From positions 124,001 through 188,000 of the forward strand of contig RYFE02000004.1 of the NCBI GenBank assembly GCA_004138175.2: DNA of 64,000 bases, read 5' to 3'. The stretch is from Chloroflexales bacterium ZM16-3. GTDB taxonomy: Bacteria; Chloroflexota; Chloroflexia; Chloroflexales; Chloroflexaceae. The notes beneath the pieces were generated by a model, which saw nothing but the letters and a program-made list of their open reading frames with translations, did no database searches and was not told where the DNA came from. How positions within the stretch are numbered: position 1 is the first letter of the stretch; each line of letters opens with the position of its first letter. This document shows positions 1 to 64,000 of the stretch, piece by piece. Made by a program: the position numbers and the translations under genes.

Positions 1-163
1 GCAGGCCGCGCGGGATGAGGAAGGGCGCGAAGTTGTAGATCTCGGGCAGGCGCAGCAGCTCTGGACGCAGGCCCGTCGCCCGCACCGAGCGGGTGATGTT
101 CTGGATGCCGAAGTCCACCCCGCCGCGGCCGACCGGAGAAACGTAGAGTGGGCGGATGGTCAT
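1..163 (-). CDS. Partial glycosyltransferase-like protein (N-terminus only)
   Basis: Only the first 54 codons lie in the window and the gene runs off the left edge. Reading from the ATG at 163 the protein begins MTIRPLYVSPVGRGGVDFGI and stays open to base 1. A short beta-strand followed by a glycine-rich turn and a helix is what the N-terminal Rossmann half of group 1 (GT-B) glycosyltransferases looks like, but too little is visible to prove it. An 8-bp tandem-word array lies just upstream at 168-216. The coding call is moderately sure and the function is a guess. Confidence 0.45.
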   Translation of the reverse strand, partial: MTIRPLYVSPVGRGGVDFGIQNITRSVRATGLRPELLRLPEIYNFAPFLIPRGL

Positions 164-167
164 AAAG

Positions 168-216
168 CACCTTGTCACCTCATCACCCGGTCAGCATCTG
201 TGACAAGGCGACAAGG
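168..216. repeat. Octamer tandem-word array, inverted pair
   Basis: Words caccttgt, cacctcat, cacccggt (168-191) face tgacaagg, cgacaagg (201-216). The period is 8 bp and the two halves are near inverted copies. The same words recur at 62451-62540. Confidence 0.6.
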
Positions 217-325
217 TGATCCAGATAAAGAGATCAAGCCTGTATAGATTAAGAGGCAGTTAGCGCAGAAGTTACCCTGTCACCCTGCGCGTGCCCGGCC
301 CGTAAACGGGTGGGCTCTTGTCCAA

Positions 326-372
326 CGAAGGCCGCCTGTGCGGCCTGATTGAGGCCGCGCAGGCGGCCTTCG
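326..372. repeat. Palindromic hairpin
   Basis: A 13-bp arm (cgaaggccgcctg) at 326-338 pairs with 360-372. The interior carries a second pair (gcggcc / ggccgc). It sits just downstream of the Eis-like gene, which reads toward it, so it could end transcription. No T-run follows. The rest of 217-428 shows nothing recognisable. Confidence 0.5.
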
Positions 373-428
373 CAGAACCATAGCCCGCGGCTTCAGCCGC
401 CGGGCGACGCCGCTTCTGCGGTATTGCA

Positions 429-1604
429 TTAAAAGAAATCTGCGCTAAATGGTGCCAGGCCGGCGAAGGCGCGTTCGGCGAGATCAAGGGACTCGCGGCT
501 CGCGGCGGCGAGCATCCCGAAGGCGGCGGCGGTGCGCGGGCGCAGGTAGCGGCTATAGATCTGGGCCAGCACGCGCACATCGCAGCTGATATCGGCCGCG
601 CTGTCGGCGGGCAGGCGGCGCACCTCGGCCCGCCCCCCGGCCAGATCCAGCTCGAACACCGCGTTATGCTCCGTGATCCAGTCGTCGCCGACGCCGATGC
701 GCAGGCGGCCCGCGATATCTTTGGGGAAGCCGTAGCCAGCCAGGGCGGCGGCCACATCCACCAGGCGCAGCATAAAGTGCGGTTCGACCGTACAGTCCAG
801 TGGGTCAGGCATCAGCAGGTTCACCGGCGCGTCGGCGGGTGTCTTAAACTGCACCTGGGCCACCTGGTCCGCGTGGCCGGCGAAGAAGGCGAAGAGCTGT
901 GCGCGCGCAGTCGGGTCACGGGCCACAATATCCTGGCACTCCAGGCGCCTGCCGCCGGGCGCGTCCTTGATCCGGTAGATTATATAGGAGCGCGGGTTGC
1001 CGCCCTCGTCGCGCCAGATATAGGCGCTGTAGGGCTTGCCTCCCCAGTCCGTCAGCACCTGATCGCGCCACCAGCCCTCGTCGCGCACCGTCGGCCCAAA
1101 GCGCCCGCGCAGGGCGCTCCGGTAGATCGCATCAAAGTCAGCGATCTGCGCGGGGCCTGCCGCGTGGAACCCGCCGGCCGCAGGGCGAAAGCTGGCGAAG
1201 CTCGCGGGCGGCCCCGCGTAGACCCGCCGCTCCATAAAGGTGGCCCAGCCGTAGCGCCCGTAGAAGGCCCGCTTGAAGGGGTGCAGCACCGCCAGCGGCA
1301 CCCCCCGCTCGCGCAGCTCGTCGCAGCTGTGGCGCATCAGCGCGGCCACGTGGCCGCGCCGACGCGACTCGGGCGCGCTGGCCACCGACCCGATTCCGGC
1401 TGCGGCGATCTGGCCGCGCCCCGTCTCAAGCAGCAGCGGGATCAGCTCCAGCTGAGCCGCCTGCGTGCCGTCCACAAACAGGCCGCGCAGGCGGCCCAGC
1501 TTTTCCGGGCTCAGCGCCTCGCGGCTCGGGTTCGTCGAGAAGGCGTAGCCCTCAAGCTCGCGCCAGCGGTCGAGGTCGGACTCTTCGAGGGCTCGGTATT
1601 CCAT
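429..1604 (-). CDS. Eis-like GNAT N-acetyltransferase with C-terminal sterol-carrier-like domain
   Basis: A 391-residue protein predicted to transfer acetyl groups from acetyl-CoA. The N-terminal GNAT fold has the acetyl-CoA loop around residues 75-95 (VASAPESRRRGHVAALM, an R-R-x-G-H variant of the usual R/Q-x-x-G-x-G/A), followed by AVLHPFKRAFYGRYGW, which is typical of the Eis family. A second degenerate GNAT half and a C-terminal SCP2-like part follow (ending SLDLAERAFAGLAPFSADFF). The length fits the family (about 400). The ATG at 1604 is two bases from the TAG of the upstream methyltransferase, so the two are very probably co-transcribed. The natural substrate cannot be told. Confidence 0.85.
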   Translation of the reverse strand: MEYRALEESDLDRWRELEGYAFSTNPSREALSPEKLGRLRGLFVDGTQAAQLELIPLLLETGRGQIAAAGIGSVASAPESRRRGHVAALMRHSCDELRERGVPLAVLHPFKRAFYGRYGWATFMERRVYAGPPASFASFRPAAGGFHAAGPAQIADFDAIYRSALRGRFGPTVRDEGWWRDQVLTDWGGKPYSAYIWRDEGGNPRSYIIYRIKDAPGGRRLECQDIVARDPTARAQLFAFFAGHADQVAQVQFKTPADAPVNLLMPDPLDCTVEPHFMLRLVDVAAALAGYGFPKDIAGRLRIGVGDDWITEHNAVFELDLAGGRAEVRRLPADSAADISCDVRVLAQIYSRYLRPRTAAAFGMLAAASRESLDLAERAFAGLAPFSADFF

Positions 1605-1606
1605 CG

Positions 1607-2701
1607 CTATCTCGGCTTCTCAACCAGAATGAAGTAGCTCCCGCAGCGCATCCAGCCGAAGAGCCACAGATCCAGCTCCATCAGCAGCGTCACCGCCATC
1701 AGGGCGTAGTAGACCGGGCTACCCGGCCGGAGCTGCGAGCGTATGCGTCGCCTAGCCCGGATCTCGCGGGCGATCCCGTCGGCGGCCGGGGTCGTCCCCT
1801 CTGCCTCCCGACTCCCGACTCCCGACTCCCGACCCCCGACCCCCGACCCCCGACCCCTGCCCATCACCGCCTCGCCCAGCTTCATCAGCACATGCTCGAC
1901 AAAGGTGGTGAAGAGGCTGTTCCAGAAGATCACCCGCACCGGGCGCAGGCCGGCCCGCTCGAAGGCCGCCAGCACATCCTCCCAAGTCTCCAGCGCCTTC
2001 AGGTGGTCGGACTTGCGGCGGGCCTCGCGTGAGAAGTCGTAGACCCCGGCGCGCACAAAGACCCGCCCGAGCCGCCGGCTCAGGTTGATGATCGGCTGGA
2101 TGGGCGACATCTCGCGGGTGTTCGAGAAGGCCAGCATGCGCCCGCCCGGCCGCAGTACGCGGGCCGTCTCGGCTAGGTAGTCATCGATCACATCGATCGG
2201 GAAGTGCTCAAGGATATCGATCGCGAACGCCTTATCGAAGCTGCCATCGGCGAAGGGCAGCGAGCGCGAGTCGGCCTTCGTCAGAGTAACCTTGGCCACC
2301 GCCTCGTCGGCGAAGAGCGTCGCCGGGTCCGAGCCGACCATGCGGCCGACATAGGGCGCGTTCCAGACGGCGTGCTTAGCCGTGCCGCAGCCGTTATCGA
2401 GCGCCACATCGCTGGGCTGCCAGCGCATCAGCCGACGAAGGGTGCGGTCACGCACACCGGCGGCCAGCAGCGGCGGGGCCAGGTCGCGGTAGTCGAGCTC
2501 TTCGGCCAGCTCGGCCTCGTCGGTGACATACTTTGAGACATAGCCGTAGTCGGTGCCGCGCGGCATCAGGTCGATATAGCCATTCCCGAAGGCGTAGACA
2601 TTCGCGCACGAGGCGCAGTGCAAGCCGTCATCGGCCACGTACAGGTCGCGGGATCGGCAGGTCGGGCACTGAAGCAGCGGGAAGAGGTCGCGTGAGATCA
2701 T
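1607..2701 (-). CDS. Class I SAM-dependent methyltransferase with N-terminal zinc-ribbon-like segment
   Basis: A 364-residue protein. The N-terminus has two C-x2-C pairs (CPTCRS and CASCANVY), a Trm112-like zinc ribbon often found in front of such methyltransferases. The SAM-binding core follows with ALDNGCGTAKHAVW-type motif I (here VALDNGCGTAKHAVW), an acidic strand end, and FDKAFAIDILEHFP, a methyltransf_11-type motif. The ATG at 2701 was chosen over a GTG at 2725 because the longer form begins inside a 7-bp tandem repeat. A 56-bp stretch of tandem 7-mers at 1804-1859 is read through in frame and gives a low-complexity G/R/S/E/V insert not expected in the fold. The substrate is unknown. 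Confidence 0.8.
   Translation of the reverse strand: MISRDLFPLLQCPTCRSRDLYVADDGLHCASCANVYAFGNGYIDLMPRGTDYGYVSKYVTDEAELAEELDYRDLAPPLLAAGVRDRTLRRLMRWQPSDVALDNGCGTAKHAVWNAPYVGRMVGSDPATLFADEAVAKVTLTKADSRSLPFADGSFDKAFAIDILEHFPIDVIDDYLAETARVLRPGGRMLAFSNTREMSPIQPIINLSRRLGRVFVRAGVYDFSREARRKSDHLKALETWEDVLAAFERAGLRPVRVIFWNSLFTTFVEHVLMKLGEAVMGRGRGSGVGGRESGVGSREAEGTTPAADGIAREIRARRRIRSQLRPGSPVYYALMAVTLLMELDLWLFGWMRCGSYFILVEKPR
1804..1859. repeat. Heptamer array inside methyltransferase gene
   Basis: Eight consecutive 7-bp words: cctcccg, actcccg three times, acccccg three times, acccctg. It lies wholly inside the methyltransferase reading frame on the opposite strand. The same gactccc-type word is found in spacers at 14547 and 61070-61160 and inside the glycosyltransferase gene at 41967. 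Confidence 0.9.
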
Positions 2702-2712
2702 CTTAGGAGACA

Positions 2713-2787
2713 GGGCACAGGGCACAGGGCACAGGGTATGAGTCGGCTTGCCCGGCCTGTCCCCTGTCCCCTGTCTCCTGCCCCCTG
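2713..2787. repeat. Heptamer arrays between methyltransferase and membrane protein
   Basis: Three copies of gggcaca (2713-2733) and, after a short core, four copies of a ctgtccc-type word (about 2757-2784). The period is 7 bp and the two halves are roughly inverted, so a hairpin can form. Confidence 0.8.
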
Positions 2788-2788
2788 A

Positions 2789-3235
2789 TTAGAGCCAGCG
2801 CGCGCCGACATCGCGGGCAAGCAGGCTATCGAAGATCAGAAGAAAGAGCCCCTGCACGGCGATGCCATGCCCAAGGCCGCGTCGTTTAGGTGTGTTGGCG
2901 TAGCGGATTGCGGTAAACACTCCGGTCAAGATGTAGATCACATCCAGACCAGCGTTCACCTGCAGGATGCGGTGGAACTGATCGGCATCGGCGTGCTCCT
3001 TAGCCTCGCTCATGTCGCCAGCAAAACTCTGCTCGGCCTTCACCAGCGCCGTGCGCTGCCCGGCAACCGCCAGGGCCAAGTCAATCACGCCCCAGGTAAC
3101 CGCCTGCGTGCCAAACTGACGCCAGTAGTCGCTCGGCAGCAGGGTGAGCGCGGCACCGATGAAACTGCTGCCTATCCCCCACCGTAACAGCGGGCGGAGA
3201 GCGCGGCGCTGGTAGACGAAGAAGTTGTGTTCCAT
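2789..3235 (-). CDS. Small conserved membrane protein of unknown function
   Basis: A 148-residue protein. The ATG at 3235 (MEHNFFVYQRR) was preferred to one 33 codons upstream because the upstream part is basic, low quality and reaches into the repeat region. Three or four hydrophobic stretches are visible: WGIGSSFIGAALTLL, AVTWGVIDLALAVAG, AGLDVIYILTGVFTAI and IAVQGLFLLIFDSLLA. This layout resembles DUF6992-type proteins, but I do not recognise a function. It is the first gene of the minus-strand run at the left end. Confidence 0.65.
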   Translation of the reverse strand: MEHNFFVYQRRALRPLLRWGIGSSFIGAALTLLPSDYWRQFGTQAVTWGVIDLALAVAGQRTALVKAEQSFAGDMSEAKEHADADQFHRILQVNAGLDVIYILTGVFTAIRYANTPKRRGLGHGIAVQGLFLLIFDSLLARDVGARWL

Positions 3236-3354
3236 AGCGCCTATCTTACCCGATATCGCCCCTGCGTCAATGCGCCGAAGCCCACGCAATACGCTCCTTC
3301 CCAGCCCGCCTCGCCGAGGCCCATAATGTCGCATCCTGCATCAATATTCAAAGT

Positions 3355-3610
3355 CCTGGGGCTTCGCCCCAGACCCGGTTTCTTGTTGGGTTTGGGCGGC
3401 GAAGCCGCCCAAACCCAACAAGGCAATACCGCAGAAGTAACGCTGTGAGGCGTCCTGTCATTCTGAGCGAAGCGAAGAATCCCGGCCGGGACCCTTCGCT
3501 TCGCTCAGGGTGACAGCGTTACTTATGCTCTATTGCCCAACAAGAAATTCTGCGGGGGAGGCAAAGCCTCCCCCGCACCCCTACCGGGAGGTGACGTTGC
3601 AACAGCCCTG
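3355..3610. repeat. Composite palindromic repeat interrupted by a MITE
   Basis: This 256-bp spacer holds palindromes ggggcttcgcccc, a long gttgggtttgggcgg / ccgcccaaacccaac hairpin and gggggaggcaaagcctcccc, ending in ttgcaacagccctg. The MITE at 3423-3536 splits it. A similar host repeat, also split by a MITE, lies at 36179-36424, and an uninterrupted relative lies at 58655-58720. Nothing coding is seen in 3236-3654. Confidence 0.7.
3423..3536. mobile_element. MITE copy 1, 114 bp, 8-bp target duplication
   Basis: The ends are GCAATA and TATTGC with an inner terminal inverted repeat AAGTAACGCTGT. The centre is a palindrome (gagcgaagcgaag / cttcgcttcgctc) around cccggccggg. It is flanked by perfect direct repeats ccaacaag at 3415-3422 and 3537-3544. 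It encodes no protein, so mobilisation would need a transposase elsewhere. Confidence 0.85.
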
Positions 3611-3654
3611 ATATTAGTACTCTAGTCCCATTGTGGCTTTAGGAATGATTCGTT

Positions 3655-4353
3655 ATGATTCATTTCATGGAGATCAAGGCTGTTATTTTTGATCGCGATC
3701 ATACCCTGCTCTACTTCGACCAGGCGCAGCTCGCTGCGCTCGAAGAGAACATAGCCGTGATCGCGCCCGAGCTGCCGCCGCACGCGGCGGTGCGGGCCTG
3801 GTCGAGTTGGCCGGGGCCGTGGCCGCAGCATCGGGATGACGAGCCAGCCTTCTGGGCCGAGTTCTGGGCTGGCCTCGGGCACGCCCACGGCCTACAGCCC
3901 GCGCAGATCCTCAGCCTGACCAATGATGTCGGCGCGATCTACCACACCACCTTCGGTGCCTACCCCGACGCGGCCCCCACAGTGCGCGCCCTGCGCTCTG
4001 GCGGGATCAGGCTGGCCATCCTCACAAACTACGAGCTCCCCAGCGTTGATCTCACCCTTGCTCACGCCGGCATCGACCCGTCCCTATTTGATATCGCGCT
4101 CACCAGCGCGATGCTCGGCGTCTACAAGCCCGATAGCCGCGCCTACCTCGCGGCGGCGGCGGCCCTCGACCTGCCACCCTCGGCATGTCTCTTTGTCGAC
4201 GACCTGGCCGAAAACGTTGCGGCGGCGCGTTCAGTTGGCATGCCAGCTTATCAGATCGACCGCTCCCTGCCGGTCGACAACCTTGACGCCGCGCGTATCA
4301 GCACCCTGGACACCTTGATCGGGCTGCTGCTCCCCCCTTCTACGCGCGACTAA
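3655..4353 (+). CDS. HAD-superfamily hydrolase (phosphoglycolate-phosphatase-like)
   Basis: A 232-residue probable phosphatase. Motif I is FDRDHTLLYFD near the N-terminus (D-x-D-x-T, with the nucleophile and acid/base aspartates). Motif II is ILTNYELPS. The lysine motif is GVYKPDSRAY, and motif IV is LFVDDLAENVAAARSVGM. This is the HAD-IA pattern with a helical cap between motifs I and II. AGGA lies 10 bases before the ATG at 3655; an alternative ATG is at 3667. The gene stands alone between a repeat region and the sigma-like gene. Substrate unknown. Confidence 0.85.
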   Translation: MIHFMEIKAVIFDRDHTLLYFDQAQLAALEENIAVIAPELPPHAAVRAWSSWPGPWPQHRDDEPAFWAEFWAGLGHAHGLQPAQILSLTNDVGAIYHTTFGAYPDAAPTVRALRSGGIRLAILTNYELPSVDLTLAHAGIDPSLFDIALTSAMLGVYKPDSRAYLAAAAALDLPPSACLFVDDLAENVAAARSVGMPAYQIDRSLPVDNLDAARISTLDTLIGLLLPPSTRD

Positions 4354-4450
4354 CCCTCGGCCTCGTACGCCCCATACTCGTACGACCGCCGGTCGTAGCA
4401 TCTGTCATCCGTTGCTCATCTCCTGATCTTCTCAGCCCTGATCGCATTGC

Positions 4451-4465
4451 CTACAATCATTGTAG
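4451..4465. promoter_or_regulatory. 15-bp perfect palindrome upstream of sigma-like gene
   Basis: CTACAATCATTGTAG is a perfect inverted repeat of 7+7 bp around one base, 143 bp before the ATG at 4608. Each arm contains TACAAT, the -10 word seen elsewhere here, so it may be a promoter on both strands or an operator. The rest of 4354-4607 has no gene. Confidence 0.4.
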
Positions 4466-4607
4466 CGATGCTGTCTGGCCGGGCGAGAACGCGCCAGATA
4501 ACCCACCTTCTTTCGACCTGAACCTACCGACACATAACCCCTCATGCTGCGGCACGTCTTGTGCTGCGCATGTCACTGGCGATCTGCCTAAGAGAATTGA
4601 GGAGGCC

Positions 4608-5393
4608 ATGATCACTCAGCATATTGATACGCAGACCCGACCGGCTTCGGCGGCCACACCCGGCCTAGCGCGCCCACGCATTGGTCGCGAGATGACGAGC
4701 GCGGTCGAGGATGCCTCTCTGAAGACGATGGATCTGGCCTCGCTTGTGCGGCGCTGCTCCACCGAGAGCGAGCGGTTCTACCGGGGCCAGCAGCACGATA
4801 CGAGCTTTAGCTACGAGCTCTTCCGCCGCGCCCTGGCGGAACGTGATGAGGCGGCCTGGGAGCAGCTCTACCTCCACTACAGTGGTCTCGTTGAGGGCTG
4901 GATCAGGCGCAGTGGCGCCTTCACCAGTAGCGGCGAGAGCAGCGAGTATTTTGTGGTCGGCGCCTTCACCAAGTTCTGGCGCGCGCTCTCTCCCGAGCGA
5001 TTCTCATCGTTCCCGAGCCTCGCCTCGCTGCTCCAGTACCTCCAGCTCTGCTCCACCAGCGTGGTGATCGACAGCGTTCGCGCCCAGTCCTGGGCTGAGA
5101 TGCTGCCCGAGGAGACGATCACCCCCAGCCACACCCCGCACTACTCGCCCGATGAGGAGGCGATGAGCCGGGTTGACAGCGAGGAGTTCTGGCGCTTCAT
5201 CGGCGGGCAGCTCAACAACGAGGTCGAGCGGGTGGTCGTCTACTACTCGTTTGTGCTCAGCCTCACGCCGCGCGCGATCTACGCCAAGCGCAGCGATCTG
5301 TTTAGCAGCGTGAACGATGTCTATAACGTCAAGCGCAATGTGCTGGGTCGGCTCAGCCGGAACCAGCAGCTGCGGGCGCTGATCGCTCAGTAG
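4608..5393 (+). CDS. Sigma-70-like (ECF-type) factor, divergent
   Basis: A 261-residue protein. After an acidic N-terminal tail of about 60 residues, the segment ELFRRALAERDEAAWEQLY continues into LHYSGLVEGWI, which matches sigma region 2.1-2.2. FTKFWRALSPERFSSF and ASLLQYLQLCSTSVVIDSVR fit 2.3-2.4. A C-terminal helical part (EVERVVVYYSFVLSLTPRAIY) is where region 4 would be but is divergent. GAGGAGG lies directly before the ATG. The next gene encodes a protein with two H-x3-C-x2-C motifs, the layout of a sigma/anti-sigma pair. Inferred role: specialised transcription initiation. It might instead be a degenerate, non-sigma regulator. Confidence 0.7.
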   Translation: MITQHIDTQTRPASAATPGLARPRIGREMTSAVEDASLKTMDLASLVRRCSTESERFYRGQQHDTSFSYELFRRALAERDEAAWEQLYLHYSGLVEGWIRRSGAFTSSGESSEYFVVGAFTKFWRALSPERFSSFPSLASLLQYLQLCSTSVVIDSVRAQSWAEMLPEETITPSHTPHYSPDEEAMSRVDSEEFWRFIGGQLNNEVERVVVYYSFVLSLTPRAIYAKRSDLFSSVNDVYNVKRNVLGRLSRNQQLRALIAQ

Positions 5394-5414
5394 CGCTTCA
5401 TCTCGAACGATTGC

Positions 5415-5465
5415 GCAGATAGGCATCAACGCGCCAGCCTTGCTGGCGTGTTGATGCCTATCTGC
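5415..5465. terminator. Long hairpin between sigma-like and zinc-finger genes
   Basis: A 24-bp arm (5415-5438) pairs with 5442-5465 around a 3-base loop, with one mismatch. No T-run follows, so it may be a structural or attenuating element rather than a classical terminator. Confidence 0.55.
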
Positions 5466-5615
5466 GTTCAATAGAGGCGGCCCTGTAGCCCTTCTCCGCG
5501 CAGGATCGGGCAAAAAAAACGAGCGGCTGTAGCAGGTGTGTGAAATTTAAGGAGGGCTGCGTTTCTTACTATACGGCAGGGAGATCTGCCGGCGGTACTA
5601 TCAGGAGCGAATGGC

Positions 5616-6008
5616 ATGATTATTGACGAGGGTCGGGACGAGGGCTGTGTGGCACCGCCCGAGCTGAGCAGCACTGCGGTGGTCGCCGCTGCCGATGGTG
5701 AGATCGATGAGCAGACCCGCGCCCATCTTCAGGAGTGCCCGTATTGTGCCGCGCGCGTGCGCCAGATGCGTCAGCTCCAGACTCGCCTGCGACGCCAGCT
5801 CTACCGGCTCTTCTGCCCCACGACCGATCTGCTTGTGGACTATTGTCAGGGACTGCTTGACCCCTATCAGCGCACGGTCATCGCTCACCATCTCGCCACC
5901 TGCCCCTGCTGTGCCGGAGAGGTTGCGCTGATGGAGTCGATCGAGCCTGCGCCGGATCTGCTTGCCCCGCGCGCCGGGGCATTTTTTGCCCCTCGACATA
6001 CACGATAG
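5616..6008 (+). CDS. Tandem zinc-finger (anti-sigma-like) protein
   Basis: A 130-residue soluble protein with two copies of the zf-HC2/ZAS signature: HLQECPYCAARV (about residues 32-43) and HHLATCPCCAGEV (about 90-102). Both read H-x3-C-x2-C. No transmembrane segment is seen, so if it is an anti-sigma factor it is cytoplasmic and may respond to redox or zinc. AGGAGCGA lies 5 bases before the ATG at 5616. It follows the sigma-like gene after a 222-bp gap with a large hairpin. The partner relationship is inferred from order only. Confidence 0.65.
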   Translation: MIIDEGRDEGCVAPPELSSTAVVAAADGEIDEQTRAHLQECPYCAARVRQMRQLQTRLRRQLYRLFCPTTDLLVDYCQGLLDPYQRTVIAHHLATCPCCAGEVALMESIEPAPDLLAPRAGAFFAPRHTR

Positions 6009-6024
6009 AGAGTATTGGTAATAA

Positions 6025-6065
6025 TAAAGCGGGCGGGCGGCACCAAGCGCCGCCCGCCCGCTTTA
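6025..6065. terminator. Bidirectional terminator between convergent genes
   Basis: A 17-bp perfect stem (taaagcgggcgggcggc, 6025-6041, with 6049-6065) around a 7-base loop. A-rich and T-rich flanks sit on either side. It lies between the zinc-finger gene and gap, which converge. Confidence 0.85.
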
Positions 6066-6083
6066 TCGCTCAGGTGGACCTGT

Positions 6084-7109
<1,026 letters not shown>

Positions 7110-7245
7110 GGGTCGTGCCTCCTTCTCGATAGTATAGACTCGCAAACATATATGAGCGAAGCAGTTGTGACCTTATGGGGTGCCCGGTCGGCGACAGCTG
7201 CGGGGCTGATATGTCTGCGAAAACACGCAATATGTGGCAGGTGCC

Positions 7246-7254
7246 ATTATAGCA
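7246..7254 (-). promoter_or_regulatory. Extended -10 promoter of gap
   Basis: On the minus strand this reads TGCTATAAT. It would start a transcript near 7239 with a leader of about 130 bases before the gap ATG. No good -35 is seen. Confidence 0.6.
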
Positions 7255-7287
7255 CGCTTTGTTGCGGTGCGTCCTCTTAGGCAGGTG

Positions 7288-7296
7288 TGCTACAAT
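7288..7296 (+). promoter_or_regulatory. Extended -10 promoter of CvpA-like gene
   Basis: TGCTACAAT, the same word found upstream of several other genes here. A start near 7303 rules out translation from the GTG at 7287 and supports the ATG at 7332. Confidence 0.6.
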
Positions 7297-7331
7297 CAGT
7301 GGTAGAAGCTCGCGATGGGAGAGATGCTGCC

Positions 7332-8111
7332 ATGGTGATGACGATACTTTCAGTGGCGACCTTGGGGGTGCTTGGGCTGTTCGGCTTCTTCCGCGGTGTG
7401 CGCCGTGGTCTGATCGCAGTTGCTGGCACGCTTCTCGGCGCAGTGCTGATTGACCTCTGGCAGGCGCGCTGGTCGGCATGGCTGCGCACCCAGATGGAGC
7501 CGCCAGGCTGGGTCACGTTCTTTATGACTGCGGCGATCTTTCTGCTGGTGGCGCTGCTGGTGGGCTATGGCGGTAGCCTGCTCCTGCCCCGTGAACGAGA
7601 CCCGAAGGCGAAGGAGCCTGGCCTGTTCGACCGGCTGCTCGGCGCGTTTATCGGGGCGCTGAATGGAGCGCTGATTGTGAGCTATCTGCTGCGCTATGCC
7701 AACGAGAACTGGCCGTCGGGCGAAGCTGCGCGCATGATCGCCGGTTCGTTGGTGGCTGGTATTCTCGACGCATGGCTGCCCTGGTTCATTCTGGCGATGG
7801 TCGTCACTACGACGGTTTTTGTAACGCTACGTGGCACGGTGCGGGTCTCGCGGGCGCTCAGCCGACAGGCCCCTGTTGTACCCGCGACGGGTGCATTCCC
7901 TAATGCACCACCTCCCTCTAAGGCACCATCTCCCTCCAAGGCACCACCTCCCTCTAAGGCACCATCTCCCTCTTCCGCAGCCGCTTCGGGATCCGCCGCG
8001 AAGGGCGCGGGTACACCTCAGGCTGCCGCTCCTACCCCGCCGAAGACGACTGCCGAGCAAGACCGGATCCTCCTCGAAAAAATCATCCAGGCTACTGATA
8101 AGAAGCCGTAA
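7332..8111 (+). CDS. CvpA-like membrane protein with proline-rich tail
   Basis: A 259-residue protein. The first 175 residues contain four hydrophobic segments (TILSVATLGVLGLFGFF, GTLLGAVLIDLW, TFFMTAAIFLLVALLVGYGG, AWLPWFILAMVVTTTVFV), and FFRGVRRGL after the first resembles the CvpA family. The tail contains about four P-S-K-A-P units (15-bp DNA period, 7910-7975) and a Q/K-rich end. GGGAGAGA precedes the ATG at 7332. The family assignment is tentative. The tail is probably cytoplasmic or periplasmic linker. Confidence 0.6.
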   Translation: MVMTILSVATLGVLGLFGFFRGVRRGLIAVAGTLLGAVLIDLWQARWSAWLRTQMEPPGWVTFFMTAAIFLLVALLVGYGGSLLLPRERDPKAKEPGLFDRLLGAFIGALNGALIVSYLLRYANENWPSGEAARMIAGSLVAGILDAWLPWFILAMVVTTTVFVTLRGTVRVSRALSRQAPVVPATGAFPNAPPPSKAPSPSKAPPPSKAPSPSSAAASGSAAKGAGTPQAAAPTPPKTTAEQDRILLEKIIQATDKKP

Positions 8112-8139
8112 GACCCGCGCAAGGTGCGGGTCTTACGGC
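8105..8139. terminator. Terminator hairpin between convergent genes
   Basis: A 14-bp perfect stem gccgtaagacccgc / gcgggtcttacggc with a 7-base loop. It overlaps the stop codon of the CvpA-like gene and lies 18 bp from the end of the pyrophosphorylase gene. Confidence 0.75.
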
Positions 8140-8156
8140 TACGCTTTTGCCTGTGG

Positions 8157-9269
8157 CTAGAACGAGATCGCCTGCTCGCCCAGGCTCGTGCCGGGCCAGA
8201 TGCGGATGCCGCGCTCCAGACGGTTCTCTGCCCCCAGACTACACCCATCGCTGATGATCGCCCCGTCGGTGATCAGGGTCTTTGCGCCGATCTGGTTGTT
8301 GCGTCCGAGCACGCAGTTGCGCAGTGTCGCCCCTTCCCCGATCTGGTTCCCATCCCAGAGCACCACCCCCTCAAGGGCGGCCTCCGCGCCGATGTGGCAG
8401 CCGTTGCCGATAACTGTTGGCCCGATCACCCGCGCCCCGCGCCCGATTGTCACCCCGTGACCGATCACCAGCGGCCCCACCATCTGGGCCGTCGGGTGGA
8501 TGTCCGCGTCGCCCTCTAGCCAGATCCGGTCGGCGATCTGCGTGCCACGGAAGGAGTAGCGCACCTTGCCGATCAGGATGTCGTGGTGGACATCCAGGTA
8601 GGTCTGCGGCTTGCCGATGTCGGTCCAGTAGGCCCGCGAGGGGAATCCGAACATCGAGTCGCCGGTCTGGAGTACCACCGGGAAGAGCCCGCGCTCGAAC
8701 ATGTAGAACTGGTTCGGCGGCACGTAGCGCAGCATCTCTGGCTCGATGATATAGGTGCCGGCGTTGATCAGGTTGGTGGTGATGTCCTCGGCCCGTGGTT
8801 TTTCAAGGAAGCGGTGTACCCGGTTGTCCTTCTCCATTTCTACCAGGCCGAACTGCGTCGGATCGTCAACCGGGGTGAGCGAGATCGTCACCTTGCTCTG
8901 CTTCTCGCGGTGGTAAGCCAGCATCGCCTGCAGGTCAAGGTCGGTCATCACATCGCCGTTAAATACGAAGGTCGTGTCGTCAAGCAGATGCTCGACGTTC
9001 TTCACCGCGCCGGCGGTGCCGCGCGGCTCGGGCTCCTCAATGATATGCAGCTTCAGGCCCAGGCGCGATCCGTCGCCGAGGGCAGCCACGAAGCGCTCGG
9101 CGAGGTATTGGACAGCCAGCACAACCTCGTCAATCCCCTGGTCGCGCAGACGGAGCAGCATCGACTCGATGAACGGCTGGTTGACCAGCGGGATCATGGG
9201 CTTTGGCGTGTTGCAGGTGAGCGGACGCAGGCGTGTGCCTAGTCCTCCGACGAGGATCACTGCTTTCAT
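8157..9269 (-). CDS. NDP-sugar pyrophosphorylase (nucleotidyltransferase + left-handed beta-helix)
   Basis: A 370-residue enzyme joining a sugar 1-phosphate to an NTP. The nucleotide-binding signature MKAVILVGGLGTRLRPLT is at the N-terminus, followed by NTPKPMIPL. FVFNGDVMTDLDL holds the metal-binding aspartate. From about residue 245 hexapeptide repeats form a beta-helix (VGPLVIGHGVTIGRGARVIG and onwards). The length and C-terminal helix match mannose-1-phosphate guanylyltransferases or glucose-1-phosphate thymidylyltransferases of the ManC/GCD1 type; which sugar cannot be decided. The divergently neighbouring epimerase (9441-10397) is the natural pathway partner. Confidence 0.88.
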   Translation of the reverse strand: MKAVILVGGLGTRLRPLTCNTPKPMIPLVNQPFIESMLLRLRDQGIDEVVLAVQYLAERFVAALGDGSRLGLKLHIIEEPEPRGTAGAVKNVEHLLDDTTFVFNGDVMTDLDLQAMLAYHREKQSKVTISLTPVDDPTQFGLVEMEKDNRVHRFLEKPRAEDITTNLINAGTYIIEPEMLRYVPPNQFYMFERGLFPVVLQTGDSMFGFPSRAYWTDIGKPQTYLDVHHDILIGKVRYSFRGTQIADRIWLEGDADIHPTAQMVGPLVIGHGVTIGRGARVIGPTVIGNGCHIGAEAALEGVVLWDGNQIGEGATLRNCVLGRNNQIGAKTLITDGAIISDGCSLGAENRLERGIRIWPGTSLGEQAISF

Positions 9270-9440
9270 GATTTTTCCTTATGCAAATGGGTGGTGCGAT
9301 GGGTGGTGACGCTTGCGGCTGTCTGTGGAGCGCGAACCTGGGCAGGGGCATCACCCACTCTATACTATCGGGTAGATGTGGGTTGTAGCTGAAGAATTGC
9401 TAATTGTCTGATGACAGTTTGGTTGTTAAAGGGCGCAGCA

Positions 9441-10397
9441 TTACGCGCTGCGCTCTACCTGTCGCCAATAGGCCAGGATGTCGCTCAGGGTCTGTTGTAT
9501 GGTGAACGACGGTGCCCACCCGGTGCGCGTGCGGATCTTCTCCGCGTTACAGCTGACGAGGGGGATGTCGATTGGCCGCATCAGGCTAGGGTTCGTCTGG
9601 ATCTCGATCATCGCGGTGCTCTCGGCGAGCAGCATGTCGAGCATATCGCGGATCATGACCGCCTGGCCGCTGCCGACATTATAGACCTCCCCGGCCTCGC
9701 CGTGCTGTGCGAGCAGGGCGTAGGCCCGCACAATGTCGCGCACATCGGAGAAGTCTCGACATGCGCTCAGGTTGCCGACCTGCATCACCGGGGTTTGGAG
9801 CCCGCGCTCGATGCGGGCGATCTGGCGGGCGAAGGCGGCGGTGACGAATCGCTCATTCTGACGCGGCCCGATGTGGGTGAAGGGGCGCACACGCACAATA
9901 TCGATCTGGTGACTGAGGTGGTACTGGAGGGCGAGCATGCTCTGGGCCACCTTGCTCACCCCGTAGGGGCTGGTGGGCCGCAGCGGGGCGTCCTCTCGCA
10001 GCGGCAGATCCTCTGGGCGGATCTGGCCGTACTCCTCATTGGTGCCGATCACCACCACCCGCGTGGCTATTCGCTGGGCGATCAGGGTCAGGAAGATGTG
10101 GAGCGCCCCCAGGGTGTTTGTCGCCAGGGTGGCCGCCGGGTCGCGGAACGACTCGGGCACGAAGGGCTGCCCCGCCAGGTGGAAGATCACGTTGGGCCAC
10201 GCGGTGATGATCGCTTGGGCGGTCGAGTCGGCGTCGGTCAGATCGGCCTGGAGCATTGTCACCTTGCCCTGGAGCTGGGGCAGGGCCACGGCAGATGATC
10301 GCGAGATCCCCCAGATCTCCCAGCCGCCTTGCTGGAGCAGATGCTCGGCAAGGTGCCCGCCGACGAACCCGTTGATACCAGTTATAAGCGCACGCAT
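9441..10397 (-). CDS. NAD-dependent sugar epimerase/dehydratase (GDP-mannose dehydratase / Rmd-like)
   Basis: A 318-residue extended short-chain dehydrogenase. The Rossmann motif GINGFVGGHLAEHL is near the N-terminus (G-x2-G-x2-G). The catalytic Y-x3-K is in SPYGVSKVAQ, preceded by GTNEEYGQI. The C-terminal part contains GEVYNVGSGQAV. The pattern is closest to GDP-mannose 4,6-dehydratase and GDP-4-keto-6-deoxymannose reductase. With the pyrophosphorylase it would make an activated deoxysugar for surface polysaccharide. An extended -10 lies at 10503-10511. Confidence 0.85.
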   Translation of the reverse strand: MRALITGINGFVGGHLAEHLLQQGGWEIWGISRSSAVALPQLQGKVTMLQADLTDADSTAQAIITAWPNVIFHLAGQPFVPESFRDPAATLATNTLGALHIFLTLIAQRIATRVVVIGTNEEYGQIRPEDLPLREDAPLRPTSPYGVSKVAQSMLALQYHLSHQIDIVRVRPFTHIGPRQNERFVTAAFARQIARIERGLQTPVMQVGNLSACRDFSDVRDIVRAYALLAQHGEAGEVYNVGSGQAVMIRDMLDMLLAESTAMIEIQTNPSLMRPIDIPLVSCNAEKIRTRTGWAPSFTIQQTLSDILAYWRQVERSA

Positions 10398-10484
10398 AGG
10401 TTTGTTTGGGCCGCATAGACGGCGTTTGAGGCCACGCGTATGCGGAGGTTAGTTGTGCATTACATTGACGCAGTTTGTGCATCA

Positions 10485-10493
10485 TGTTACAAT
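10485..10493 (+). promoter_or_regulatory. Possible extended -10 toward CarH-like gene
   Basis: TGTTACAAT on the plus strand, 10 bp from the minus-strand promoter at 10503. If used, the CarH-like mRNA would have a leader of over 300 bases holding the inverted repeat at 10639-10709. Confidence 0.35.
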
Positions 10494-10502
10494 ATGACGG
10501 CA

Positions 10503-10511
10503 ATTGTAGCA
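10503..10511 (-). promoter_or_regulatory. Extended -10 promoter of epimerase gene
   Basis: Minus strand TGCTACAAT, about 100 bp before the ATG at 10397. Confidence 0.55.
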
Positions 10512-10638
10512 TGTTTTAGATATGGTTCGAGGTGCTTTACAGTCTGGCTGGCATCACGGATCGCTTTCTGATTCACCCTACTCTGCCCTGTACCTGTATC
10601 CTCGTTATTCGTATCATCATATTCCCATAGAGCTTATG

Positions 10639-10709
10639 AAACCTGTCAGGTGCAGCCAGCGATGGAATGGCCGCATTCTGGTGCGTTAGTGGCCGCACCT
10701 GACAGGTTT
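10639..10709. promoter_or_regulatory. Inverted repeat upstream of CarH-like gene
   Basis: Arms aaacctgtcaggtgc (10639-10653) and its exact complement (10695-10709) are 41 bp apart. Each arm holds a smaller palindrome cctgtcagg/cctgacagg. It could be a hairpin in the leader or paired operator half-sites. The rest of 10398-10833 has no gene. Confidence 0.5.
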
Positions 10710-10833
10710 GTGTCTCAAATAGGATTGCTGCATTTCTATAAACTCAGATATATACGCCCCATATTGTATAGCTTTGTCTTAAGATTGAGTGTCGCAATAC
10801 GGCGTTCAGCGCAGGCTGAGAAGGCAAACAGGC

Positions 10834-11778
10834 ATGGCACAGCCGCACTTCTTATCACAATTTTCTGACAAGCCGCGCTACAACACAAAGGCTGTAGCTC
10901 AGGAGACAGGCGTCCCCGCCGATACGTTTCGGGCCTGGGAGCGGCGCTACGGCGTGCCTCGCCCCCAGCGGACTGAGGGCGGCCATCGCCTGTACTCCGA
11001 GCGCGATATTGCGACCATCCGCTGGCTCCGTGATCGGACGGCAGAGGGGCTGACGATCAGCCAGGCGATCGCGCTGATGACGGACGGTGCCGAGTCGAAC
11101 TTGGGCTGGCTCAACACGGCTGTCGATACGGAGCCGCATACCTGGGATCGCCTCAACAACCGGCTGTACGCCGCTCTGATCGACTTCGACGCCACACGCT
11201 CCGAGCAGATCCTCGGCGAGGCGTTTGCGATCTACCCGCTTGAGGAGGTCTTCCTGAAGCTGGTGCAGCCGACGATGATCGAGATCGGTGAGCAGTGGCA
11301 CGCCGGCAAGATTAGCGTTATCGCCGAGCACTTCGCCACGCAGTTCATCCGGCGGAAGCTGTCGGGCCTCTTTAATACCTACAATATCACCGACGGCCGC
11401 GGCTTAGTGATGATCGGCTGCGCGCCTGGTGAGCAGCACGATCTGGGCGCCCTGATGATCGCGGTGTTCCTGGTGCGCCACGGCTGGCAGGTGATCTATC
11501 TCGGCGCCGAGGTGCCGATCCGCGATCTGCTTGAGACGGTGCGCCAGATTCAGCCCGATATCGTCTGTATGGCTGCGTCCACCACCGAGACGGCTACGCA
11601 GCTTCTGGAGGTCGGTCGGGCTATCCAGCAGCTGCCGCCACCCTTCCCGGCATTTGGCTATGGCGGTCGGGCCTTTAACTTGAACCCGATGCTGACCCAG
11701 AAGATGCCCGGCACCTTCCTCGGCCGCGATGCCCAGGAGGTGGTGGACTCGGTGGCCGATATCCTTAGCGGGCGATAG
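10834..11778 (+). CDS. carH: CarH-type MerR-family, B12-binding light-responsive repressor
   Basis: A 314-residue regulator. Residues 14-80 form a MerR winged helix (YNTKAVAQETGVPADTFRAW, then ERRYGVPRPQRTEGGHRLYS). A four-helix bundle contains W155, then nine residues, then E165-H166, the W-x9-E-H signature of CarH photoreceptors. The Rossmann B12 domain has E200-Q-H202-D-L-G205, where H202 would be the lower cobalt ligand. In known CarH proteins adenosylcobalamin holds a DNA-bound tetramer in the dark and light breaks it. The ATG at 10834 was preferred over a GTG at 10789 because GAGAAGG lies before it. The phytoene synthase gene follows directly, the classical CarH target. Confidence 0.87.
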   Translation: MAQPHFLSQFSDKPRYNTKAVAQETGVPADTFRAWERRYGVPRPQRTEGGHRLYSERDIATIRWLRDRTAEGLTISQAIALMTDGAESNLGWLNTAVDTEPHTWDRLNNRLYAALIDFDATRSEQILGEAFAIYPLEEVFLKLVQPTMIEIGEQWHAGKISVIAEHFATQFIRRKLSGLFNTYNITDGRGLVMIGCAPGEQHDLGALMIAVFLVRHGWQVIYLGAEVPIRDLLETVRQIQPDIVCMAASTTETATQLLEVGRAIQQLPPPFPAFGYGGRAFNLNPMLTQKMPGTFLGRDAQEVVDSVADILSGR

Positions 11779-11794
11779 TGCCTGCCTGAATCAG

Positions 11795-11842
11795 ACGCGG
11801 GGTGCGGGCACGCTTGATCGCCCCTCCCCGCGTTGTTGTTTT
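11795..11842 (+). terminator. Terminator of CarH-like gene
   Basis: Stem acgcgggg / ccccgcgt with a 23-base loop, followed by tgttgtttt. Confidence 0.5.
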
Positions 11843-11867
11843 AGCCGAATCAGGAGGGTTGCCAGTC

Positions 11868-11876
11868 TGCTACGAT
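11868..11876 (+). promoter_or_regulatory. Possible extended -10 upstream of phytoene synthase
   Basis: TGCTACGAT resembles the TGCTACAAT promoters in this window and gives a leader of about 200 bases. CarH operator sites would be expected near here, but I cannot identify one. The remainder of 11877-12086 shows no gene and is C/T-rich. Confidence 0.35.
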
Positions 11877-12086
11877 TCACGTATTATTAAGGCATAGAAT
11901 TTGTTTCTTGGAAGAATACGCCCTTGCAGCATGCTCTGATGAGCTGATTGCCGACGCGCCCGCTCCTTCTCTCTCTCTGCATCTTTTCCAACTCGTACTG
12001 CTCCTTCGCCCTTTGCTCCTGTGACGCCCACAATGTCGCCGAGGTGTAGTTCCCGTGTGTCCTCATTAGGCATAAAGGAGCGCCGT

Positions 12087-13079
12087 GTGACGATGAAATC
12101 ACTCTCATCGCTGGCCCTGGGTACCGGTGCCTCTTCCATATCGCAGCCGCTCCCCGCCGAGGAGCAGCTGGCGTTGCTCTTTCACCTCACCGAGCTTCCG
12201 CCACAGGTCGGCTTCGACGAGCACCCGCCGCAGCCTCCCCAGCGCATCGCTGAGGCATACCGTCGCTGCGAGGAGATCATCCGCGAGAGCTCAAAGAGCT
12301 TCTTTTTGAGCACGCAGTTTCTGCCTGCCAAGAAGCGCCGGGCGGTGCGGGCATTCTATGCTTTCTGCCGCGTCACCGACGATACGGTCGATCAGGCCAC
12401 CGGCGACGCGACCCGCGCCCTCGCCGAGTGGGTTCAGCAGGCTCGGGCCGCGCACCCGCTTACCGATGACCCGGTGCTCTTGGCCTGGCACGATACGCGC
12501 AAGATCTACAATCTGCCCGCCGCCCTGGTGGATGAGCTGCTGGCTGGCATGGCGATGGACTTGACGATCCACCGCTACGCCACCTTCACCGACCTGTGGC
12601 TCTACTGCTACCGCGTGGCCTCGGTGGTCGGTCTGCTGAGCATGGGTGTCACCGGGGCGGCTCCGGGCGCTGCGCCCTACGCGATCAAGATCGGCGTGGC
12701 ACTTCAGATGACCAACATCCTGCGCGATGTCGGCGAGGACGCCAGGCGCGGGCGGGTCTACCTGCCCCAGGAGGATCTGGAGCGCTTTGGGCTGACCGCC
12801 GATGATATTCTGAACCATGTCTACGATGAGCGATTCCGTAGCCTGATGCGCTTTGAGGTGGAGCGCACCTATCGTCTCTATAACGAGAGCTGGCCGGGGG
12901 TTGGCCTGCTCCCGCCTGATAGCCGATTCGGTGTGGCCGCCGCCGCCAGGGTGTACCAGGGTATCCTTGACAATCTGGTGGCGAACGACTACGATTCGTA
13001 TACCAAACGCGCCTACCTTACCCTGCGCGAGAAGCTGGTCCGCCTGCCACGGATCTGGCTGGACGTGCAGAAATTTTGA
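12087..13079 (+). CDS. crtB: Phytoene/squalene synthase family protein (probable phytoene synthase)
   Basis: A 330-residue enzyme predicted to condense two geranylgeranyl diphosphates to phytoene, the first committed carotenoid step. The two aspartate-rich motifs are visible: RVTDDTVDQATGD near residue 100 and NILRDVGEDARRGRVYLP near residue 225. The second is typical of CrtB rather than HpnC/HpnD. RRCEEIIRESSKSFF at the N-terminus matches the family start. A GTG at 12087 sits six bases after AGGAG, while the ATG at 12093 is at poor spacing; either is possible. It follows the CarH-like regulator in the same direction. Confidence 0.88.
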   Translation: MTMKSLSSLALGTGASSISQPLPAEEQLALLFHLTELPPQVGFDEHPPQPPQRIAEAYRRCEEIIRESSKSFFLSTQFLPAKKRRAVRAFYAFCRVTDDTVDQATGDATRALAEWVQQARAAHPLTDDPVLLAWHDTRKIYNLPAALVDELLAGMAMDLTIHRYATFTDLWLYCYRVASVVGLLSMGVTGAAPGAAPYAIKIGVALQMTNILRDVGEDARRGRVYLPQEDLERFGLTADDILNHVYDERFRSLMRFEVERTYRLYNESWPGVGLLPPDSRFGVAAAARVYQGILDNLVANDYDSYTKRAYLTLREKLVRLPRIWLDVQKF

Positions 13080-13173
13080 GTGTTACGTGTTGGGATTTGT
13101 TCAATACTTATGGAGAGTCCAGGGAGGGGAATCCTCCCTGGACTCTCCTCTATGTACCCAGGTATCCTCACTT

Positions 13174-14442
13174 ATGCGCAGATTTCTCCCGATCCTCACC
13201 GCCCTCGCCCTCTCTGGATGTAGCCTCGGCTTCGGCCCGCAGGCGGGCAGCACCGAGCCGACGGTGGCGGCCATCCAGACGCAGGTTTCCGCCGTTCACT
13301 CTGCCGCCGACCGGCCCTCGCCAACCCCGGGCTTGCCCCTGCCGACTGATGCCCCGCTGCCCACCATCCCGCCTCAGCCCACGATTAACCCGGATCTGGG
13401 CAGCGCGCTGCGCAGCCAGGAGGAACTGCTTGTCGCGCTGTATCGACGGGCCAGCCCAGCCGTGGTGAGCATTGAGGTGGTGGGCGACCCCAGTGCCGGG
13501 CTGCCATCGGGCCACCCGACGATCCCTAATCTTCCCGAGGGGCCGACCTCGCAGGGCTCCGGGTTTCTCTACAACGACCAGGGCTACATCGTTACGAATA
13601 ACCATGTGGTTGAGGGCTCGTCTGAGCTCCAGGTGCGCTTCTACGACGGCAGCACCAGCATTGGTCGGATGATCGGCACCGACCCCGACAGCGACCTGGC
13701 GGTGATCAAGGTGGCCCAGCTGCCGCCTGGCGTGGCCCCGCTGCCTCTGGCCGACTCACGCCTGGCGGCGGTGGGGCAGACGGCGGTGGCGATCGGCAAC
13801 CCCTTCGGCGAGCAGAACACCCTGACGGTGGGCGTGATCAGCGGGCTGGGCCGCACGCTGCGCGGGCCAAGCCGCGACTTCGGCACCTTCAGCATCCCGA
13901 ATATCATCCAGACCGATGCGGCGATCAACCCGGGGAACTCGGGCGGCCCGCTGCTGAATATTCGCGGCGAGGTGATCGGGGTGAACACGGCGATCGCCGT
14001 GACCGCAGGCGGCGGCTCCTTCGAGGGGGTGGGCTACGCGGTTCCCTCACGCGCGGTGGAGCGGGTGGTGCCAGCCCTGATCCAGAGCGGGCGCTACGAG
14101 CATCCCTGGATGGGGATCAGCATGCTCCCGCTCGACGCGCTGTTCGCCGAGCGCTTCGGCCTGAGCACAGTCAAGGGCGTGCTGGTGACGGGGGTGCAGC
14201 CGGGTAGCCCGGCGGAGCGGGCCGCGATCCAGCTCGGCACGCATGTGGAGCAGTATAACGGGTTGGATGTCTACGTCGATGGCGATATCATTGTCGCCAT
14301 CGGCGGGCAGCCCGTAGCGAGCGGAGACGACCTTGTTGGCTACCTCGACCAGGAGTACGGCGTGGGTGACACGATCACCCTGAGCATCCTGCGCGATGGG
14401 CAGCCCCAGGATGTGCAGCTGACCTTGGCGGCGCGGCCTTAG
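13174..14442 (+). CDS. HtrA/DegP-type serine protease, predicted lipoprotein
   Basis: A 422-residue envelope protease or chaperone. The N-terminus MRRFLPILTALALSGCSLGF is a lipoprotein signal with the lipobox cysteine at 16. A low-complexity P/T-rich linker reaches about residue 80. The trypsin-like domain has H144 (NNHVVEG), D174 (SDLAVIKV) and S256 (NPGNSGGPLL), a complete triad. One PDZ domain follows (about 330-422, with GVLVTGVQPGSPAE). A longer frame upstream was rejected because it overlaps the phytoene synthase gene. The ATG at 13174 begins the signal peptide. Family role: degradation of misfolded exported proteins. Confidence 0.92.
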   Translation: MRRFLPILTALALSGCSLGFGPQAGSTEPTVAAIQTQVSAVHSAADRPSPTPGLPLPTDAPLPTIPPQPTINPDLGSALRSQEELLVALYRRASPAVVSIEVVGDPSAGLPSGHPTIPNLPEGPTSQGSGFLYNDQGYIVTNNHVVEGSSELQVRFYDGSTSIGRMIGTDPDSDLAVIKVAQLPPGVAPLPLADSRLAAVGQTAVAIGNPFGEQNTLTVGVISGLGRTLRGPSRDFGTFSIPNIIQTDAAINPGNSGGPLLNIRGEVIGVNTAIAVTAGGGSFEGVGYAVPSRAVERVVPALIQSGRYEHPWMGISMLPLDALFAERFGLSTVKGVLVTGVQPGSPAERAAIQLGTHVEQYNGLDVYVDGDIIVAIGGQPVASGDDLVGYLDQEYGVGDTITLSILRDGQPQDVQLTLAARP

Positions 14443-14459
14443 GCATCAGGGTACCTAAC

Positions 14460-14515
14460 ATGAAAACCGGATCGTAGGGGCGCGTCGCGACGCGCCCCTA
14501 CGATCCGGTTTTCAT
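14460..14515. terminator. 56-bp perfect palindrome between convergent genes
   Basis: A 28-bp arm pairs exactly with the next 28 bp. The inner part gtaggggcg / cgcccctac is shared with palindromes at 17874, 34012 and 44203. A T-run on each strand inside the stem (gaaaa / tttt) suits a bidirectional terminator. Confidence 0.75.
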
Positions 14516-14546
14516 CCTACATTACAGCATAGCTTGCTGATGAGCC

Positions 14547-14567
14547 GACTCCCGACTCCCGACTCCT
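14547..14567. repeat. Heptamer array near the end of the secreted repeat protein
   Basis: Words gactccc, gactccc, gactcct with a 7-bp period, 12 bp from the stop of the gene at 14580. Confidence 0.75.
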
Positions 14568-14579
14568 ACCCTCCGACCC

Positions 14580-15539
14580 CTACCACTGCAGGACGAATGG
14601 TGCAACGACGACCCGGCCGCTGCGCGCCCCCTGGCCGACCATACTCCATTGGCCCGTCGGGTCGCTCGCATGGGTATAGAATCCAATCAGGACGTAGCCG
14701 CTGCTGTCGGCGATGGCCTGGTAGGGCAGGCCGCGGGTGGTGCCGTCCGGCAGGTTCACCCACAGGCTGACCGGCTCATTCGGCTCGTAGTTGCGGGCCT
14801 CGAAGCCGAGGATGGTGCCAGGGGCGCTCGGGCTGGGGTAGACCCGACCGCTGGCGACCGCGTTGGGGATGGTGTTGCACTCGCTGGAGTTGCCCTCGGC
14901 GACCGGCCCGGCGGGGGGGGCGTTGGGCGGCAGGCCGGGGCGGCGCTGGCAGGGCACCAGGGCGCTGCCGAGCAGGCCCAGGCGCACCTGACCGCCCACC
15001 AGCTCGAAACGGGCGCGCTCAAAGTACTGCACCGTATAGTTACGCCCATCGTCGAGCTGCTCGGTGATCTCCTCGCTCAGGGGGAAGCCGAAGATCGCCA
15101 GGCCACCCCGGCCATCCCAGTAGCTCTTAAAGGTTCCACGCAGGGTGTGGCCCGTCTCGGAGAAGTAGCGCACGCTTGAGGTGCTGGCCGTCGGGGCGAC
15201 GCGGGGGAAGCCCAGGCCACGGGCGCGCATGTAGTCTGCGCCAATGAGGCCAAGGCCGACGGCGTTGCCAACCATCTCGAAGCGGGCGCGCTCGAAGTAC
15301 TGCACCACCCGCCCGTCGCTCGTCTGTACAAACTCCTCGCTCACCGGGTAGCCGAAGAGTGTCAGTCCGCCCCGGCTCTCCCAGAAGCTGCGGAACGCCC
15401 CGCCCACGTAGTGGCCCGTCTGTGGGAAGTAGACCTGTGCCGCCTGGGCCTGTCCGGCGGCCGGCGGCATGGCGCCGAGCACCAGCAGCACGGCCAGCAC
15501 GGTCAGCGCCCCCGTCCATCGTCCTCGTCGCTGGCTCAT
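14580..15539 (-). CDS. Secreted protein with two F-G-Y/F-P-x-S-E-E (LGFP-like) repeats
   Basis: A 319-residue exported protein. The signal peptide spans about residues 1-34 (LTVLAVLLVLGAMPPAAGQAQA). Two repeats of about 70 residues follow. Each has Y-F-x-x-T-G-H, G-x-F-x-x-x-W, G-G-L-x-x-F-G-Y/F-P-x-S-E-E and V-Q-Y-F-E-R-A-R-F-E (QYFERARFEMVG and QYFERARFELVG). A C-terminal domain of about 100 residues is probably beta-rich (FEARNYEPNEPVSLWVNLPD). Similar repeats are common in exported Chloroflexi proteins, where a cell-surface role is assumed. No enzyme motif is seen. The gene converges on the protease gene. Confidence 0.75.
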   Translation of the reverse strand: MSQRRGRWTGALTVLAVLLVLGAMPPAAGQAQAAQVYFPQTGHYVGGAFRSFWESRGGLTLFGYPVSEEFVQTSDGRVVQYFERARFEMVGNAVGLGLIGADYMRARGLGFPRVAPTASTSSVRYFSETGHTLRGTFKSYWDGRGGLAIFGFPLSEEITEQLDDGRNYTVQYFERARFELVGGQVRLGLLGSALVPCQRRPGLPPNAPPAGPVAEGNSSECNTIPNAVASGRVYPSPSAPGTILGFEARNYEPNEPVSLWVNLPDGTTRGLPYQAIADSSGYVLIGFYTHASDPTGQWSMVGQGARSGRVVVAPFVLQW

Positions 15540-15550
15540 AGAAAAAGACC

Positions 15551-15945
15551 TTTAGGCGCGGAAACCCAGCAGCTTGAGCGCTGGGAGGAGCGCCCGCTTG
15601 AGCGGAGCAATGCCCGCAATGAGAAGCGTGCGGTGGTCTTTCAGCCGTAAGGCCCAGGAAGACCACCAGACCCGTGCCCGTAAGGGCAAGCCCCGATTTC
15701 TCGGGTAATGTTCGCCTCGACAAGGTGTACGGTCGGTACTATCCCAAGAACACCTTCGCGGCTTACCGCACCGCAGCATGATGTCCAGGTTCTAGAGCGG
15801 CGAACTGGCAAACGCATTCGCCGGTAGGTCTTGAACGCTTGCCGTACACGTAGCCCGATAGCCTTGCGGCTCTGGCTGAGTCTGGTCAGCACCGGCTTAT
15901 GGATTGCGCCACAAGCCCACGAGCTTTAGCCGTGGGTTACTGACA
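15551..15945 (-). mobile_element. Remnant of an IS200/IS605-type element
   Basis: Two imperfect hairpins mark the ends: cccagcagcttgagcgctggg at 15565-15585 and cccacgagctttagccgtggg at 15916-15936. Both have stem-internal AGCTT..AGC motifs like the subterminal hairpins of IS200/IS605 elements, and the second is followed by ttactgaca, a typical end. Between them only broken frames remain; the 83-codon frame at 15641-15892 (ending CPYGHGSGGLPGPYG) might be the tail of a TnpB-like protein, but this is weak. The element is too short to carry a whole transposase. Confidence 0.5.
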
Positions 15946-16230
15946 CGTACTCCAGTTCTGCTAAAACCGTAAAGCGAAACCATGTCTTAGCTCGCATCTC
16001 CGCTGCGCAGGGTAAGCTCGGCAGGGCTGATCGCATTTTATTTATGGTTTACAATACGCATGCCATCATACGATGAAGCTCCGCTTGCTGTCAAGGGTTG
16101 CCGCAGTAGATAGCGGTATAATGGGATCGTTTGGGCCGCGAAGGACGCGAACGTGGGCGAAAGACGCGAACGCGGCGGCGCGGAATTCTGCCATTTTGCA
16201 TTTTGCATTCACATCAGAGTGAGGATATTG
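15946..16230 (+). other. Spacer upstream of hisD
   Basis: The 285 bases before hisD hold a TATAAT at 16117, a run of short near-repeats (cgcgaaggacgcgaa type, 16137-16171) and a 7-bp array ttttgca twice at 16194-16207. No gene is visible. Confidence 0.5.
16117..16122 (+). promoter_or_regulatory. -10 element upstream of hisD
   Basis: TATAAT about 110 bp before the ATG. No convincing -35 at 16-18 bp. Confidence 0.45.
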
Positions 16231-17517
16231 ATGACTATCCCAATTATGAACGATATCGCGGCGGCGCGGGCTGGCCTGCTGCGCCGCGCCCCGCTTGATG
16301 AGGACCGCGAGACGACCTCCGCTGTGGCCGCGATCATCGCCGAGGTGCGCTCCGGCGGCGACGATGCCCTGCGCGCCCTGACCGCCCGGCTGGATCGCGT
16401 GCAGTTGGCACAGATCGAGATCCCGCGCGCGCGCTGGGAGGCCGCCGCCGCCGCCATTCCCGCCGACCTGCGGGATGCCTTGACCCTAGCCGCCGCCGAG
16501 ATCCGCGCCTTCCACCAGCGCCAGGCCCGCAACTCATGGGTTGATTTTGGCGTCGAAGGGGCACGGGGCCAGCTGGTGCTGGCTCTGGATCGCGTAGGAA
16601 TCTATGTGCCCGGTGGCGCCGCGCCTCTGCCCTCGTCCCTTATCCACGCCGCCGTGCCGGCCCAGGTGGCCGGTGTGAAGGAGATCATCGTTTGCTCGCC
16701 GCCCCAGGCCGCAACCGGCGAGCCTGCTGAGATCGTGCTCGCCGCCGCCCATATCGTCGGCGTGGGCCGCCTGTTTGCGCTCGGCGGCGCCCAGGCGATC
16801 GCCGCCATGGCCTACGGCACGGAGAGCGTCCCTCGGGTGGACAAGATCGCCGGGCCGGGCAACCGCTTCGTTATCCAGGCGAAGCGCATGGTCTTCGGCG
16901 CGGTGGATATTGAGAGCCTGCCGGGGCCGACCGAGACCCTGGTGCTGGCCGACGGGGCCGCCGACCCGCGCCTGGTCGCCGCCGACCTGCTCGCTCAGGC
17001 TGAGCATGTGGAGGCCAGCGCTATCCTGATCACCACATCGGCGGAGCTGGCCTCGGCCGTGCAGGCCGAGGTCGGTCGCCAGCTAGAGGCGCTCCCCGAG
17101 ACCAACGCGCGGGCCGCCGCCGAGGCGGTCAGTCAGCGCGGCGGGATCATTATCGTGCCTGATATGGATGTGGCGATGGATCTGGCAAACGAGTACGGCC
17201 CCGAGCACCTCTGCCTGCTGCTTGCCGACCCCTGGGCCTACGTGGGCAAGGTGCGCAACGCCGGCGGGATCTTCCTCGGCGAGGACTCCTTCGAGGTGCT
17301 GGGCGACTATGTGGCCGGGCCGTCGCACATTATGCCTACCGAGGGCACCGCCCGCTTCGCCTCGCCAGTGAATGTGGACGATTTCCGCAAGGTGATCTCG
17401 CTGGTCGGTCTTAACCGGGCCGGCCTGGGGCGGGTCGGCCCGGCCGCCCGGCGGATCGCCGAGGCGGAGGGGCTCTTCGCCCACGCGGCGGCCGTGCGGG
17501 CCAGGCTTGAGGGCTGA
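16231..17517 (+). CDS. hisD: Histidinol dehydrogenase
   Basis: A 428-residue enzyme of the last two steps of histidine synthesis, oxidising L-histidinol to L-histidine with two NAD and a zinc ion. Family landmarks are VPGGAAPLPSSLIHAAVPAQ, DKIAGPGNRFVIQAKR, ADLLAQAEHVEASAIL, EYGPEHLCLLL and GPSHIMPTEGTARF, which hold the zinc-binding and catalytic His/Glu residues. The length is normal (about 430). The ATG at 16231 (MTIPIMNDIA) follows GAGG; an upstream in-frame ATG at 16153 only adds spacer sequence. No other his gene is in the window. Confidence 0.96.
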   Translation: MTIPIMNDIAAARAGLLRRAPLDEDRETTSAVAAIIAEVRSGGDDALRALTARLDRVQLAQIEIPRARWEAAAAAIPADLRDALTLAAAEIRAFHQRQARNSWVDFGVEGARGQLVLALDRVGIYVPGGAAPLPSSLIHAAVPAQVAGVKEIIVCSPPQAATGEPAEIVLAAAHIVGVGRLFALGGAQAIAAMAYGTESVPRVDKIAGPGNRFVIQAKRMVFGAVDIESLPGPTETLVLADGAADPRLVAADLLAQAEHVEASAILITTSAELASAVQAEVGRQLEALPETNARAAAEAVSQRGGIIIVPDMDVAMDLANEYGPEHLCLLLADPWAYVGKVRNAGGIFLGEDSFEVLGDYVAGPSHIMPTEGTARFASPVNVDDFRKVISLVGLNRAGLGRVGPAARRIAEAEGLFAHAAAVRARLEG

Positions 17518-17530
17518 TCTGGCCAGCGTA

Positions 17531-17552
17531 GGGAGGCAGCGCGCTGCCTCCC
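17531..17552. terminator. Perfect 22-bp palindrome after hisD
   Basis: gggaggcagc gc gctgcctccc, 13 bp after the hisD stop. No T-run. Confidence 0.45.
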
Positions 17553-17564
17553 TGCCGGTCGGTG

Positions 17565-17570
17565 TATAAT
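17565..17570 (+). promoter_or_regulatory. -10 element of yggT
   Basis: TATAAT preceded by TG, 34 bp before the ATG at 17604. Confidence 0.45.
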
Positions 17571-17603
17571 CCGCATAGACAACATCAGAAGGAAGGTTCT
17601 CTC

Positions 17604-17861
17604 ATGACGGGCTTTTTCGCCAGCTTTATCGATATTCTGTTCAATGTGCTGCTCTTCGCGATCCTTGGTCGGGTACTGATCTCGTGGATCGACCCGATGG
17701 GCAATATGCGCGCCACCCAGATCCTGCGCGAGATCACCGAGCCGATCCTCGGCCCCCTGCGCAGCATCCTGCCGCAGATGGGCATGTTCGACCTCTCGCC
17801 GATTGTGGCGATGCTGCTGCTCCAGATGCTGCACGGGCTGCTGCTGCGGGTGATCTCATAG
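17604..17861 (+). CDS. YggT family membrane protein
   Basis: An 85-residue protein. Two hydrophobic helices (FASFIDILFNVLLFAILGRV and LSPIVAMLLLQMLHGLLL) flank a loop with SWIDPMGN and ITEPILGPLRSILPQMG, the usual YggT pattern (I-x-E-P-I-L-x-P-x-R). Members are linked to membrane stress or cell division in other bacteria, without a firm function. GGAAGG lies eight bases before the ATG at 17604. A palindrome at 17874-17901 separates it from the next gene. Confidence 0.88.
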   Translation: MTGFFASFIDILFNVLLFAILGRVLISWIDPMGNMRATQILREITEPILGPLRSILPQMGMFDLSPIVAMLLLQMLHGLLLRVIS

Positions 17862-17873
17862 GATGCGATGCTA

Positions 17874-17901
17874 GTAGGGGCGGCTCGCGAGCCGCCCCTA
17901 C
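17874..17901. terminator. GTAGGGGCG-type 28-bp palindrome
   Basis: A perfect palindrome gtaggggcggctcg / cgagccgcccctac, between yggT and the spermidine-synthase-like gene. Nearly the same sequence occurs at 44203-44230. Confidence 0.65.
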
Positions 17902-17910
17902 GGGGATGTT

Positions 17911-19560
17911 ATGCTGCGTACAAGCTCTGCGGGCGACCGCTTCCTGCTCCTGGTCGTCTTCCTCGTCGGTGTCGGCACCCTCGGTATCGAGATGGTGATG
18001 CCCCGGCTGCTGGCCCCCTTCTTCGGTACCTCGCAGCCGATCTGGGCGGTGGTGATCGGGATGACCCTGGTCTACCTGGCGATCGGCTACCGTATCGGCG
18101 GCACCCTTGCCGACCGTCGGCCAGACGAGCGGCTGCTCTATCGGATGATCGCCTGGTCGGGCCTGCTCTGCGCGCTGATCCCGCTGCTCGCCCGCCCGCT
18201 GCTCGGGCTTGCCCAGTTCTCGCTGCGTCATATCGTTGCCGGTGGCTTTATCGGCTCGCTGATCGTCGTGGTGCTGCTCTTCGCCGCCCCGGTTATTCTG
18301 ATGGCCACCGTCGGCCCCTTCGCAGTGCGCCTACAGATCCGCCGCTTCGAGGAGGGCGTGGCTGTGGCCGGGCGCACCGCCGGCACGATCTCCTCGCTCT
18401 CCACCCTCGGCTCGATCGTCGGCACCTTCCTCACCGTCCTCCTGCTCATTCCGGCGATCGGCACCGCTGGCACGATCTACCTCTTCGCCGCATTCCTGGT
18501 GATCCTCGGCCTGATCGGCCTGCGCGACTGGCGCTACGCCCTGATGCTGCTCGTCGTCGCGCTGATGGCCTTTATCCACTACGCATTCGACGGCACGATT
18601 AAGACCGCCGACTGCTACAACTGCACGCTGATCGCCGAGGCCGAGTCGGACTATAACTACATCCAGGTGGCTCGTCAGGACATCGTCTACGCCGACGGGA
18701 CGGTGGACCCGCGCCATATCCTGGTGCTGAACGAGGGTCAGGCCACCCACTCGGTCTACCGGCTCAAGTATAAGCAGACGGGCAACCCGCTCGACCTGCT
18801 CACCGACGGTGGCCCCTGGGACTACTTTAGCGTCGCGCCCTATGTGTACGCCAACCGTGACCCGCAGAGCGTGACGAGCATGGCCCTGCTCGGCTCGGCT
18901 GCGGGCAGCGTGCCCAAGCAGTTCCTGGCGATCTATGGCCCACAGACGACAATCGACGCGGTGGAGATCGACTCGAAGATCGTCGAGCTGGGCCGCAAGT
19001 ACTTCGATCTGGAGGATCAGGACCCGCGCTACCCGAACTACCACACCCACATCCAGGATGCGCGCTCCTGGCTGGCCACCGCCGAGGGTCGCTACGACGT
19101 GATCGGCATGGACGCCTACCATCAGCCCTACATCCCCTTCCACCTGACCACGGTTGAGTTTTTTCGGCAGGTAAACGATCATCTGAACCCGCAGGGCGTG
19201 GCCGTGGTGAACGCAGGTCGCCCATCTAGCGGCGACGACCGGCTGGTGAATGCCCTAGCATCAACCATGCTCGCGGTCTTCCCTCAGGTCTACATGATCG
19301 GCACACGCTTCTCAAACGCCATTCTGATCGGCGTACACGAGCCGGTCGGCGACGGCGTGCAGAACTTTACCGACAACGCCGGGCGCATGCAGATCCAGGC
19401 GCTTGAGCTGGTGATGTACTGGTCGCTGAACGAGGGCGCCTTCGGGCCGGTGCGCCAGTTCACCGCCGACCAGGCCCGCTACACCCCCTTCACCGACGAC
19501 CGCGCCCCCGTTGAGCAGCTGGTGGATGGGCTGATCCTCAGCGAGGCCACGCGGCCCTGA
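17911..19560 (+). CDS. Membrane-anchored spermidine-synthase-like protein
   Basis: A 549-residue protein. The first about 220 residues contain six or seven hydrophobic helices (for example FLLLVVFLVGVGTLGIEMV and FIGSLIVVVLLFAAPVILM); GIEMVMPRLLAPFFG is a hallmark of the fused membrane/spermidine synthase family. The C-terminal half is a Rossmann methyltransferase-like fold with a degenerate GxGxG (LLGSAAGSVPKQ), VEIDSKIVELGRKYF and GMDAYHQPYIPFHL, the last where the family usually has D-x-x-D/Y. It lacks a clean polyamine-binding set, so amine transfer is uncertain. It may be translated with yggT. Confidence 0.8.
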   Translation: MLRTSSAGDRFLLLVVFLVGVGTLGIEMVMPRLLAPFFGTSQPIWAVVIGMTLVYLAIGYRIGGTLADRRPDERLLYRMIAWSGLLCALIPLLARPLLGLAQFSLRHIVAGGFIGSLIVVVLLFAAPVILMATVGPFAVRLQIRRFEEGVAVAGRTAGTISSLSTLGSIVGTFLTVLLLIPAIGTAGTIYLFAAFLVILGLIGLRDWRYALMLLVVALMAFIHYAFDGTIKTADCYNCTLIAEAESDYNYIQVARQDIVYADGTVDPRHILVLNEGQATHSVYRLKYKQTGNPLDLLTDGGPWDYFSVAPYVYANRDPQSVTSMALLGSAAGSVPKQFLAIYGPQTTIDAVEIDSKIVELGRKYFDLEDQDPRYPNYHTHIQDARSWLATAEGRYDVIGMDAYHQPYIPFHLTTVEFFRQVNDHLNPQGVAVVNAGRPSSGDDRLVNALASTMLAVFPQVYMIGTRFSNAILIGVHEPVGDGVQNFTDNAGRMQIQALELVMYWSLNEGAFGPVRQFTADQARYTPFTDDRAPVEQLVDGLILSEATRP

Positions 19561-19563
19561 GGG

Positions 19564-19584
19564 GATTGTGGATTGTGGATTGCA
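19564..19584. repeat. Heptamer array after spermidine-synthase-like gene
   Basis: Words gattgtg, gattgtg, gattgca with a 7-bp period, three bases after the stop codon region. Confidence 0.75.
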
Positions 19585-19595
19585 TGCGGTTCCGT

Positions 19596-19737
19596 GGGCG
19601 ACTGGAAGTCGCGCCAGCGGGGCGCGTTGCGCCGGGCGTCGGCCTGCGCCGACGCCGGAACCGCCCGCGAAGGCGGGCGGACGGCCGCAGGCCCCAGCGA
19701 CGCGGCTTCAGCCGCCAGCGATTTTGCAACAGCCCTG
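19596..19737. repeat. Dispersed palindromic repeat B, copy 1
   Basis: It begins gcgactggaagtcgcgcc and ends ttcagccgccagcgattttg followed by caacagccctg. It contains several nested hairpins (ggcgtcggcctgcgccgacgcc, cgcccgcgaaggcgggcg). Related copies are at 24861-25052 and, inverted, at 51073-51226. The AGGGCTGTTGCAA end suggests a transposable origin. Confidence 0.75.
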
Positions 19738-20101
19738 CCCCCCCTCATGACGCAGTTTGACAATTCCTAACAAGACGTGATACCCTATATGTGTTTCGAT
19801 AGCTCCGAACCGCCCCTGGTGGGGCGTAACCCTGAGACAGGTATGGTACCAGGCAAACTCGACACCCTACTATGGCACGGGCAAGTGGCGACGGCACCAG
19901 CGTGCTGCGCCGCCTTTCTCGCGTGCCGCGCCCTCGCCGCCGACAGAGGCAGCTGTGCGCGGGGCGCGGCGATGCGTGCGATCAGGGCGGTCTCCTCTGC
20001 CAGCCACGCTAAAGTCTTAGCTCTCTAGCCGGGGATTATCCCTACCCCGTGCAGAGAGCCTTTGTTAACCAGACAAATGGTTCTTAAAGGGGGTGGGCGT
20101 C
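19738..20101 (+). other. Unexplained 360-bp leader before HNH gene
   Basis: No gene of known type. A weak 83-codon frame (19777-20028) has no recognisable similarity and a Cys/Ala-rich composition, so I do not call it. The sequence holds several small stems (cgcccctggtggggcg, a ccgggg..ccccg pair near 20030-20048, tttgttaaccagacaaatgg at 20071-20090). It may be a structured leader. Confidence 0.35.
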
Positions 20102-20608
20102 TTGGCTCAGCGAGTCCTCGTCCTCAACGCAAGCTACGAGCCGCTTCAGCTTATCTCGGTGCGCCGTGCGGTGATCCTCCTGCTCCAGGAGAAGGCCGAG
20201 CTGATTGAGGCTGCCGAGCAGCAGCTGCGTGCTCGCCATATCGCCTTGGATATTCCTCTGGTGATCCGCCTGGTGCGCTACATCCGCATCCCGCGCCGCC
20301 TGAAGCTGCCCTGCTCGCGCCGTGGCATCTTCGCCCGCGACCGCGAGATATGTCAGTACTGCGGCCAGCAGCCTGGCCGCGCCTCCCTGACGATAGACCA
20401 TGTGCTGCCGCGCTCGCAGGGTGGCGCGACGACCTGGGAGAATGTGGTGACGGCCTGCCGCGAGTGCAACCACCGCAAGGGCGGGCGCACCCCCGATCAG
20501 GCCAACATGCTGTTGCTCGCCCCGCCACGGCAGCCCCAGTACCTCGCCTTCGCCCTGCTTGGCGAGATGGAGCGCCACGACGTCTGGCGCAAGTATGCCT
20601 TCAACTAG
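20102..20608 (+). CDS. HNH endonuclease family protein
   Basis: A 168-residue probable metal-dependent DNA nuclease. The N-terminus RVLVLNASYEPLQLISVRRA is typical of a bacterial HNH family. The HNH core has C-x2-C (ICQYCGQ), TIDHVLPRSQGGATTWENVV and CRECNHRKGGRTP, giving four zinc cysteines and the catalytic DH. I chose TTG at 20102, eight bases after GGGGG; GTG at 20093 is the alternative, with no ribosome site. It overlaps yraN by 14 bases. The cellular target is unknown. Confidence 0.85.
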   Translation: MAQRVLVLNASYEPLQLISVRRAVILLLQEKAELIEAAEQQLRARHIALDIPLVIRLVRYIRIPRRLKLPCSRRGIFARDREICQYCGQQPGRASLTIDHVLPRSQGGATTWENVVTACRECNHRKGGRTPDQANMLLLAPPRQPQYLAFALLGEMERHDVWRKYAFN

Positions 20609-20966
20609 GCGTGATCTGGGTGATTTCGGCGAGTCCGCCGCCCGCTCACACCTCCTGCGCGCTGGCTACGTGATCCTGACAAGCAACTGGCGCTGCCGCA
20701 TCGGCGAGATCGATCTGGTCGCCCAACAGGGCGACCAGCTTGTTTTTGTGGAGGTGCGCACTCGCCGCGCCGCTGGCCCTGTTGCCCCCGAGGAGAGCCT
20801 CTCGCCCGCCAAGAGCCGTCGCCTGCTCGCCCTCGCCGATACCTATATGGCCGAGGCCGATCTTCCCTCTAACACCCCCTGCCGGATCGACCTGATCGCT
20901 ATCGTCATTGACCGCGCTGGACGGATCGCGCGCCTCGACCATATCATCAGCGCGGTTGAAGCTTAG
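20595..20966 (+). CDS. yraN: UPF0102 (YraN) family nuclease-like protein
   Basis: A 123-residue protein with the PD-(D/E)xK-like layout of YraN: GDFGESAARSHLLRAGY, then NWRCRIGEIDLVAQQGDQLV, FVEVRTRRA and a basic helix SPAKSRRLLALADTY. The ATG at 20595 lies inside the 3' end of the HNH gene, so the two are probably translationally coupled. YraN proteins are linked to DNA repair or recombination by structure only. Pairing with an HNH nuclease supports a DNA-processing role, by inference. Confidence 0.9.
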   Translation: MPSTRRDLGDFGESAARSHLLRAGYVILTSNWRCRIGEIDLVAQQGDQLVFVEVRTRRAAGPVAPEESLSPAKSRRLLALADTYMAEADLPSNTPCRIDLIAIVIDRAGRIARLDHIISAVEA

Positions 20967-20972
20967 AGATCC

Positions 20973-23048
20973 CTACGCCTCGCCCCAGACATGAACCCGG
21001 TTGCGCCCGGCGTGCTTGGCGGCGTACAGCGCCTGGTCAGCCCGCCAGATCAGATCATCGACCGTCGACAGATCTGGTTCGGACATCGCTATCCCCATGC
21101 TGATCGTGATAGTGATCGGGCCGCTCGTCGTCTCGACCGGCGTGCTCTCGATCGTCTGGCGCAGCCGCTCGGCGATGAGGCGCGCCTGTTGCAGGCTAAT
21201 CTTCGGGCTGATAATCACAAACTCTTCCCCGCCGTAGCGAGCCACAATGTCTGATGCCCGTACATGCTTGAGGCAGCCCGCCATGAACTTCAGCACTTCG
21301 TCGCCCACCGCGTGGCTGAACTCATCATTTACCCGCTTGAAATGATCAATGTCGATGAAGATCGCTGACAGCCCATTCCCTTCATTGCGCTGATCTCGCC
21401 GAAACTCTGCCTCGGCGAGCGCGTTGAAGCGACGGCGGTTGTAGAGCCCAGTCAACGGGTCAGTATCGGCCAGCGTGTGCATATGTTGCAGCAGGAGCAT
21501 TTGCTCAAACGCGAGCGTCATCTCCTGGGCCAGCACCTGGGCGATTTTGGCATGATCGGGGCGGAAGGCATTGGGCTGGGCGCTGCTGATTGTCAGTATC
21601 CCGATCACCTCCTGCCCCTTCAGCAGCGGTACGCCCATCCAGCTCAGCAGATTATGTGGCTCGATGAGGCTCAGCGGGCTGATGTTGGTGATCTCATCAG
21701 GCGTCAGGATGAGTGGTATCTGCCGCTGGATCACCAGCGCGTATGGCTGTTGCCGTACATCTCTATGCTGGCCAACCAGGCTATCATACTCGTGGCTGCT
21801 CCGCGCAGCGATCACTTGCAGCGTGTTGGACTCCCGCAGCAGCAGGATCGCCTCATCGTTAGGGATAAGTGTATGTAGGTGTATCAGCACCTGCTGGAGC
21901 ATGTGCTCGATATTCAGCTCGGCGGTCAGGCTGACCAGGAGCTTGCGCATCTCCGTCGTGATGTCGCGCTCACGGCGCAGCAGCTGCTCGGCCTCCTGGA
22001 GCGCGGCGTAGGTCTGGGCATTGGCGAGGGCCAGCCCGCACAGGTTGCTGATCGCAAGGCCGAGGTTGAGGTACTGGGTGCGATGCGCTGGGATGGCGAT
22101 GCTGTGTATCGCAATCAGGCCGAGGATCTCCTGCTGATAGTGGATTCGCAGGTAGAATCCGCTGCTCACATCCATCAGGGCGTAGTCGTCGTGCATGGTC
22201 GCAAGGGTCTGCTCAAGCAGATCGGTGGGGCTATCATCGCCCTGCTGCGAGAAGACGCGCGTGATCTTGCCCCCGGCGATCTGGGCGTACCGCATATCGG
22301 TGCAGCCGAACAGCATGGCAAACAGATCCAGGATCGCGCTGATCGTGGCCTCTTCAGACTGGATCTGGGACAGCCGCACCAGCAGATCGAATGCCATGGC
22401 GTACTCGGCGATCTTGCGGTTGGCCTCCTGGAGCATCTGCCGCTGCTGGCGCTCAGTGTCGCTCAGCCGCAACTCCAGGACGATCTTGGCCAGAAAGAGC
22501 TTCAGGTAGTCGAGCCCGACAGAGCGCACCCGGTACGGCCGATCCACATAGGCGGCCATTTGCTCCAGCTCTGCGCGCGCATGCGGGCTCGTGCCGGTAT
22601 CGAGCAGCAGGAGCTCGCGCGCGCATTCGCGGAAGAACTGCTGCGCCCCTGCCTGGTCGAACCCCCAGCGTTGGAGCTGGCCGCGCCAGCCCTTGAGCCA
22701 GCTCGGCGTGAGCAGATAGGCGCCCGCGCGGGTCTCGCTCTCCCAGATCTCGCGGCCGGACACCATGGTGAGGCAATGCTCCAGCTGCACGAGCCTGCCC
22801 TGTAGCTCGGGCGAGGCCGCCGCGTCGCCACGCGGGAGCGAGCAGGCGCCAAGGATCAGCACCTCGCTGCCATCAGGCGGGGGCGACAGCAAGAGCTGTT
22901 CGACGCGATCCTCCGGGCGTAGCGCGCGGCTGCACGGCAATGGGGCGTACGCCTCGACCCGCACCCAGGGGTAGCCGAGCTCACCGATGGCGATCTCAAC
23001 ATCCTCTCGGTAGTAGGCGCAGACACGGAGGCAGAGCTTAGGTTTCAC
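20973..23048 (-). CDS. Diguanylate cyclase with N-terminal DUF1638-like domain and GAF domains
   Basis: A 691-residue signalling protein with no transmembrane segment. Residues 1-190 resemble DUF1638 (SEVLILGACSLPRG, RAGAYLLTPSWLKGW, YRVRSVGLDYLKLFLAKIV), a domain found beside corrinoid methyltransferases. A helical linker and two GAF-like parts (about 215-345 and 375-510) follow. The GGDEF domain (about 525-690) has DPLTGLYNRRRF, DIDHFKRVNDEFSH and an intact RYGGEEF, so it should make cyclic di-GMP. Its start overlaps the UroD-family gene by 11 bases. The DUF1638 assignment is from memory of the family pattern and is moderate. Confidence 0.8.
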   Translation of the reverse strand: MKPKLCLRVCAYYREDVEIAIGELGYPWVRVEAYAPLPCSRALRPEDRVEQLLLSPPPDGSEVLILGACSLPRGDAAASPELQGRLVQLEHCLTMVSGREIWESETRAGAYLLTPSWLKGWRGQLQRWGFDQAGAQQFFRECARELLLLDTGTSPHARAELEQMAAYVDRPYRVRSVGLDYLKLFLAKIVLELRLSDTERQQRQMLQEANRKIAEYAMAFDLLVRLSQIQSEEATISAILDLFAMLFGCTDMRYAQIAGGKITRVFSQQGDDSPTDLLEQTLATMHDDYALMDVSSGFYLRIHYQQEILGLIAIHSIAIPAHRTQYLNLGLAISNLCGLALANAQTYAALQEAEQLLRRERDITTEMRKLLVSLTAELNIEHMLQQVLIHLHTLIPNDEAILLLRESNTLQVIAARSSHEYDSLVGQHRDVRQQPYALVIQRQIPLILTPDEITNISPLSLIEPHNLLSWMGVPLLKGQEVIGILTISSAQPNAFRPDHAKIAQVLAQEMTLAFEQMLLLQHMHTLADTDPLTGLYNRRRFNALAEAEFRRDQRNEGNGLSAIFIDIDHFKRVNDEFSHAVGDEVLKFMAGCLKHVRASDIVARYGGEEFVIISPKISLQQARLIAERLRQTIESTPVETTSGPITITISMGIAMSEPDLSTVDDLIWRADQALYAAKHAGRNRVHVWGEA

Positions 23049-24096
23049 GATCCATCCAGTGGAGCGGGTAGGTCCCCCAGCGCTGGACAGCCTCAGCGAT
23101 CGCCAGCAGGGTCTCCTCTGAAACCTGAAAGGGGATCTCGCCGTGGTTATCTGCCAGGATGAAGCCGCCGCCCGGCCCGGCGGCGGCGATCGCCGCCTTG
23201 ACCTTCGCCTCAGCCTCGGCGGGGGACCAGTGGCGCATCTCGATCCCGTTCAGGTTGCCGAGCAGGCTGATCGTGCCGGCGGCGGCGCGCTTCAGCTCGG
23301 CCAGATCCTCCAGCGTGCTGACGCCGATCAGCACGCTGCCGGTCTTGGCGACATCGGCCACCAGCGGCAGGCAGCGCCCGGAGGCGAAGTGGAAGGCCAC
23401 TGGCCCATTGATGCGGGCGCAGACGCGGCTGCTGATCGGGTGATCGAGACGCAGGGAGAGATCATGCGGCACAATGGTGGTTGAGGCAACCGGGTTAAAG
23501 TAGCAGATCGCGGTGGCGCCGGCCGCCAGCTGGGCGTTGGCCCACGCGACGCAGAACTCCTCGTTCAGCCGCATGAGCAGCGCGAAGAGATCCGGCTGCT
23601 CGTACATCAGGTGGAGATACGCATCGAAGCCCATCTGCATCACCGGGACCGAGAACGGGGCCATGACGACCGCGATGATCGGGGTCTCGCCCCGGCTGCG
23701 CTCGCGCAGCTGCCTGATCGTTTCCAGTGTGCGGAGCAGACCCGGAGAGTCGGCGATGGCGGGCGGCTGGAGCGCGCGGATCTGCTCGGGCCGCCGGATG
23801 AAGGGCTGTCCGGCATTCGGCGGCCCGTCCTCCGAGAAGATAACCTCGCCCCCCCAGGCCTCGACCTCGAGCGCGGCGTAGGAGAAGGCGTACAGACAGT
23901 CGCTCCGGTACTTGCGTGCCATGCGCAGCTGGCCCTCGGCCATAGATGCTGCGCTGCTGAAGTAGGACTGGATCGACATGCCGAGCTCCTGTGCGCCGTG
24001 CATCGTCACGAGCAAGCAGAGCGGGACGCGATCCGGCTCCCGGTGGCCGAGGGTGGTCAGCACCCGCTGGAGCGAGGTCATCTCGGTGGATGTCAT
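23038..24096 (-). CDS. UroD/MtaA-family corrinoid methyltransferase-like protein
   Basis: A 352-residue TIM-barrel protein of the uroporphyrinogen decarboxylase/MtaA superfamily: LGHREPDRVPLCLLVTMHG at the start, APFSVPVMQMGFDAYLHLMY in the middle, and ISLLGNLNGIEMRHWSPAEA near the end. In MtaA-type enzymes an H-x-C pair plus a later cysteine bind zinc. Here the matching place reads FHFASGRCLP and the C-terminal site LADNHGEIPF, so zinc binding and methyl transfer may be altered. It overlaps the corrinoid gene by four bases (ATGA) and the cyclase gene by 11. Likely role: methyl transfer to or from the neighbouring corrinoid protein, or sensing. Confidence 0.8.
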   Translation of the reverse strand: MTSTEMTSLQRVLTTLGHREPDRVPLCLLVTMHGAQELGMSIQSYFSSAASMAEGQLRMARKYRSDCLYAFSYAALEVEAWGGEVIFSEDGPPNAGQPFIRRPEQIRALQPPAIADSPGLLRTLETIRQLRERSRGETPIIAVVMAPFSVPVMQMGFDAYLHLMYEQPDLFALLMRLNEEFCVAWANAQLAAGATAICYFNPVASTTIVPHDLSLRLDHPISSRVCARINGPVAFHFASGRCLPLVADVAKTGSVLIGVSTLEDLAELKRAAAGTISLLGNLNGIEMRHWSPAEAEAKVKAAIAAAGPGGGFILADNHGEIPFQVSEETLLAIAEAVQRWGTYPLHWMDRET

Positions 24097-24749
24097 GGCA
24101 GCTCCTTTAGCAGCCTGCCGACATGTGTGACGGCATCGATCGCCGTCTTCCCCATCGCGTCGGCGCCGATCTCCTGCCAGAGAATCTCGTCAAAGCGAAA
24201 CGGCGCGCCGCCCACAATGATCTTTGGGCGATGGCCGGCGCGCTCCAGTTGCTGCCGCAGCTCTTTGATCCGCAGGGCCGAGGGGAGCATCAGCACGGAG
24301 ATCAGCAGCACGGCGATGCGCTCCTGGATCACTTGCGCGACCAATGCCTCAACAGTAACCTGTCCAAAGTCTCTGATCTCATACCCGCTGGCGCGCAGCG
24401 ATGCGTAGACCATGCGCTTCCCCAGCAGATGATAGTCTTCAAGGACGGCGATCGCGATGGGCGGATGGCTGATGCGCTGAATCTGCGCGGGCGGCAGGAT
24501 TGCGTCTACAATCTCCTCGCAGATGTGCCCGCTCATATAGACTTGGGCGAGCGACAGCGCCCCCTGCTCCCACTGCGCGCCGATCTGTTCGAGCGCAGGC
24601 ACGATCATCTGCTCGAACAGATTGACTGTGCCTGCTCGTTGCCCATAGGTGCTGAGGATCTGGCGTGCGGCAAAGCGATCAATCGCCAGCAGCGCCTCTA
24701 AGAACTCGTCGAGCGGCTGCGCTGAGATCGAGGAGGTAATTGTCATCAT
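24093..24749 (-). CDS. Corrinoid (B12-binding) protein
   Basis: A 218-residue protein with the methionine-synthase-like module. The helical cap covers about residues 10-85 (LFEQMIVPALEQIGAQWEQG, LAQVYMSGHICEEIV). The Rossmann domain has EDYHLLGKRMV, i.e. D-x-H-x-x-G with the cobalt-ligand histidine, followed by VLLISVLMLPSAL and KIIVGGAPF. ATG at 24749 was chosen because the promoter at 24825 lies downstream of all longer starts. It is the first gene of a three-gene overlapping operon with the UroD-family protein and the diguanylate cyclase. Confidence 0.88.
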   Translation of the reverse strand: MMTITSSISAQPLDEFLEALLAIDRFAARQILSTYGQRAGTVNLFEQMIVPALEQIGAQWEQGALSLAQVYMSGHICEEIVDAILPPAQIQRISHPPIAIAVLEDYHLLGKRMVYASLRASGYEIRDFGQVTVEALVAQVIQERIAVLLISVLMLPSALRIKELRQQLERAGHRPKIIVGGAPFRFDEILWQEIGADAMGKTAIDAVTHVGRLLKELP

Positions 24750-24824
24750 TATATGCCCTGGCCTGGTCCCCGCTGCATCAGGGAGCATGACAGATGGGGG
24801 GGCGTTACTGGTGGAATGCCTCTC

Positions 24825-24833
24825 ATTGTAGCA
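24825..24833 (-). promoter_or_regulatory. Extended -10 promoter of the corrinoid operon
   Basis: Minus strand TGCTACAAT, 76 bp before the ATG at 24749. Confidence 0.6.
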
Positions 24834-24860
24834 TATCGCCACCTGGCTACGTCGGCGGGT

Positions 24861-25052
24861 AGGGCTGTCGCATGATGGCGGGGCATGTGCAAAGTCCCTG
24901 CCCCCCCGGCTGGCGACTGGAAGTCGCGCCAACGGGGCGCTGCGCGCCGGGCGTCGGCCTGCGCCGACGCCGCACCCGCCCGCGTAGGCGGGCGGCCAGC
25001 CGCAGGCTCCCGTGGCGCGACTTCAGCCGCCAGCGACGTTGCTCATGCCCTG
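24861..25052. repeat. Dispersed palindromic repeat B, copy 2
   Basis: It runs from agggctgtcgcatga to gttgctcatgccctg, with ctggcgactggaagtcgcgc and cgcgacttcagccgccagc as subterminal inverted repeats. It fills most of the spacer between the corrinoid operon and ppk. Confidence 0.7.
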
Positions 25053-25145
25053 AGTATGAGGGCAATGCCCCTTGCCGATCCGCTGGCGGGCAGATATACT
25101 ACAAAGTATCTTCATATGCGAAAAAAGCGTAAGGTGGCAGCCCCT

Positions 25146-27254
25146 ATGACTGTTCACGAGCCCCGCACGATCGAGGCGGTGGAGGCGATCACGCACGTCG
25201 CGCCCACCTACCTCAACCGCGAGCTGAGCTGGATTGAGTTTAACCGCCGCGTCTTTGGCGAGGCCCTTGACCAGCGCACCCCGCTTCTTGAACGCATAAA
25301 GTTTCTCGCTATCTTCGCGTCGAACTTCGACGAGTTCTTTATGATCCGCGTCAGCGGGATCATGCAGCAGATCAGCGCCGGCGTGCAGAAGCAGTCGCCC
25401 GATGGGCTGACGCCCACCGAGCAGCTGAAGGCTGTGCGGAAGGTGCTAGTGCCCCTGATCGAGCAGGAGCGCGATCTGTTCTTCAATGACTTGTTGCCTC
25501 GCTTGTCGGAGCAGGGCATTCACTTGCTGAATATGGACGACCTGAGCCCGCGCCAGCGCGTCTGGGTCGATGACTACTTTCGCAAGCAGATCTTCCCCGT
25601 GCTCACGCCCCTGGCCTTCGACAGCAGCCGCCCCTTTCCCTTCATCTCAAACCTTAGCCTGAACCTCGCGGTGATGATCCAGGACCCGCAGAAGGGTGAG
25701 CTGTTCGCCCGCGTGAAGGTGCCCGAGGTGCTGCCGCGCCTGATCGGATTGCCCGCCGAGCTCTGCGAGGGCTCCGCCGATCTGTCCACCGGCCGCCGCC
25801 ACTGCTTCGTCTGGATCGAGCAGCTGATCGCTGCCCATCTCGATATGCTCTTCCCCGACATGGAGGTGGTGCTGTCGGCCCCCTTCCGCGTCACCCGCAA
25901 CGCCGATATGGAGATCGAGGAGGATGAGGCCGATGATCTGCTCTCTAGCATTGAGCAGGGCGTGCGCCAGCGCCGCTTCGGCGAGGTGGTGCGGATTACG
26001 GTCGATAACGCGATGCCCGAGCGGATCAGCAGCCTGCTGCTGACGAACCTGAAGATCGGCCCGCGTGACCTCTACACAGTGCGCGGCCCGCTCGGCCTGG
26101 CTGACCTGATGGCGCTGATGAAGATCGACCGGCCCGACCTCAAAGACCCGCCGCATATGCCCACCCTGCCGATGGTGCTGCATAGCAGCGGTGATATTTT
26201 TGACACGATCCGTCAGGGCGATGTGCTGCTGCACCACCCCTATCACTCATTCGCCCCGGTGATCGACTTCATCCAGGCTGCCGCCGACGACCCGCATGTT
26301 CTGGCGATCAAGCAGACGCTCTATCGGGTCGGCAGCAACTCGCCGATCGTCAAGGCGCTGATGCACGCCCGCGAGCAGGGCAAGCAGGTGACGGCGGTGG
26401 TCGAGCTGAAGGCCCGCTTCGATGAGGAGAACAATATCATCTGGGCCAAGGCGCTGGAGCGCGCCGGGGTGCATGTGGTCTATGGGCTGCTTGGCCTAAA
26501 GGTACACGCGAAGCTGGCCCTGGTGGTGCGCCAGGAGCAGGACGGCATCCGCTGCTACGCCCATCTGGGCACCGGCAACTATAACGCCGGCACCGCCCGC
26601 GTCTACACCGATCTGGGCATGTTTACATGTCGCCCCGAGATTACCGCCGATGTGGTTGACCTGTTCAACTTCCTCACCGCCTATAGCCGCCAGGCCACCT
26701 ATCGCTCGCTGCTGGTCGCCCCGGTCACGCTGCGCCAGCGCCTGGTGAGCTTGGTGCGCCGTGAGATCCAGCGTCAGCAGGATCACGGCGATGGCCGGAT
26801 CATCTTCAAGATGAACGCCTTTGTCGATCACCAGCTCATCGATCTGCTCTACGAGGCATCGCAGGCAGGCGTGCAGATCGACCTGATTGTGCGCGGGATG
26901 TGCTCGCTGCGCCCCGGCGTGCCCGGCCTCAGCGAGAGTATCCGGGTGCGCAGCATCATCGGGCCGTTCCTGGAGCATAGCCGGATCTACTACTTCGAGA
27001 ACGGCGGCACGCCGGTGCTCTACCTCGGCAGCGCCGATATGATGGAGCGCAACCTCGACCGCCGCGTCGAGGAGCTCTACCCGCTCGATGACCCCTCCCT
27101 GGCCGCCTATGTCCACGATATGCTGCTGCAGACCTACCTGGCCGATAATGTGCGCGCCCATATGCTCCAGCCCGATGGCAGCTACCTCCGGCTGCGGCCA
27201 GGCGACGCCGCGCCGGTCGATAGCCAGATCCCTGAGCGGATGATTACCGCGTGA
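25146..27254 (+). CDS. ppk1: Polyphosphate kinase 1
   Basis: A 702-residue enzyme that polymerises the gamma phosphate of ATP into polyphosphate. The N-terminal domain starts YLNRELSWIEFNRRVFGEA and has FASNFDEFFMIRV. HHPYHSF and the autophosphorylated histidine region CYAHLGTGNYNAGTARVYTD are intact, and the C-terminal domain holds YFENGGTPVLYLGSADMMER. The length is standard. The ATG at 25146 is preceded by AAGGTGG; an ATG at 25116 would add ten basic residues and has no ribosome site, and longer frames run through repeat B. Confidence 0.96.
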   Translation: MTVHEPRTIEAVEAITHVAPTYLNRELSWIEFNRRVFGEALDQRTPLLERIKFLAIFASNFDEFFMIRVSGIMQQISAGVQKQSPDGLTPTEQLKAVRKVLVPLIEQERDLFFNDLLPRLSEQGIHLLNMDDLSPRQRVWVDDYFRKQIFPVLTPLAFDSSRPFPFISNLSLNLAVMIQDPQKGELFARVKVPEVLPRLIGLPAELCEGSADLSTGRRHCFVWIEQLIAAHLDMLFPDMEVVLSAPFRVTRNADMEIEEDEADDLLSSIEQGVRQRRFGEVVRITVDNAMPERISSLLLTNLKIGPRDLYTVRGPLGLADLMALMKIDRPDLKDPPHMPTLPMVLHSSGDIFDTIRQGDVLLHHPYHSFAPVIDFIQAAADDPHVLAIKQTLYRVGSNSPIVKALMHAREQGKQVTAVVELKARFDEENNIIWAKALERAGVHVVYGLLGLKVHAKLALVVRQEQDGIRCYAHLGTGNYNAGTARVYTDLGMFTCRPEITADVVDLFNFLTAYSRQATYRSLLVAPVTLRQRLVSLVRREIQRQQDHGDGRIIFKMNAFVDHQLIDLLYEASQAGVQIDLIVRGMCSLRPGVPGLSESIRVRSIIGPFLEHSRIYYFENGGTPVLYLGSADMMERNLDRRVEELYPLDDPSLAAYVHDMLLQTYLADNVRAHMLQPDGSYLRLRPGDAAPVDSQIPERMITA

Positions 27255-27284
27255 CGGCGCCGGGCGATATGGTACACTTTTTGT

Positions 27285-28700
27285 ATGTACGCGATGCCAC
27301 GATCTATCGTCCTGTCCCTGCTGCTTGTCCTCCTGTCGGCATTCCTTTCGCCGGGCGACGCCCGCGCCCAGGCGGGAGGGTGGCGTCAGCGTGACACGGC
27401 GACCTTCACCATCCTCTATACGCTCGATGAGCAGGCCGAGGCGGATCGCTACGCCGACTTCATCGACACGATCTACGACGAGGTCTCTACGGCGTTTAGC
27501 TACCGCGCCCCGCCGCCGCTCACCCTGCGCCTCTACCCCACCAGCAATGACTACTACCAGGCCAACCCGGCCGCCCGCAATGTGCCCGGCATCGTGGCCC
27601 ACGCCGACTTCCGCCGGCGTGAGCTGGTGGTGATCGTTGAGCGCACCCGCCAGCAGACCGATGAGGAGGTGCGCAACAATGTGCGCCACGAGCTGACCCA
27701 CATTGTCGCCGCCGACCTGAGCGAGAACCGGCTGAACACTGGCTTTCAGGAGGGGGTGGCCCAGTACCTTGAGCGCCCCGCCCCCGAGCTGGAGTCAAAG
27801 ATCGCCGCCTTGCGCCAGGCCGCCGACCAGGGCCGCCTGCTGCCCTGGAGCGCCTTCGATGATCGTGACGCTATCTACGCCGCGCCCGAGGTGAGCTACC
27901 CGGAGAGCCTCTCGGCGGTGGCATTCCTGGTTGACCGGGATGGATTTGCGAAGCTGCGCGAGTTTCTCACGGTCAGCGCACGCAGCTCCGGCTACCGCTC
28001 GGCACTTGAGCGAGCCTACGGCATGTCTGTGACCGACCTAGAGGCCGAGTGGCTCCAGTGGCTCCCCGGCTACCTGTCTGGCGGTTATAAGATCAGCGCA
28101 CTCGACAGCTACGACCTCTCATATGCGCGCGGCCTGCTGGAGCAGGGCAACTACCCCGCCGCCGCATCGGAGCTTGATCAGGCCATCGGCTGGATCGCCA
28201 GGCACGCCGATACCCAGCCACTTGAGGTTGCCGCCGAGGCGGAGCGGCTGAAGGCCCAGGCCGAGGAAGGGATGCGCGCAACCCAGATCGCTGAGGATGC
28301 CCGTAAGGCGCTGGAGTCTGGTGACTACGAGCGTGCCCGCCAGCTGATCGGCCAGGCCCGCCTGAGCTTTGGGCGCATCGGCGACACGCGCCAGGACGTG
28401 GCGCTGGATGTCTACGAGCAGCGGGTGCTGCGCGGGGTCGCGGCCAGCGAGCGGCTGATCCAGGCCAATGAGCTCGCCCGCAGCCTGCGCTACCCCCAGG
28501 CCCGCGCGACGGCCGACCTAGCCGCCCAGGAGTTCGCCGCCCTCGGCGACCAGCTGCGCCTGACGAACGCCCTGGCCCTGCGCCAGAGCCTCGACAGCCG
28601 CCAGCGGCTGGCCGGCGCGCTGCTGATGGTCGCTGGCCTCGCCGGCGCGCTGCTCAGCCTGATCGGCCGGTTCTTCCAGCGGCCCGCCGAGGTGTGGTGA
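27285..28700 (+). CDS. Secreted peptidase MA-like metalloprotease
   Basis: A 471-residue exported protein. The signal peptide is about residues 1-29 (IVLSLLLVLLSAFLSPGDARA). The zinc site HELTH lies in RHELTHIVAADLSENRL, followed by TGFQEGVAQYLE with the third-ligand glutamate, which matches the peptidase_MA-like family. A helical, TPR-like segment (about 270-430) and one C-terminal membrane helix (LAGALLMVAGLAGALLSLIG) come after, so the protein is probably anchored with the protease outside. The ATG at 27285 has another ATG three codons later. The substrate is unknown. Confidence 0.85.
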   Translation: MYAMPRSIVLSLLLVLLSAFLSPGDARAQAGGWRQRDTATFTILYTLDEQAEADRYADFIDTIYDEVSTAFSYRAPPPLTLRLYPTSNDYYQANPAARNVPGIVAHADFRRRELVVIVERTRQQTDEEVRNNVRHELTHIVAADLSENRLNTGFQEGVAQYLERPAPELESKIAALRQAADQGRLLPWSAFDDRDAIYAAPEVSYPESLSAVAFLVDRDGFAKLREFLTVSARSSGYRSALERAYGMSVTDLEAEWLQWLPGYLSGGYKISALDSYDLSYARGLLEQGNYPAAASELDQAIGWIARHADTQPLEVAAEAERLKAQAEEGMRATQIAEDARKALESGDYERARQLIGQARLSFGRIGDTRQDVALDVYEQRVLRGVAASERLIQANELARSLRYPQARATADLAAQEFAALGDQLRLTNALALRQSLDSRQRLAGALLMVAGLAGALLSLIGRFFQRPAEVW

Positions 28701-28701
28701 A

Positions 28702-28762
28702 AGACAATGGTGCTGCGTAAAAATGCCAGCTTCGCTGGCATTTTTACGCAGCACCATTGTCT
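28702..28762. terminator. 29-bp perfect stem between convergent genes
   Basis: Arms 28702-28730 and 28734-28762 with loop ttc. The outer part atggtgctgcg is the same as in the hairpin at 58730-58774. The stem has internal A- and T-runs (taaaaa / ttttta), as needed for termination on both strands. Confidence 0.8.
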
Positions 28763-28777
28763 ATTAGGGCGGCGGCC

Positions 28778-30031
28778 CTACACACGCACCATATCGGCTG
28801 GCACCGGGAAGCTGCGGCAGAGCTCGGCGACCTCCGTGGCGATGCGGGCCTGGCGCTCTGTGTCGTCGATATGCTGGAGCACATCAACCATCCAGGTGGC
28901 GATCTGGGCCATCTCGGCCTCGCCCATGCCACGGGTGGTGACAGCCGGTGTACCGATGCGGATGCCGCTAGTGCGCACAGGGGGCTGCGGGTCATCGGGG
29001 ATGGCGTTCTTATTCACCGTGATCGCGGCCCGGTCGAGCGCCTTCTGGGCCTGCGCGCCGGTGATCCCGAGGCCGGTCAGGTCGGCCAGCATCAGGTGGT
29101 TATCGGTGCCGCCGCTGATCAGGCTCACGCCGCGCTCGGTCAGGCCGGCGGCCAGCGCCTTGGCGTTGCGGCGGATCTGGGCGGCGTACTGCTTGAACTC
29201 GGGGCGCAGAGCCTCGCCGAAGGCCACGGCCTTGCCAGCGATCACATGCATGAGCGGGCCGCCCTGGTTGCCGGGGAAGACGCTACTGTTGAGCTGCTTC
29301 GCGTAGGGCTCGTCCATCATGATCATGCCGCCGCGCGGGCCGCGCAGAGTCTTGTGGGTGGTGGTGGTGACGATGTGGGCGTGGCCGACCGGGGAGGGGT
29401 GCTCGCCGCCAGCCACCAGCCCGGCGATGTGGGCGATATCGGCCATGAGCAGGGCGCCCACCTCATCGGCGATCTGGCGCATGCGGGCGAAGTCGATGAT
29501 CCGGGGGTAGGCGCTGGCCCCCGAGGTGATCAGCTTGGGCCGGGCGGCGCGGGCCTTCTCGGCCAGGTCGTCGTAGTCGATCTGGCCGGTCGCCATATCG
29601 ACGCCGTAGAACTGGATGTTGTACCACTTGCCGCTGAAGTTCACTGGGCTGCCGTGGGTGAGGTGGCCGCCGTGGTCGAGGCGCATGCCGAGGATGGTGT
29701 CGCCCGGCTGGAGCAGGGCGGTGAACACGGCGATGTTGGCCTGGGCGCCGCTGTGGGGCTGCACATTGGCCGCCTGCGCGCCGAAGAGCTTGAGCGCGCG
29801 GTCGATCGCCATCTGCTCAACCACATCGACGAACTCGCAGCCGCCGTAGTAGCGCTTGCCGGGCAGACCCTCGGCGTACTTGTTGGTCAGCACTGAGCCC
29901 TGGGCCTCCATCACCGACAGGCTGGTATAGTTCTCGCTGGCGATCAGCTCAAGCCCCTCGCGCTGCCGCTTCTCCTCGCTCTCGATCAGCGCCGCGATCT
30001 CTGGGTCAGTGATCTTCAAGTGGTCCAACAT
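28778..30031 (-). CDS. glyA: Serine hydroxymethyltransferase
   Basis: A 417-residue PLP enzyme interconverting serine and glycine with tetrahydrofolate. [19 protein letters not shown] is at the N-terminus, [15 protein letters not shown] follows, and the PLP lysine is in [14 protein letters not shown]. The length is normal. The ATG at 30031 was chosen because the longer frame reads back into a 7-bp repeat array (30050-30070). It is followed downstream by the large hairpin at 28702. Confidence 0.97.
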
Positions 30032-30049
30032 ATGGCTTACTCCTGTGAA

Positions 30050-30070
30050 TGCACAATGCACAATGCACAA
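30050..30070. repeat. Heptamer array upstream of glyA
   Basis: tgcacaa three times, 7-bp period, 19 bp before the glyA start. Confidence 0.8.
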
Positions 30071-30083
30071 TGGCTCAATTTTG

Positions 30084-30197
30084 GCAATAGAGCATACGTA
30101 ACGCTGTCACGCTGAGCGAAGCGAAGCGTCCCGGCCGGGATTCTTCGCTTCGCTCAGAATGACAGGATGCCTCACAGCGTTACTTCTGCGGTGTTGC
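30084..30197. mobile_element. MITE copy 2, 114 bp, 8-bp target duplication
   Basis: The same family as 3423-3536, in opposite orientation. Perfect direct repeats caattttg flank it at 30076-30083 and 30198-30205. The inner inverted repeat GTAACGCTGT and the gagcgaagcgaag palindrome are intact. Confidence 0.85.
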
Positions 30198-30200
30198 CAA

Positions 30201-30221
30201 TTTTGCATTTTGCATTTTGCA
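30201..30221. repeat. Heptamer array after hydroxyacid dehydrogenase
   Basis: ttttgca three times, 7-bp period, touching the MITE target duplication and ending 7 bp from the gene at 30228. The MITE may have inserted into the array region. Confidence 0.75.
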
Positions 30222-30227
30222 TTGACC

Positions 30228-31172
30228 TTAATACCCTGCCGACTTGTCGACGATGTTGAGCAGAGCTTGGCCGGTGCGGAAGCGGGCCAGGTTCTTGAGG
30301 AAGAGGGCGATCTGGCGCTCACGCATACGCGGCGAGCTGGCGGTGGCGTGGGGCGTGATCGTGACGCCGGGCAGCCCCCAGAGCGGGCTCTCGGCGGGCA
30401 GGGGCTCCTGCTCGAAGGTGTCGAGCGCCGCGCCGCCGATGCTGCCGTTATGCAGGGTGGCGATCATGGCCGGCTCGTCGATCACCGCGCCACGGGCGAT
30501 GTTGATCAGGTATGCCGTCGGCTTCATCGCCGCAAACGCCGCCGCGTCGATCATCCCGCGCGTCTCGGGGGTGAGCGGCGTAGCGACGACGATATAGTCG
30601 GCCTCGGGCAGCAGATCGCGCCAGGCCGCGTCGCCCACCACGCGCTCCACGCCGGGCATGGGCTGGGGCGTGCGTCGGCTGCCGTAGATACGCATGCCGA
30701 AGGTGGCGGCCCGCTCGGCGATCGCCTGGCCGATCCCGCCGATGCCGATGATCAGCAGGGTGGACTCGTACAGCTCGCGCAGCTGCACGCCCTCGGCCCA
30801 GCGCGCCTCGGCCTGGGCCGCCCCAAAGGCATCCATCTGCTTCGCGTGGGCGAGCATAAAGCCCAGCACAAACTCGGCGATCGGGATGGCGTGGACGCCC
30901 GCGCTGTTCGTCAGGGTGATATCGCGTGCGATCACCGTCGGCGTCAGCACATGATCGACGCCGGCGCTAGGCGTGTGCATCCAGCGCACATTGGTGGCGG
31001 CGGCGAGCACGCGCTCCAGGTAGGGTTCGCGCGTCCACCAGCGGAAGTAGGCGACAGTGTCTGCGGGGTCGGAGTCAAAATCGCCGGCGGGATCGACCCA
31101 CACGGCGTGGACATCGGCGGGAAGCAGGGGCGCAAGAGCCTCGCGGATTTGGGCAGGGACAAGAATCTTCAT
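30228..31172 (-). CDS. D-2-hydroxyacid dehydrogenase family protein
   Basis: A 314-residue NAD(P)-dependent oxidoreductase. The nucleotide site is GIGGIGQAIAERAATFGMRI (G-x-G-x2-G). The catalytic arginine region reads TPLTPETRGMIDA, the conserved block INIARGAVIDEPAM is present, and the catalytic histidine is in TPHATASSP. The substrate class (glyoxylate, hydroxypyruvate, phosphoglycerate) cannot be fixed. The ATG at 31172 precedes MKILVPAQIREAL; the longer frame runs into the array at 31176. It lies downstream of a UPF0173 gene in the same direction. Confidence 0.9.
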   Translation of the reverse strand: MKILVPAQIREALAPLLPADVHAVWVDPAGDFDSDPADTVAYFRWWTREPYLERVLAAATNVRWMHTPSAGVDHVLTPTVIARDITLTNSAGVHAIPIAEFVLGFMLAHAKQMDAFGAAQAEARWAEGVQLRELYESTLLIIGIGGIGQAIAERAATFGMRIYGSRRTPQPMPGVERVVGDAAWRDLLPEADYIVVATPLTPETRGMIDAAAFAAMKPTAYLINIARGAVIDEPAMIATLHNGSIGGAALDTFEQEPLPAESPLWGLPGVTITPHATASSPRMRERQIALFLKNLARFRTGQALLNIVDKSAGY

Positions 31173-31175
31173 GAA

Positions 31176-31247
31176 GTGTTGAGTGTTGAGTGTTGAGTGT
31201 TGAGTGATCGCAGCAATACTGCAACTCAACACTCAACACTCAACACT
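31176..31247. repeat. Inverted heptamer arrays (gtgttga x4 / actcaac x3)
   Basis: Four gtgttga units (31176-31203) and three actcaac units (31224-31244) are complementary and flank an 18-bp core, so a strong hairpin can form. The last bases carry the TAG stop of the UPF0173 gene, and the first unit is four bases before the dehydrogenase ATG. Confidence 0.9.
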
Positions 31248-31977
31248 AGCTAACCGACTCTCCTGGCTTGAGGGCGATCACCTCGGTGGTGACGCCGAAC
31301 TCCTGGCAGGCTGCGACAAGTGCCTCGGGCGTGCCGGTCAGGATCGGGAAGGTGCCGTAGTGGCCGGGAATGGCGTACGTTGCGCCGATCAGCTTGAGCG
31401 CGTAGGCCGCCTGGCGCGGGTCCATCGTGAAGTGGTCGCCGATCGGCAAGATCGCGAGATCGGGGGCGTACAAGTCGCGCACAATCTGCATGTCCATCGT
31501 CGCGCTGGTGTCGCCGGTGTGGTAGATCGTAAATCCATTGCTCATGCGAATCACGAAACCGGCGGCGGTGCCTAGTCCGATTGTCTGCCCGTTCTCGTAG
31601 ATTGAGCTGGAGTGGTGGGCATTGGTCATTGTAACCTTCATATCGGCCACGCTGACGGTGCCGCCCTTGTTGAAGCCGATCAGCTGCTCGCCTGAGATAC
31701 CCTGGCCCTCTAGGTAGGGCAGCAGGTCGTACTGGCAGACGACCTTTGCGCCAGTATCCTGCACCAGTTTGGTCAGGTCGGCGATATGGTCGAAGTGACC
31801 GTGCGTAAGGAGTACGGTGGTGAGGTTCTGGCGCAGGCTCGCCTTCAGCGCATCCGGGCATGACGGGTTCCCGTCGAGCCAGGCGTCGATCAGCACACCG
31901 CGCCCCTCGGGGGTGGTAAGATGAAACGTCCCGTGGCCAGCCCAGGTGATCGTCGTGTTCTTGCCTAGTGTTGTCAC
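31246..31977 (-). CDS. UPF0173 metal-dependent hydrolase (metallo-beta-lactamase fold)
   Basis: A 243-residue protein. The signature LLTHGHFDHIADL (H-x-H-x-D-H), TNAHHSS, FTIYHTGDTSATM and IPGHYGTFP are the metal-binding blocks. The GTG start at 31977 has AAGGAGG at ideal distance; an ATG further up overlaps that site. Family members hydrolyse unknown small molecules. An extended -10 (TGCTATACT) on the minus strand is at 32032-32040. Confidence 0.9.
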   Translation of the reverse strand: MTTLGKNTTITWAGHGTFHLTTPEGRGVLIDAWLDGNPSCPDALKASLRQNLTTVLLTHGHFDHIADLTKLVQDTGAKVVCQYDLLPYLEGQGISGEQLIGFNKGGTVSVADMKVTMTNAHHSSSIYENGQTIGLGTAAGFVIRMSNGFTIYHTGDTSATMDMQIVRDLYAPDLAILPIGDHFTMDPRQAAYALKLIGATYAIPGHYGTFPILTGTPEALVAACQEFGVTTEVIALKPGESVS

Positions 31978-32031
31978 ACCTTGCCTCCTTGCATCGTCTG
32001 ACAGCATCCCAATGCAGCCTTTCCTATGTCC

Positions 32032-32040
32032 AGTATAGCA
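32032..32040 (-). promoter_or_regulatory. Extended -10 promoter of UPF0173 gene
   Basis: Minus strand TGCTATACT, 55 bp before the GTG at 31977, divergent from the thioredoxin promoter. Confidence 0.5.
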
Positions 32041-32073
32041 TAAGCCAGTCTAGCAACTGCCGCGCATGGGGGC

Positions 32074-32101
32074 TTGACAAGACGTTTCAGGGGAGTATAA
32101 T
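32074..32101 (+). promoter_or_regulatory. Consensus sigma-70-type promoter of thioredoxin gene
   Basis: TTGACA at 32074-32079 and TATAAT at 32096-32101, spaced 16 bp. Both hexamers are perfect. Confidence 0.85.
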
Positions 32102-32118
32102 ATACCCCCAGGGGGTAT
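32102..32118 (+). promoter_or_regulatory. CsoR/CstR-type operator
   Basis: ATACCCCCAGGGGGTAT is a perfect 17-bp palindrome directly after the -10 hexamer, covering the expected start of transcription. The AT-ACCC..GGGT-AT shape matches operators of CsoR/CstR-family repressors, one of which is encoded two genes later. A repressor bound here would block the promoter. Confidence 0.8.
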
Positions 32119-32180
32119 CCCCCAAGGACACTATCGAATAGGTAAACAACGGGGCGGAGGTTGCCCCGAGGAGGTTTGCG

Positions 32181-32507
32181 ATGACGAAGCCCGTGAAGGT
32201 AACAGACGCCGAGTTCGAGCTGAAGGTGCTGAAGTCCGAGAAGCCGGTGGTCGTCGATTTCTGGGCACCCTGGTGCGGGCCGTGCCGGGCGATCGGGCCG
32301 ACCCTCGACAAGCTTGCTGGCGAGTATGATGGCAAGCTCACCGTCGCGAAGGTAAACACCGACGAGGAGAACCGCTGGGCCGGCCAGCTGGGCATCCAGG
32401 GCATCCCGACGCTGATCATCTTCAAGGACGGCAAGGAGTTCAAGCGCTTGGTCGGCTCGCGCTCCGAGGGCGCGTACCGCGAGGCGTTCGACAGCGCGCT
32501 CGGCTAA
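32181..32507 (+). CDS. trxA: Thioredoxin
   Basis: A 108-residue cytoplasmic disulfide reductase. The active site is FWAPWCGPCRAIGP (W-C-G-P-C), and the cis-proline loop is GIQGIPTLIIFKDGKE. The length is normal. GAGGAGG precedes the ATG. It is controlled by the strong promoter and palindromic operator at 32074-32118 and followed after 35 bp by the CsoR-family repressor, so the two are probably one autoregulated unit. The pairing suggests a role in thiol or persulfide stress, by inference. Confidence 0.95.
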   Translation: MTKPVKVTDAEFELKVLKSEKPVVVDFWAPWCGPCRAIGPTLDKLAGEYDGKLTVAKVNTDEENRWAGQLGIQGIPTLIIFKDGKEFKRLVGSRSEGAYREAFDSALG

Positions 32508-32542
32508 AGCGTCTCCGCACACGTCATTGCCTGGAGGCTCCT

Positions 32543-32818
32543 ATGGCCGATCAAGTTCGTCCACTCTCACCCGAGCGGCGCGACGACGTCCTTCTAAGGC
32601 TTCGTCGGATCGAGGGCCAGGTGCGCGGCATCCAGCGCATGGTCGAAGAGAATCGCGACTGCCGCGACATTGTGACCCAGGTTGCGGCGGTGAAGTCGGC
32701 TCTGTCCAGCGTCAACGGTCAGGTCCTACGCTGCTACGCACACAACTGCCTGGACAGTGAAGAGCTGCCCCGCGAAAAGACGATCGCCGACCTGATCCAC
32801 CTCTTTGAGGAGAGCTAG
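32543..32818 (+). CDS. CsoR-family repressor lacking the copper-ligand histidine (CstR-like)
   Basis: A 91-residue all-helical repressor of the DUF156 family (RRIEGQVRGIQRMVEENRDC). Aligned by eye with Mycobacterium CsoR, position 36 is Cys (C43 in RDCRDIV), position 61 is Tyr instead of His, and position 65 is Cys (NCLD). An extra Cys (VLRC) and His lie between. Cu(I)-sensing CsoR needs C-H-C, whereas the persulfide sensor CstR keeps the two Cys and lacks the His, as here. GGAGG precedes the ATG. It follows trxA, and its probable operator is at 32102. Confidence 0.85.
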   Translation: MADQVRPLSPERRDDVLLRLRRIEGQVRGIQRMVEENRDCRDIVTQVAAVKSALSSVNGQVLRCYAHNCLDSEELPREKTIADLIHLFEES

Positions 32819-32821
32819 CTC

Positions 32822-32868
32822 ATCATAAGGGCGCAGCAGGAGCATTGCTCCTGCTGCGCCCTTATGAT
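32822..32868. terminator. Terminator hairpin between repressor and ParB-like gene
   Basis: A 23-bp perfect stem with a one- or three-base loop (atcataagggcgcagcagga and its complement). It lies between convergent genes. Confidence 0.8.
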
Positions 32869-32873
32869 TCCCA

Positions 32874-33944
32874 TCAGTCCTCGGGCTCCCAGCCCTGCTG
32901 CTGGGCCAGGTCGCGCAGGCCGCGGGCCAGGCTCTCCAGCTGCTTGAGCAGCAGGCGCAGCTTGAAGGGCGCCCCCTCATCCGACTTCACCCACTTCACC
33001 AGATCCCCCTCGGCGTAGGCTCGCGAGATGCGGTCTGTCTCATCGACCATCTGGTCGAGCGAGCGGATGCGGAAGACGCGGGCTTTGTTCTTCGGCTGGT
33101 TCTCAACCGTCTCTTCCTCGACCCGCAGGAATCCATCATTCTCAGCGTCACCCTCATCGTCATCCCAGAGCCCGGCGTCGCTCTCTTCGCGGTCCACCAT
33201 CGACACGCTAGTCTTGCCCATGGGGCCACCGGCGAGGCCGATCTCGGGGCCGGATGCTTGGGTGCGCAGCTGCTCGCCCTGCTCCAGCGCCTGGAGGGCC
33301 GTCTCCAGGGTCAGGTTCGGGTTCGCGGCGAAGTAGGCCACCAGCTTGCTCAGCTCGGCGGCGGACATGCCCTCGTCCACGGCGAACCTGGCCAGCTCGC
33401 GCTGTGTCTTCGGGCTGGGCACGCGGCGCAGGTGCTGGGCCTGGGTGACATTCAGCTCGCCGCGGCGGATCATCTGCTGGACATCGTCGGGCAGGTCGAG
33501 CAGGCCGAGGTAGCGCCGCACGGTGCGGCCAGAGAACCCGACCGCCTCGCCGACGGACTCATCGAGCTCGCTCTCGGGGAGCTTGCCGCGCTCCTCGACG
33601 ATCCGCGCGCGCAGGCGGGCGTAGGCCCGGGCCTGCTCGACATCGTTCAGATCCTGGCGCTGCACGTTCTCGATCAGCTGGCGCAGCAGCAGGTCGGGGT
33701 CGTCGGTGTCGAGCACGATGCAGGGCACCCGCTCAAGGCCGAGCTGCATCGCCGCCGCCAGACGTCGCCCGCCGTAGATCACCCGGTAGCGCTCGCCGCC
33801 CGAGTCTACGACGCCGAGGGGCTGGAGCAGCCCGCGCTCGGCGATCGTCGCCGCCAGGCCGGCGACATCCCCGGTATCCTCACGCACTCCGTCCGGGTCA
33901 GCATCAAGCTGGCGCGGATCTAGATAGAGCAGCCGCATAGACAT
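32874..33944 (-). CDS. ParB/Spo0J-like DNA-binding protein
   Basis: A 356-residue protein. The N-terminal ParB/sulfiredoxin-like domain has GLAATIAERGLLQPLGVV, RYRVIYGGRRLAAAMQLG (the GERR-like CTP-binding motif appears as GGRR) and LIENVQRQDLNDVEQA. A helix-turn-helix follows (EAVGFSGRTVRRYLGLLDLP), then MIRRGELNVTQAQHL. The C-terminal about 150 residues are acidic and unlike the usual ParB dimer domain. No parA is next to it, so it may be an orphan regulator. GAGGAG precedes the ATG at 33944. Confidence 0.85.
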   Translation of the reverse strand: MSMRLLYLDPRQLDADPDGVREDTGDVAGLAATIAERGLLQPLGVVDSGGERYRVIYGGRRLAAAMQLGLERVPCIVLDTDDPDLLLRQLIENVQRQDLNDVEQARAYARLRARIVEERGKLPESELDESVGEAVGFSGRTVRRYLGLLDLPDDVQQMIRRGELNVTQAQHLRRVPSPKTQRELARFAVDEGMSAAELSKLVAYFAANPNLTLETALQALEQGEQLRTQASGPEIGLAGGPMGKTSVSMVDREESDAGLWDDDEGDAENDGFLRVEEETVENQPKNKARVFRIRSLDQMVDETDRISRAYAEGDLVKWVKSDEGAPFKLRLLLKQLESLARGLRDLAQQQGWEPED

Positions 33945-34011
33945 AGCAGAGAACTCCTCAGAATGAAACATTTGTTTGTAGAGTATAGCAGAATTTGCCT
34001 GATCCGGCAAA

Positions 34012-34043
34012 GTGTAGGGGTGCATCGCGATGCGCCCCTACAC
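34012..34043. terminator. GTAGGGG-type palindrome overlapping lipid-kinase stop
   Basis: gtgtaggggtgcatcg pairs with cgatgcgcccctacac (one G-T mismatch). The CTA at 34038-34040 inside it is the TAG stop of the lipid kinase. Confidence 0.6.
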
Positions 34044-34958
34044 AACCAAGTTTATCGCCCCCGGCACGACCTCGACTCTCACCCGAGTGGCGTTCGTCGC
34101 CACCACCTCACCGTCGGTGGCGACGGGGATGCCGTTCTGGCAGAGCACCTCGATGCTGCGGGCGCGGCCCATCGTCACCTCGCGGAGGGTGGTGTGGCTA
34201 CCCTCCATGAGCTTGGGCAGGTAGCGGATGATCTGGTCGAGGCGTAGCTTCTCAACGATGCAGAGGTCGAGCAGGCCATCATCGATCAGGGCGTCGGGCG
34301 TCATCAGGAAGCCGCCGCCCTGGCTGCGCCCGCTGGCCACGCTGGCGAAGAGCAGCCGCTTACGCACCTCATAGTCATCGAAGCGGACGGTCATCACATT
34401 GGCCTTGTACGAGCCCAGGGCGCGGATGATCGCCATAAGGTAGACGGCGAAGCCCTTGAGCCCGGTGAGCTTCAGGCTCTCGACGGCCACCTGGGCGTCG
34501 AGTCCCATGCCCAGCCCGTTGATGAAGTGGCGGCGCTCCTCGCCCGCCGGCGACTCGATGGTGATTTTGCCGAGGTCGATGGGGCGGGTGCGCCCGGCGG
34601 CCAGGCGTCGCGCGGCCCCGGACAGGTCATTCGGCGCGAACCCGTCGAGCACCTTGACGAAGTCGCTGCCGGTGCCGAGGGGCACAATGCCGAGGGCGGC
34701 CTCGCGGCCGAGGTGCTCGCGCCCGCCGACCAGCCCGTTCACCACCTCGTTGATCGTGCCGTCGCCGCCCACGGCCGCCACGCACTCGTAGCCGCGCTCC
34801 ATAGCCTGGTAGGTCAGCTCGGTGGCCCCGCCGCGGGCGTGGGTCTCCACCATATCGAAGACCACGCCGGCGGCGCGCAGGGCGGTCTCAAGCTCAGGGC
34901 GGCGCTGGCCGGCCGTGCCCCGCCCGGCCCATGGGTTGAGGATGACACAGGTTTTCAT
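34038..34958 (-). CDS. Diacylglycerol/lipid kinase family protein (YegS/DgkB-like)
   Basis: A 306-residue ATP-dependent lipid kinase. ILNPWAGRGTAG at the start and AAVGGDGTINEVVNGLVG hold the G-G-D-G-T nucleotide motif. GIVPLGTGSDFVKVLDG is the second glycine block, and LAGG-type and DDGLLDLCIVEKL segments near the C-terminus complete the family pattern. It probably phosphorylates diacylglycerol or a related lipid at the membrane. It lies nine bases after trpB in the same direction, so it may share a transcript. Confidence 0.9.
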   Translation of the reverse strand: MKTCVILNPWAGRGTAGQRRPELETALRAAGVVFDMVETHARGGATELTYQAMERGYECVAAVGGDGTINEVVNGLVGGREHLGREAALGIVPLGTGSDFVKVLDGFAPNDLSGAARRLAAGRTRPIDLGKITIESPAGEERRHFINGLGMGLDAQVAVESLKLTGLKGFAVYLMAIIRALGSYKANVMTVRFDDYEVRKRLLFASVASGRSQGGGFLMTPDALIDDGLLDLCIVEKLRLDQIIRYLPKLMEGSHTTLREVTMGRARSIEVLCQNGIPVATDGEVVATNATRVRVEVVPGAINLVV

Positions 34959-34967
34959 GCTGGCCTC

Positions 34968-36164
34968 TCAGATCCCCATCCCCAGCGCCTCGGCCGCCGT
35001 GAAGATGTCCTTGTCGCCGCGCCCCGAGAGGTTCACCAGGATGATCTGGTCGGGCCGCATGGTTGGGGCCAGCTTGATCACCTCGGCGATGGCGTGGGCG
35101 CTCTCTAGGGCCGGGATGATCCCCTCGCTGCGCGAGAGGGTCTCGAAGGCGTCGAGCGCCTCCTCGTCGTCGGCAGAGGTGTAGACGGCGCGGCCGGTGT
35201 CGTGGAGCCATGCGTGCTCGGGGCCGACGCTGGCGTAGTCGAGTCCGGCCGAGATCGAGTGGGTCAGCGCGATCTGGCCGTCCTCGTCCTGGAGCACGTA
35301 CGAGTAGGTGCCCTGGAGCACGCCGGGGCTGGCCGCGAAGAAGCGCGCCGCGTGGTCGCCGAGCTTCGCCCCGCGCCCGCCGGCCTCCACGCCGCGCAGG
35401 GCCACGCCCGCATCATCCAGGAAGGGGTGGAAGATGCCGATCGCGTTGGACCCGCCGCCCACGCAGGCCACCACCACATCGGGCAGGCGGCCCACCTGCG
35501 CAAGTATCTGGGCGCGGGCCTCCTGGCCGATCACGCGCTGGAAGTCGCGCACCATCGTCGGGTAGGGGTGCGGGCCGAGGGCCGAGCCGAGCAGGTAGTA
35601 GCTCTCCGGGTTGGTCACCCAGTCGCGCATGGCCTCGTTGATCGCGTCCTTGAGCGTGCGCGATCCGCTCTCCACGCCGCGCACCTCGGCACCGAGCAGC
35701 TTCATGCGGAAGACATTTGGCCGCTGGCGGGCCATGTCCTCGACGCCCATGTAGACCACGCACTCCATGCCGAGCAGGGCGCAGACGGTGGCGGAGGCCA
35801 CGCCGTGCTGGCCGGCCCCCGTCTCGGCGATGATCCGGGTCTTGCCCATGCGCTTCGCCAGCAGCCCCTGGCCGAGGGCGTTGTTGATCTTGTGTGCCCC
35901 CGTGTGGGCCAGATCCTCGCGCTTGAGGTAGACCTGTGCTCCGCCGAGCTGCTGGCTGAGTCGCCGGGCGTGGGTTAGGGCCGTCGGCCGACCGGTGTAG
36001 GTGCGCTGGAGCTCATCAAGCTCAGCCCAGAAGGCCGGGTCGGCCTTGGCCTCGGCGTAGGCGAGATCCAGGGCCGCCACCGCCGGCATGAGTGTCTCGG
36101 GCACGTAGCGCCCGCCGTAGGGGCCGAAGCGGCCAGCTGTTGGTGTCGTCTCAATAGTAGACAT
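34968..36164 (-). CDS. trpB: Tryptophan synthase beta subunit
   Basis: A 398-residue PLP enzyme that makes L-tryptophan from indole and serine. [17 protein letters not shown] at the N-terminus, the PLP lysine in [34 protein letters not shown]-type phosphate loop ([17 protein letters not shown]) and [15 protein letters not shown] are all intact; this is the TrpB1 type that pairs with TrpA. trpA is not in view. trpF lies about 2 kb upstream in the same direction, separated by a metallophosphoesterase and a small gene. Confidence 0.97.
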
Positions 36165-36178
36165 AATAGCGCTTTCTC

Positions 36179-36424
36179 AGCTGGGGCTGTGCCCCAGATC
36201 CCGTGTATTGTTGAGCTTGGGCGGCAAAGCCGCCCAAGCTCAACAATACATAATACGCAGTACCGCAAAAGGAACGCTGTGGTATTTACTTGTCATTCTG
36301 AGCGAAGCGAAGAATCCCGGCCGGGACCCTTCGCTTCGCTCAGGGTGACAGCGTTCTTTTTGCTCTACTGCCATAATACTGTGGGGGCGGCGAAGCCGCC
36401 CCCACACCCCCACCGTGAGGTTTG
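36179..36424. repeat. Composite palindromic repeat interrupted by a MITE, copy 2
   Basis: The same design as 3355-3610: a ggggct..gcccc hairpin, a long gttgagcttgggcgg / ccgcccaagctcaac hairpin, the MITE, then gggggcggcgaagccgcccccac and ccaccgtgaggt. It fills the spacer between trpB and the small Trm112-like gene. Confidence 0.7.
36257..36371. mobile_element. MITE copy 3, 115 bp, 8-bp target duplication
   Basis: Ends GCAGTA and TACTGC with the inner repeat GAACGCTGT. Perfect direct repeats cataatac at 36249-36256 and 36372-36379. Confidence 0.85.
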
Positions 36425-36444
36425 TATTACCTGTTGCCTGAGAG

Positions 36445-36780
36445 CTACTTCTGGATCAGGCTCTCGTCCTTATGCTTCTCGCCCTCTTCGAGCAGCATGA
36501 TCGGGATGCCGTCCTCGACCGGGTAGCGGAAGCCGTTGCGGCGGTTCACCAGCCACTCCTTGCCCTCGCCGTCGGTTAGCAGCTCAATCGGCCCCTTGTC
36601 GGCCGGGTCGGCCAGGATGCTCAGCAGCTCGGCACTGATGCTGCGCTTCTGGCTGCTCGCGCCCGCCGCCGGGGCTAGGTCGAACACGCTATCCTCGCGG
36701 TACTGGCGCAGCGCGCGGAAGACCATAACCCCGACGCCGATAACGGCAGCGATACCGATGATACGAAGCAGATTCTTCAT
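36445..36780 (-). CDS. Small membrane-anchored protein with Trm112-like domain
   Basis: A 111-residue protein. One N-terminal membrane helix (LLRIIGIAAVIGVGVMVFRA) is followed by a linker and a Trm112/UPF0434-like domain: LLSILADPADKGPIELL, WLVNRRNGFRYPVEDGIPIM. The usual zinc cysteines are absent. In known Trm112 proteins this fold supports methyltransferases; here an anchor role is a guess. AGGAGG precedes the ATG at 36780. Confidence 0.65.
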   Translation of the reverse strand: MKNLLRIIGIAAVIGVGVMVFRALRQYREDSVFDLAPAAGASSQKRSISAELLSILADPADKGPIELLTDGEGKEWLVNRRNGFRYPVEDGIPIMLLEEGEKHKDESLIQK

Positions 36781-36849
36781 AGGTTCCTCCTGATAGTGTG
36801 GCTTGCCGATCCACCCCAGGGCCGTTGCGGCTCGTCCGGGGCGCTGCAA

Positions 36850-38286
36850 CTATTGTAACCGAATTTTCCTGCGGCGGCGCTCCAATTTGTGGCCCTCCTG
36901 CCATGGCTGCGGCGGCTCGTCGGCGTCGATCCAGACGAGCAAGTTGCCCTCGGGTGCGTCCCCCTCGGGGTAGCGGATCTCCAGGAAGGGAAGCTTCTGC
37001 TCCTGGCGCAGCATGGTGGCCACATCGTAGATGATCTCGGTCCAGGTGCCGGTGTTGATGTAGGTCTGCCCCTCGCCGAGGGGGACGACGCGGGCCAGGT
37101 GGGTGTGCCCGCAGACAAACAGCCGGTCGGCGCGATGCTCGGGCTGGCGGGCTATCTTGCGCATCTCGCGGGCGTAGCGGTCGTTGAAGGCGCGCACCTC
37201 GCGGCTGATCTGGCGGGCGGCCTCGCTCTGCACCTGGTCGATCACCTGGTCGGGCGGGGGCAGCCCGCCTGCCACCTCGCTTACCTGGCGGGACAGCAGG
37301 CGCTGGCGGGCCACGCGCTGGCGGCGTATGCTGGCCACCCACGCCCACAGCCCCAGAAAGAGCGGCGCGCTGAGCATGCCGCCCGGCCCGCGCCCGGTGA
37401 TCGGCATCTGGTGTGGGGTGGGCCAGGCTACCACCTGCATAAAGCCGGTCAGCCCGCGTAGGAAGAAGCGCCGCGAGGCGGCGTTGCGCAGCCTCGGTAG
37501 GGCCACCAGGTACCAGAAGAATGCCGAGGTTGGCTTGACGTTGTCGAGCAGCGGGGCGATCTGGAGGGTGTCGTCCTCCAGATCGTTGATCACCTCCTTG
37601 ACGAGCTGGGTGCCGCGCACCACCTCGAAGGGCTCGCTGATCCCGTCGAAGTTGACGAAGCGGTTCCAGCCATCGAACTGGTTGCCGTGGACAAGGTAGA
37701 CCCCGCCGCCGTGGTAGTTCACCCCGAAGCGGATCTTCGGGTCGCCCAGGCTCAGGCCGACGGCGGCGGCCAGCCGGGCCTTGGCCGCCGGGTAGTGCAG
37801 CTCGAAGTCGTGGTTGCCGATCAGCACCGTGATCTGGCTGCCGGGGCGTGCGGCGAAGCGGGCCAGAGCCGCGAAGACCAGGGGGTGGGCGGCGATCACG
37901 GCGGCGATCCGGCGCTCGGCGGCCTCCTCCGAGTAGTCGTCATCATCGATGTCGGGCAGGCGCACCTGGAGGAACTCGACCGTGTCTCCGGCCAGGATCA
38001 GGTCGGTGGGCTCCTCGCCACAGACATAGCTGTCTACGAACATGGCGAAGGCATGGTCATCGTCGAAGTCGTCAAGGCGATCCCCTCCGCCGAGGTGCAG
38101 GTCGCTGACGATGATCCGTCGCTGGCGCGGGGCGATCTGCTCCGGGCCAATCGGCGGGGTGCTGTAGGGCGTGGGGGTGAGGGTGACGCGGCGCAGCTGG
38201 AGGAAGGCCCAGCGGGCCAGGAACGCGCCTCCGACGAAGCCGACCGCTGCGCCGAGCTTGGCCAGTATCGGGCGCGCCCACCTCAT
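36850..38286 (-). CDS. Membrane-anchored calcineurin-like metallophosphoesterase
   Basis: A 478-residue protein. A short N-terminal hydrophobic stretch (LGAAVGFVGGAFLARWAFL) precedes the phosphoesterase motifs IVSDLHLGGGD, ILAGDTVEFLQ, IGNHDFELHY, LVHGNQFDGWN and CGHTHLARVV, which form the dinuclear metal site. The first domain is interrupted by a helical region with a further hydrophobic segment (MLSAPLFLGLWAWVASI). The substrate is not evident; UDP-diacylglucosamine hydrolase-like enzymes are one possibility. It overlaps trpF by four bases. Confidence 0.85.
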   Translation of the reverse strand: MRWARPILAKLGAAVGFVGGAFLARWAFLQLRRVTLTPTPYSTPPIGPEQIAPRQRRIIVSDLHLGGGDRLDDFDDDHAFAMFVDSYVCGEEPTDLILAGDTVEFLQVRLPDIDDDDYSEEAAERRIAAVIAAHPLVFAALARFAARPGSQITVLIGNHDFELHYPAAKARLAAAVGLSLGDPKIRFGVNYHGGGVYLVHGNQFDGWNRFVNFDGISEPFEVVRGTQLVKEVINDLEDDTLQIAPLLDNVKPTSAFFWYLVALPRLRNAASRRFFLRGLTGFMQVVAWPTPHQMPITGRGPGGMLSAPLFLGLWAWVASIRRQRVARQRLLSRQVSEVAGGLPPPDQVIDQVQSEAARQISREVRAFNDRYAREMRKIARQPEHRADRLFVCGHTHLARVVPLGEGQTYINTGTWTEIIYDVATMLRQEQKLPFLEIRYPEGDAPEGNLLVWIDADEPPQPWQEGHKLERRRRKIRLQ

Positions 38287-38903
38287 AGCCGTGTCGCCCC
38301 GCGCGCGGCGGCGATAAAGGCGCGGATCTTCGCCTCGCTTTTCACCCCGTCCTCTTCGACTCCGCTGCTCACGTCCACGCCCCAGGGCTGCACCTGGATG
38401 ATCGCCTCGGCCACGTTTGACTGGTCGAGCCCGCCTGCCAGCATCAGCGGTGCCCGCCGGGCCAGCTCAGCCGCCCGTGACCAGTCGGCGCGGGCGCCGG
38501 TGCCGCCGTAGGCACCCGCCACGTGGGCGTCGACGAGTAGACGCACTCCTGCCTCGGCCCAGGCAGCCTCGCGCGCTGAGCCGTCCATGCGAATCGATTT
38601 GAGGATTGGCCGGCTCAGCCCTGTAGCATCGGCCAGCGTCTCATCGCCGCTGAGCTGCACGAGATCCAGCCCCACAGAATCGGCCACGGCGTTGATCTTA
38701 GCCGCCGACGTGTTGACGAATAGGCCGACGATCTGCGGGTGTGGCGGGGCGAGGGTGCGGATCGCGGCGGTAATCGTGGCGGCCTGCTCTACGTCCACCT
38801 GACGTCGGCTCGACGCAAAGACCAAACCGACCATGTCAGCGCCCGCATCAGTGGCCACAAGGGCGTGCTCGACTGTGCGCAGGCCACAGATTTTGATGAT
38901 CAT
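38283..38903 (-). CDS. trpF: Phosphoribosylanthranilate isomerase
   Basis: A 206-residue TIM-barrel enzyme of tryptophan synthesis. IIKICGLRTVEHALVATDAG with the catalytic cysteine, GLVFASSRRQV, LVQLSGDETL (L-H-G in most, here L-S-G), and MLAGGLDQSNVAEAI with GVDVSSGVEEDGVK, which bind phosphate and the catalytic aspartate. The start ATG at 38903 gives the standard length. The longer frame passes into a 7-bp repeat array. It overlaps the metallophosphoesterase start. Confidence 0.95.
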   Translation of the reverse strand: MIIKICGLRTVEHALVATDAGADMVGLVFASSRRQVDVEQAATITAAIRTLAPPHPQIVGLFVNTSAAKINAVADSVGLDLVQLSGDETLADATGLSRPILKSIRMDGSAREAAWAEAGVRLLVDAHVAGAYGGTGARADWSRAAELARRAPLMLAGGLDQSNVAEAIIQVQPWGVDVSSGVEEDGVKSEAKIRAFIAAARGATRL

Positions 38904-38963
38904 AGGGGACAGAAAACAGGGGACAGGGCGGCATCCCAATGCCTGTCCCCTGTCCCCTGTTCC
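38904..38963. repeat. Inverted heptamer arrays upstream of trpF
   Basis: aggggac, agaaaac, aggggac (38904-38924) face ctgtccc, ctgtccc, ctgttcc (38943-38963). The array begins one base upstream of the trpF ATG, and its other end is five bases from the NYN gene stop. Confidence 0.85.
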
Positions 38964-38968
38964 CTCGT

Positions 38969-40738
38969 TTACGCTTCAGTCTTCAGCGCGTAGTAGATCC
39001 GCTTGCCCTTGCCGCTGCGCTCAAGTAGCTCGCTGTTAATGGCCTGCTTCACCATCGTGCGCAGCTGCTCGTTAGTGCGGGTCAGGCTCTGGTCCTTCCG
39101 GCGGCCGCGGAGCGCGTCGAAGATCTGCTGGAACGATACAGGCTTGCTGAAGCCGTGCATCATCTCGCGGAAGACGCCCCACTCCTCATCGCTGAAGTCG
39201 ATCTCAATCAGCACTGGCTCATCGGTCTCGTCGTCCGGCTCCTCGGCGACGGGCTCGGTGACGGGCTCAGGCTCGGCGACGGGCTCGGGCTCGGCGACGG
39301 GCTCAGGCTCGGCGATGGGCTCGGGCTCGGCGACGGGCTCGGGCTCGGCGACGGGCTCGGGCTCGACGACGGGCTCGGGCTCCAGCTCTACTGCTATCGC
39401 ATCAAGCAGCTCATCAACCAGCACATCGGCAGGCATACCGGCAGATGCCAGATCGTCATCCGTCTGCTCGTCGGTGATCATCTCGATCGCGGCGATCTCC
39501 TCAAGGGCGTCGAGGGCGCGCAGCTCATCCATATAGGCGACTGGGTCGCCCAGCGAGGGCTCATCATCAAGGATCGGCGGCGTCAGCTCAAGGTCGAGCT
39601 CCTCATCAGCATGTCCATTGAGCGCCGTCGCATCAGCGGCAGATCCGCCTCCCTGGCCGCGTCGCGAGCGGCGGCGGCGGCGGCGGCCAGTGGCCGCCGC
39701 TCCAGCGGCCTCGGCAGCTGCCGCCGTCTCGGCCTTTGTTGGCTCCTTGCGACTATTCGACTGGACGGGGACATCCGCCACGGGCTCTACGGCAGCATCA
39801 TCCGTCAGGGCGGCGGCAAACTGCGAGAGCTTCAGGGCGTCTTCGCCGGGCAGGAAGACCTCGTTCACCGTGCCGTTGGTGAAGATCTGCACCTTGCCGC
39901 GTTTCTCGGCGTCCATCACAAAGTCCTTGAACTTGACAAAGGGCCGTCCGTTCAAGTCCTTGTAGCGGCTCTCTTTAAAGTCGCCACCCATAAGCTCTTT
40001 CATCACCAGCTTGATCGAGCCGAGGGTAGAGACATAGCCGCGCTTCCGCACCAGGTGGATCGCCTCGACGAGCACTGTGTAGATATCCGGCTCGGCGGGG
40101 GCGGCCGGGGCGACGTGGACAGCGGGGGGCGGCGGGGCGATCGGAGCCGCTGGCTCGTAGACCACCTCGACGCCGCGATTCAGCTCAGTGGCACGGTTGG
40201 CTATCGCCGTGGCGGCTGCCGAGCCGCCTGGCTGCCTGCCAATCAGCTGCTCGTAGAAGACGAACTCATCGGCGCTCTGGGCCAGGTGGGTGCTGGCGGC
40301 CCCGCCGATGCCGATAATATAGACCTCTTTGCCCTGCTGGCGGATCGAGTTGACCAGCGGGATGAAGTCGCGGTCGCCCGTCACCAGCACAAACTTCGAG
40401 ATATTCGTGTTGGTAAAGAGAGTCTTCATCGCATCGATACAGAGGTTCATATCGACGCTGTTCTTAATCGCCCGGCCGGTGCGGCCCAGATCCTTATCGT
40501 AGTAGTAGGTTGCTACATAGATCGGCTCGATGGCGTTGGCGTAGAGGGCGCTCGTCACACGTGGGTAGCGATACCAGTCGGCGTAGGCGCGGGAGATCAC
40601 CACGCGGCCAAGGTCGCCACAGCGGTCCATGATCGCTTCGAAGTTCGGGTTTGCGTTCAGCTTATCGCGCACGCTCACATACACGTTCTCGAAGTCGATG
40701 AAGACCGCGACATCAGGTCGCCTGTTTTCGTACGACAT
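38969..40738 (-). CDS. NYN-domain (LabA-like) RNase with LOTUS/OST-HTH domain
   Basis: A 589-residue protein. Residues 1-155 form a NYN/PIN-like nuclease domain: [26 protein letters not shown] and [18 protein letters not shown], with the acidic metal residues intact. About 230-310 is a LOTUS/OST-HTH RNA-binding domain ([20 protein letters not shown]). A basic run ([12 protein letters not shown]), then about eight E-P-E-P-V-A units (18-bp DNA period, 39240-39390), then a C-terminal winged-helix-like part ([21 protein letters not shown]). It is probably an RNA-processing or -binding factor. The region upstream has a 400-bp gap. Confidence 0.85.
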
Positions 40739-41152
40739 TGCTAGTGCGTTTTACTCCTGTGGGTTGGTGTCGGGAGAGGTGGGCGCGAGAAATGCTTCGG
40801 GGCCAGCCCTGAACAACATGTGCCCGTGGTCGTGGGGCGCGCGATAGGGGAGAGGAACCGTATCGCACAGGTGGGGAGAACCGATCCGGTCGGCGGATGA
40901 CTACATGAGCGATCTCATCGGCGGCCAATCATTGCCGCCAGTCGTCACGCCGGAGTGAGGGACAGATTCGTATCACCAGTGACCAGGGCTATGCTGCGGG
41001 GCACAGCACCGGGAAATTTCCCTGGACTACCTCAGATGGCTAATCATCGAGAAAACCGTCGCGTATCCCAGCGACACACTGTGAGGGTTGAACCCTTGTG
41101 CCGCCGCTTACATCGCTACTATAGCATTCGTGCGCCGTTGATGCAACCATTG
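40739..41152 (-). other. Long leader of the NYN-LOTUS gene
   Basis: The 414 bases before the NYN gene hold no reading frame of note. On the minus strand TGCTATAGT (41119-41127) could be an extended -10, giving a leader of nearly 380 bases. It contains a hairpin acacactgtgagggtt / aacccttgtg near 41081-41100 and several other small stems. AGGAG lies far (about 15 bases) from the ATG. Confidence 0.4.
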
Positions 41153-41154
41153 TA

Positions 41155-41214
41155 GATTGCAAATTGCAGATTGTAGATGGGCGACCTGCAATCTGCAATC
41201 TACAATCTGCAACT
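41155..41214. repeat. Inverted heptamer arrays (gattgca / gcaatct)
   Basis: gattgca, aattgca, gattgta (41155-41175) face gcaatct, gcaatct, acaatct, gcaactc-type words (41188-41214). The array ends four bases from the glycosyltransferase stop codon. Confidence 0.9.
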
Positions 41215-41217
41215 CAG

Positions 41218-42243
41218 CTAGAGCCGGGCTATCTCGCCGTAGGCGAGCAGGTGGGCGCGCAGTTCATCGTGGCTAATCTGCTTCTGCGCGTAGCTGCGCC
41301 ATGCCCGCAGGGCGAAGCGGAGCATGCCTGCCCGCACCACAATCCGGTGGGCCAGCCGGGCGGCAGGCGTGTAGTGCGTGTCGGCGAAGCGTGCCCGGCT
41401 GCGGTAGAGTGCCACCAGCATCTTCCAGCGGAACTGCCGGGTGGATGCGCCTCCCACATGGATGACATGCGCCTGGGGTACCTGCCAGATCGCCCATCCT
41501 GCCGCGCGGATGCGCCAGCACCACGCGATCTCCTCGCTGTACATAAAGTAGCCCTCGTCGAGCCCGCCCACCTGGGCGATCACCTCTGGCCGCAGCAGCA
41601 TGCATGCGCCGAGGGGGTGGTCGATCGGGAAGGGCACCTCGCCGCGCTCCTGGGGGTAGCGGCCGTGCCACCATGAGCCGTAGAGCCGACCGGGCAGCAC
41701 CTCACCAGGTGGGAAGAGGTCGATGGCGGTCATGATCGGCGTGGGGAAGCGGAATGCCGCCGCCTGGGGCGAACCGTCTGGGTTGAGCAGGCGCGGGCTG
41801 GCCATCCCCACGCGCGGGTGGGCCTCCAGGAAGGTGACCAGCGCCTCGATCGCCCCCAGCCGCACCTCGGTGTCGGGGTTGAGGATGAGGATGTAGTTGG
41901 GAGTCAGGAGTCGGGAGTTAGGAGACGGTGGCGGCGGCGATGGCGGCGGCTGAGGTGCCCGGCCCCGACTCCCGACTCCTGACTCCTGACTCCCGAGGCC
42001 GAGCGCCGCGAGGCCGATGTTCGTGCCCCTGGCGAAGCCGGTGTTCTCATTGAGGGCGAGCAGTTCGATGTCGGGGAACTCGGCGCGCACCATATCTGCG
42101 CTGCCGTCGGCGGAGCTGTTGTCGACCACGACGACATGCAGGGGCAGGGCGCAGTTCGCCAGGGAGGTTAGGCAGTTGCGCAGCAGGCCCACCGTGTTGT
42201 ACGACACGATCACGACGGCTACAGATGCTGGGTTCTGGTGCAT
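41218..42243 (-). CDS. Family 2 glycosyltransferase (rhamnosyltransferase-like) with repeat-derived insert
   Basis: A 341-residue GT-A enzyme. VAVVIVSYNTVGLLRNCLTS, VVVDNSSADGSADMV, NENTGFARGTNIGL and ILILNPDTEVRL (the D-x-D-like motif) are present, and DHPLGACMLLRPEVI and DEGYFMYSEEIAWCWR mark the acceptor side with its catalytic acid. This is the GT2 type that adds rhamnose or similar to cell-surface polymers. Between NTGFARGTNIGLAA and YILILNPD lie about 35 residues of S/G/P-rich sequence made by heptamer arrays (41900-41994), where homologues normally have only a few residues. Confidence 0.85.
   Translation of the reverse strand: MHQNPASVAVVIVSYNTVGLLRNCLTSLANCALPLHVVVVDNSSADGSADMVRAEFPDIELLALNENTGFARGTNIGLAALGLGSQESGVGSRGRAPQPPPSPPPPSPNSRLLTPNYILILNPDTEVRLGAIEALVTFLEAHPRVGMASPRLLNPDGSPQAAAFRFPTPIMTAIDLFPPGEVLPGRLYGSWWHGRYPQERGEVPFPIDHPLGACMLLRPEVIAQVGGLDEGYFMYSEEIAWCWRIRAAGWAIWQVPQAHVIHVGGASTRQFRWKMLVALYRSRARFADTHYTPAARLAHRIVVRAGMLRFALRAWRSYAQKQISHDELRAHLLAYGEIARL
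41900..41994. repeat. Inverted heptamer arrays inside glycosyltransferase gene
   Basis: ggagtca, ggagtcg, ggagtta, ggagacg (41900-41927) face gactccc, gactcct, gactcct, gactccc (41967-41994) around a ggc-rich core. The whole stretch is read in frame. Confidence 0.9.
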
Positions 42244-42297
42244 AGCGGGCGCATTCTAGCGCGGAGTTCGCCTGCGCGCAAGGTGTGGCTCGGAAGA

Positions 42298-42306
42298 TGC
42301 TACAAT
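42298..42306 (+). promoter_or_regulatory. Extended -10 promoter of inositol-phosphatase-like gene
   Basis: TGCTACAAT, 42 bp before the ATG at 42348. The leader holds a heptamer array (taggcat, taggcaa, caggcaa at 42317-42337). Confidence 0.6.
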
Positions 42307-42347
42307 GGGCAGAACTTAGGCATTAGGCAACAGGCAATAGATACCAT

Positions 42348-43103
42348 ATGCTCGACTTCGCCATTGACCTGGCCCACCGGGCCGGCGCGATTCTGCTGGC
42401 TGGCCAGGAGCGTGAGCGCAGCGTCTCCTTCAAGCGCCAGGCCGACCTCGTCACCGACATCGATAGGGCTAGCGAGGCATTGATCGTCGCGGCTATTCAC
42501 GAGCGATTCCCCGGCCACGCCATCCTGGCTGAGGAGGGCGGCATCGTTGAGGGGGTTGGTGAGTATCAGTGGGTGATCGACCCGCTCGACGGCACACTGA
42601 ACTATGTCCACGGCATGCCGATCTACTGCGTCTCGATCGGTCTGCTGCGCCGTGGCGACCTCTTCCTCGGCGTCGTGTACGACCCGACCCGCGATGAGTT
42701 ATTCGCCGCCGAGGCTGGCTGCGGCGCATTTTGCAATGGTCGGCGGCTCCATGTCTCGCCCACCGTCGAGCTTGCCCATAGCATGCTCACCACAGGCTTC
42801 CCCTATGACCGCTTCAGCCGCGCGGACAATAATCTTGAGCAGTTTGGTCGTCTACTGCTGAAGGCCCGCGACATTCGCCGCCCTGGCGCGGCCGCCCTCG
42901 ATCTGGCCTATGTGGCCGCTGGGCGTAGCGACGCTCACTGGGAGCTCGGCCTGGCCCCCTGGGATATGGCCGCCGGTGCCCTGCTTGTGTGCGAGGCTGG
43001 CGGCACCCTGAGCGACTGGCGCGGCGAGCCCTGGCGGCCCGGCGGCGACCGCCTTGTGGCCAGCAATGGGAACATCCACGCCGAGCTTCTGCGTGAATTA
43101 TGA
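42348..43103 (+). CDS. Inositol-monophosphatase-family protein
   Basis: A 251-residue Mg-dependent, Li-sensitive-type phosphatase. Motif A is WVIDPLDGTLNYVHGMP and motif B is WELGLAPWDMAAGALLV, with ILAEEGG earlier supplying the first metal ligand. It could act on inositol phosphate, histidinol phosphate, fructose 1,6-bisphosphate or 3'-phosphoadenosine phosphate; the sequence does not decide. Its TGA stop lies inside the first unit of a heptamer array. The next gene follows after 44 bp on the same strand. Confidence 0.9.
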   Translation: MLDFAIDLAHRAGAILLAGQERERSVSFKRQADLVTDIDRASEALIVAAIHERFPGHAILAEEGGIVEGVGEYQWVIDPLDGTLNYVHGMPIYCVSIGLLRRGDLFLGVVYDPTRDELFAAEAGCGAFCNGRRLHVSPTVELAHSMLTTGFPYDRFSRADNNLEQFGRLLLKARDIRRPGAAALDLAYVAAGRSDAHWELGLAPWDMAAGALLVCEAGGTLSDWRGEPWRPGGDRLVASNGNIHAELLREL

Positions 43104-43137
43104 ATGCTGAATGCGCGCATTCAGCATTCAACATTCA
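43101..43137. repeat. Inverted heptamer arrays (tgaatgc / gcattca)
   Basis: tgaatgc twice (43101-43114) and gcattca, gcattca, acattca (43117-43137). The first three bases are the stop codon of the upstream gene. The hairpin sits between two co-oriented genes. Confidence 0.85.
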
Positions 43138-43147
43138 ATATTTTCAT

Positions 43148-44206
43148 ATGGCAAACTACCTGCGTGACTTCATGAGCGATGCCCCGGTGCTGAGCGCGCG
43201 CCGGCCGACGATCAACGAGTTCTTTCTGTCGGCCTACACGCTGAGCATCTACACCGGCTGTGAGCTTGGCTGCCCCTACTGTGATAGCTGGCTCTTTGGC
43301 GAGCGCCCGCTCAACGAGACGATACACATCCCGCTCGACCTGCCGCAGCGCCTCGACGCCGAACTGGCCCAGGTTGATCGCGGCGATCTGATCGCGATCA
43401 CTGCCCTCAGTGACCCTTATCAGCCCGCCGAGCAGACCTATCGGATCACCCGGCAGACCTTGCAGGTCCTCGCCGACAAGGGCCAGCCCTGCCTGCTGCT
43501 CACCAAGAGCGCCAGTGTGCTAGAGGACATAGCCCTGCTCCAGCGCATGAATGAGAGCGGCCTGGCCATCGTGATGACCACCCTGGTTACCATGGACCCG
43601 CATCTCTCTGAGAAGCTGGAGGGCAAGTCGCCGCCGCCGGCGATGCGCCTGGAGATGCTGTCCGAGCTGAAGCGGGCGGGCGTGCCGGTGGGTGTGGCGC
43701 TCCTGCCGATCATGCCTTATGTGAACGACACCCAGTCGGCGATACGGGCGATGCTGCGGGCCTGCGCAGAGGCTGAGGTCGATTTTGTTGTCTGGGACTA
43801 CCTGCACATCCCGAACGAGCGCCACCGCAGCCGGGTGAACGAGATCCTGGCTCGGGTCGGCACCTTCCCGCACAGCTACTATCGCGACATCTACCACGGG
43901 CAGCCGACGGTGAGCCCGGCCTACCGCCACGACCGGGATGTGGAGCTGCTGGGTCGCTCCGACGGTCTAGCCCTGGAGGTGCGGGCACCGCACCGGCTCT
44001 TCGCTGGCAAGCTGAACCCAGCTAACGAGGCTGCTCTGCTGCTGAAGCACAGCGCCTTCCGCGACCGCGTGCAGGGCCGGGAGCGGGTGGCGCGCATCCA
44101 CCACAATTTGGCCGAGCAGATCTACGCCGGGGATATGCGCCCAGTCGCCTTGCGCGACAGCCCGCTGGCCCCGACGATCCGCGAGATATTGTCCAGAGGG
44201 CAGTAG
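43148..44206 (+). CDS. Radical SAM protein (spore-photoproduct-lyase-like)
   Basis: A 352-residue enzyme with the cluster motif YTGCELGCPYCDSW (C-x3-C-x2-C), which binds a 4Fe-4S cluster and S-adenosylmethionine. AITALSDPYQPAEQTYR and CLLLTKSASVLEDI fit the Rv2578c/SplB-like radical SAM group, whose function is unknown outside DNA repair. The ATG at 43148 starts MANYLRDFMSD; a longer frame would start inside the repeat. Its TAG stop (44204-44206) lies in a palindrome. Confidence 0.85.
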   Translation: MANYLRDFMSDAPVLSARRPTINEFFLSAYTLSIYTGCELGCPYCDSWLFGERPLNETIHIPLDLPQRLDAELAQVDRGDLIAITALSDPYQPAEQTYRITRQTLQVLADKGQPCLLLTKSASVLEDIALLQRMNESGLAIVMTTLVTMDPHLSEKLEGKSPPPAMRLEMLSELKRAGVPVGVALLPIMPYVNDTQSAIRAMLRACAEAEVDFVVWDYLHIPNERHRSRVNEILARVGTFPHSYYRDIYHGQPTVSPAYRHDRDVELLGRSDGLALEVRAPHRLFAGKLNPANEAALLLKHSAFRDRVQGRERVARIHHNLAEQIYAGDMRPVALRDSPLAPTIREILSRGQ

Positions 44207-44230
44207 GGGCGGCTCGTGAGCCGCCCCTAC
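44203..44230. terminator. GTAGGGGCG-type palindrome giving both stop codons
   Basis: gtaggggcggctc gt gagccgcccctac. The TAG at 44204-44206 ends the radical SAM gene and the complementary TAG at 44227-44229 ends rimI on the other strand. Confidence 0.8.
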
Positions 44231-44886
44231 GACACCCGCACGGCGGATCGTTTCTCGGCGACTTGGCGCTGGAGGCGCGCGTAGAGCTGGCGGCGCATTT
44301 CCGAGAGGCGAGACTGGTACTCGGGCGAGTCTATCGCCTCGGTCCACATGATCAGGGCATCTTCGCCGTTGTCGGTGTAGTAGCGTGGTCGCGTGCCAGC
44401 GGGCTGGAAGCCGTACTTGAGGTAGAGCTGCTGGGCGACCGTGTTCGAGACGCGCACCTCAAGGGTGAGCATCTTTGCCCGCAGCTCGTAGGCGGCATCG
44501 ATTAGGCCGTTGAGCAGCAGCTCGCCTACGCCGAACCCGCGATGCTGCGGGTCAACCCCGATCGTAGTGACGTGGGCGTCATCGACGGTGAGCCAGAGCC
44601 CGCCGTAGCCGATGATCGGGCTGCTGTGGGTGGAGCCGTTGGCTGGGGGGAAGAGTGCGGCAGCGATCTGGCCGATAATACTGGGGCGGCGCTGGGCCTG
44701 ATCCCTGCCTGTGCGTGGGGGAGGTGGGGTGGGGCTGCTGCGCACCACCAAGTAGCGACAGCTTGCCGTGTTGCGGATCTCGCGCTTGTAGGTGTTGGCC
44801 GACCAGGGAGTGGTGAAGCTCTGACTCTCGATCTGCTGCACCTCGGGGATATCATCCTCGGTCATCGGCTCGATGAAGTAGTACAT
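44227..44886 (-). CDS. rimI: Ribosomal-protein-S18-alanine N-acetyltransferase-like protein
   Basis: A 219-residue GNAT enzyme. IEPMTEDDIPEVQQIESQSF and TPWSANTYKREI match RimI, GVDPQHRGFGVGELLL is the acetyl-CoA loop (Q-H-R-G-x-G), and LEVRVSNTVAQQLYLKYGF with RPRYYTDNGEDALIM completes it. A proline-rich insertion of about 40 residues (PTPPPPRTGRDQAQRRPS and beyond) after the second strand is longer than usual (RimI is about 150-160 residues). The ATG at 44886 has GGAG upstream. Confidence 0.85.
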   Translation of the reverse strand: MYYFIEPMTEDDIPEVQQIESQSFTTPWSANTYKREIRNTASCRYLVVRSSPTPPPPRTGRDQAQRRPSIIGQIAAALFPPANGSTHSSPIIGYGGLWLTVDDAHVTTIGVDPQHRGFGVGELLLNGLIDAAYELRAKMLTLEVRVSNTVAQQLYLKYGFQPAGTRPRYYTDNGEDALIMWTEAIDSPEYQSRLSEMRRQLYARLQRQVAEKRSAVRVS

Positions 44887-44968
44887 TCTTGACACTCCAT
44901 AGAGCGAGAGTAATCTTTTATCAGTAGAGGGACTGGGCGAACGAAGTTCGCCCAGCCCCCCACTCATA

Positions 44969-45790
44969 TCATTTAATCGGCGTTGCCGACGTGACGTTGA
45001 AGATGCTCTGGTAGGCACCGTCCTTCCCAAAGCCGCCACCTGTTTGGAAGGTTCCGGTGACCTCGACGAGACCCCAGACATAGCTATTATTTGCCCCGAC
45101 ATTCAGCTCGCTAGACTTATCGGGCGGGAAGCCCTCCATCCAGATCGGGCTGCCCATCGGCTGTGGGCTAGAGCCGTCTTCTTCGGTGGAGACCCCTTCG
45201 GCCAGCACATAGATCAACGAGTTCCAGAAGTAGTAGCCCTGGGTGGTGATTGTCTGCCCGTTGTACTTCTCGGGGTTGCGTTGGAGTTCGAAGAACGAGA
45301 TCTCATCATCCGCCAGGGGCGTGTCTTTGATCGCGTTCTCGATACGGCGCACCTGCTCGATCGGCTCGGCGGAGCTGACGGTGATCTGGTAGGGGTACTT
45401 GCCCTCTGGCCCAAAGCTGCCGGAGGCGAACTGGCCGCGGACGCGCACGAAGCCATAGACTGCATCGCCGGGGCTGTGGAGGTTGGCGGTGACATCGGCG
45501 GGGAAGCCCTCAAGCCAGATCGGATCGCCGAGGGGCTGGGCGTCGAGGCCGTTGTCGAGCGTGTTGACGCCAAGGGCCAGCACCGATATCGACGGGTCGC
45601 CTGGGCGCCAGAGATAGGCACCATCGACTGTAATCTCTTTACCGGCGTAGGTGGCAGGGTTCGCCGTTACATTCTGAACGTAGAGCGAGGTGCCGAGTGT
45701 GCTGCCTTGACCGCCGCATGTGGCCAGTAGTAGCAGCGCTGTGAGCAGCAGGAGGGCGATCAACAGGGATCGCCACGGGCTGCGGATCAT
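44969..45790 (-). CDS. Lipoprotein with two repeated beta-barrel-like domains
   Basis: A 273-residue exported protein. Hydrophobic LLIALLLLTALLLLATC ends in a lipobox cysteine. Two copies of about 110 residues follow, each with N-P-x-x-Y-x-G-x-x-I-T-x-x-G/A-Y-x-x-W, a P-L/M-G-x-P-I-W-L/M-E-G-F-P block (LGDPIWLEGFPAD and MGSPIWMEGFPPD), G-x-V-x-V-x-G-x-F and a final P-I/K strand. The domain resembles an OB-fold; its ligand is unknown. It lies upstream of rimI on the same strand. Confidence 0.8.
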   Translation of the reverse strand: MIRSPWRSLLIALLLLTALLLLATCGGQGSTLGTSLYVQNVTANPATYAGKEITVDGAYLWRPGDPSISVLALGVNTLDNGLDAQPLGDPIWLEGFPADVTANLHSPGDAVYGFVRVRGQFASGSFGPEGKYPYQITVSSAEPIEQVRRIENAIKDTPLADDEISFFELQRNPEKYNGQTITTQGYYFWNSLIYVLAEGVSTEEDGSSPQPMGSPIWMEGFPPDKSSELNVGANNSYVWGLVEVTGTFQTGGGFGKDGAYQSIFNVTSATPIK

Positions 45791-45992
45791 ACTATCCTCC
45801 TGGGGCGTGAGCGCTGTGGGGCGGGCCTGTGATAGGCTGGGGTGCTCACGGGCTCCGTCGGCCGCTTATAGCGGCGCGCACAGAGAGACGAAGCTGAGCT
45901 AGAGCCACAGCGACGCCTTTGTCACGCTTTTGTGCGATACGATGAGGGCGATTATACCAGATGCGATCTCTGGTGGCAACCACGCCTAATTC
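45791..45992. other. Spacer between lipoprotein and rny
   Basis: The spacer between the divergent lipoprotein gene and rny. The minus-strand promoter of the lipoprotein gene must lie here but no good match is seen. No gene. Confidence 0.4.
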
Positions 45993-46021
45993 TTGACAGC
46001 AATAGATGAGAACTGTATTAT
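45993..46021 (+). promoter_or_regulatory. Promoter of rny
   Basis: TTGACA at 45993-45998 and TATTAT at 46016-46021, spaced 17 bp. It would give a leader of about 100 bases. Confidence 0.8.
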
Positions 46022-46130
46022 TAGTATACCATGGGGCTATGAATCCATAGGATCCAGAAACAGCACAGTGGGGCATCGCCCTGAGCCCTGCCCCGCTTGA
46101 TGCACTTTAAAAACTTCATAGGAGGCTACC

Positions 46131-47663
46131 GTGATAGATCTACTCTGGGCCGTCCTCGGCCTAGTAGTCGGGCTGGCAGTTGGCGGCGGCGTTGGCGTCT
46201 GGTGGGTAAACAATGGCGTGAACTCCCAGATGCAGAGTAAGGCTGCCGAAGCCCGTCTGCTCTTAGAAGAGGCACGTTCCCAGCAAAAAGAGATCTTACT
46301 TCAAGCTAAAGATGACGCGCTGCGTGTTCGAAATGACGCTGAGGCGGAGATCCGAGAGTCCCGCCAGGGCATCCAGAAGCAGGAAGAGCGCCTGCAACGG
46401 AAGGAGGAGAACCTCGACCGGAAGCTTGAAGGGCTTGAGCGACGGGATCGCCAGGTGCAGAGCCGCGAGCGGCAGATTGAGCAACTGTACCAGGAGGCTG
46501 AGCGAGTGAAGGGCCAGCAGGTTGGTGAGCTGGAGCGTATCTCTCAGCTGAACCGCGATGAGGCCCGCGAGATTATCCTCGCCCAGGTCGAGAGCGAGGC
46601 CCGCGATGAGGCGGCCCGCCGGATCCGTGAGATCGAGCAGAGCGCCCGCAATGAGGCGGATAAGACTGCCCGCAAGATCATTGGGCTCGCAGTCCAGCGC
46701 TGCGCGTCCGACTATGTCGCTGAGCTGACGGTCACTACTGTGAATCTTCCGAGTGAGGAGCTGAAGGGCCGGATCATCGGCCGCGAGGGGCGGAATATCC
46801 GCGCCTTCGAGCAAATCACCGGTGTTGATATTATCGTTGACGACACGCCTGAGGCGGTCACGCTTTCCTGTCACGACCCGGTGCGCCGGGAGGTGGCTAG
46901 GGTGTCGCTCTCGCGGCTGCTGAAAGATGGCCGCATCCACCCCACGCGCATTGAAGAGATCGTGCAGAAGACACAGGTGGAGATTGAGCACGTGATGCGC
47001 GAGGAGGGCGAGCGGGTCGCCTACGAGGCGAATGTCCAGGGTCTGCACCCCGACCTGATCAAGCTGCTGGGGCGGCTGAAGTACCGCACCAGCTATGGAC
47101 AGAATGTGCTCCAGCACTCGCTGGAGTGCGCGCTGCTGGCGGCGCATATGGCCGCCGAGATCGGGGCGAATATTAACATCGCCAAGACGGCCGCCCTGCT
47201 GCATGATATTGGCAAGGCGGTCGACCACGAGGTGCAGGGGCCGCACGCCCTGATCGGTGCCGATATTGCCCGGCGCCTGGGCCGATCACCGGCGATCGTC
47301 CACGCGATCGCCGCCCACCACCATGACGAAGAGCCGCAAACCGTCGAGGCGTTCCTGGTAATCGCCGCCGACGCGATATCTGGCGGGCGCCCCGGAGCTC
47401 GCCGTGAGACGCTTGACCTCTATATCAAGCGCCTTGAGGCCCTTGAGACGGTTGCTACCTCGTTTACTGGCGTGCAGCGCGCTTTTGCGGTGCAGGCCGG
47501 TCGTGAGGTTCGGGTGATGGTGCAGCCGGATCAGATAGATGACCTCGCGAGCATTCATCTGGCTCGCGATGTGGCGAAGAAGATCGAAGAGAGTTTACAA
47601 TATCCCGGTCAGATCAAAGTGACGATTATTCGGGAGACGCGGGCGGTTGACTTTGCCCGTTAG
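46131..47663 (+). CDS. rny: Ribonuclease Y
   Basis: A 510-residue membrane-bound endoribonuclease that starts mRNA decay. The N-terminal helix [19 protein letters not shown] anchors it, a long coiled coil (about 35-200, rich in E/R/Q) follows, then a KH domain ([18 protein letters not shown]) and an HD domain ([26 protein letters not shown]). The start is GTG at 46131 with AGGAGG seven bases upstream. spoVS follows, the same order as in Bacillus, where ymdB lies between. Confidence 0.97.
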
Positions 47664-47673
47664 CTGTACGGTC

Positions 47674-47702
47674 GGGATAGGGCGGCGAAGCCGCCCTATC
47701 CC
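47674..47702 (+). terminator. Terminator of rny
   Basis: A 13-bp perfect stem gggatagggcggc / gccgccctatccc, loop gaa, followed by a T-rich stretch (atatttttgtt). Confidence 0.75.
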
Positions 47703-48012
47703 CATGAATATTTTTGTTAGCGCGAATAAGTTCTGGGTCAAGTTGCACGGTGCCGGGAGCGCACGCGAAGGGTCTCTCCGCAGAACGGGGTAGATGCTGC
47801 GCTATGTGCAGCATGATTCAAGGGGAAACATTTGCAGTATTGCAATATCTCCATTCTGAGGTACGATATCTTATCGGTTGTGGTACAATTTACTGACATC
47901 CTTTGTCCGGTCCACGACTCCCATGAGAGGAGGGCTGCGCTCTATGGGCCTTGATACCTCAGCTGCTGATCAGACCCCTGTGTCAACTAGTCACGATCCC
48001 GAGGAGGAACGT
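47703..48012 (+). other. Spacer upstream of spoVS
   Basis: No gene seen in 310 bp. An extended -10-like TGGTACAAT (47881-47889) gives a leader of about 120 bases. Confidence 0.4.
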
Positions 48013-48351
48013 ATGACCAACGCCCAGTCTCTCCCTATCGCTCGCGCTGTTGGTGCCAGCGCTTCCCAGGCGATTGATACGCAACGATCGGCCGAGGTTC
48101 TGAAAGTCTCGACGCGCTCGCGCCCAAGCGCCGTGGCCGGTGCTATCGCTGGTGTTATCCGCGAGAGCGGCGCGGCTGAGGTTCAGTCGATCGGGGCCGG
48201 TGCCACCAACCAGGCGATTAAGGCGGTGGCGATCGCCCGGAGCTACCTGAACGAGGAGGGGATCGATATTGTCTGCGTGCCCTCCTTTATCGATGTCGCT
48301 ATCGATGATGAGGAGCGTACAGCGATCCGCCTGCTGATCGAGCGCCGCTAG
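48013..48351 (+). CDS. spoVS: Stage V sporulation protein S (SpoVS) homologue
   Basis: A 112-residue protein. The last 85 residues match SpoVS almost end to end: EVLKVSTRSRPSAVAGAIAG, IRESGAAEVQSIGAGATNQA, KAVAIARSYLNEEGIDI and PSFIDVAIDDEERTAIRL. The family is an Alba-like, probably nucleic-acid-binding fold, found also in bacteria that do not sporulate. About 25 extra N-terminal residues are present. The ATG at 48013 follows GAGGAGG. It lies downstream of rny, which suggests a shared role in RNA control, by inference. Confidence 0.93.
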   Translation: MTNAQSLPIARAVGASASQAIDTQRSAEVLKVSTRSRPSAVAGAIAGVIRESGAAEVQSIGAGATNQAIKAVAIARSYLNEEGIDIVCVPSFIDVAIDDEERTAIRLLIERR

Positions 48352-48372
48352 CTCTGCCGTGCCCTGTGCGTT

Positions 48373-48405
48373 AAGCTCTCACCGCCGTCGGTGAGGGCTT
48401 TTTTT
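48373..48405 (+). terminator. Rho-independent terminator of spoVS
   Basis: A 12-bp stem aagctctcaccg / cggtgagggctt (one G-T pair), loop ccgt, then seven Ts. Confidence 0.9.
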
Positions 48406-48444
48406 CTTTGACCGTCTTTGTGGGCCTGCTAATGGCTACCGCCT

Positions 48445-48472
48445 GTACCCAGTACCCAGTACCCTGTACCCT
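48445..48472. repeat. Heptamer array upstream of the CNMP/CBS/DUF294 gene
   Basis: gtaccca, gtaccca, gtaccct, gtaccct, 7-bp period, ending 20 bp before the ATG at 48492. Confidence 0.85.
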
Positions 48473-48491
48473 TGCATTAAGGATGTCTCTA

Positions 48492-50363
48492 ATGGAAGAG
48501 ATCGCCGCCTTCCTCGGGAGCTACCCACCCTTCGACCAGATCCCCGCATCGGCGCTGCACCGGCTGGCCAGTTCCGCCCAGATCGAGTACTTCGCTGCCG
48601 GTCAGGAGATCATGGCATTCGGCGGCCCGCCCGCCCAGTTCCTCTATGTTGTCTGTAAGGGCAGCGTTGATCGTCTGCACGAGGCCGAAGGCGCCGAGCA
48701 GGCGTTCGATACCCTTGGCCCCGGCGAGGCGTTCGGCCACCCCTCGCTCATCCGTGGCCATTCCCCAGTCGTCACTGTGCGCGCCCACACCGAGGTGCTG
48801 GCCTACCTCATCCCCGCCGCGATCTTCCACGAGATGCGGGCCGAGTTCTCGGCCTTCGCTAACTTTTTTGCCGCCTCGGCGATCGAGCGCCTCGACTTCG
48901 CCGTCCAGAGCCGCCGCGATAGCGCCGCGCCGACGCTGTTTCAGACCCGCCTGCGCGACCTGGTCGGCCGCGCGCTGGTCGCGATCAGCCCTGAGGCCAC
49001 TGTGCGCGAGGCGGCACAGCTGATGAGCCAAGAGCACGTCTCGTGTGTGCTGGTTGACCTGCCGCCCTACGGAATCCTCGATCATGACACCGGCATCTTT
49101 ACCGACCGCGACATGCGCAACCGCGTAGTGGCCGCTGGGCTGCCCTATGATACGCCGATCTCTCAGGTGATGACTGCGCCCGCCCGGATCATGCCCGCCG
49201 ATAGCATGGTCTTCGAGGGGCTGATGGCTATGCTTGAGTACGGCCAGCATCACATGCCGATCACTGAGGATGGCAGGGTCATTGGGATTGTGACTCACGC
49301 AGCCATCCTGCGCCATCAGAGCAGTAGCCCGGTCTTCCTGCCGAGCCAGCTCCGGCGCGCTAAGAGCCTTACCGACATGCGCCATTACAGCGATCAGGTA
49401 GCATCGACGGTGGACTCGCTGCTGGACGCGGGCGCGCGGGTGAGCGATATTGGTCGGGTTGTGGCGGTGGCCCACGATGCGTTGCTCCAGCGCCTGCTGC
49501 ACGACGCCGAGGCCGAACTCGGCCCTCCACCTGTGCCCTACGCCTGGCTGGTGCTGGGCAGCGAGGGTCGCTTCGAGCAGACTCTGCGCACCGACCAGGA
49601 CAACGCCCTGGTCTACGCTGACGATGCGCCTCCCGAGGCTGAGGATTACTTTCGCGCCTTGTCCGAGCGGATCGTCGAGCAGCTGGTGTTCTGTGGCTTC
49701 CCGCGCTGTACCGGCGATATTATGGCCACCAACCCGAGGTGGCGTCAGCCGCTGCACGTCTGGAAGAGCTACTTCTCGCGCTGGATCAGCGTGCCTGAGG
49801 AGGAGGCGCTGCTGCGCACGGCGATCTTCTTCGATTACCGCCAGGTGTATGGCGAGCTTAATGTGGAGGAGTCGCTGCGCCCAGTGGTGCTTGAGGCGCG
49901 TAAGAATAAGGTCTTCCTGGCCCGCATGGTTCGCGCGGCCCTGCGCCAGCCCGCGCCGCTCACATTCTTCCGCCAGGTGGCCCTTGAGCGCCATGGCGAC
50001 CAGCGCCATATGCTCGACCTCAAGGAGCGCGGCACGGTGATGGTGGTGGATCTGGCGCGCATCTTCTCCCTGGAGGCCGGGTGTTCTGCCACATCGACTA
50101 CGACCCGCCTGCGCAAGTCGTGGACGGAGAGCAGCATCAGCGAGGCTGACGCCGAGGCGCTGATCAGCGCCTTCGAGCTGATCAGCACGGTGCGCATGCG
50201 CAACCAGCAGGCCCAGATCGCCCGTGGTGAGGAGCCGACGAACCAGGTGGTTTTTCCGCAGCTTGGCCCGCTCGATCAGCGCGAGCTGAAGGAGGCGCTT
50301 CAGGTGATCGCCAACATCCAGCGTGGGGTGTCCCTCACCTTCCAGACGAATCTTATGGGGTAG
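48492..50363 (+). CDS. Signal protein: CNMP-like + two CBS + DUF294 nucleotidyltransferase
   Basis: A 623-residue cytoplasmic protein. Residues 1-130 form a cyclic-nucleotide-binding-like domain (ALHRLASSAQIEYFAAGQEI, GEAFGHPSLIRGH). Two CBS domains follow (about 150-285, with TDRDMRNRVVAAGLPYDTPI and PITEDGRVIGIVTHAAILR). Then comes the DUF294 nucleotidyltransferase domain with GSEGRFEQTLRTDQDNALVY, whose G-S-x-G-R and D-Q-D motifs are like those of GlnD uridylyltransferases. The C-terminal helical domain is present. AAGG lies nine bases before the ATG at 48492; 48483 is an alternative. The DnaQ-like exonuclease gene follows after six bases. Confidence 0.87.
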   Translation: MEEIAAFLGSYPPFDQIPASALHRLASSAQIEYFAAGQEIMAFGGPPAQFLYVVCKGSVDRLHEAEGAEQAFDTLGPGEAFGHPSLIRGHSPVVTVRAHTEVLAYLIPAAIFHEMRAEFSAFANFFAASAIERLDFAVQSRRDSAAPTLFQTRLRDLVGRALVAISPEATVREAAQLMSQEHVSCVLVDLPPYGILDHDTGIFTDRDMRNRVVAAGLPYDTPISQVMTAPARIMPADSMVFEGLMAMLEYGQHHMPITEDGRVIGIVTHAAILRHQSSSPVFLPSQLRRAKSLTDMRHYSDQVASTVDSLLDAGARVSDIGRVVAVAHDALLQRLLHDAEAELGPPPVPYAWLVLGSEGRFEQTLRTDQDNALVYADDAPPEAEDYFRALSERIVEQLVFCGFPRCTGDIMATNPRWRQPLHVWKSYFSRWISVPEEEALLRTAIFFDYRQVYGELNVEESLRPVVLEARKNKVFLARMVRAALRQPAPLTFFRQVALERHGDQRHMLDLKERGTVMVVDLARIFSLEAGCSATSTTTRLRKSWTESSISEADAEALISAFELISTVRMRNQQAQIARGEEPTNQVVFPQLGPLDQRELKEALQVIANIQRGVSLTFQTNLMG

Positions 50364-50369
50364 GTCGCT

Positions 50370-51062
50370 ATGTTTCTCTTTCGCCGTCGGCCTGAGCCGC
50401 CTGCGTTCATTCAGGCTTACCAGCAGGCTCCCCAGCCTGACCCGGCTATGCCCTGGCGGGAGGTTGGCTATAGCGTCATTGATATCGAGACGAGCGGCCT
50501 CGACGAGCGGCGCGACGCGCTGCTGGCGATCGGGCTTGTGGAGATCAATGCCGGGCGGGTCGATCTCGCGCGCCGCTGGTACAGCCTCGTGCGCCCGCCA
50601 GAGGGGCTGCTGGTGGGGGCTGGCTCGATCCGCATCCACGGGCTGCTGCGCGCGGAACTCGCTGTGGCCCCGCCTGTCGAGGAGGTGCTGCCGCTGCTCC
50701 TGGAGCGCCTCGCCAGTCGTGTGCTGCTCGTCCACGTGGCCCAGGTCGATGTCGCATTCCTCAACCGGATCCTCAAGGAGCGCTGGGGCGCCCGCCTGGC
50801 TGGCCCCATCCTCGACACGGCCCGCCTGGCGATGACCCTGCACCAGACCGCGCAGACTCTCGGGCAGGTGCAGACTGATATGCCGCTGCCTGCCATCCAG
50901 TTGCGCGCGCTGGCTACTCGCTTCGGCCTGCCCACCTATGGCGAGCACAACGCCCTCAACGACGCCCTCACCACCGCCCAGCTCTTCCTCGCTCAGGCCA
51001 GCCGCCTTGAGCGCCAGGGCCGCACCACCCTGCGCAACCTCCTGCGCGCTGGCAAAGTGTAG
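50370..51062 (+). CDS. DnaQ-like 3'-5' exonuclease
   Basis: A 230-residue DEDDh exonuclease. Exo I is YSVIDIETSGLDERRDALLA, Exo II is VLLVHVAQVDVAFLNRIL (H-x-x-x-x-D-x-x-F-L), and Exo III is YGEHNALNDALTTAQLF with the H and D. It starts with a basic N-terminal tail. Genes of this kind often sit beside CNMP/CBS/DUF294 genes in other bacteria, so the pair may act in one signalling system rather than in DNA replication. Repeat B (inverted) follows its stop. Confidence 0.88.
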   Translation: MFLFRRRPEPPAFIQAYQQAPQPDPAMPWREVGYSVIDIETSGLDERRDALLAIGLVEINAGRVDLARRWYSLVRPPEGLLVGAGSIRIHGLLRAELAVAPPVEEVLPLLLERLASRVLLVHVAQVDVAFLNRILKERWGARLAGPILDTARLAMTLHQTAQTLGQVQTDMPLPAIQLRALATRFGLPTYGEHNALNDALTTAQLFLAQASRLERQGRTTLRNLLRAGKV

Positions 51063-51072
51063 CGCGCGCCTT

Positions 51073-51226
51073 CGCTGGCGGCTGAAGCCGCGCCACGGGG
51101 CCTGCGGCCAGCCGCCCGCCTGCGCGGGCGGTTCTGGCGTCGGCGCATGCCGCCGCCCGGCGCACCGCGCCCGTCGGCGCGACTTCCAGTCGCCAGCCGG
51201 GGGCTCAGGATTTTGCAACAGCCCTG
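51073..51226. repeat. Dispersed palindromic repeat B, copy 3 (inverted)
   Basis: cgctggcggctgaagccgcg to gattttgcaacagccctg; inverted relative to 19596-19737. It lies between the exonuclease and the korA promoter. Confidence 0.75.
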
Positions 51227-51267
51227 CAGGATCGACGCTGCGGCATGGCGAAGCCAGGCCGCAGCGG

Positions 51268-51273
51268 TATAAT
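51268..51273 (+). promoter_or_regulatory. -10 element of korA
   Basis: TATAAT 45 bp before the korA ATG, downstream of repeat B. No clear -35. Confidence 0.45.
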
Positions 51274-51318
51274 ACCCTCGCGCTCGATGAGGCGCGGCCA
51301 TCAGCACGCGAGGAAGGT

Positions 51319-53190
51319 ATGTATACGCAGACAGACGCAGCGCCTAGAGTCAACGACTTTGCAATCGTTGCGGCGACGGCTAATGGCTCCGGTAGTCAGA
51401 CAGCCAATAACACGATCATTCGCGCGATCTTTCGGATGGGTATCCCGGTGAATGGTAAGAACCTGTTCCCATCGAATATTCAGGGCGAGCCGACATGGTT
51501 CACCATCCGGGTGAGCGGGCATGGCTACACTGCCCGGCCTGCCCATGTGCCGATCCTGGTGGCCTTCAACTCGCGCACCGCCGCTGAGGATTTGGCAGCC
51601 TTGCCCGAGGGCGGGATCTGCCTCTACCCCGGCGATGGCGCATGGCACCCTGATCGCGCCGATATTACGGCATACCCCCTGCCCGTGAAGGCGCTGGTGG
51701 CCGAGAGCGGATTCGAGCCGAGGATGCGCGACTACGCGGCCAATATGGTGTATGTCGGCGCGCTGGCCGCCATGATCGGTATCGACCTTGCCGAGATTCG
51801 TGCCGCCCTGGAGCATCACTTCGGCAAGCCGAAGCCGGTGGCGCTGAACGATGGCGTAGTGCGTGCGGCCTATGCGGCGTTCACTAAAGCCTTTCTGACC
51901 AACGACGAACAACCAACGGCCAATGACCGGGACGAGGGCAGCCAGAGCGATGATGTCCGTCCGCCGTCCGCCGTTCATCGTTCGTCGTACAAGCTAGAGC
52001 GCATGGACGCCACGGCGGGCCAGATCATGATCGACGGGAACAGCGCGGCGGCCATGGGCGCGGTCTTCGGCGGGGTCAGCTTTATTGGCTGGTACCCGAT
52101 CACCCCGGCCACCAGCCTGGCCGATGGGCTGGCCTACTACCTGCCGCGCCTGCGCACCAACCCCGACGGCACCGCCAGTTATGCGATCGTCCAGGCCGAG
52201 GACGAGATCGCCGCCCTGGGCATGCTGATCGGTGCCGGCTGGGCCGGTGCCCGCGCGATGACCTCCACCTCTGGGCCGGGTATCTCGCTGATGAGCGAGT
52301 TCGCCGGCCTGGGCTACTTCGCCGAGATCCCCTGTGTGATCTGGGATGTCCAGCGGGTTGGCCCGAGCACCGGTATGCCTACTCGCACCTCGCAGGGCGA
52401 CCTGATCTCGACCTACTTCCTGGGCCACGGCGACACCCGCCAGGTGCTGCTGCTACCCGGCTCGGTGGCCGAGTGCTTTGAGTTTGGCTGGCGGGCCTTC
52501 GATATTGCCGAGGAGTTGCAGACGCCGGTGTTTGTGCTGAGCGATCTCGACCTGGGCATGAATATGTGGATGTCGCCGGCCTTCAGCTACCCCGACGGGC
52601 CGATGCGCCGGGGCAAGGTGCTGAGCGCCGATGACCTGAGCCGCCTGGGGCGCTTCGTGCGCTTCGAGGACCCCGAGGGCGATGGGGTGGGCGCGCGCAC
52701 GCTGCCCGGCAACCCGCACCCGCTGGCCGCTCAGCTTAGTCGCGGCACTGGACATAACGAGCGGAACGTCTACAGCGAGAAGCCGGCCGACTGGGTGGCG
52801 AACATGAACCGCCTGGGCCGTAAGCACGAGACGGCCCGGAAGCTGGTGCCGCAGCCGATCCTTGAGCTATGCGCGTGCGCCGAGCTGGGGATCATCGGCA
52901 TGGGCTCCAGCGAGGCGGCTATCGCCGAGGCCCGTGACATGCTGCGGGCGCAGGGCATTGAGACGAGCTTCATGCGGGTGCGGGCGCTACCCCTGGGCCT
53001 GCCAGCCCATATCTTTGTGCAGGCCCACCCGCGCGTGATCGTGGTGGAGCTGAACCACGACGGCCAGCTGCGCCAGCTGCTCCAGCTGCACTGCCTCGAG
53101 TACGCCGCGCGCATCCAGAGCATCGCCTTCAACGATGGCCTGCCGCTGACCGCCGAGTTTGTGGCGGAGCGCATCCTCGCTATGCTATGA
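51319..53190 (+). CDS. korA: 2-oxoacid:acceptor oxidoreductase, alpha (gamma-alpha fused) subunit
   Basis: A 623-residue subunit of a ferredoxin-type 2-oxoacid oxidoreductase (2-oxoglutarate is the commonest substrate). The N-terminal 190 residues are the gamma domain (GSGSQTANNTIIRAIFRMGI, PVNGKNLFPSNIQGEPTWF, HVPILVAFNSRTAAEDL). The alpha domain starts near residue 230 with GNSAAAMGAVFGGVSFIGWY, followed by PITPATSLADGL, QAEDEIAALGMLIGAGWAGA and TSTSGPGISLMSEFAG. The linker (about residues 193-224) is built by heptamer arrays. AGGAAGG precedes the ATG at 51319; the open frame extends further upstream but through repeat B. Confidence 0.92.
   Translation: MYTQTDAAPRVNDFAIVAATANGSGSQTANNTIIRAIFRMGIPVNGKNLFPSNIQGEPTWFTIRVSGHGYTARPAHVPILVAFNSRTAAEDLAALPEGGICLYPGDGAWHPDRADITAYPLPVKALVAESGFEPRMRDYAANMVYVGALAAMIGIDLAEIRAALEHHFGKPKPVALNDGVVRAAYAAFTKAFLTNDEQPTANDRDEGSQSDDVRPPSAVHRSSYKLERMDATAGQIMIDGNSAAAMGAVFGGVSFIGWYPITPATSLADGLAYYLPRLRTNPDGTASYAIVQAEDEIAALGMLIGAGWAGARAMTSTSGPGISLMSEFAGLGYFAEIPCVIWDVQRVGPSTGMPTRTSQGDLISTYFLGHGDTRQVLLLPGSVAECFEFGWRAFDIAEELQTPVFVLSDLDLGMNMWMSPAFSYPDGPMRRGKVLSADDLSRLGRFVRFEDPEGDGVGARTLPGNPHPLAAQLSRGTGHNERNVYSEKPADWVANMNRLGRKHETARKLVPQPILELCACAELGIIGMGSSEAAIAEARDMLRAQGIETSFMRVRALPLGLPAHIFVQAHPRVIVVELNHDGQLRQLLQLHCLEYAARIQSIAFNDGLPLTAEFVAERILAML
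51897..51989. repeat. Inverted heptamer arrays in the korA linker
   Basis: gaccaac, gacgaac, aaccaac, ggccaat, gaccggg (51897-51931) face gtccgtc, cgccgtc, cgccgtt, catcgtt, cgtcgta (51955-51989). The period is 7 bp, the stretch is read in frame and encodes T/N/D/E/Q/S-rich linker. Confidence 0.85.
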
Positions 53191-53219
53191 TTGACGGTGG
53201 CTGAGAGGTGCTATATCTC

Positions 53220-53341
53220 GCAATATCGCAAAACTCGCCCTGTCACGCGAAGCGAAGCGTCCCGGCGGGCGATAGGGACACCGGGACGCTTTGCTTCGCT
53301 CAGCGTGACATTGTGTGACAGGGTGACGTTTGCGCTACTGC
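53220..53341. mobile_element. MITE copy 4, 122 bp
   Basis: Ends GCAATA and TACTGC. The flanks are tatatctc and catatctc, 7 of 8 identical. The centre (agcgaagcg palindrome) is longer and more diverged than in the other copies. It sits between korA and the kinase gene. Confidence 0.75.
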
Positions 53342-53372
53342 CATATCTCCTTTCGCCTCGGGGAATCTTCGC

Positions 53373-56300
53373 ATGACATCGCAGATGATTGGGCGCTACC
53401 AGGTGATAGCTGAGCTCGGGCGGGGCGGCATGGCCACCGTCTATCGGGCCGTTGATCCGCAGGTTGGCCGCGAGGTGGCGATCAAGGTGCTGCCGCGCGC
53501 GCTCCTGCACGACCCGGAGTTCCGCGCGCGCTTCCAGCGCGAGGCCGAGGCGCTCTCTCGCCTGGAGCACCCGGCGATTGTGCCGGTCTACGATGTCGGC
53601 GAGCACGACGGCCAGCCCTTCCTGGTGATGCGGCTGATGGCCGGCGGCTCCCTGGCCGACCGGCTGGCCCAGGGGCCGCTCGGCCTCGCCGAGACGGCCC
53701 GGATCATCGGCGAGCTGGCCCCGGCCCTGGACGATGCCCACGCTGCCGGGATCGTCCACCGCGACCTGAAGCCGGCCAACATCCTCTTCGATCAGCGCGG
53801 CCGGCCCTACCTGGCCGACTTCGGCATCGTCAAGCTCTCCGAGGCGACTTCCCAGCTGACCGGAGGCGGCAGCATTGGCACGCCGGACTATATGGCCCCC
53901 GAGATCTCTCGGCCCGGCGGCCTGACGCCTCTGGTCGACATCTACGCCCTGGGTGTCACCGCCTTCCAGATGCTCGCCGGGCGCACGCCCTACCATGCTG
54001 ACACGCCGATGGGCGTGCTGGTGGCCCACATCACCGAGCCCATCCCTGACCTGCGCCAGCTCCGTCCCGACCTGCCGGCGGCGGCCCATGCCTTCGTGGC
54101 CCGGGCGCTGGCCAAGAGTCCGGCGGAGCGCTACCAGTCGGCGGCCGATCTGGCCGCCGGCCTGGCCGACCTGCGCGACGCCGATGCCTTCACCGGGGCC
54201 ACCGTGCGGGTGGCCGCGCCAGACGCACGGCCACAGCTCACGCTGGCCCGTGGCGGCGCGGCCCTGCTGGCCACCCGGCGCTCCCTGGCGCTCGGCGGCG
54301 GGGCGGTCTTCCTCGTCGGCATGCTGCTAGCGATCTTCGTCATCCGGCCGATCCTCGGTTGGGGCACCCCGGCATCCCCGGCGGCGGTGGCGGCCGACCC
54401 CGCCCCGGCAGCGCCGGCGGCGCTCGCCGCGACAGCCACGCCCCAGACCCTGCCCGTGCCCCGCCCAAGCGCGCCCGCGCAGATCGCGGGCGGGCCGCTC
54501 AACATCGTCGCCAGCCCGGTCGGTATGATCGCCTCTCGCGTCGTCGACGCCGGCTACAGCGCCAGCCGCGACAGGATGTTGATCCTTAGCACCCAGCCCG
54601 ACGTGCTGCGGATCATCGACCCGACAGACTGGTCGGAGGTGACGGTCGATCTGCCGCAGCCACCGAACACCCTGGTGATCAGCCCGAACGGCGGCTATGC
54701 GGCTGTCGGGCATGACCACGCGATCTCCTACATCAACCTTGGATCGGGGTCGTTCGAGCGTAGCCTGAATGTCGATATCAACGTCTCCAGCCTGGCCCTT
54801 ACTGATGACGGCTGGATCTACGCCTCACCCGGCCCCGGCCCGGACGAGCGGCTGCGCGTGGTGAACGCGATCCGCAACGCCATGATGGTGGAGGCGAGCC
54901 GAGTGGGCATCGCCAGCGCGATGCTGCGGATCGCGCCCGACGGGGCCAGCCTCTACGCCGCCGTCCGTAGCTCGACGCCCTCAGCGATCAAGGCATATGA
55001 CATCCTGCGCGATACGGTCTCGCTGCGCGCCACGTCAGGGTCGGACGCCGATGCCTGCGGCAGCCTGTGGGTGCTGGCCGGCAGCGGGCAGATCGTGACG
55101 GGCTGCGGCAGCGTCTTCCAGGGTGGCGATGTCGCCGTGGCCGGGCAGCTCGACGGGCTCAAGTTTGTGCGCTACGCGGGCTATGATCCGGTCAACGGCC
55201 TGATCATGGCCCTGGCCGCGCCGCCGCCCTACGCGCCGCTGCCCGGCGAGCAGTGGCCCGCCGAGAATAAGCTCTACCTCTACGACGCCGCCAGCCTGGC
55301 TCCGCGCGGCAGCGTGACCCTGCCCGACTTCATCTACGGCGTGCCGGGCGACTCTCAGACCCACATCCAGGCCTCGGCGCGCTACATCTTCGCCAACTCG
55401 GCCGGCACCCGCTACTACGCGCTGCTCAGCGACTCGAGCGGCGGGTTCGGGGCCAGCGAGCTGAGCGTCGTCGCGGAGAACATCCGGGTTGAGCAGCCGG
55501 CCCAGCCGGTGATCCAGCTGCGCCCGACCTTGGTGGCTGCCGACCTCTCCGACAAGATGTATGTCCAGCTCGATTTCGATGTCGTTGACGCTGCCTACAG
55601 TCCTGCACTCGACAAGATCATCTTCCTCGCCACCAACCCGATCCGGCTGTATATCTACGACCCGGCCAGTGCCGACTCGACAGCGATCAGCCTTGGGTCC
55701 ACGCCCCGGGGCATGTCGCTCAGCATGGACGGCGGATTCGTCGCCGTGGCCCTCGTCAAGCAGGTGGCCTATATTGATCTGAGACAGGGCCGGCTGCTCA
55801 CGATACTCGATGTGGATGTGCCGATTGACGGGATTGTCGCCGGAAGCTCGGGGCTGATCTATGCCTTCTCGCGCGAGGGGGGCGATGTCCAGATGCTGCT
55901 GCTCGATGCGGAGCAAGGTAGCCAGCGCACCATCCAGATCTACCCCGCGCCGGGCGGCGTGCGCTACCGGATGCTGCCCTTCGGTCGCAGCCTCTACGGC
56001 ATCACCAACTTCCTCCCGCCGGGCCTGGAGCGGATCGATATCTCGGGTGCAACGCCGACCTATGGCGGCTACTACCCGTATGTCAACCAGTACGATGTCG
56101 GCGGCGACCTGTGGCTCTCGTCCGACATGCGCCGAATCTTCACCGCCTGCGGCACCGTCTTCAGCGTCTCGGATGCGCTGGCGCAGGACATGCACTACAG
56201 CGGCACCCTGCGCGACATCGCCTCGATCCGCAGCCTTTACGGTGTAGATTCGACGAACAAGATTCTGGCGCTGCCCGGTCGGCCGGACGGCGATGGTGCC

Positions 56301-56549
56301 GCGTGCCGCGCTGCCCCTTCCGAGGTGCGCGATGACTACATGATGGTCTATAACTATGCGAACCTCGCGCCGGTGAACAGCTACAACCTGCCGGCGCTCG
56401 CGATCGACGGCACGGCCTACACGGTGCGCGGGCGCTATGTGTTTGCGAACGTCGGTGGCACCAGATACTACGTGGTTGTCCAGGCCCGCAGCAGCACGAT
56501 GCTGCCGCGAGATTTCGCCGTCCTTACGATTAACGCGGAGGCCCTATGA
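53373..56549 (+). CDS. Receptor Ser/Thr protein kinase with two propeller-like sensor units
   Basis: A 1058-residue transmembrane kinase. Residues 1-270 form an apparently active Hanks-type kinase: ELGRGGMATVYRA, VAIKVLPRA, IVHRDLKPANILF, LADFGIVKL and GTPDYMAPEI. A membrane helix (ALGGGAVFLVGMLLAIFVI) near residue 310 is followed by an A/P-rich linker. The outer part has two similar units of about 330 residues; compare VVDAGYSASRDRMLIL and VVDAAYSPALDKIIFL, each with blades like NTLVISPNGGYAAVG. Each unit may be a beta-propeller. It lies between korA and korB and shares ATGA with korB. Confidence 0.87.
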   Translation: MTSQMIGRYQVIAELGRGGMATVYRAVDPQVGREVAIKVLPRALLHDPEFRARFQREAEALSRLEHPAIVPVYDVGEHDGQPFLVMRLMAGGSLADRLAQGPLGLAETARIIGELAPALDDAHAAGIVHRDLKPANILFDQRGRPYLADFGIVKLSEATSQLTGGGSIGTPDYMAPEISRPGGLTPLVDIYALGVTAFQMLAGRTPYHADTPMGVLVAHITEPIPDLRQLRPDLPAAAHAFVARALAKSPAERYQSAADLAAGLADLRDADAFTGATVRVAAPDARPQLTLARGGAALLATRRSLALGGGAVFLVGMLLAIFVIRPILGWGTPASPAAVAADPAPAAPAALAATATPQTLPVPRPSAPAQIAGGPLNIVASPVGMIASRVVDAGYSASRDRMLILSTQPDVLRIIDPTDWSEVTVDLPQPPNTLVISPNGGYAAVGHDHAISYINLGSGSFERSLNVDINVSSLALTDDGWIYASPGPGPDERLRVVNAIRNAMMVEASRVGIASAMLRIAPDGASLYAAVRSSTPSAIKAYDILRDTVSLRATSGSDADACGSLWVLAGSGQIVTGCGSVFQGGDVAVAGQLDGLKFVRYAGYDPVNGLIMALAAPPPYAPLPGEQWPAENKLYLYDAASLAPRGSVTLPDFIYGVPGDSQTHIQASARYIFANSAGTRYYALLSDSSGGFGASELSVVAENIRVEQPAQPVIQLRPTLVAADLSDKMYVQLDFDVVDAAYSPALDKIIFLATNPIRLYIYDPASADSTAISLGSTPRGMSLSMDGGFVAVALVKQVAYIDLRQGRLLTILDVDVPIDGIVAGSSGLIYAFSREGGDVQMLLLDAEQGSQRTIQIYPAPGGVRYRMLPFGRSLYGITNFLPPGLERIDISGATPTYGGYYPYVNQYDVGGDLWLSSDMRRIFTACGTVFSVSDALAQDMHYSGTLRDIASIRSLYGVDSTNKILALPGRPDGDGAACRAAPSEVRDDYMMVYNYANLAPVNSYNLPALAIDGTAYTVRGRYVFANVGGTRYYVVVQARSSTMLPRDFAVLTINAEAL

Positions 56550-57577
56550 GCACACGTGCGCAGGCTATGAACGCGATTGGCCTGACCAGGGCCGACTATA
56601 AGGCGGCTACCAGCACGCTCTGCGCGGGCTGCGGCCACGACTCGGTCTCTAGCCAGATCATCGCCGCCGCCTTCGATCTGGCGCTGGAGCCGCACCGGGT
56701 GGTGCGCATGAGTGGGATCGGCTGCTCTAGCAAGTCGGCGGCATACTTCCTGGGACGATCACACGGATTCAACGCTCTGCACGGGCGCATGCCCTCGGTG
56801 ACGACCGGCGCGCATGTGGCGAACCGCGAGCTGCTGCCGATCGCTGTCAGCGGCGACGGCGACACCGGCAGCATTGGGCTGGGCCAGTTCAAGCATCTGC
56901 TGCGCCGCAACGTGCCGATGGTCTATATTATCGAGAACAACGGCGTCTACGGGCTGACCAAGGGCCAGTTCTCGGCCACCGCCGACATGGGGGCTAGCCT
57001 GAAGTACGCCGGCTACAACCCGCTGCCCCCAGTTGACCTTTGCGCCGAGGCGATCATCGCCGGGTGCGGCTTTGTGGCCCGCTCCTTCGCCGGCGACGCC
57101 AAGCAGGTGCGTGAGCTGATCAAGGCCGCCTTCATCTTCCATGGCACGGCGGTGATCGATGTGATCAGCCCCTGCGTCACCTTCAACAACCACAATGACT
57201 CGACCAAGAGCTACGCCTACGGCAAGGCCAACGGGGAACCCCTTCACGACCTGAGCTTCATCCCGAGCTTCGATGAGGTACAGGTCGAGTATGCACCGGG
57301 GGAGGTGCGCGATGTGCGCCTGCACGAAGGGCCGGTGATCCGGCTGCGCAAGCTCGGCGAGGACTATAACCCGAGCGACCGCATGGCGGCCCTGGGTCTG
57401 CTGGAGCGGGCCCGCGCCCGCGACGAGTTTGTCACCGGGCTGGTCTATATCGACGAGGCCCGCCCGACACTGGCTGAGGCCATGAACATCTGCGCCACGC
57501 CGCTGGCCGCCCTGCCCGACGAGCAGCTGCGTCCGCCGCCAGAGGCTCTGGCGCAGCTGATGGCCGAGCTCGCCTAA
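56546..57577 (+). CDS. korB: 2-oxoacid:acceptor oxidoreductase, beta (TPP-binding) subunit
   Basis: A 343-residue catalytic subunit. STLCAGCGHDSVSSQIIAAA begins the domain, GIGCSSKSAAYFLGRSHGFNALHGR follows in the alpha-helical region, and AVSGDGDTGSIGLGQFKHLL with ENNGVYGLTKGQFSAT forms the thiamine diphosphate site (G-D-G ... N-N-x-x-Y-G-L-T-K-G-Q). The ATG overlaps the kinase stop (ATGA), so translation is probably coupled. With korA it forms the alpha2beta2-type enzyme, which decarboxylates a 2-oxoacid to acyl-CoA with reduction of ferredoxin. Confidence 0.94.
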   Translation: MSTRAQAMNAIGLTRADYKAATSTLCAGCGHDSVSSQIIAAAFDLALEPHRVVRMSGIGCSSKSAAYFLGRSHGFNALHGRMPSVTTGAHVANRELLPIAVSGDGDTGSIGLGQFKHLLRRNVPMVYIIENNGVYGLTKGQFSATADMGASLKYAGYNPLPPVDLCAEAIIAGCGFVARSFAGDAKQVRELIKAAFIFHGTAVIDVISPCVTFNNHNDSTKSYAYGKANGEPLHDLSFIPSFDEVQVEYAPGEVRDVRLHEGPVIRLRKLGEDYNPSDRMAALGLLERARARDEFVTGLVYIDEARPTLAEAMNICATPLAALPDEQLRPPPEALAQLMAELA

Positions 57578-57714
57578 GCTTTGAGCTTCCCGGCAAGGTT
57601 AAGCTCAAAACACCCTCGCATCATCGTTCAGATAGGTACGCTTCATCGCCGCATCAGCTTATCTCTAGGCGCATTGTGCCCAGTGGACAGCTGACACGTC
57701 ACAAGGAATGCCCG

Positions 57715-58653
57715 ATGGCACATGAGACCATCCTCATTGTCGAAGATGACTCAGCAATCTCTAGGTTGCTTGAGGTCTACCTGTCAAATAAGGGCTATCA
57801 GATATACACGGCCAGCCGCGGCAATGAGGCGCTAGAGATCTGTCGAGCGACCCCGCCCGACCTGATCTTGCTGGATGTGCGCCTGCCCGATATTAGCGGC
57901 TACGACGTGGGCATGGCTCTGCGGGCCACCCCCGACACGCAGAATATTCCGATAGTTGTCCTAACGGCCTTCACCGAACACAACGACCGTATGATCGCCC
58001 ATAACACGGTTCGCGCCGACTACTTTCTGGGGAAGCCCTTCGACATTGAGGAGGTCTACTGGGTGGTGCGCAACCAGCTCGACGAGGGGCGGCGGCGCGG
58101 CCAGTTCCACCCGGTGACGAACCTGCCAACCGGCGAGCTGGTGAATAACCGGCTGCGCGATCTGCTCTCTAGCGAGGGCTGGACTCTGGCGCTCATCCGG
58201 ATCAACGGATTCGAGAGCTTCACTCAGTTCTACGGCGTGATGGTGGGCGAGAATGTGCTGAAGTCCACATCCCTGCTGATCAGCGATGTGGTCGGCAGGC
58301 ACGGTAGCTCGGGTGATATGCTGGGCCAGATGGTGGCCGGGCCGTACTTTGTGGTGATTACGAGTAGCGAGCCGAACAGCGCGATCTACCAGGAGCTCAC
58401 CGAGCGCTTCGACGCGGACATCCCGCTGCACTACGACTACCACGACCGTGAGCGCGGCGGCCTGGAGATGGACAGCGGCGACGGCCAGATGCGGCGCTTT
58501 CCGCTGATGTCGCTGTCGGTGGGGGTGCTCACGAGCGCCGATGGGCCGTTTCCCGACATCCGCGAGCTGACCGAGGTGGCTGAGGAGCTGCTTCACCGCA
58601 CGAAGGTGGGCGGCGGCGATCGCCGCAGCGCGGTCATCTACGGCAAAAGATAA
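57715..58653 (+). CDS. Response regulator with a degenerate GGDEF-like output domain
   Basis: A 312-residue protein. The receiver domain (1-120) has the acidic pair in VEDDSAISRLL, the phospho-acceptor D near residue 55 in ILLDVRLPDISGYD, T in VVLTAF and K in FLGKPFD. The C-terminal half is shaped like a GGDEF domain (PVTNLPTGELVNNRLRDLL, IRINGFESFTQFYGVMVGE), but the active-site loop reads QMVAGPYFVVI instead of G-G-D/E-E-F, so it is probably non-catalytic. It is the last gene of the plus-strand run. No histidine kinase is adjacent. Confidence 0.85.
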   Translation: MAHETILIVEDDSAISRLLEVYLSNKGYQIYTASRGNEALEICRATPPDLILLDVRLPDISGYDVGMALRATPDTQNIPIVVLTAFTEHNDRMIAHNTVRADYFLGKPFDIEEVYWVVRNQLDEGRRRGQFHPVTNLPTGELVNNRLRDLLSSEGWTLALIRINGFESFTQFYGVMVGENVLKSTSLLISDVVGRHGSSGDMLGQMVAGPYFVVITSSEPNSAIYQELTERFDADIPLHYDYHDRERGGLEMDSGDGQMRRFPLMSLSVGVLTSADGPFPDIRELTEVAEELLHRTKVGGGDRRSAVIYGKR

Positions 58654-58654
58654 A

Positions 58655-58720
58655 TGCGGGGCATCGCCCCGCACCCCAGAATCTCTCAACGGTGAGGGTG
58701 TGGGAGAGCGAAGCTCTCCT
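58655..58720. repeat. Uninterrupted relative of the composite palindromic repeat
   Basis: gcggggcatcgccccgcacc, then a linker ending ggtgagggtgtggg and a gagagcgaagctctcc hairpin. It shows what the host of the MITEs at 3423 and 36257 looks like without an insertion. Confidence 0.5.
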
Positions 58721-58729
58721 ACAAAAAAA

Positions 58730-58774
58730 CTGATGGTGCTGCGGCGCGGCTACGCCGCGCCGCAGCACCATCAG
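58730..58774. terminator. 21-bp perfect stem after the response regulator
   Basis: ctgatggtgctgcggcgcgg c / complement, loop tac. The outer tgatggtgctgcg is shared with 28702-28762. It lies between convergent genes. Confidence 0.75.
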
Positions 58775-58823
58775 TGCAGCATGTGCCTGCTGGGCACACA
58801 TATGATCATTATCGGGGGCTTGG

Positions 58824-59585
58824 CTAGGCCAGGCCCCAGCCGCGCAACTCGTCCATCCAGCGGTGGCTGGTCAGGTCCATATGCACCGGGGTGACGCTGA
58901 CGTAGCCTGCGGCGATGGCTGACACGTCGGTGCCGTCCTCGTCGACATCCTCGGGCTCGGCCCCGCCGATCCAGTAGTAGGGGCGACCGCGCGGATCCTC
59001 GCGGACGATCAGCTCATCGCGGTAGGTGCGCTGGCCGAGGCGGGCAACCTGGATGCCGCGCACGTCCTCGGGGGGCAGGGCCGGCACGTTCACATTGAGC
59101 AGCACACCCTCGGGCAGGCCATTCTGCTGCACGCCCGCGACGATCTTCGCCACGGCTGCCTCGGCGGCGCGGAAGTCCTGCGGGCCACGGTGGCCGTTAT
59201 TCTGCGAGACGGCGATCGCCGGCAGGCCGAAGATCATGCCCTCCATGGCGGCGGCCACCGTGCCCGAGTAGAGCAGGTCGCTGCCCAGGTTGGCCCCCAG
59301 GTTGATCCCGGAGACGACCAGATCGGGCTTTTTCGGCAGCAGGCCCATCATCGCCAGGGCCACACAGTCGGCGGGGGTGCCATCGCAGAGCATGGCCGGG
59401 CTGCCATCCACCAGGGTGCCCTCCCATGCCCGCATGGGGTCGAAGAGCTTGCGGTAGTGGCCGGCGGCGCTCCAGTTGCGGTCGGGGGCCACCACGGCCA
59501 CCTCGCCGAGTGGGGTGAGCGCCCGCCTCAGCGCGGCCAGCCCCGGGCTCTGGTAACCGTCGTCGTTGGTGATAAGGATATACAT
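58824..59585 (-). CDS. surE: 5'-nucleotidase SurE
   Basis: A 253-residue metal-dependent phosphatase of nucleoside monophosphates and polyphosphates. ILITNDDGYQSPGLAALRRA carries the D-D metal pair, VVAPDRNWSAAGH the active-site N and S, VVSGINLGANLGSDLLYSGT the conserved block, and YVSVTPVHMDLTSH the C-terminal one. The length is standard. It is the distal gene of a minus-strand cluster after the VWA protein. Confidence 0.96.
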   Translation of the reverse strand: MYILITNDDGYQSPGLAALRRALTPLGEVAVVAPDRNWSAAGHYRKLFDPMRAWEGTLVDGSPAMLCDGTPADCVALAMMGLLPKKPDLVVSGINLGANLGSDLLYSGTVAAAMEGMIFGLPAIAVSQNNGHRGPQDFRAAEAAVAKIVAGVQQNGLPEGVLLNVNVPALPPEDVRGIQVARLGQRTYRDELIVREDPRGRPYYWIGGAEPEDVDEDGTDVSAIAAGYVSVTPVHMDLTSHRWMDELRGWGLA

Positions 59586-59608
59586 AGCTTCTGGAGCTTC
59601 CGGGAAGC

Positions 59609-60871
59609 TTACTCCTTGGGCAGGTCAATATCGCTGAGCCGCACCGTCTTGCGTCCGCTGAACTTGATCGTCTTCTGTCCCTCGCTGGAGAGCTGGCCGT
59701 CCTGCTCAAGGTTGGCGATCTCCTGCTGCATGGTGTTGGCCAGCTCCAGCTCGCCCTGGCTGAGCAGGCGGGTGACGGCGCTCTTGAGCTTCTGGGTGGC
59801 CCCGCTCACATCGCCGGCCTGCAGATCCTGAAGCGCGCGGGTCTGCAGCTTGAAGGCCGAGACCTTCTCGACAATATTCATCACGCCAGGGTTGACCTGG
59901 CCGAGCTGGCCAGCGTCGGCGGTGAAGGTGAGCATCACATCGATGCGAACCTTCTGGCCGACCAGGTTGAGGGCCGGGATGTCGTAGCTGACCTCGGCCT
60001 GGCCGACGCGGTAGGTGCCGATCGGGCGCGGGTCTACCAGGAACTCCACGAGCAAGGTGCGGCCCTGGCCCGTCTCAAGCTCGCCGAGCGGCACGCCCAC
60101 ATCGCGGTCGGAGATCGGCTTGTAGCCAAGGTTGTTGATCAGCGGGATGACCTGCCAGACGGCGCGTGGCGTGACGCCCTGGACGAGGCGTAGGTTGAGG
60201 CTGCTGTTCTGGATGGCGGTGTTCTGGGCGCGCTGCACCGTGTTCTGGAAGTACTCGGTGATCTCGTTGGGGCGGGCGATATAGTCGGCGGTGCCGCCGG
60301 AGCGGTTGCCCATCTCGATCAGCAGATCCTCGTTCCAGTCCTTGCCTACGCCGAGGGCGGTGATCGGCACGCCGATGCGCCCGGCGTCGGCGGCGCGGCG
60401 CAGGCACTCGTCCTCATTCTCGGTCTGCCCATCGGTGAGCAGGACGAGGCGACGGATGGCGCCACTGCGATCCTTCTCGATCTCGCGCAGACCCTTCTCC
60501 AGGGCGGGTGCGATCTTCGTGCCTCCGGCGTCGCGGATGCGCGCGACGCGATCCTGGATGCCGCGTCGGTCGGTGACGGCGGCGGCGGGGACGAGCACCT
60601 CGGTGCGGTGGTCGAAGATGACCACCGAGGCGATGTCCTTAGGGTCGAGCATATCGACAGCCATGCTGATCGCCTGGCGGACGCGCTCGATCTTCTCGCC
60701 CTTCATCGAGCCGCTGCGGTCAAGCACGAAGCTGACATTCACCGGCGTGCGCACCTGCGCCATCACCGCCGATGGCTGCACCTCGATCAGCGCGTAGGCG
60801 ATCTGTGGCGTCGTCGTGGCTGCGAGATACGGGCGGGCCAAGGTTGCCCGCAGGGTCACTTCACCGGCCAT
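59609..60871 (-). CDS. VWA-domain protein
   Basis: A 420-residue cytoplasmic protein. A beta-sandwich N-terminal part is followed by a von Willebrand A domain with the MIDAS motif FVLDRSGSMKGEKI (D-x-S-x-S), an I-x-T block (GGTKIAPALEKG) and LLTDGQTENEDEC. The C-terminal 150 residues (VEFLVDPRPIGTYRVGQAEV, then a helical region) have no obvious fold. Members bind Mg through the MIDAS and mediate protein interactions. The start at 60871 follows a heptamer array (60884-60911), and the promoter is at 60975. Confidence 0.85.
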   Translation of the reverse strand: MAGEVTLRATLARPYLAATTTPQIAYALIEVQPSAVMAQVRTPVNVSFVLDRSGSMKGEKIERVRQAISMAVDMLDPKDIASVVIFDHRTEVLVPAAAVTDRRGIQDRVARIRDAGGTKIAPALEKGLREIEKDRSGAIRRLVLLTDGQTENEDECLRRAADAGRIGVPITALGVGKDWNEDLLIEMGNRSGGTADYIARPNEITEYFQNTVQRAQNTAIQNSSLNLRLVQGVTPRAVWQVIPLINNLGYKPISDRDVGVPLGELETGQGRTLLVEFLVDPRPIGTYRVGQAEVSYDIPALNLVGQKVRIDVMLTFTADAGQLGQVNPGVMNIVEKVSAFKLQTRALQDLQAGDVSGATQKLKSAVTRLLSQGELELANTMQQEIANLEQDGQLSSEGQKTIKFSGRKTVRLSDIDLPKE

Positions 60872-60883
60872 GGCTCTCTCCTC

Positions 60884-60911
60884 GATTGCAGATTGCAGAT
60901 TGCAGATTGCA
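60884..60911. repeat. Heptamer array (gattgca x4) upstream of VWA gene
   Basis: Four perfect gattgca units, 7-bp period, 13 bp before the ATG at 60871 in the transcribed leader. Confidence 0.9.
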
Positions 60912-60974
60912 GGTGTGACATCGTCTTAGCAGATACGGCAATCTGACGCCAGATGTTGCAGTCGGGCCGGTTTT

Positions 60975-60983
60975 ATTGTAGCA
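60975..60983 (-). promoter_or_regulatory. Extended -10 promoter of VWA gene
   Basis: Minus strand TGCTACAAT, about 104 bp before the ATG. Confidence 0.55.
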
Positions 60984-60989
60984 CAGGGG

Positions 60990-61165
60990 GTTGGGGGATA
61001 GGAGTCAGGGGCTGGGAGTCAGGGCTAGGAGTCAACCCTCCCGATCCCTAACCACCGCCCCATGCGTCCCAGATCCGGCTTACGATCACCGACTACCGAC
61101 TCCCGACCACCGACTCCCGATCCCTGTATCACACCCCCGACCCCTGACTCTCGGCTCCTGACTCC
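60990..61165. repeat. Heptamer-array cluster between VWA and CNNM genes
   Basis: Several arrays of 7-bp words: ggagtca/gggctag types near 61005-61040, accgact/cccgacc types near 61090-61120, and acccccg/acccctg/gctcctg types near 61130-61165. The last array is inside the end of the CNNM gene and supplies its stop codon. Confidence 0.8.
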
Positions 61166-62448
61166 CGCGAGATCAGCACCTTATCGACGCGCAGCCCGTC
61201 CATATCGATCACCTCGAAGCGCCAGCCGTTCCAGGTGACCAGATCGCCGGTGGTTGGGATCTGGCCGAGCAGGCTGATCACGAAGCCAGCCAGGGTGTCG
61301 AAGCGGTAGGTCTCCTCATCGGGCAGGTCGTCCTCGTCGAGCAGGTGTTTGACATCATCTACGTTCAAGGAGCCATCGGCGAGCATCGAGCCATCCTCAC
61401 GGATGACGACTGGGGGGGCCTCGATCTCGTCAAACTCGTCGCCGATCTCGCCGACGATCTCCTCAAGGACATCCTCTAGGGTGACGACGCCCTCGATCCC
61501 GCCGAGCTCGCTGACCACGAGGGCCATATGGCGTCGCCCCTTGCGGAAGGTGGCGAGCAGGGCGCTGGCCCGGCTATTCTCGGGCACGTAGAGCGGCGGG
61601 GCAACCGCCTCGCGCACCAGGGCACCCTCGCCCTGGCGGCGGTAGAGCATCAGCAGGTCGCGTACGTGGACGGTGCCAATAATCTTGTCGGGCGAATCTT
61701 CGTAGATGGGGAAGCGCGAGTAGCCGCTAGACAGCAGTTCGTCGATCACCGCGCCGAGGGTCGCATCGGCGTCGAGCATCTCCACATCGTGGCGCGGGGT
61801 CATGATATGGCGCACGGCGCGGTCGCTGAACTTAAAGATGCTGTCGATAAACTGCTGCTCCTGGAGATCGACGGCGCCGCCCTCGGTGCCCTCGCGCACC
61901 AGGGCGCGGATATCTTCCTCGGTCACGCGCTCCTCTTCGACATTGTTCCGGCCGAGCAGGCGCAGGATCAGGTCGCTGGAGAAGGTGAGCACGTTGATGA
62001 TCGGGGTGCTGATCCAGGCCAGGAAGTTCATCGGCGGTGCCATAAAGGCGGCCACCGCCTCGGCGCTCTGGAGGGCCAGGCGCTTCGGCACCAGCTCGCC
62101 GAGCACCAGCGAGAGGTAGGAGACCAGGAGGACGACTAGGCCCTGGGCGAGGGGCACGGCGTAGGGGCTGACGTAGGGTAGCGCCGTGATCGTGGGGGTG
62201 AGCTGGTCGGCCAGGGTGGCACCGGCGAAGACGCCGCTGAGGGTGCCGATCAGGGTGATGCCGACCTGGACGGCGGACAGGAAGCGGTTGGGGTCGTCTT
62301 GAAGCTTGAGGGCGACCGCGGCCCCGGCGCTGCCGTCTTCGGCCCGCTGCTCCAGGCGGCCGCGGCGGGCCGAGACCATGGCGATCTCGGTTGCGGCGAA
62401 GATGCCGTTGGCGAGCGAGAGCACGACGATGATCAGAAGTTCTATCAT
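61129..62448 (-). CDS. CNNM/CorC-type integral membrane protein (hemolysin-related)
   Basis: A 439-residue protein. The DUF21/CNNM membrane domain covers about 1-175 (IELLIIVVLSLANGIFAATE, GITLIGTLSGVFAGATLA, LVLGELVPKRLALQ). A CBS pair follows (MTPRHDVEMLDADATLG, IGTVHVRDLLMLYRR, GVVTLEDVLEEIVGEI), and the CorC_HlyC domain ends with TLAGFVISLLGQIP and DMDGLRVDKVLI. Related proteins export Mg or other cations. The last residues after VLISRES are encoded by a heptamer array. The ATG at 62448 was chosen over an upstream frame that runs through the 8-bp array. Confidence 0.9.
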   Translation of the reverse strand: MIELLIIVVLSLANGIFAATEIAMVSARRGRLEQRAEDGSAGAAVALKLQDDPNRFLSAVQVGITLIGTLSGVFAGATLADQLTPTITALPYVSPYAVPLAQGLVVLLVSYLSLVLGELVPKRLALQSAEAVAAFMAPPMNFLAWISTPIINVLTFSSDLILRLLGRNNVEEERVTEEDIRALVREGTEGGAVDLQEQQFIDSIFKFSDRAVRHIMTPRHDVEMLDADATLGAVIDELLSSGYSRFPIYEDSPDKIIGTVHVRDLLMLYRRQGEGALVREAVAPPLYVPENSRASALLATFRKGRRHMALVVSELGGIEGVVTLEDVLEEIVGEIGDEFDEIEAPPVVIREDGSMLADGSLNVDDVKHLLDEDDLPDEETYRFDTLAGFVISLLGQIPTTGDLVTWNGWRFEVIDMDGLRVDKVLISRESGAESQGSGV

Positions 62449-62450
62449 TG

Positions 62451-62540
62451 TGACAGGGTGGCAGGGTGGCAGGGTGACAAGGCGACAAGGTGACAGCTTG
62501 GCTGTCACCTTGTCATCTTGTCACCCTGTCACCTTGTCAT
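62451..62540. repeat. Inverted octamer arrays upstream of CNNM gene
   Basis: tgacaggg, tggcaggg, tggcaggg, tgacaagg, cgacaagg (62451-62490) face tgtcacct, tgtcatct, tgtcaccc, tgtcacct (62503-62534). The period is 8 bp. It sits between the CNNM start and the tpiA stop. Confidence 0.9.
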
Positions 62541-62543
62541 GAG

Positions 62544-63296
62544 TTACTGAAAGTGAATAATTCGCAGGAAGCTATCGGCCTTCAGCGCGGCCCCGCCAAC
62601 GAGTGCGCCGTCGATATCGGGCTGGGACATCAGCTCATCGACATTGTCGGGCTTGACGCTGCCGCCGTACTGGATGCGCACCGTCTGGGCGACCTCATCG
62701 CCATAGAGCTCGGCGAGGGTGGCGCGGATGGCGGCGTGCATGGCCTGGGCGTCGGCGGCGGTGGCCGTTTCGCCGGTGCCGATCGCCCAGATTGGCTCGT
62801 AGGCGAGCACGAGATCAGCGAGTTGCTCGGCCGTCACATCGACCAGGCCGCCGCGCACCTGGCCGGTGACGATAGCCTCTGCCTGGCCCGAGTCGCGCTG
62901 GGGCTTGCTCTCGCCGACGCACATGATCGGGCGCATGCCGCTGGTGAGGGCGGCGCGCAGCTTGCGGTTCACCGTCGCGTCGGTGTCGCCGAAGAACTGG
63001 CGGCGCTCGCTGTGGCCGACGATCACATAGGTACACCCGACATCACGCAGCATCTGCGGGGCGACGGCGCCGGTGAAGGCGCCCTGGGCCTCGTAGAAGA
63101 CCTCTTGGGCTCCGAGGCTGATCGGCGTGCCTGCGACCTGCTCGCCGATGGCGTAGAGCGCCGTGTAGGGCGGGCAGACGACCACCTCGCGGTCGGCGAC
63201 ATCGCCCAGGCCGGCCAGCAGGCCCGCCACCAGCTCACGGCCCTCGGCCACGGTCTTGTACATCTTCCAGTTCCCGGCAATGATCGGGGTTCGCAT
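62544..63296 (-). CDS. tpiA: Triosephosphate isomerase
   Basis: A 250-residue TIM-barrel enzyme interconverting dihydroxyacetone phosphate and glyceraldehyde 3-phosphate. IIAGNWKMYKTVAEGRELVA holds the N and K, VIVGHSERRQFFGDTD the catalytic H, VLAYEPIWAIGTGETA the catalytic E, and IQYGGSVKPDNVDELM the phosphate loop. The length is standard. It is placed between the M50 peptidase gene and the CNNM gene on the same strand. Confidence 0.98.
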   Translation of the reverse strand: MRTPIIAGNWKMYKTVAEGRELVAGLLAGLGDVADREVVVCPPYTALYAIGEQVAGTPISLGAQEVFYEAQGAFTGAVAPQMLRDVGCTYVIVGHSERRQFFGDTDATVNRKLRAALTSGMRPIMCVGESKPQRDSGQAEAIVTGQVRGGLVDVTAEQLADLVLAYEPIWAIGTGETATAADAQAMHAAIRATLAELYGDEVAQTVRIQYGGSVKPDNVDELMSQPDIDGALVGGAALKADSFLRIIHFQ

Positions 63297-63347
63297 GGGT
63301 ATTCTCCACAGTGATTCAGATCACGAAAGACGCGAAGGGCGCGAAAC

Positions 63348-64000
63348 CTAGCGCAGCCGCGCGAGCGTGCTGAGCAGCGAGAGCACCACCTGATCGCCCA
63401 GCAGGAAGGCCAGCCCGACCCCGACGGCCACCGTGACAGCGAAGACCTGCCAGTTCCAGGCGAGCACCTTGGCACCGTCGAAGGGGCCGGCGGGGATCAT
63501 ATTGAACACGCCGATCCAGGCGTTGAACTTGAAGCCGATGAACAGGGTGATCAGCAGCAAGTTTGGCAGGGGTAGGCCGATCAGGACGATGGCGCAGAGG
63601 CTGAGCAGGAAGAGTATCGAGAGAACCAGGTTCGTCACCGGGCCGGCGAGGGCGATCAGTCCGCCCTGGCGCAGCGTGAGCTGGCCGCGGTGCCAGACGG
63701 CGCCCGGCGCAGCGATGAAGAAGCCGGCGAAGGCGATGACGATGGAGAGCAGCAGCCATTGGTCGTTGGCGATGAAGTGGGCCTCGGCACCGTAGTTGCG
63801 GGCCACCACCCGGTGGGCCAGCTCGTGGAGCACGAAGGCCATCCCGCAGACGATGGCCGAGATGATCAGGTTCTGGATGAGGCTGAGGCTGAGCAGGTTG
63901 CTCGGCCCCGTCTGCACAATCGCGAAGGCAATGCTTGACCCTGCCCATGCCTTAAGCAGCTCGATATTGTCATTCGTGCCGCGCGAGAAGACATCCTCGC
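63348..64000 (-). CDS. Partial peptidase M50 (site-2-protease-like) membrane protein
   Basis: The 5' end is beyond the right edge. The frame stays open from 63348 to the last base and gives at least 216 residues, so the GTG at 63917 is not the likely start: the residues before it (SRGTNDNIELLKAWAG, then SSIAFAI) match the usual start of such proteins. HELAHRVVARNYG has the zinc motif H-E-x-x-H, and NMIPAGPFDGAKVL is the second motif with the aspartate ligand. Five or six hydrophobic helices are seen. It would cleave proteins inside the membrane. It lies upstream of tpiA. Confidence 0.85.
   Translation of the reverse strand, partial: EDVFSRGTNDNIELLKAWAGSSIAFAIVQTGPSNLLSLSLIQNLIISAIVCGMAFVLHELAHRVVARNYGAEAHFIANDQWLLLSIVIAFAGFFIAAPGAVWHRGQLTLRQGGLIALAGPVTNLVLSILFLLSLCAIVLIGLPLPNLLLITLFIGFKFNAWIGVFNMIPAGPFDGAKVLAWNWQVFAVTVAVGVGLAFLLGDQVVLSLLSTLARLR

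Follow-up and report, generated by a model that had tools for sequence, protein, structure and literature searches.

In Chloroflexales bacterium ZM16-3, a corrinoid protein, a UroD/MtaA-like protein and a sensor are encoded by three overlapping genes which, with a probability that we put at about 0.5, specify a signal-transduction module: the corrinoid-UroD pair would be the receptor for a sensor with a swappable output, either cyclase or kinase. This proposal builds on the domains of the three proteins, a conserved gene order, swapped sensor outputs, intact corrinoid and GGEEF motifs, an altered metal site and the cysteines of DUF1638. The window, that is, the whole stretch of DNA analyzed, comprises 64,000 nt (assembly GCA_004138175.2, contig RYFE02000004.1, positions 124,001-188,000 of the forward strand), and all coordinates given are window positions. 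The features of the locus are the following:

24825..24833, minus strand: candidate extended -10 element TGCTACAAT, read in the sequence
24093..24749, minus strand: corrinoid (B12-binding) protein P0003, 218 aa (Pfam PF02310, PF02607)
24420..24437, minus strand: cobalt-ligand motif D-Y-H-L-L-G, P0003 residues 105-110 (sequence and conservation)
23038..24096, minus strand: UroD/MtaA-like protein P0002, 352 aa (Pfam URO-D, E 4.6e-52)
23389..23391, minus strand: His236 of P0002, first MtaA zinc-ligand position (aligned to 4ay7; His in 80/82 rows)
23143..23145, minus strand: His318 of P0002, C-terminal MtaA zinc-ligand (Cys) position (aligned to 4ay7; His in 81/81 rows)
20973..23048, minus strand: sensor P0001, DUF1638-GAF-GAF-GGDEF, 691 aa, GTG start (Pfam and orthologue alignment)
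22455..23048, minus strand: DUF1638 domain, P0001 residues 1-198, with Cys10, Cys39, Cys69 and Cys92 (Pfam; model pLDDT 92.8)
21999..22433, minus strand: first GAF domain, P0001 about residues 206-350 (fold match to 3p01)
21510..21911, minus strand: second GAF domain, P0001 residues 380-513 (Pfam GAF, E 7.9e-11)
20997..21470, minus strand: GGDEF diguanylate cyclase domain, P0001 residues 527-684 (Pfam, E 9.9e-45)
21219..21233, minus strand: GGEEF active-site motif, P0001 residues 606-610 (sequence and motif scan)

The corrinoid and UroD genes overlap by 4 nt (24093-24096), and the UroD and cyclase genes by 11 nt (23038-23048), in agreement with a first-pass annotation made from the sequence alone. 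That annotation further placed the genes under one extended -10 element; TGCTACAAT is readable there, but a sigma-70 promoter scan lists no site at 24825-24833, so this promoter is unproven. P0003 matched the B12-binding (PF02310, E 2.1e-16) and B12-binding_2 (PF02607, E 1.2e-9) families, and the D-x-H-x-x-G motif attributed to it was found as D105-Y-H-L-L-G110. In the alignment of relatives, D105, H107 and G110 are invariant (81/81 rows), L67 is kept in 80/80 rows and W60 in 79/80. With 71.6 bits, P0003 did not reach the cut-off of the methyltransferase corrinoid protein family TIGR02370 (215.3).

The best PDB sequence match of P0002 was MtaA (4ay7, E 1.9e-13), and the protein is closer to MtaA/CmuA than to HemE (97.2 vs 50.5 bits). 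It stayed below the TIGR01463 MtaA/CmuA cut-off (97.2 vs 235.4 bits), as below every curated methyltransferase cut-off among the matches listed, and methyl transfer by P0002 is therefore unproven. The zinc ligands of MtaA, which we take to be His-x-Cys ... Cys, are altered: P0002 presents His236-Ala238-His318 in place of His-Cys-Cys, and alanine occupies the HxC cysteine position in 80/82 rows. The altered site had been annotated as H-x5-C plus a C-terminal His; both histidines bear this out, but Cys242 (H236-x5-C242) is kept in just 58/82 rows.

The likeness of the P0001 N-terminus to DUF1638 noticed at first pass was upheld by a Pfam match (PF07796) over residues 63-183, scoring 38.8 bits (E 1.1e-9) against a gathering cut-off of 27. 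DUF1638 was matched in 63 of 64 relatives at E <=0.001, and Cys10, Cys39, Cys69 and Cys92 are all kept in 59/65 rows; we infer that these four residues may bind a metal, perhaps zinc. Foldseek with the DUF1638 model returned no PDB match at E <=0.001 (best 2.9e-3), and a profile of P0001 residues 1-350 gave no PDB sequence match under E 0.51. Kinship of DUF1638 with receiver domains was considered and not accepted, the best VIA-align match, 6xvu, being middling (Z 6.6, rmsd 3.1 over 102 residues). As for the annotated GAF domains, Pfam recognizes the second, whereas the first is missed by Pfam and recognized by fold alone (3p01 best, Z 15.0, rmsd 2.4 over 153 residues). The GGEEF motif is intact, as previously claimed, and a motif scan located RxxD upstream of it; on domain score and both motifs, P0001 is thus a predicted diguanylate cyclase.

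A survey of gene neighborhoods in named genomes encompassed the best-scoring 80 of 238 UroD relatives. All 80 loci have the corrinoid gene immediately upstream of the UroD gene, and 66/80 have a DUF1638 sensor downstream of it, which excludes a chance grouping; the order is conserved well beyond the window's family. The ZM16-3 locus itself holds the gene set by which we define the module, namely a corrinoid gene, a UroD gene and a gene for a DUF1638 and/or GAF sensor. The first-GAF domain was found in 74/80 loci by strong profile match, and at 11 loci GAF follows UroD without DUF1638, which makes this GAF the most constant sensor domain. Among 64 sensors scanned for outputs, HATPase_c (kinase ATPase) occurs in 40 and GGDEF in 12, and at least four kinase/cyclase changes map onto the UroD tree. 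The sensor output is thus swapped while its input is kept. At loci L162 and L166, DUF1638 is encoded by a separate gene that precedes a separate kinase gene. The first-pass annotation had proposed that the methylation or redox state of the corrinoid could be turned into cyclic di-GMP. The DUF1638 match and the conserved gene order both favor this idea, which is supported in part: a cyclase output does exist at this locus, but the kinase is commoner elsewhere, and cyclic di-GMP is merely the local output of an exchangeable position more often held by a histidine kinase. Hosts of the module include isolates of Thiocapsa, Zoogloea, Azoarcus and Desulfonema; several hosts, ZM16-3 among them, are phototrophic, and many, judged by name, are non-phototrophic sediment bacteria.

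The partners also diverge together. Over 29 loci, divergence of the corrinoid protein correlates with that of GAF (r 0.84) and DUF1638 (r 0.86) more strongly than does that of the kinase present in the same chain (r 0.50 with GAF and 0.56 with DUF1638), all correlations being partly explained by shared ancestry. This difference counts for the corrinoid-UroD pair as receptor, as do the conserved order, the frequency of GAF, the swapped outputs and the split genes of L162 and L166. Counting against it are the occurrence of RACo in 19 of 44 module genomes, the lack of DUF1638 at 12 of 78 loci long enough to include it, the weaker correlation of UroD with sensor divergence (r 0.70-0.73) and the sub-cut-off UroD score.

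In the mechanism that we propose, the UroD-fold protein would shuttle a one-carbon unit (methyl or the like) between the corrinoid cobalt and a small molecule. The corrinoid protein, in the state that results, would dock on the sensor and be read there by DUF1638 and GAF. The docked sensor would then switch its C-terminal output, a diguanylate cyclase in ZM16-3 and mostly a histidine kinase elsewhere. Three elements of this mechanism are inferred: the input role of the corrinoid-UroD pair, the docking of the proteins, and methyl transfer or cobalt state as the signal. At somewhat under even odds, the module might represent a new receptor class across many phyla, in which UroD methyl exchange with a specific ligand is relayed by the corrinoid carrier to a four-cysteine DUF1638 site (perhaps zinc) and GAF. 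The Ada protein employs a thiolate as methyl acceptor; in the boldest form of the proposal, a DUF1638 thiolate would, by analogy, accept the methyl group.

Alternatively, the corrinoid-UroD pair could be a small metabolic methyltransferase, the adjoining cyclase or kinase being just a regulator or co-regulated, an explanation that we consider unlikely. It draws on the mec cassettes for dichloromethane, which unite a corrinoid protein, UroD-family proteins and a PocR-domain kinase, and whose two-component system is supposed to regulate the cassette or be co-regulated with it (PMC9768040, accessible part). It also draws on a plasmid of Azoarcus KH32C, where the module lies within a methylotrophy island, between formaldehyde-oxidation and methanol-dehydrogenase genes. 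Nevertheless, Azoarcus fae, fhcA-D and xoxF were matched at 0/80 loci (E <=1e-8; flanks of <=7 kb, many shorter). The Azoarcus methanol dehydrogenase was matched in 8/58 genomes (E <=1e-60), that is, 0/25 of the window's family and 8/33 others, with G514 and G527 at ~70% identity. Methanol oxidation was rejected as the general signal. Neither methyltransferase II nor another constant metabolic neighbor was seen: for the 25 of 110 families listed, a scan of 71 unannotated neighbors gave no family common to more than three members, while kinases, receivers and PAS proteins are plentiful around the module. Of the 44 module genomes searched for a RACo/RamA reactivator, 25 gave no match, ZM16-3 included; 33 of the 44 had been selected from the 80 loci, however, and because several genomes are incomplete, part of these absences may be gaps. 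This result led us to reject RACo partnership as a requirement, and fits a switch better than a turning-over enzyme. Moreover, a mere regulator needs no DUF1638-GAF input co-varying with the corrinoid protein.

It is less probable still that the pair senses the level or type of a tetrapyrrole or cobamide, in such a way that the UroD fold would bind the ring compound, the corrinoid protein would signal whether its cofactor is loaded, and no methyl group would be transferred. The UroD fold of HemE binds tetrapyrroles, and ZM16-3 encodes a separate HemE (E 1.1e-128); the zinc cysteines are lost in P0002, and many hosts lack a RACo match. Two histidines are nonetheless kept at zinc-ligand positions (80/82 and 81/81), and P0002 scores higher with MtaA/CmuA than with HemE. 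We give very little credence to a B12 light receptor like CarH and photocobilins, acting in trans on the cyclase. Photocobilins do join a B12 domain to a diguanylate cyclase (PMC11796333; PMC10979010; accessible parts), several hosts are phototrophs, and P0003 keeps the GxxW element of the published light signature (GxxW, EH, GxxH and GxxxP in the accessible part of PMC11796333) as G57-A-Q-W60, G and W each in 79/80 rows. However, EH is replaced by VY, with Tyr71 at the His position in 77/80 rows, GxxH was not found in the P0003 sequence, three other B12 proteins of the ZM16-3 genome retain W-x9-EH, and many hosts are by name non-phototrophic.

Corrinoid proteins have so far been described as enzyme parts or, in CarH and photocobilins, light sensors. 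If the receptor role of the corrinoid-UroD pair is true, it would be a new bacterial way of sensing methylated compounds or corrinoid state via ordinary kinases and cyclases, and DUF1638 would gain a setting for functional testing, with named isolates as hosts. The literature searched, most subscription papers lying outside the search, held no description of a corrinoid-UroD-DUF1638/GAF sensor module, which is widespread and apparently undescribed.

Among known systems, MtaA/CmuA (TIGR01463, 4ay7) and TIGR02370 proteins resemble the module in pairing a UroD fold with a DxHxxG corrinoid protein, but here UroD is sub-cut-off, carries His-Ala-His for His-Cys-Cys and is coupled to a sensor. Stand-alone DUF1638 has been tied to B12 reactivation by a fitness study, whose authors make no specific proposal in the accessible text, and in Phaeobacter inhibens it adjoins a split methionine synthase and a RamA-like protein (PMC5764234); a sensor reading a corrinoid state is thereby plausible. 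These stand-alone proteins (PF07796) share the Cys10, Cys69/70 and Cys92 positions (10/10, 10/10 and 9/10 rows tested) but not Cys39 (0/10), whereas in the sensor DUF1638 shares its chain with GAF and an output domain. Photocobilins and CarH likewise couple a B12 domain to an output, be it a diguanylate cyclase or another; here, in contrast, EH is lacking, no bilin part was seen, the cyclase resides on a separate protein and a UroD protein is involved. The widespread Type 1 mlp gene clusters combine MtaA-like proteins with a corrinoid protein, but have several of the former plus a Ram/RACE protein, while the ZM16-3 genome gave no match to the RACo_C_ter profile; the accessible part of the mlp account (PMC10418091) yielded none of the terms sensor, histidine kinase and DUF. 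Finally, mec cassettes, as far as described in the accessible part of PMC9768040, also cluster a corrinoid protein, UroD-family proteins and a sensor kinase, but differ in their PocR kinase, the presence of methyltransferase II and a proposed catabolic role.

The three genes lie on the minus strand of a genome of 6.27 Mb (127 contigs), overlap by 4 and 11 bases, and are flanked by two ORFs that we presume to be as described from their sequence:

24885-27254, divergent, polyphosphate kinase-like (presumed)
24093-24749, minus strand, corrinoid protein; Pfam B12-binding cap and B12-binding domain
23038-24096, minus strand, middle gene; Pfam URO-D
20973-23048, minus strand, sensor; Pfam DUF1638, GAF and GGDEF, as the first-pass annotation had proposed
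20559-20966, convergent, YraN-like (presumed)

Orthologues of the corrinoid protein (48 to 100% identity, E <1e-50) occur in 12 of 41 family genomes, the window's own included, and the cyclase-type trio is found in nine of these 12. G038 and G020 instead carry a hybrid histidine kinase fused to DUF1638-GAF, and a contig end cuts the locus of G018. Gene order deviates in G020, with the corrinoid gene on one strand and the kinase and a UroD gene in two pieces on the other. Across the class, DUF1638 is rare (14/158 genomes).

Scanning named genomes with a UroD alignment returned 238 relatives, the best 80 of which (56 to 78% identity, many from metagenome bins) were retained; their names place them in Chloroflexota, Pseudomonadota, Thermodesulfobacteriota, Nitrospirota, Bacteroidota, Verrucomicrobiota and other phyla. 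Among these best 80 of 238, a corrinoid ORF directly precedes UroD in all 80 loci (in two pieces at L099 and L102), a DUF1638 sensor follows in 66, and the sensor's first GAF is strongly matched in 74, counts that may not apply to the remaining 158. In two of the 14 loci without a DUF1638 sensor the sequence stops within 300 bases of UroD; 12 have room, and in 11 of them UroD is followed by an ORF that carries the same GAF with no DUF1638 match, L101 having neither after UroD. A strong GAF match was lacking in six of the 80, namely L101, L155 and four loci cut by contig ends. L162 and L166 show a split form, DUF1638 alone and then a separate kinase, and L155 (1348-3171) a corrinoid-UroD fusion with the corrinoid domain leading, adjoined by a DUF1638 protein and a kinase; this Hyphomicrobiales bin also holds the usual unfused pair. 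In Desulfobacteraceae versions without DUF1638 (L138 8071-8796, L157 1831-2556, L161 8178-8900, L175 3394-4173), the GAF runs into a tail rich in Cys that bears two C-x2-C motifs, and for the three tested Pfam gave no family above its cut-off. L163 has a second protein with this GAF, annotated GGDEF (12427-13512), ~3.6 kb downstream of the first.

The output is exchangeable. Domain scanning of 64 sensors identified DUF1638 in 63, HATPase_c in 40, HisKA in 37, GGDEF in 12 and a receiver domain in 10. On a quick UroD tree (81 rows, 55 labelled cyclase or kinase) at least four label changes are needed, two of them forced by starred branches, against an average of about 12 with shuffled labels, so the labels are also clustered. 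Genes adjoining the module often encode further kinases, receivers and PAS proteins. Three PP2C phosphatase profile matches, two with receivers, flank the kinase version at L132 (12-2216, 6615-7841, 7983-9272), and the Thiocapsa cyclases (L106, L112, L115) read GGEEL instead of GGEEF.

Pairwise divergence across 29 loci correlated between corrinoid and GAF (r = 0.84), corrinoid and DUF1638 (0.86), and DUF1638 and GAF (0.86), whereas values within one chain were lower for GAF-kinase (0.50) and DUF1638-kinase (0.56). For the two differences, bootstrapping gave 95% ranges of 0.14-0.55 and 0.09-0.56, with values at or below zero in 0/1000. UroD gave 0.68-0.73 with the input parts versus 0.51 with the kinase. 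Shared ancestry accounts for part of each r, and the informative point is the contrast between them.

Because gene order is conserved, outputs are swapped and the parts co-vary, we take the corrinoid-UroD pair as the probable input of the sensor; what it senses may be a methylated compound or the state of the cobalt. The main rival is a metabolic corrinoid-UroD pair with a neighbouring regulator. On plasmid pAZKH of Azoarcus sp. KH32C (L183 17772-39011), a module of corrinoid, UroD, DUF1638-kinase and hybrid kinase genes has fae/fhc genes on one side and a methanol dehydrogenase cluster on the other, a methylotrophy setting not seen in the 80 other loci searched.

The window's genome encodes a separate HemE-like protein and a MetH-like protein matching the standard activation domain, and has no match to the corrinoid reactivator RACo. 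RACo is present in 19 of 44 module genomes, so a link to the module may still exist in those hosts. Upstream of a phytoene-synthase-like ORF (12021-13079, plus strand) lies a B12-domain protein of the MerR type (10789-11778, plus strand), which resembles the light receptor CarH in keeping W-x9-EH and GxxH. Elsewhere in this genome (G000:C44, L002 491-2595, minus strand), a W-x9-EH B12-domain gene overlaps a GGEEF cyclase-domain ORF by 4 bases, a separate candidate light-to-c-di-GMP pair.

Residue counts refer to alignment rows, a few loci contributing two. The corrinoid protein keeps D105, H107 and G110 (81/81 each), W60 (79/80) and L67 (80/80), and UroD keeps H236 and Ala238 (80/82 each), H318 (81/81) and E320 (81/82), Cys242 being poorly kept (58/82). 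Aligned to MtaA (4ay7), UroD has two His at the first and last zinc-ligand positions and Ala at that of the middle Cys. In DUF1638, Cys10, Cys39 and Cys92 (63/65 each) and Cys69/70 (65/65) recur within a few columns, all four together in 59/65, and strands of a model (pLDDT 92.8) end nearby, at residues 10, 34, 67 and 88; the four Cys may form a metal or thiol site. In Phaeobacter inhibens, methionine synthesis requires stand-alone DUF1638 as well as a RamA-like protein, the authors assigning no specific function to DUF1638 (PMC5764234). In Ruegeria, the abundance of stand-alone DUF1638 is higher on N-osmolytes (PMC12478193). Ten stand-alone relatives share the first, third and last Cys with the module (10/10, 10/10 and 9/10), whereas Cys39, which those tested lack, sets the module DUF1638 apart.
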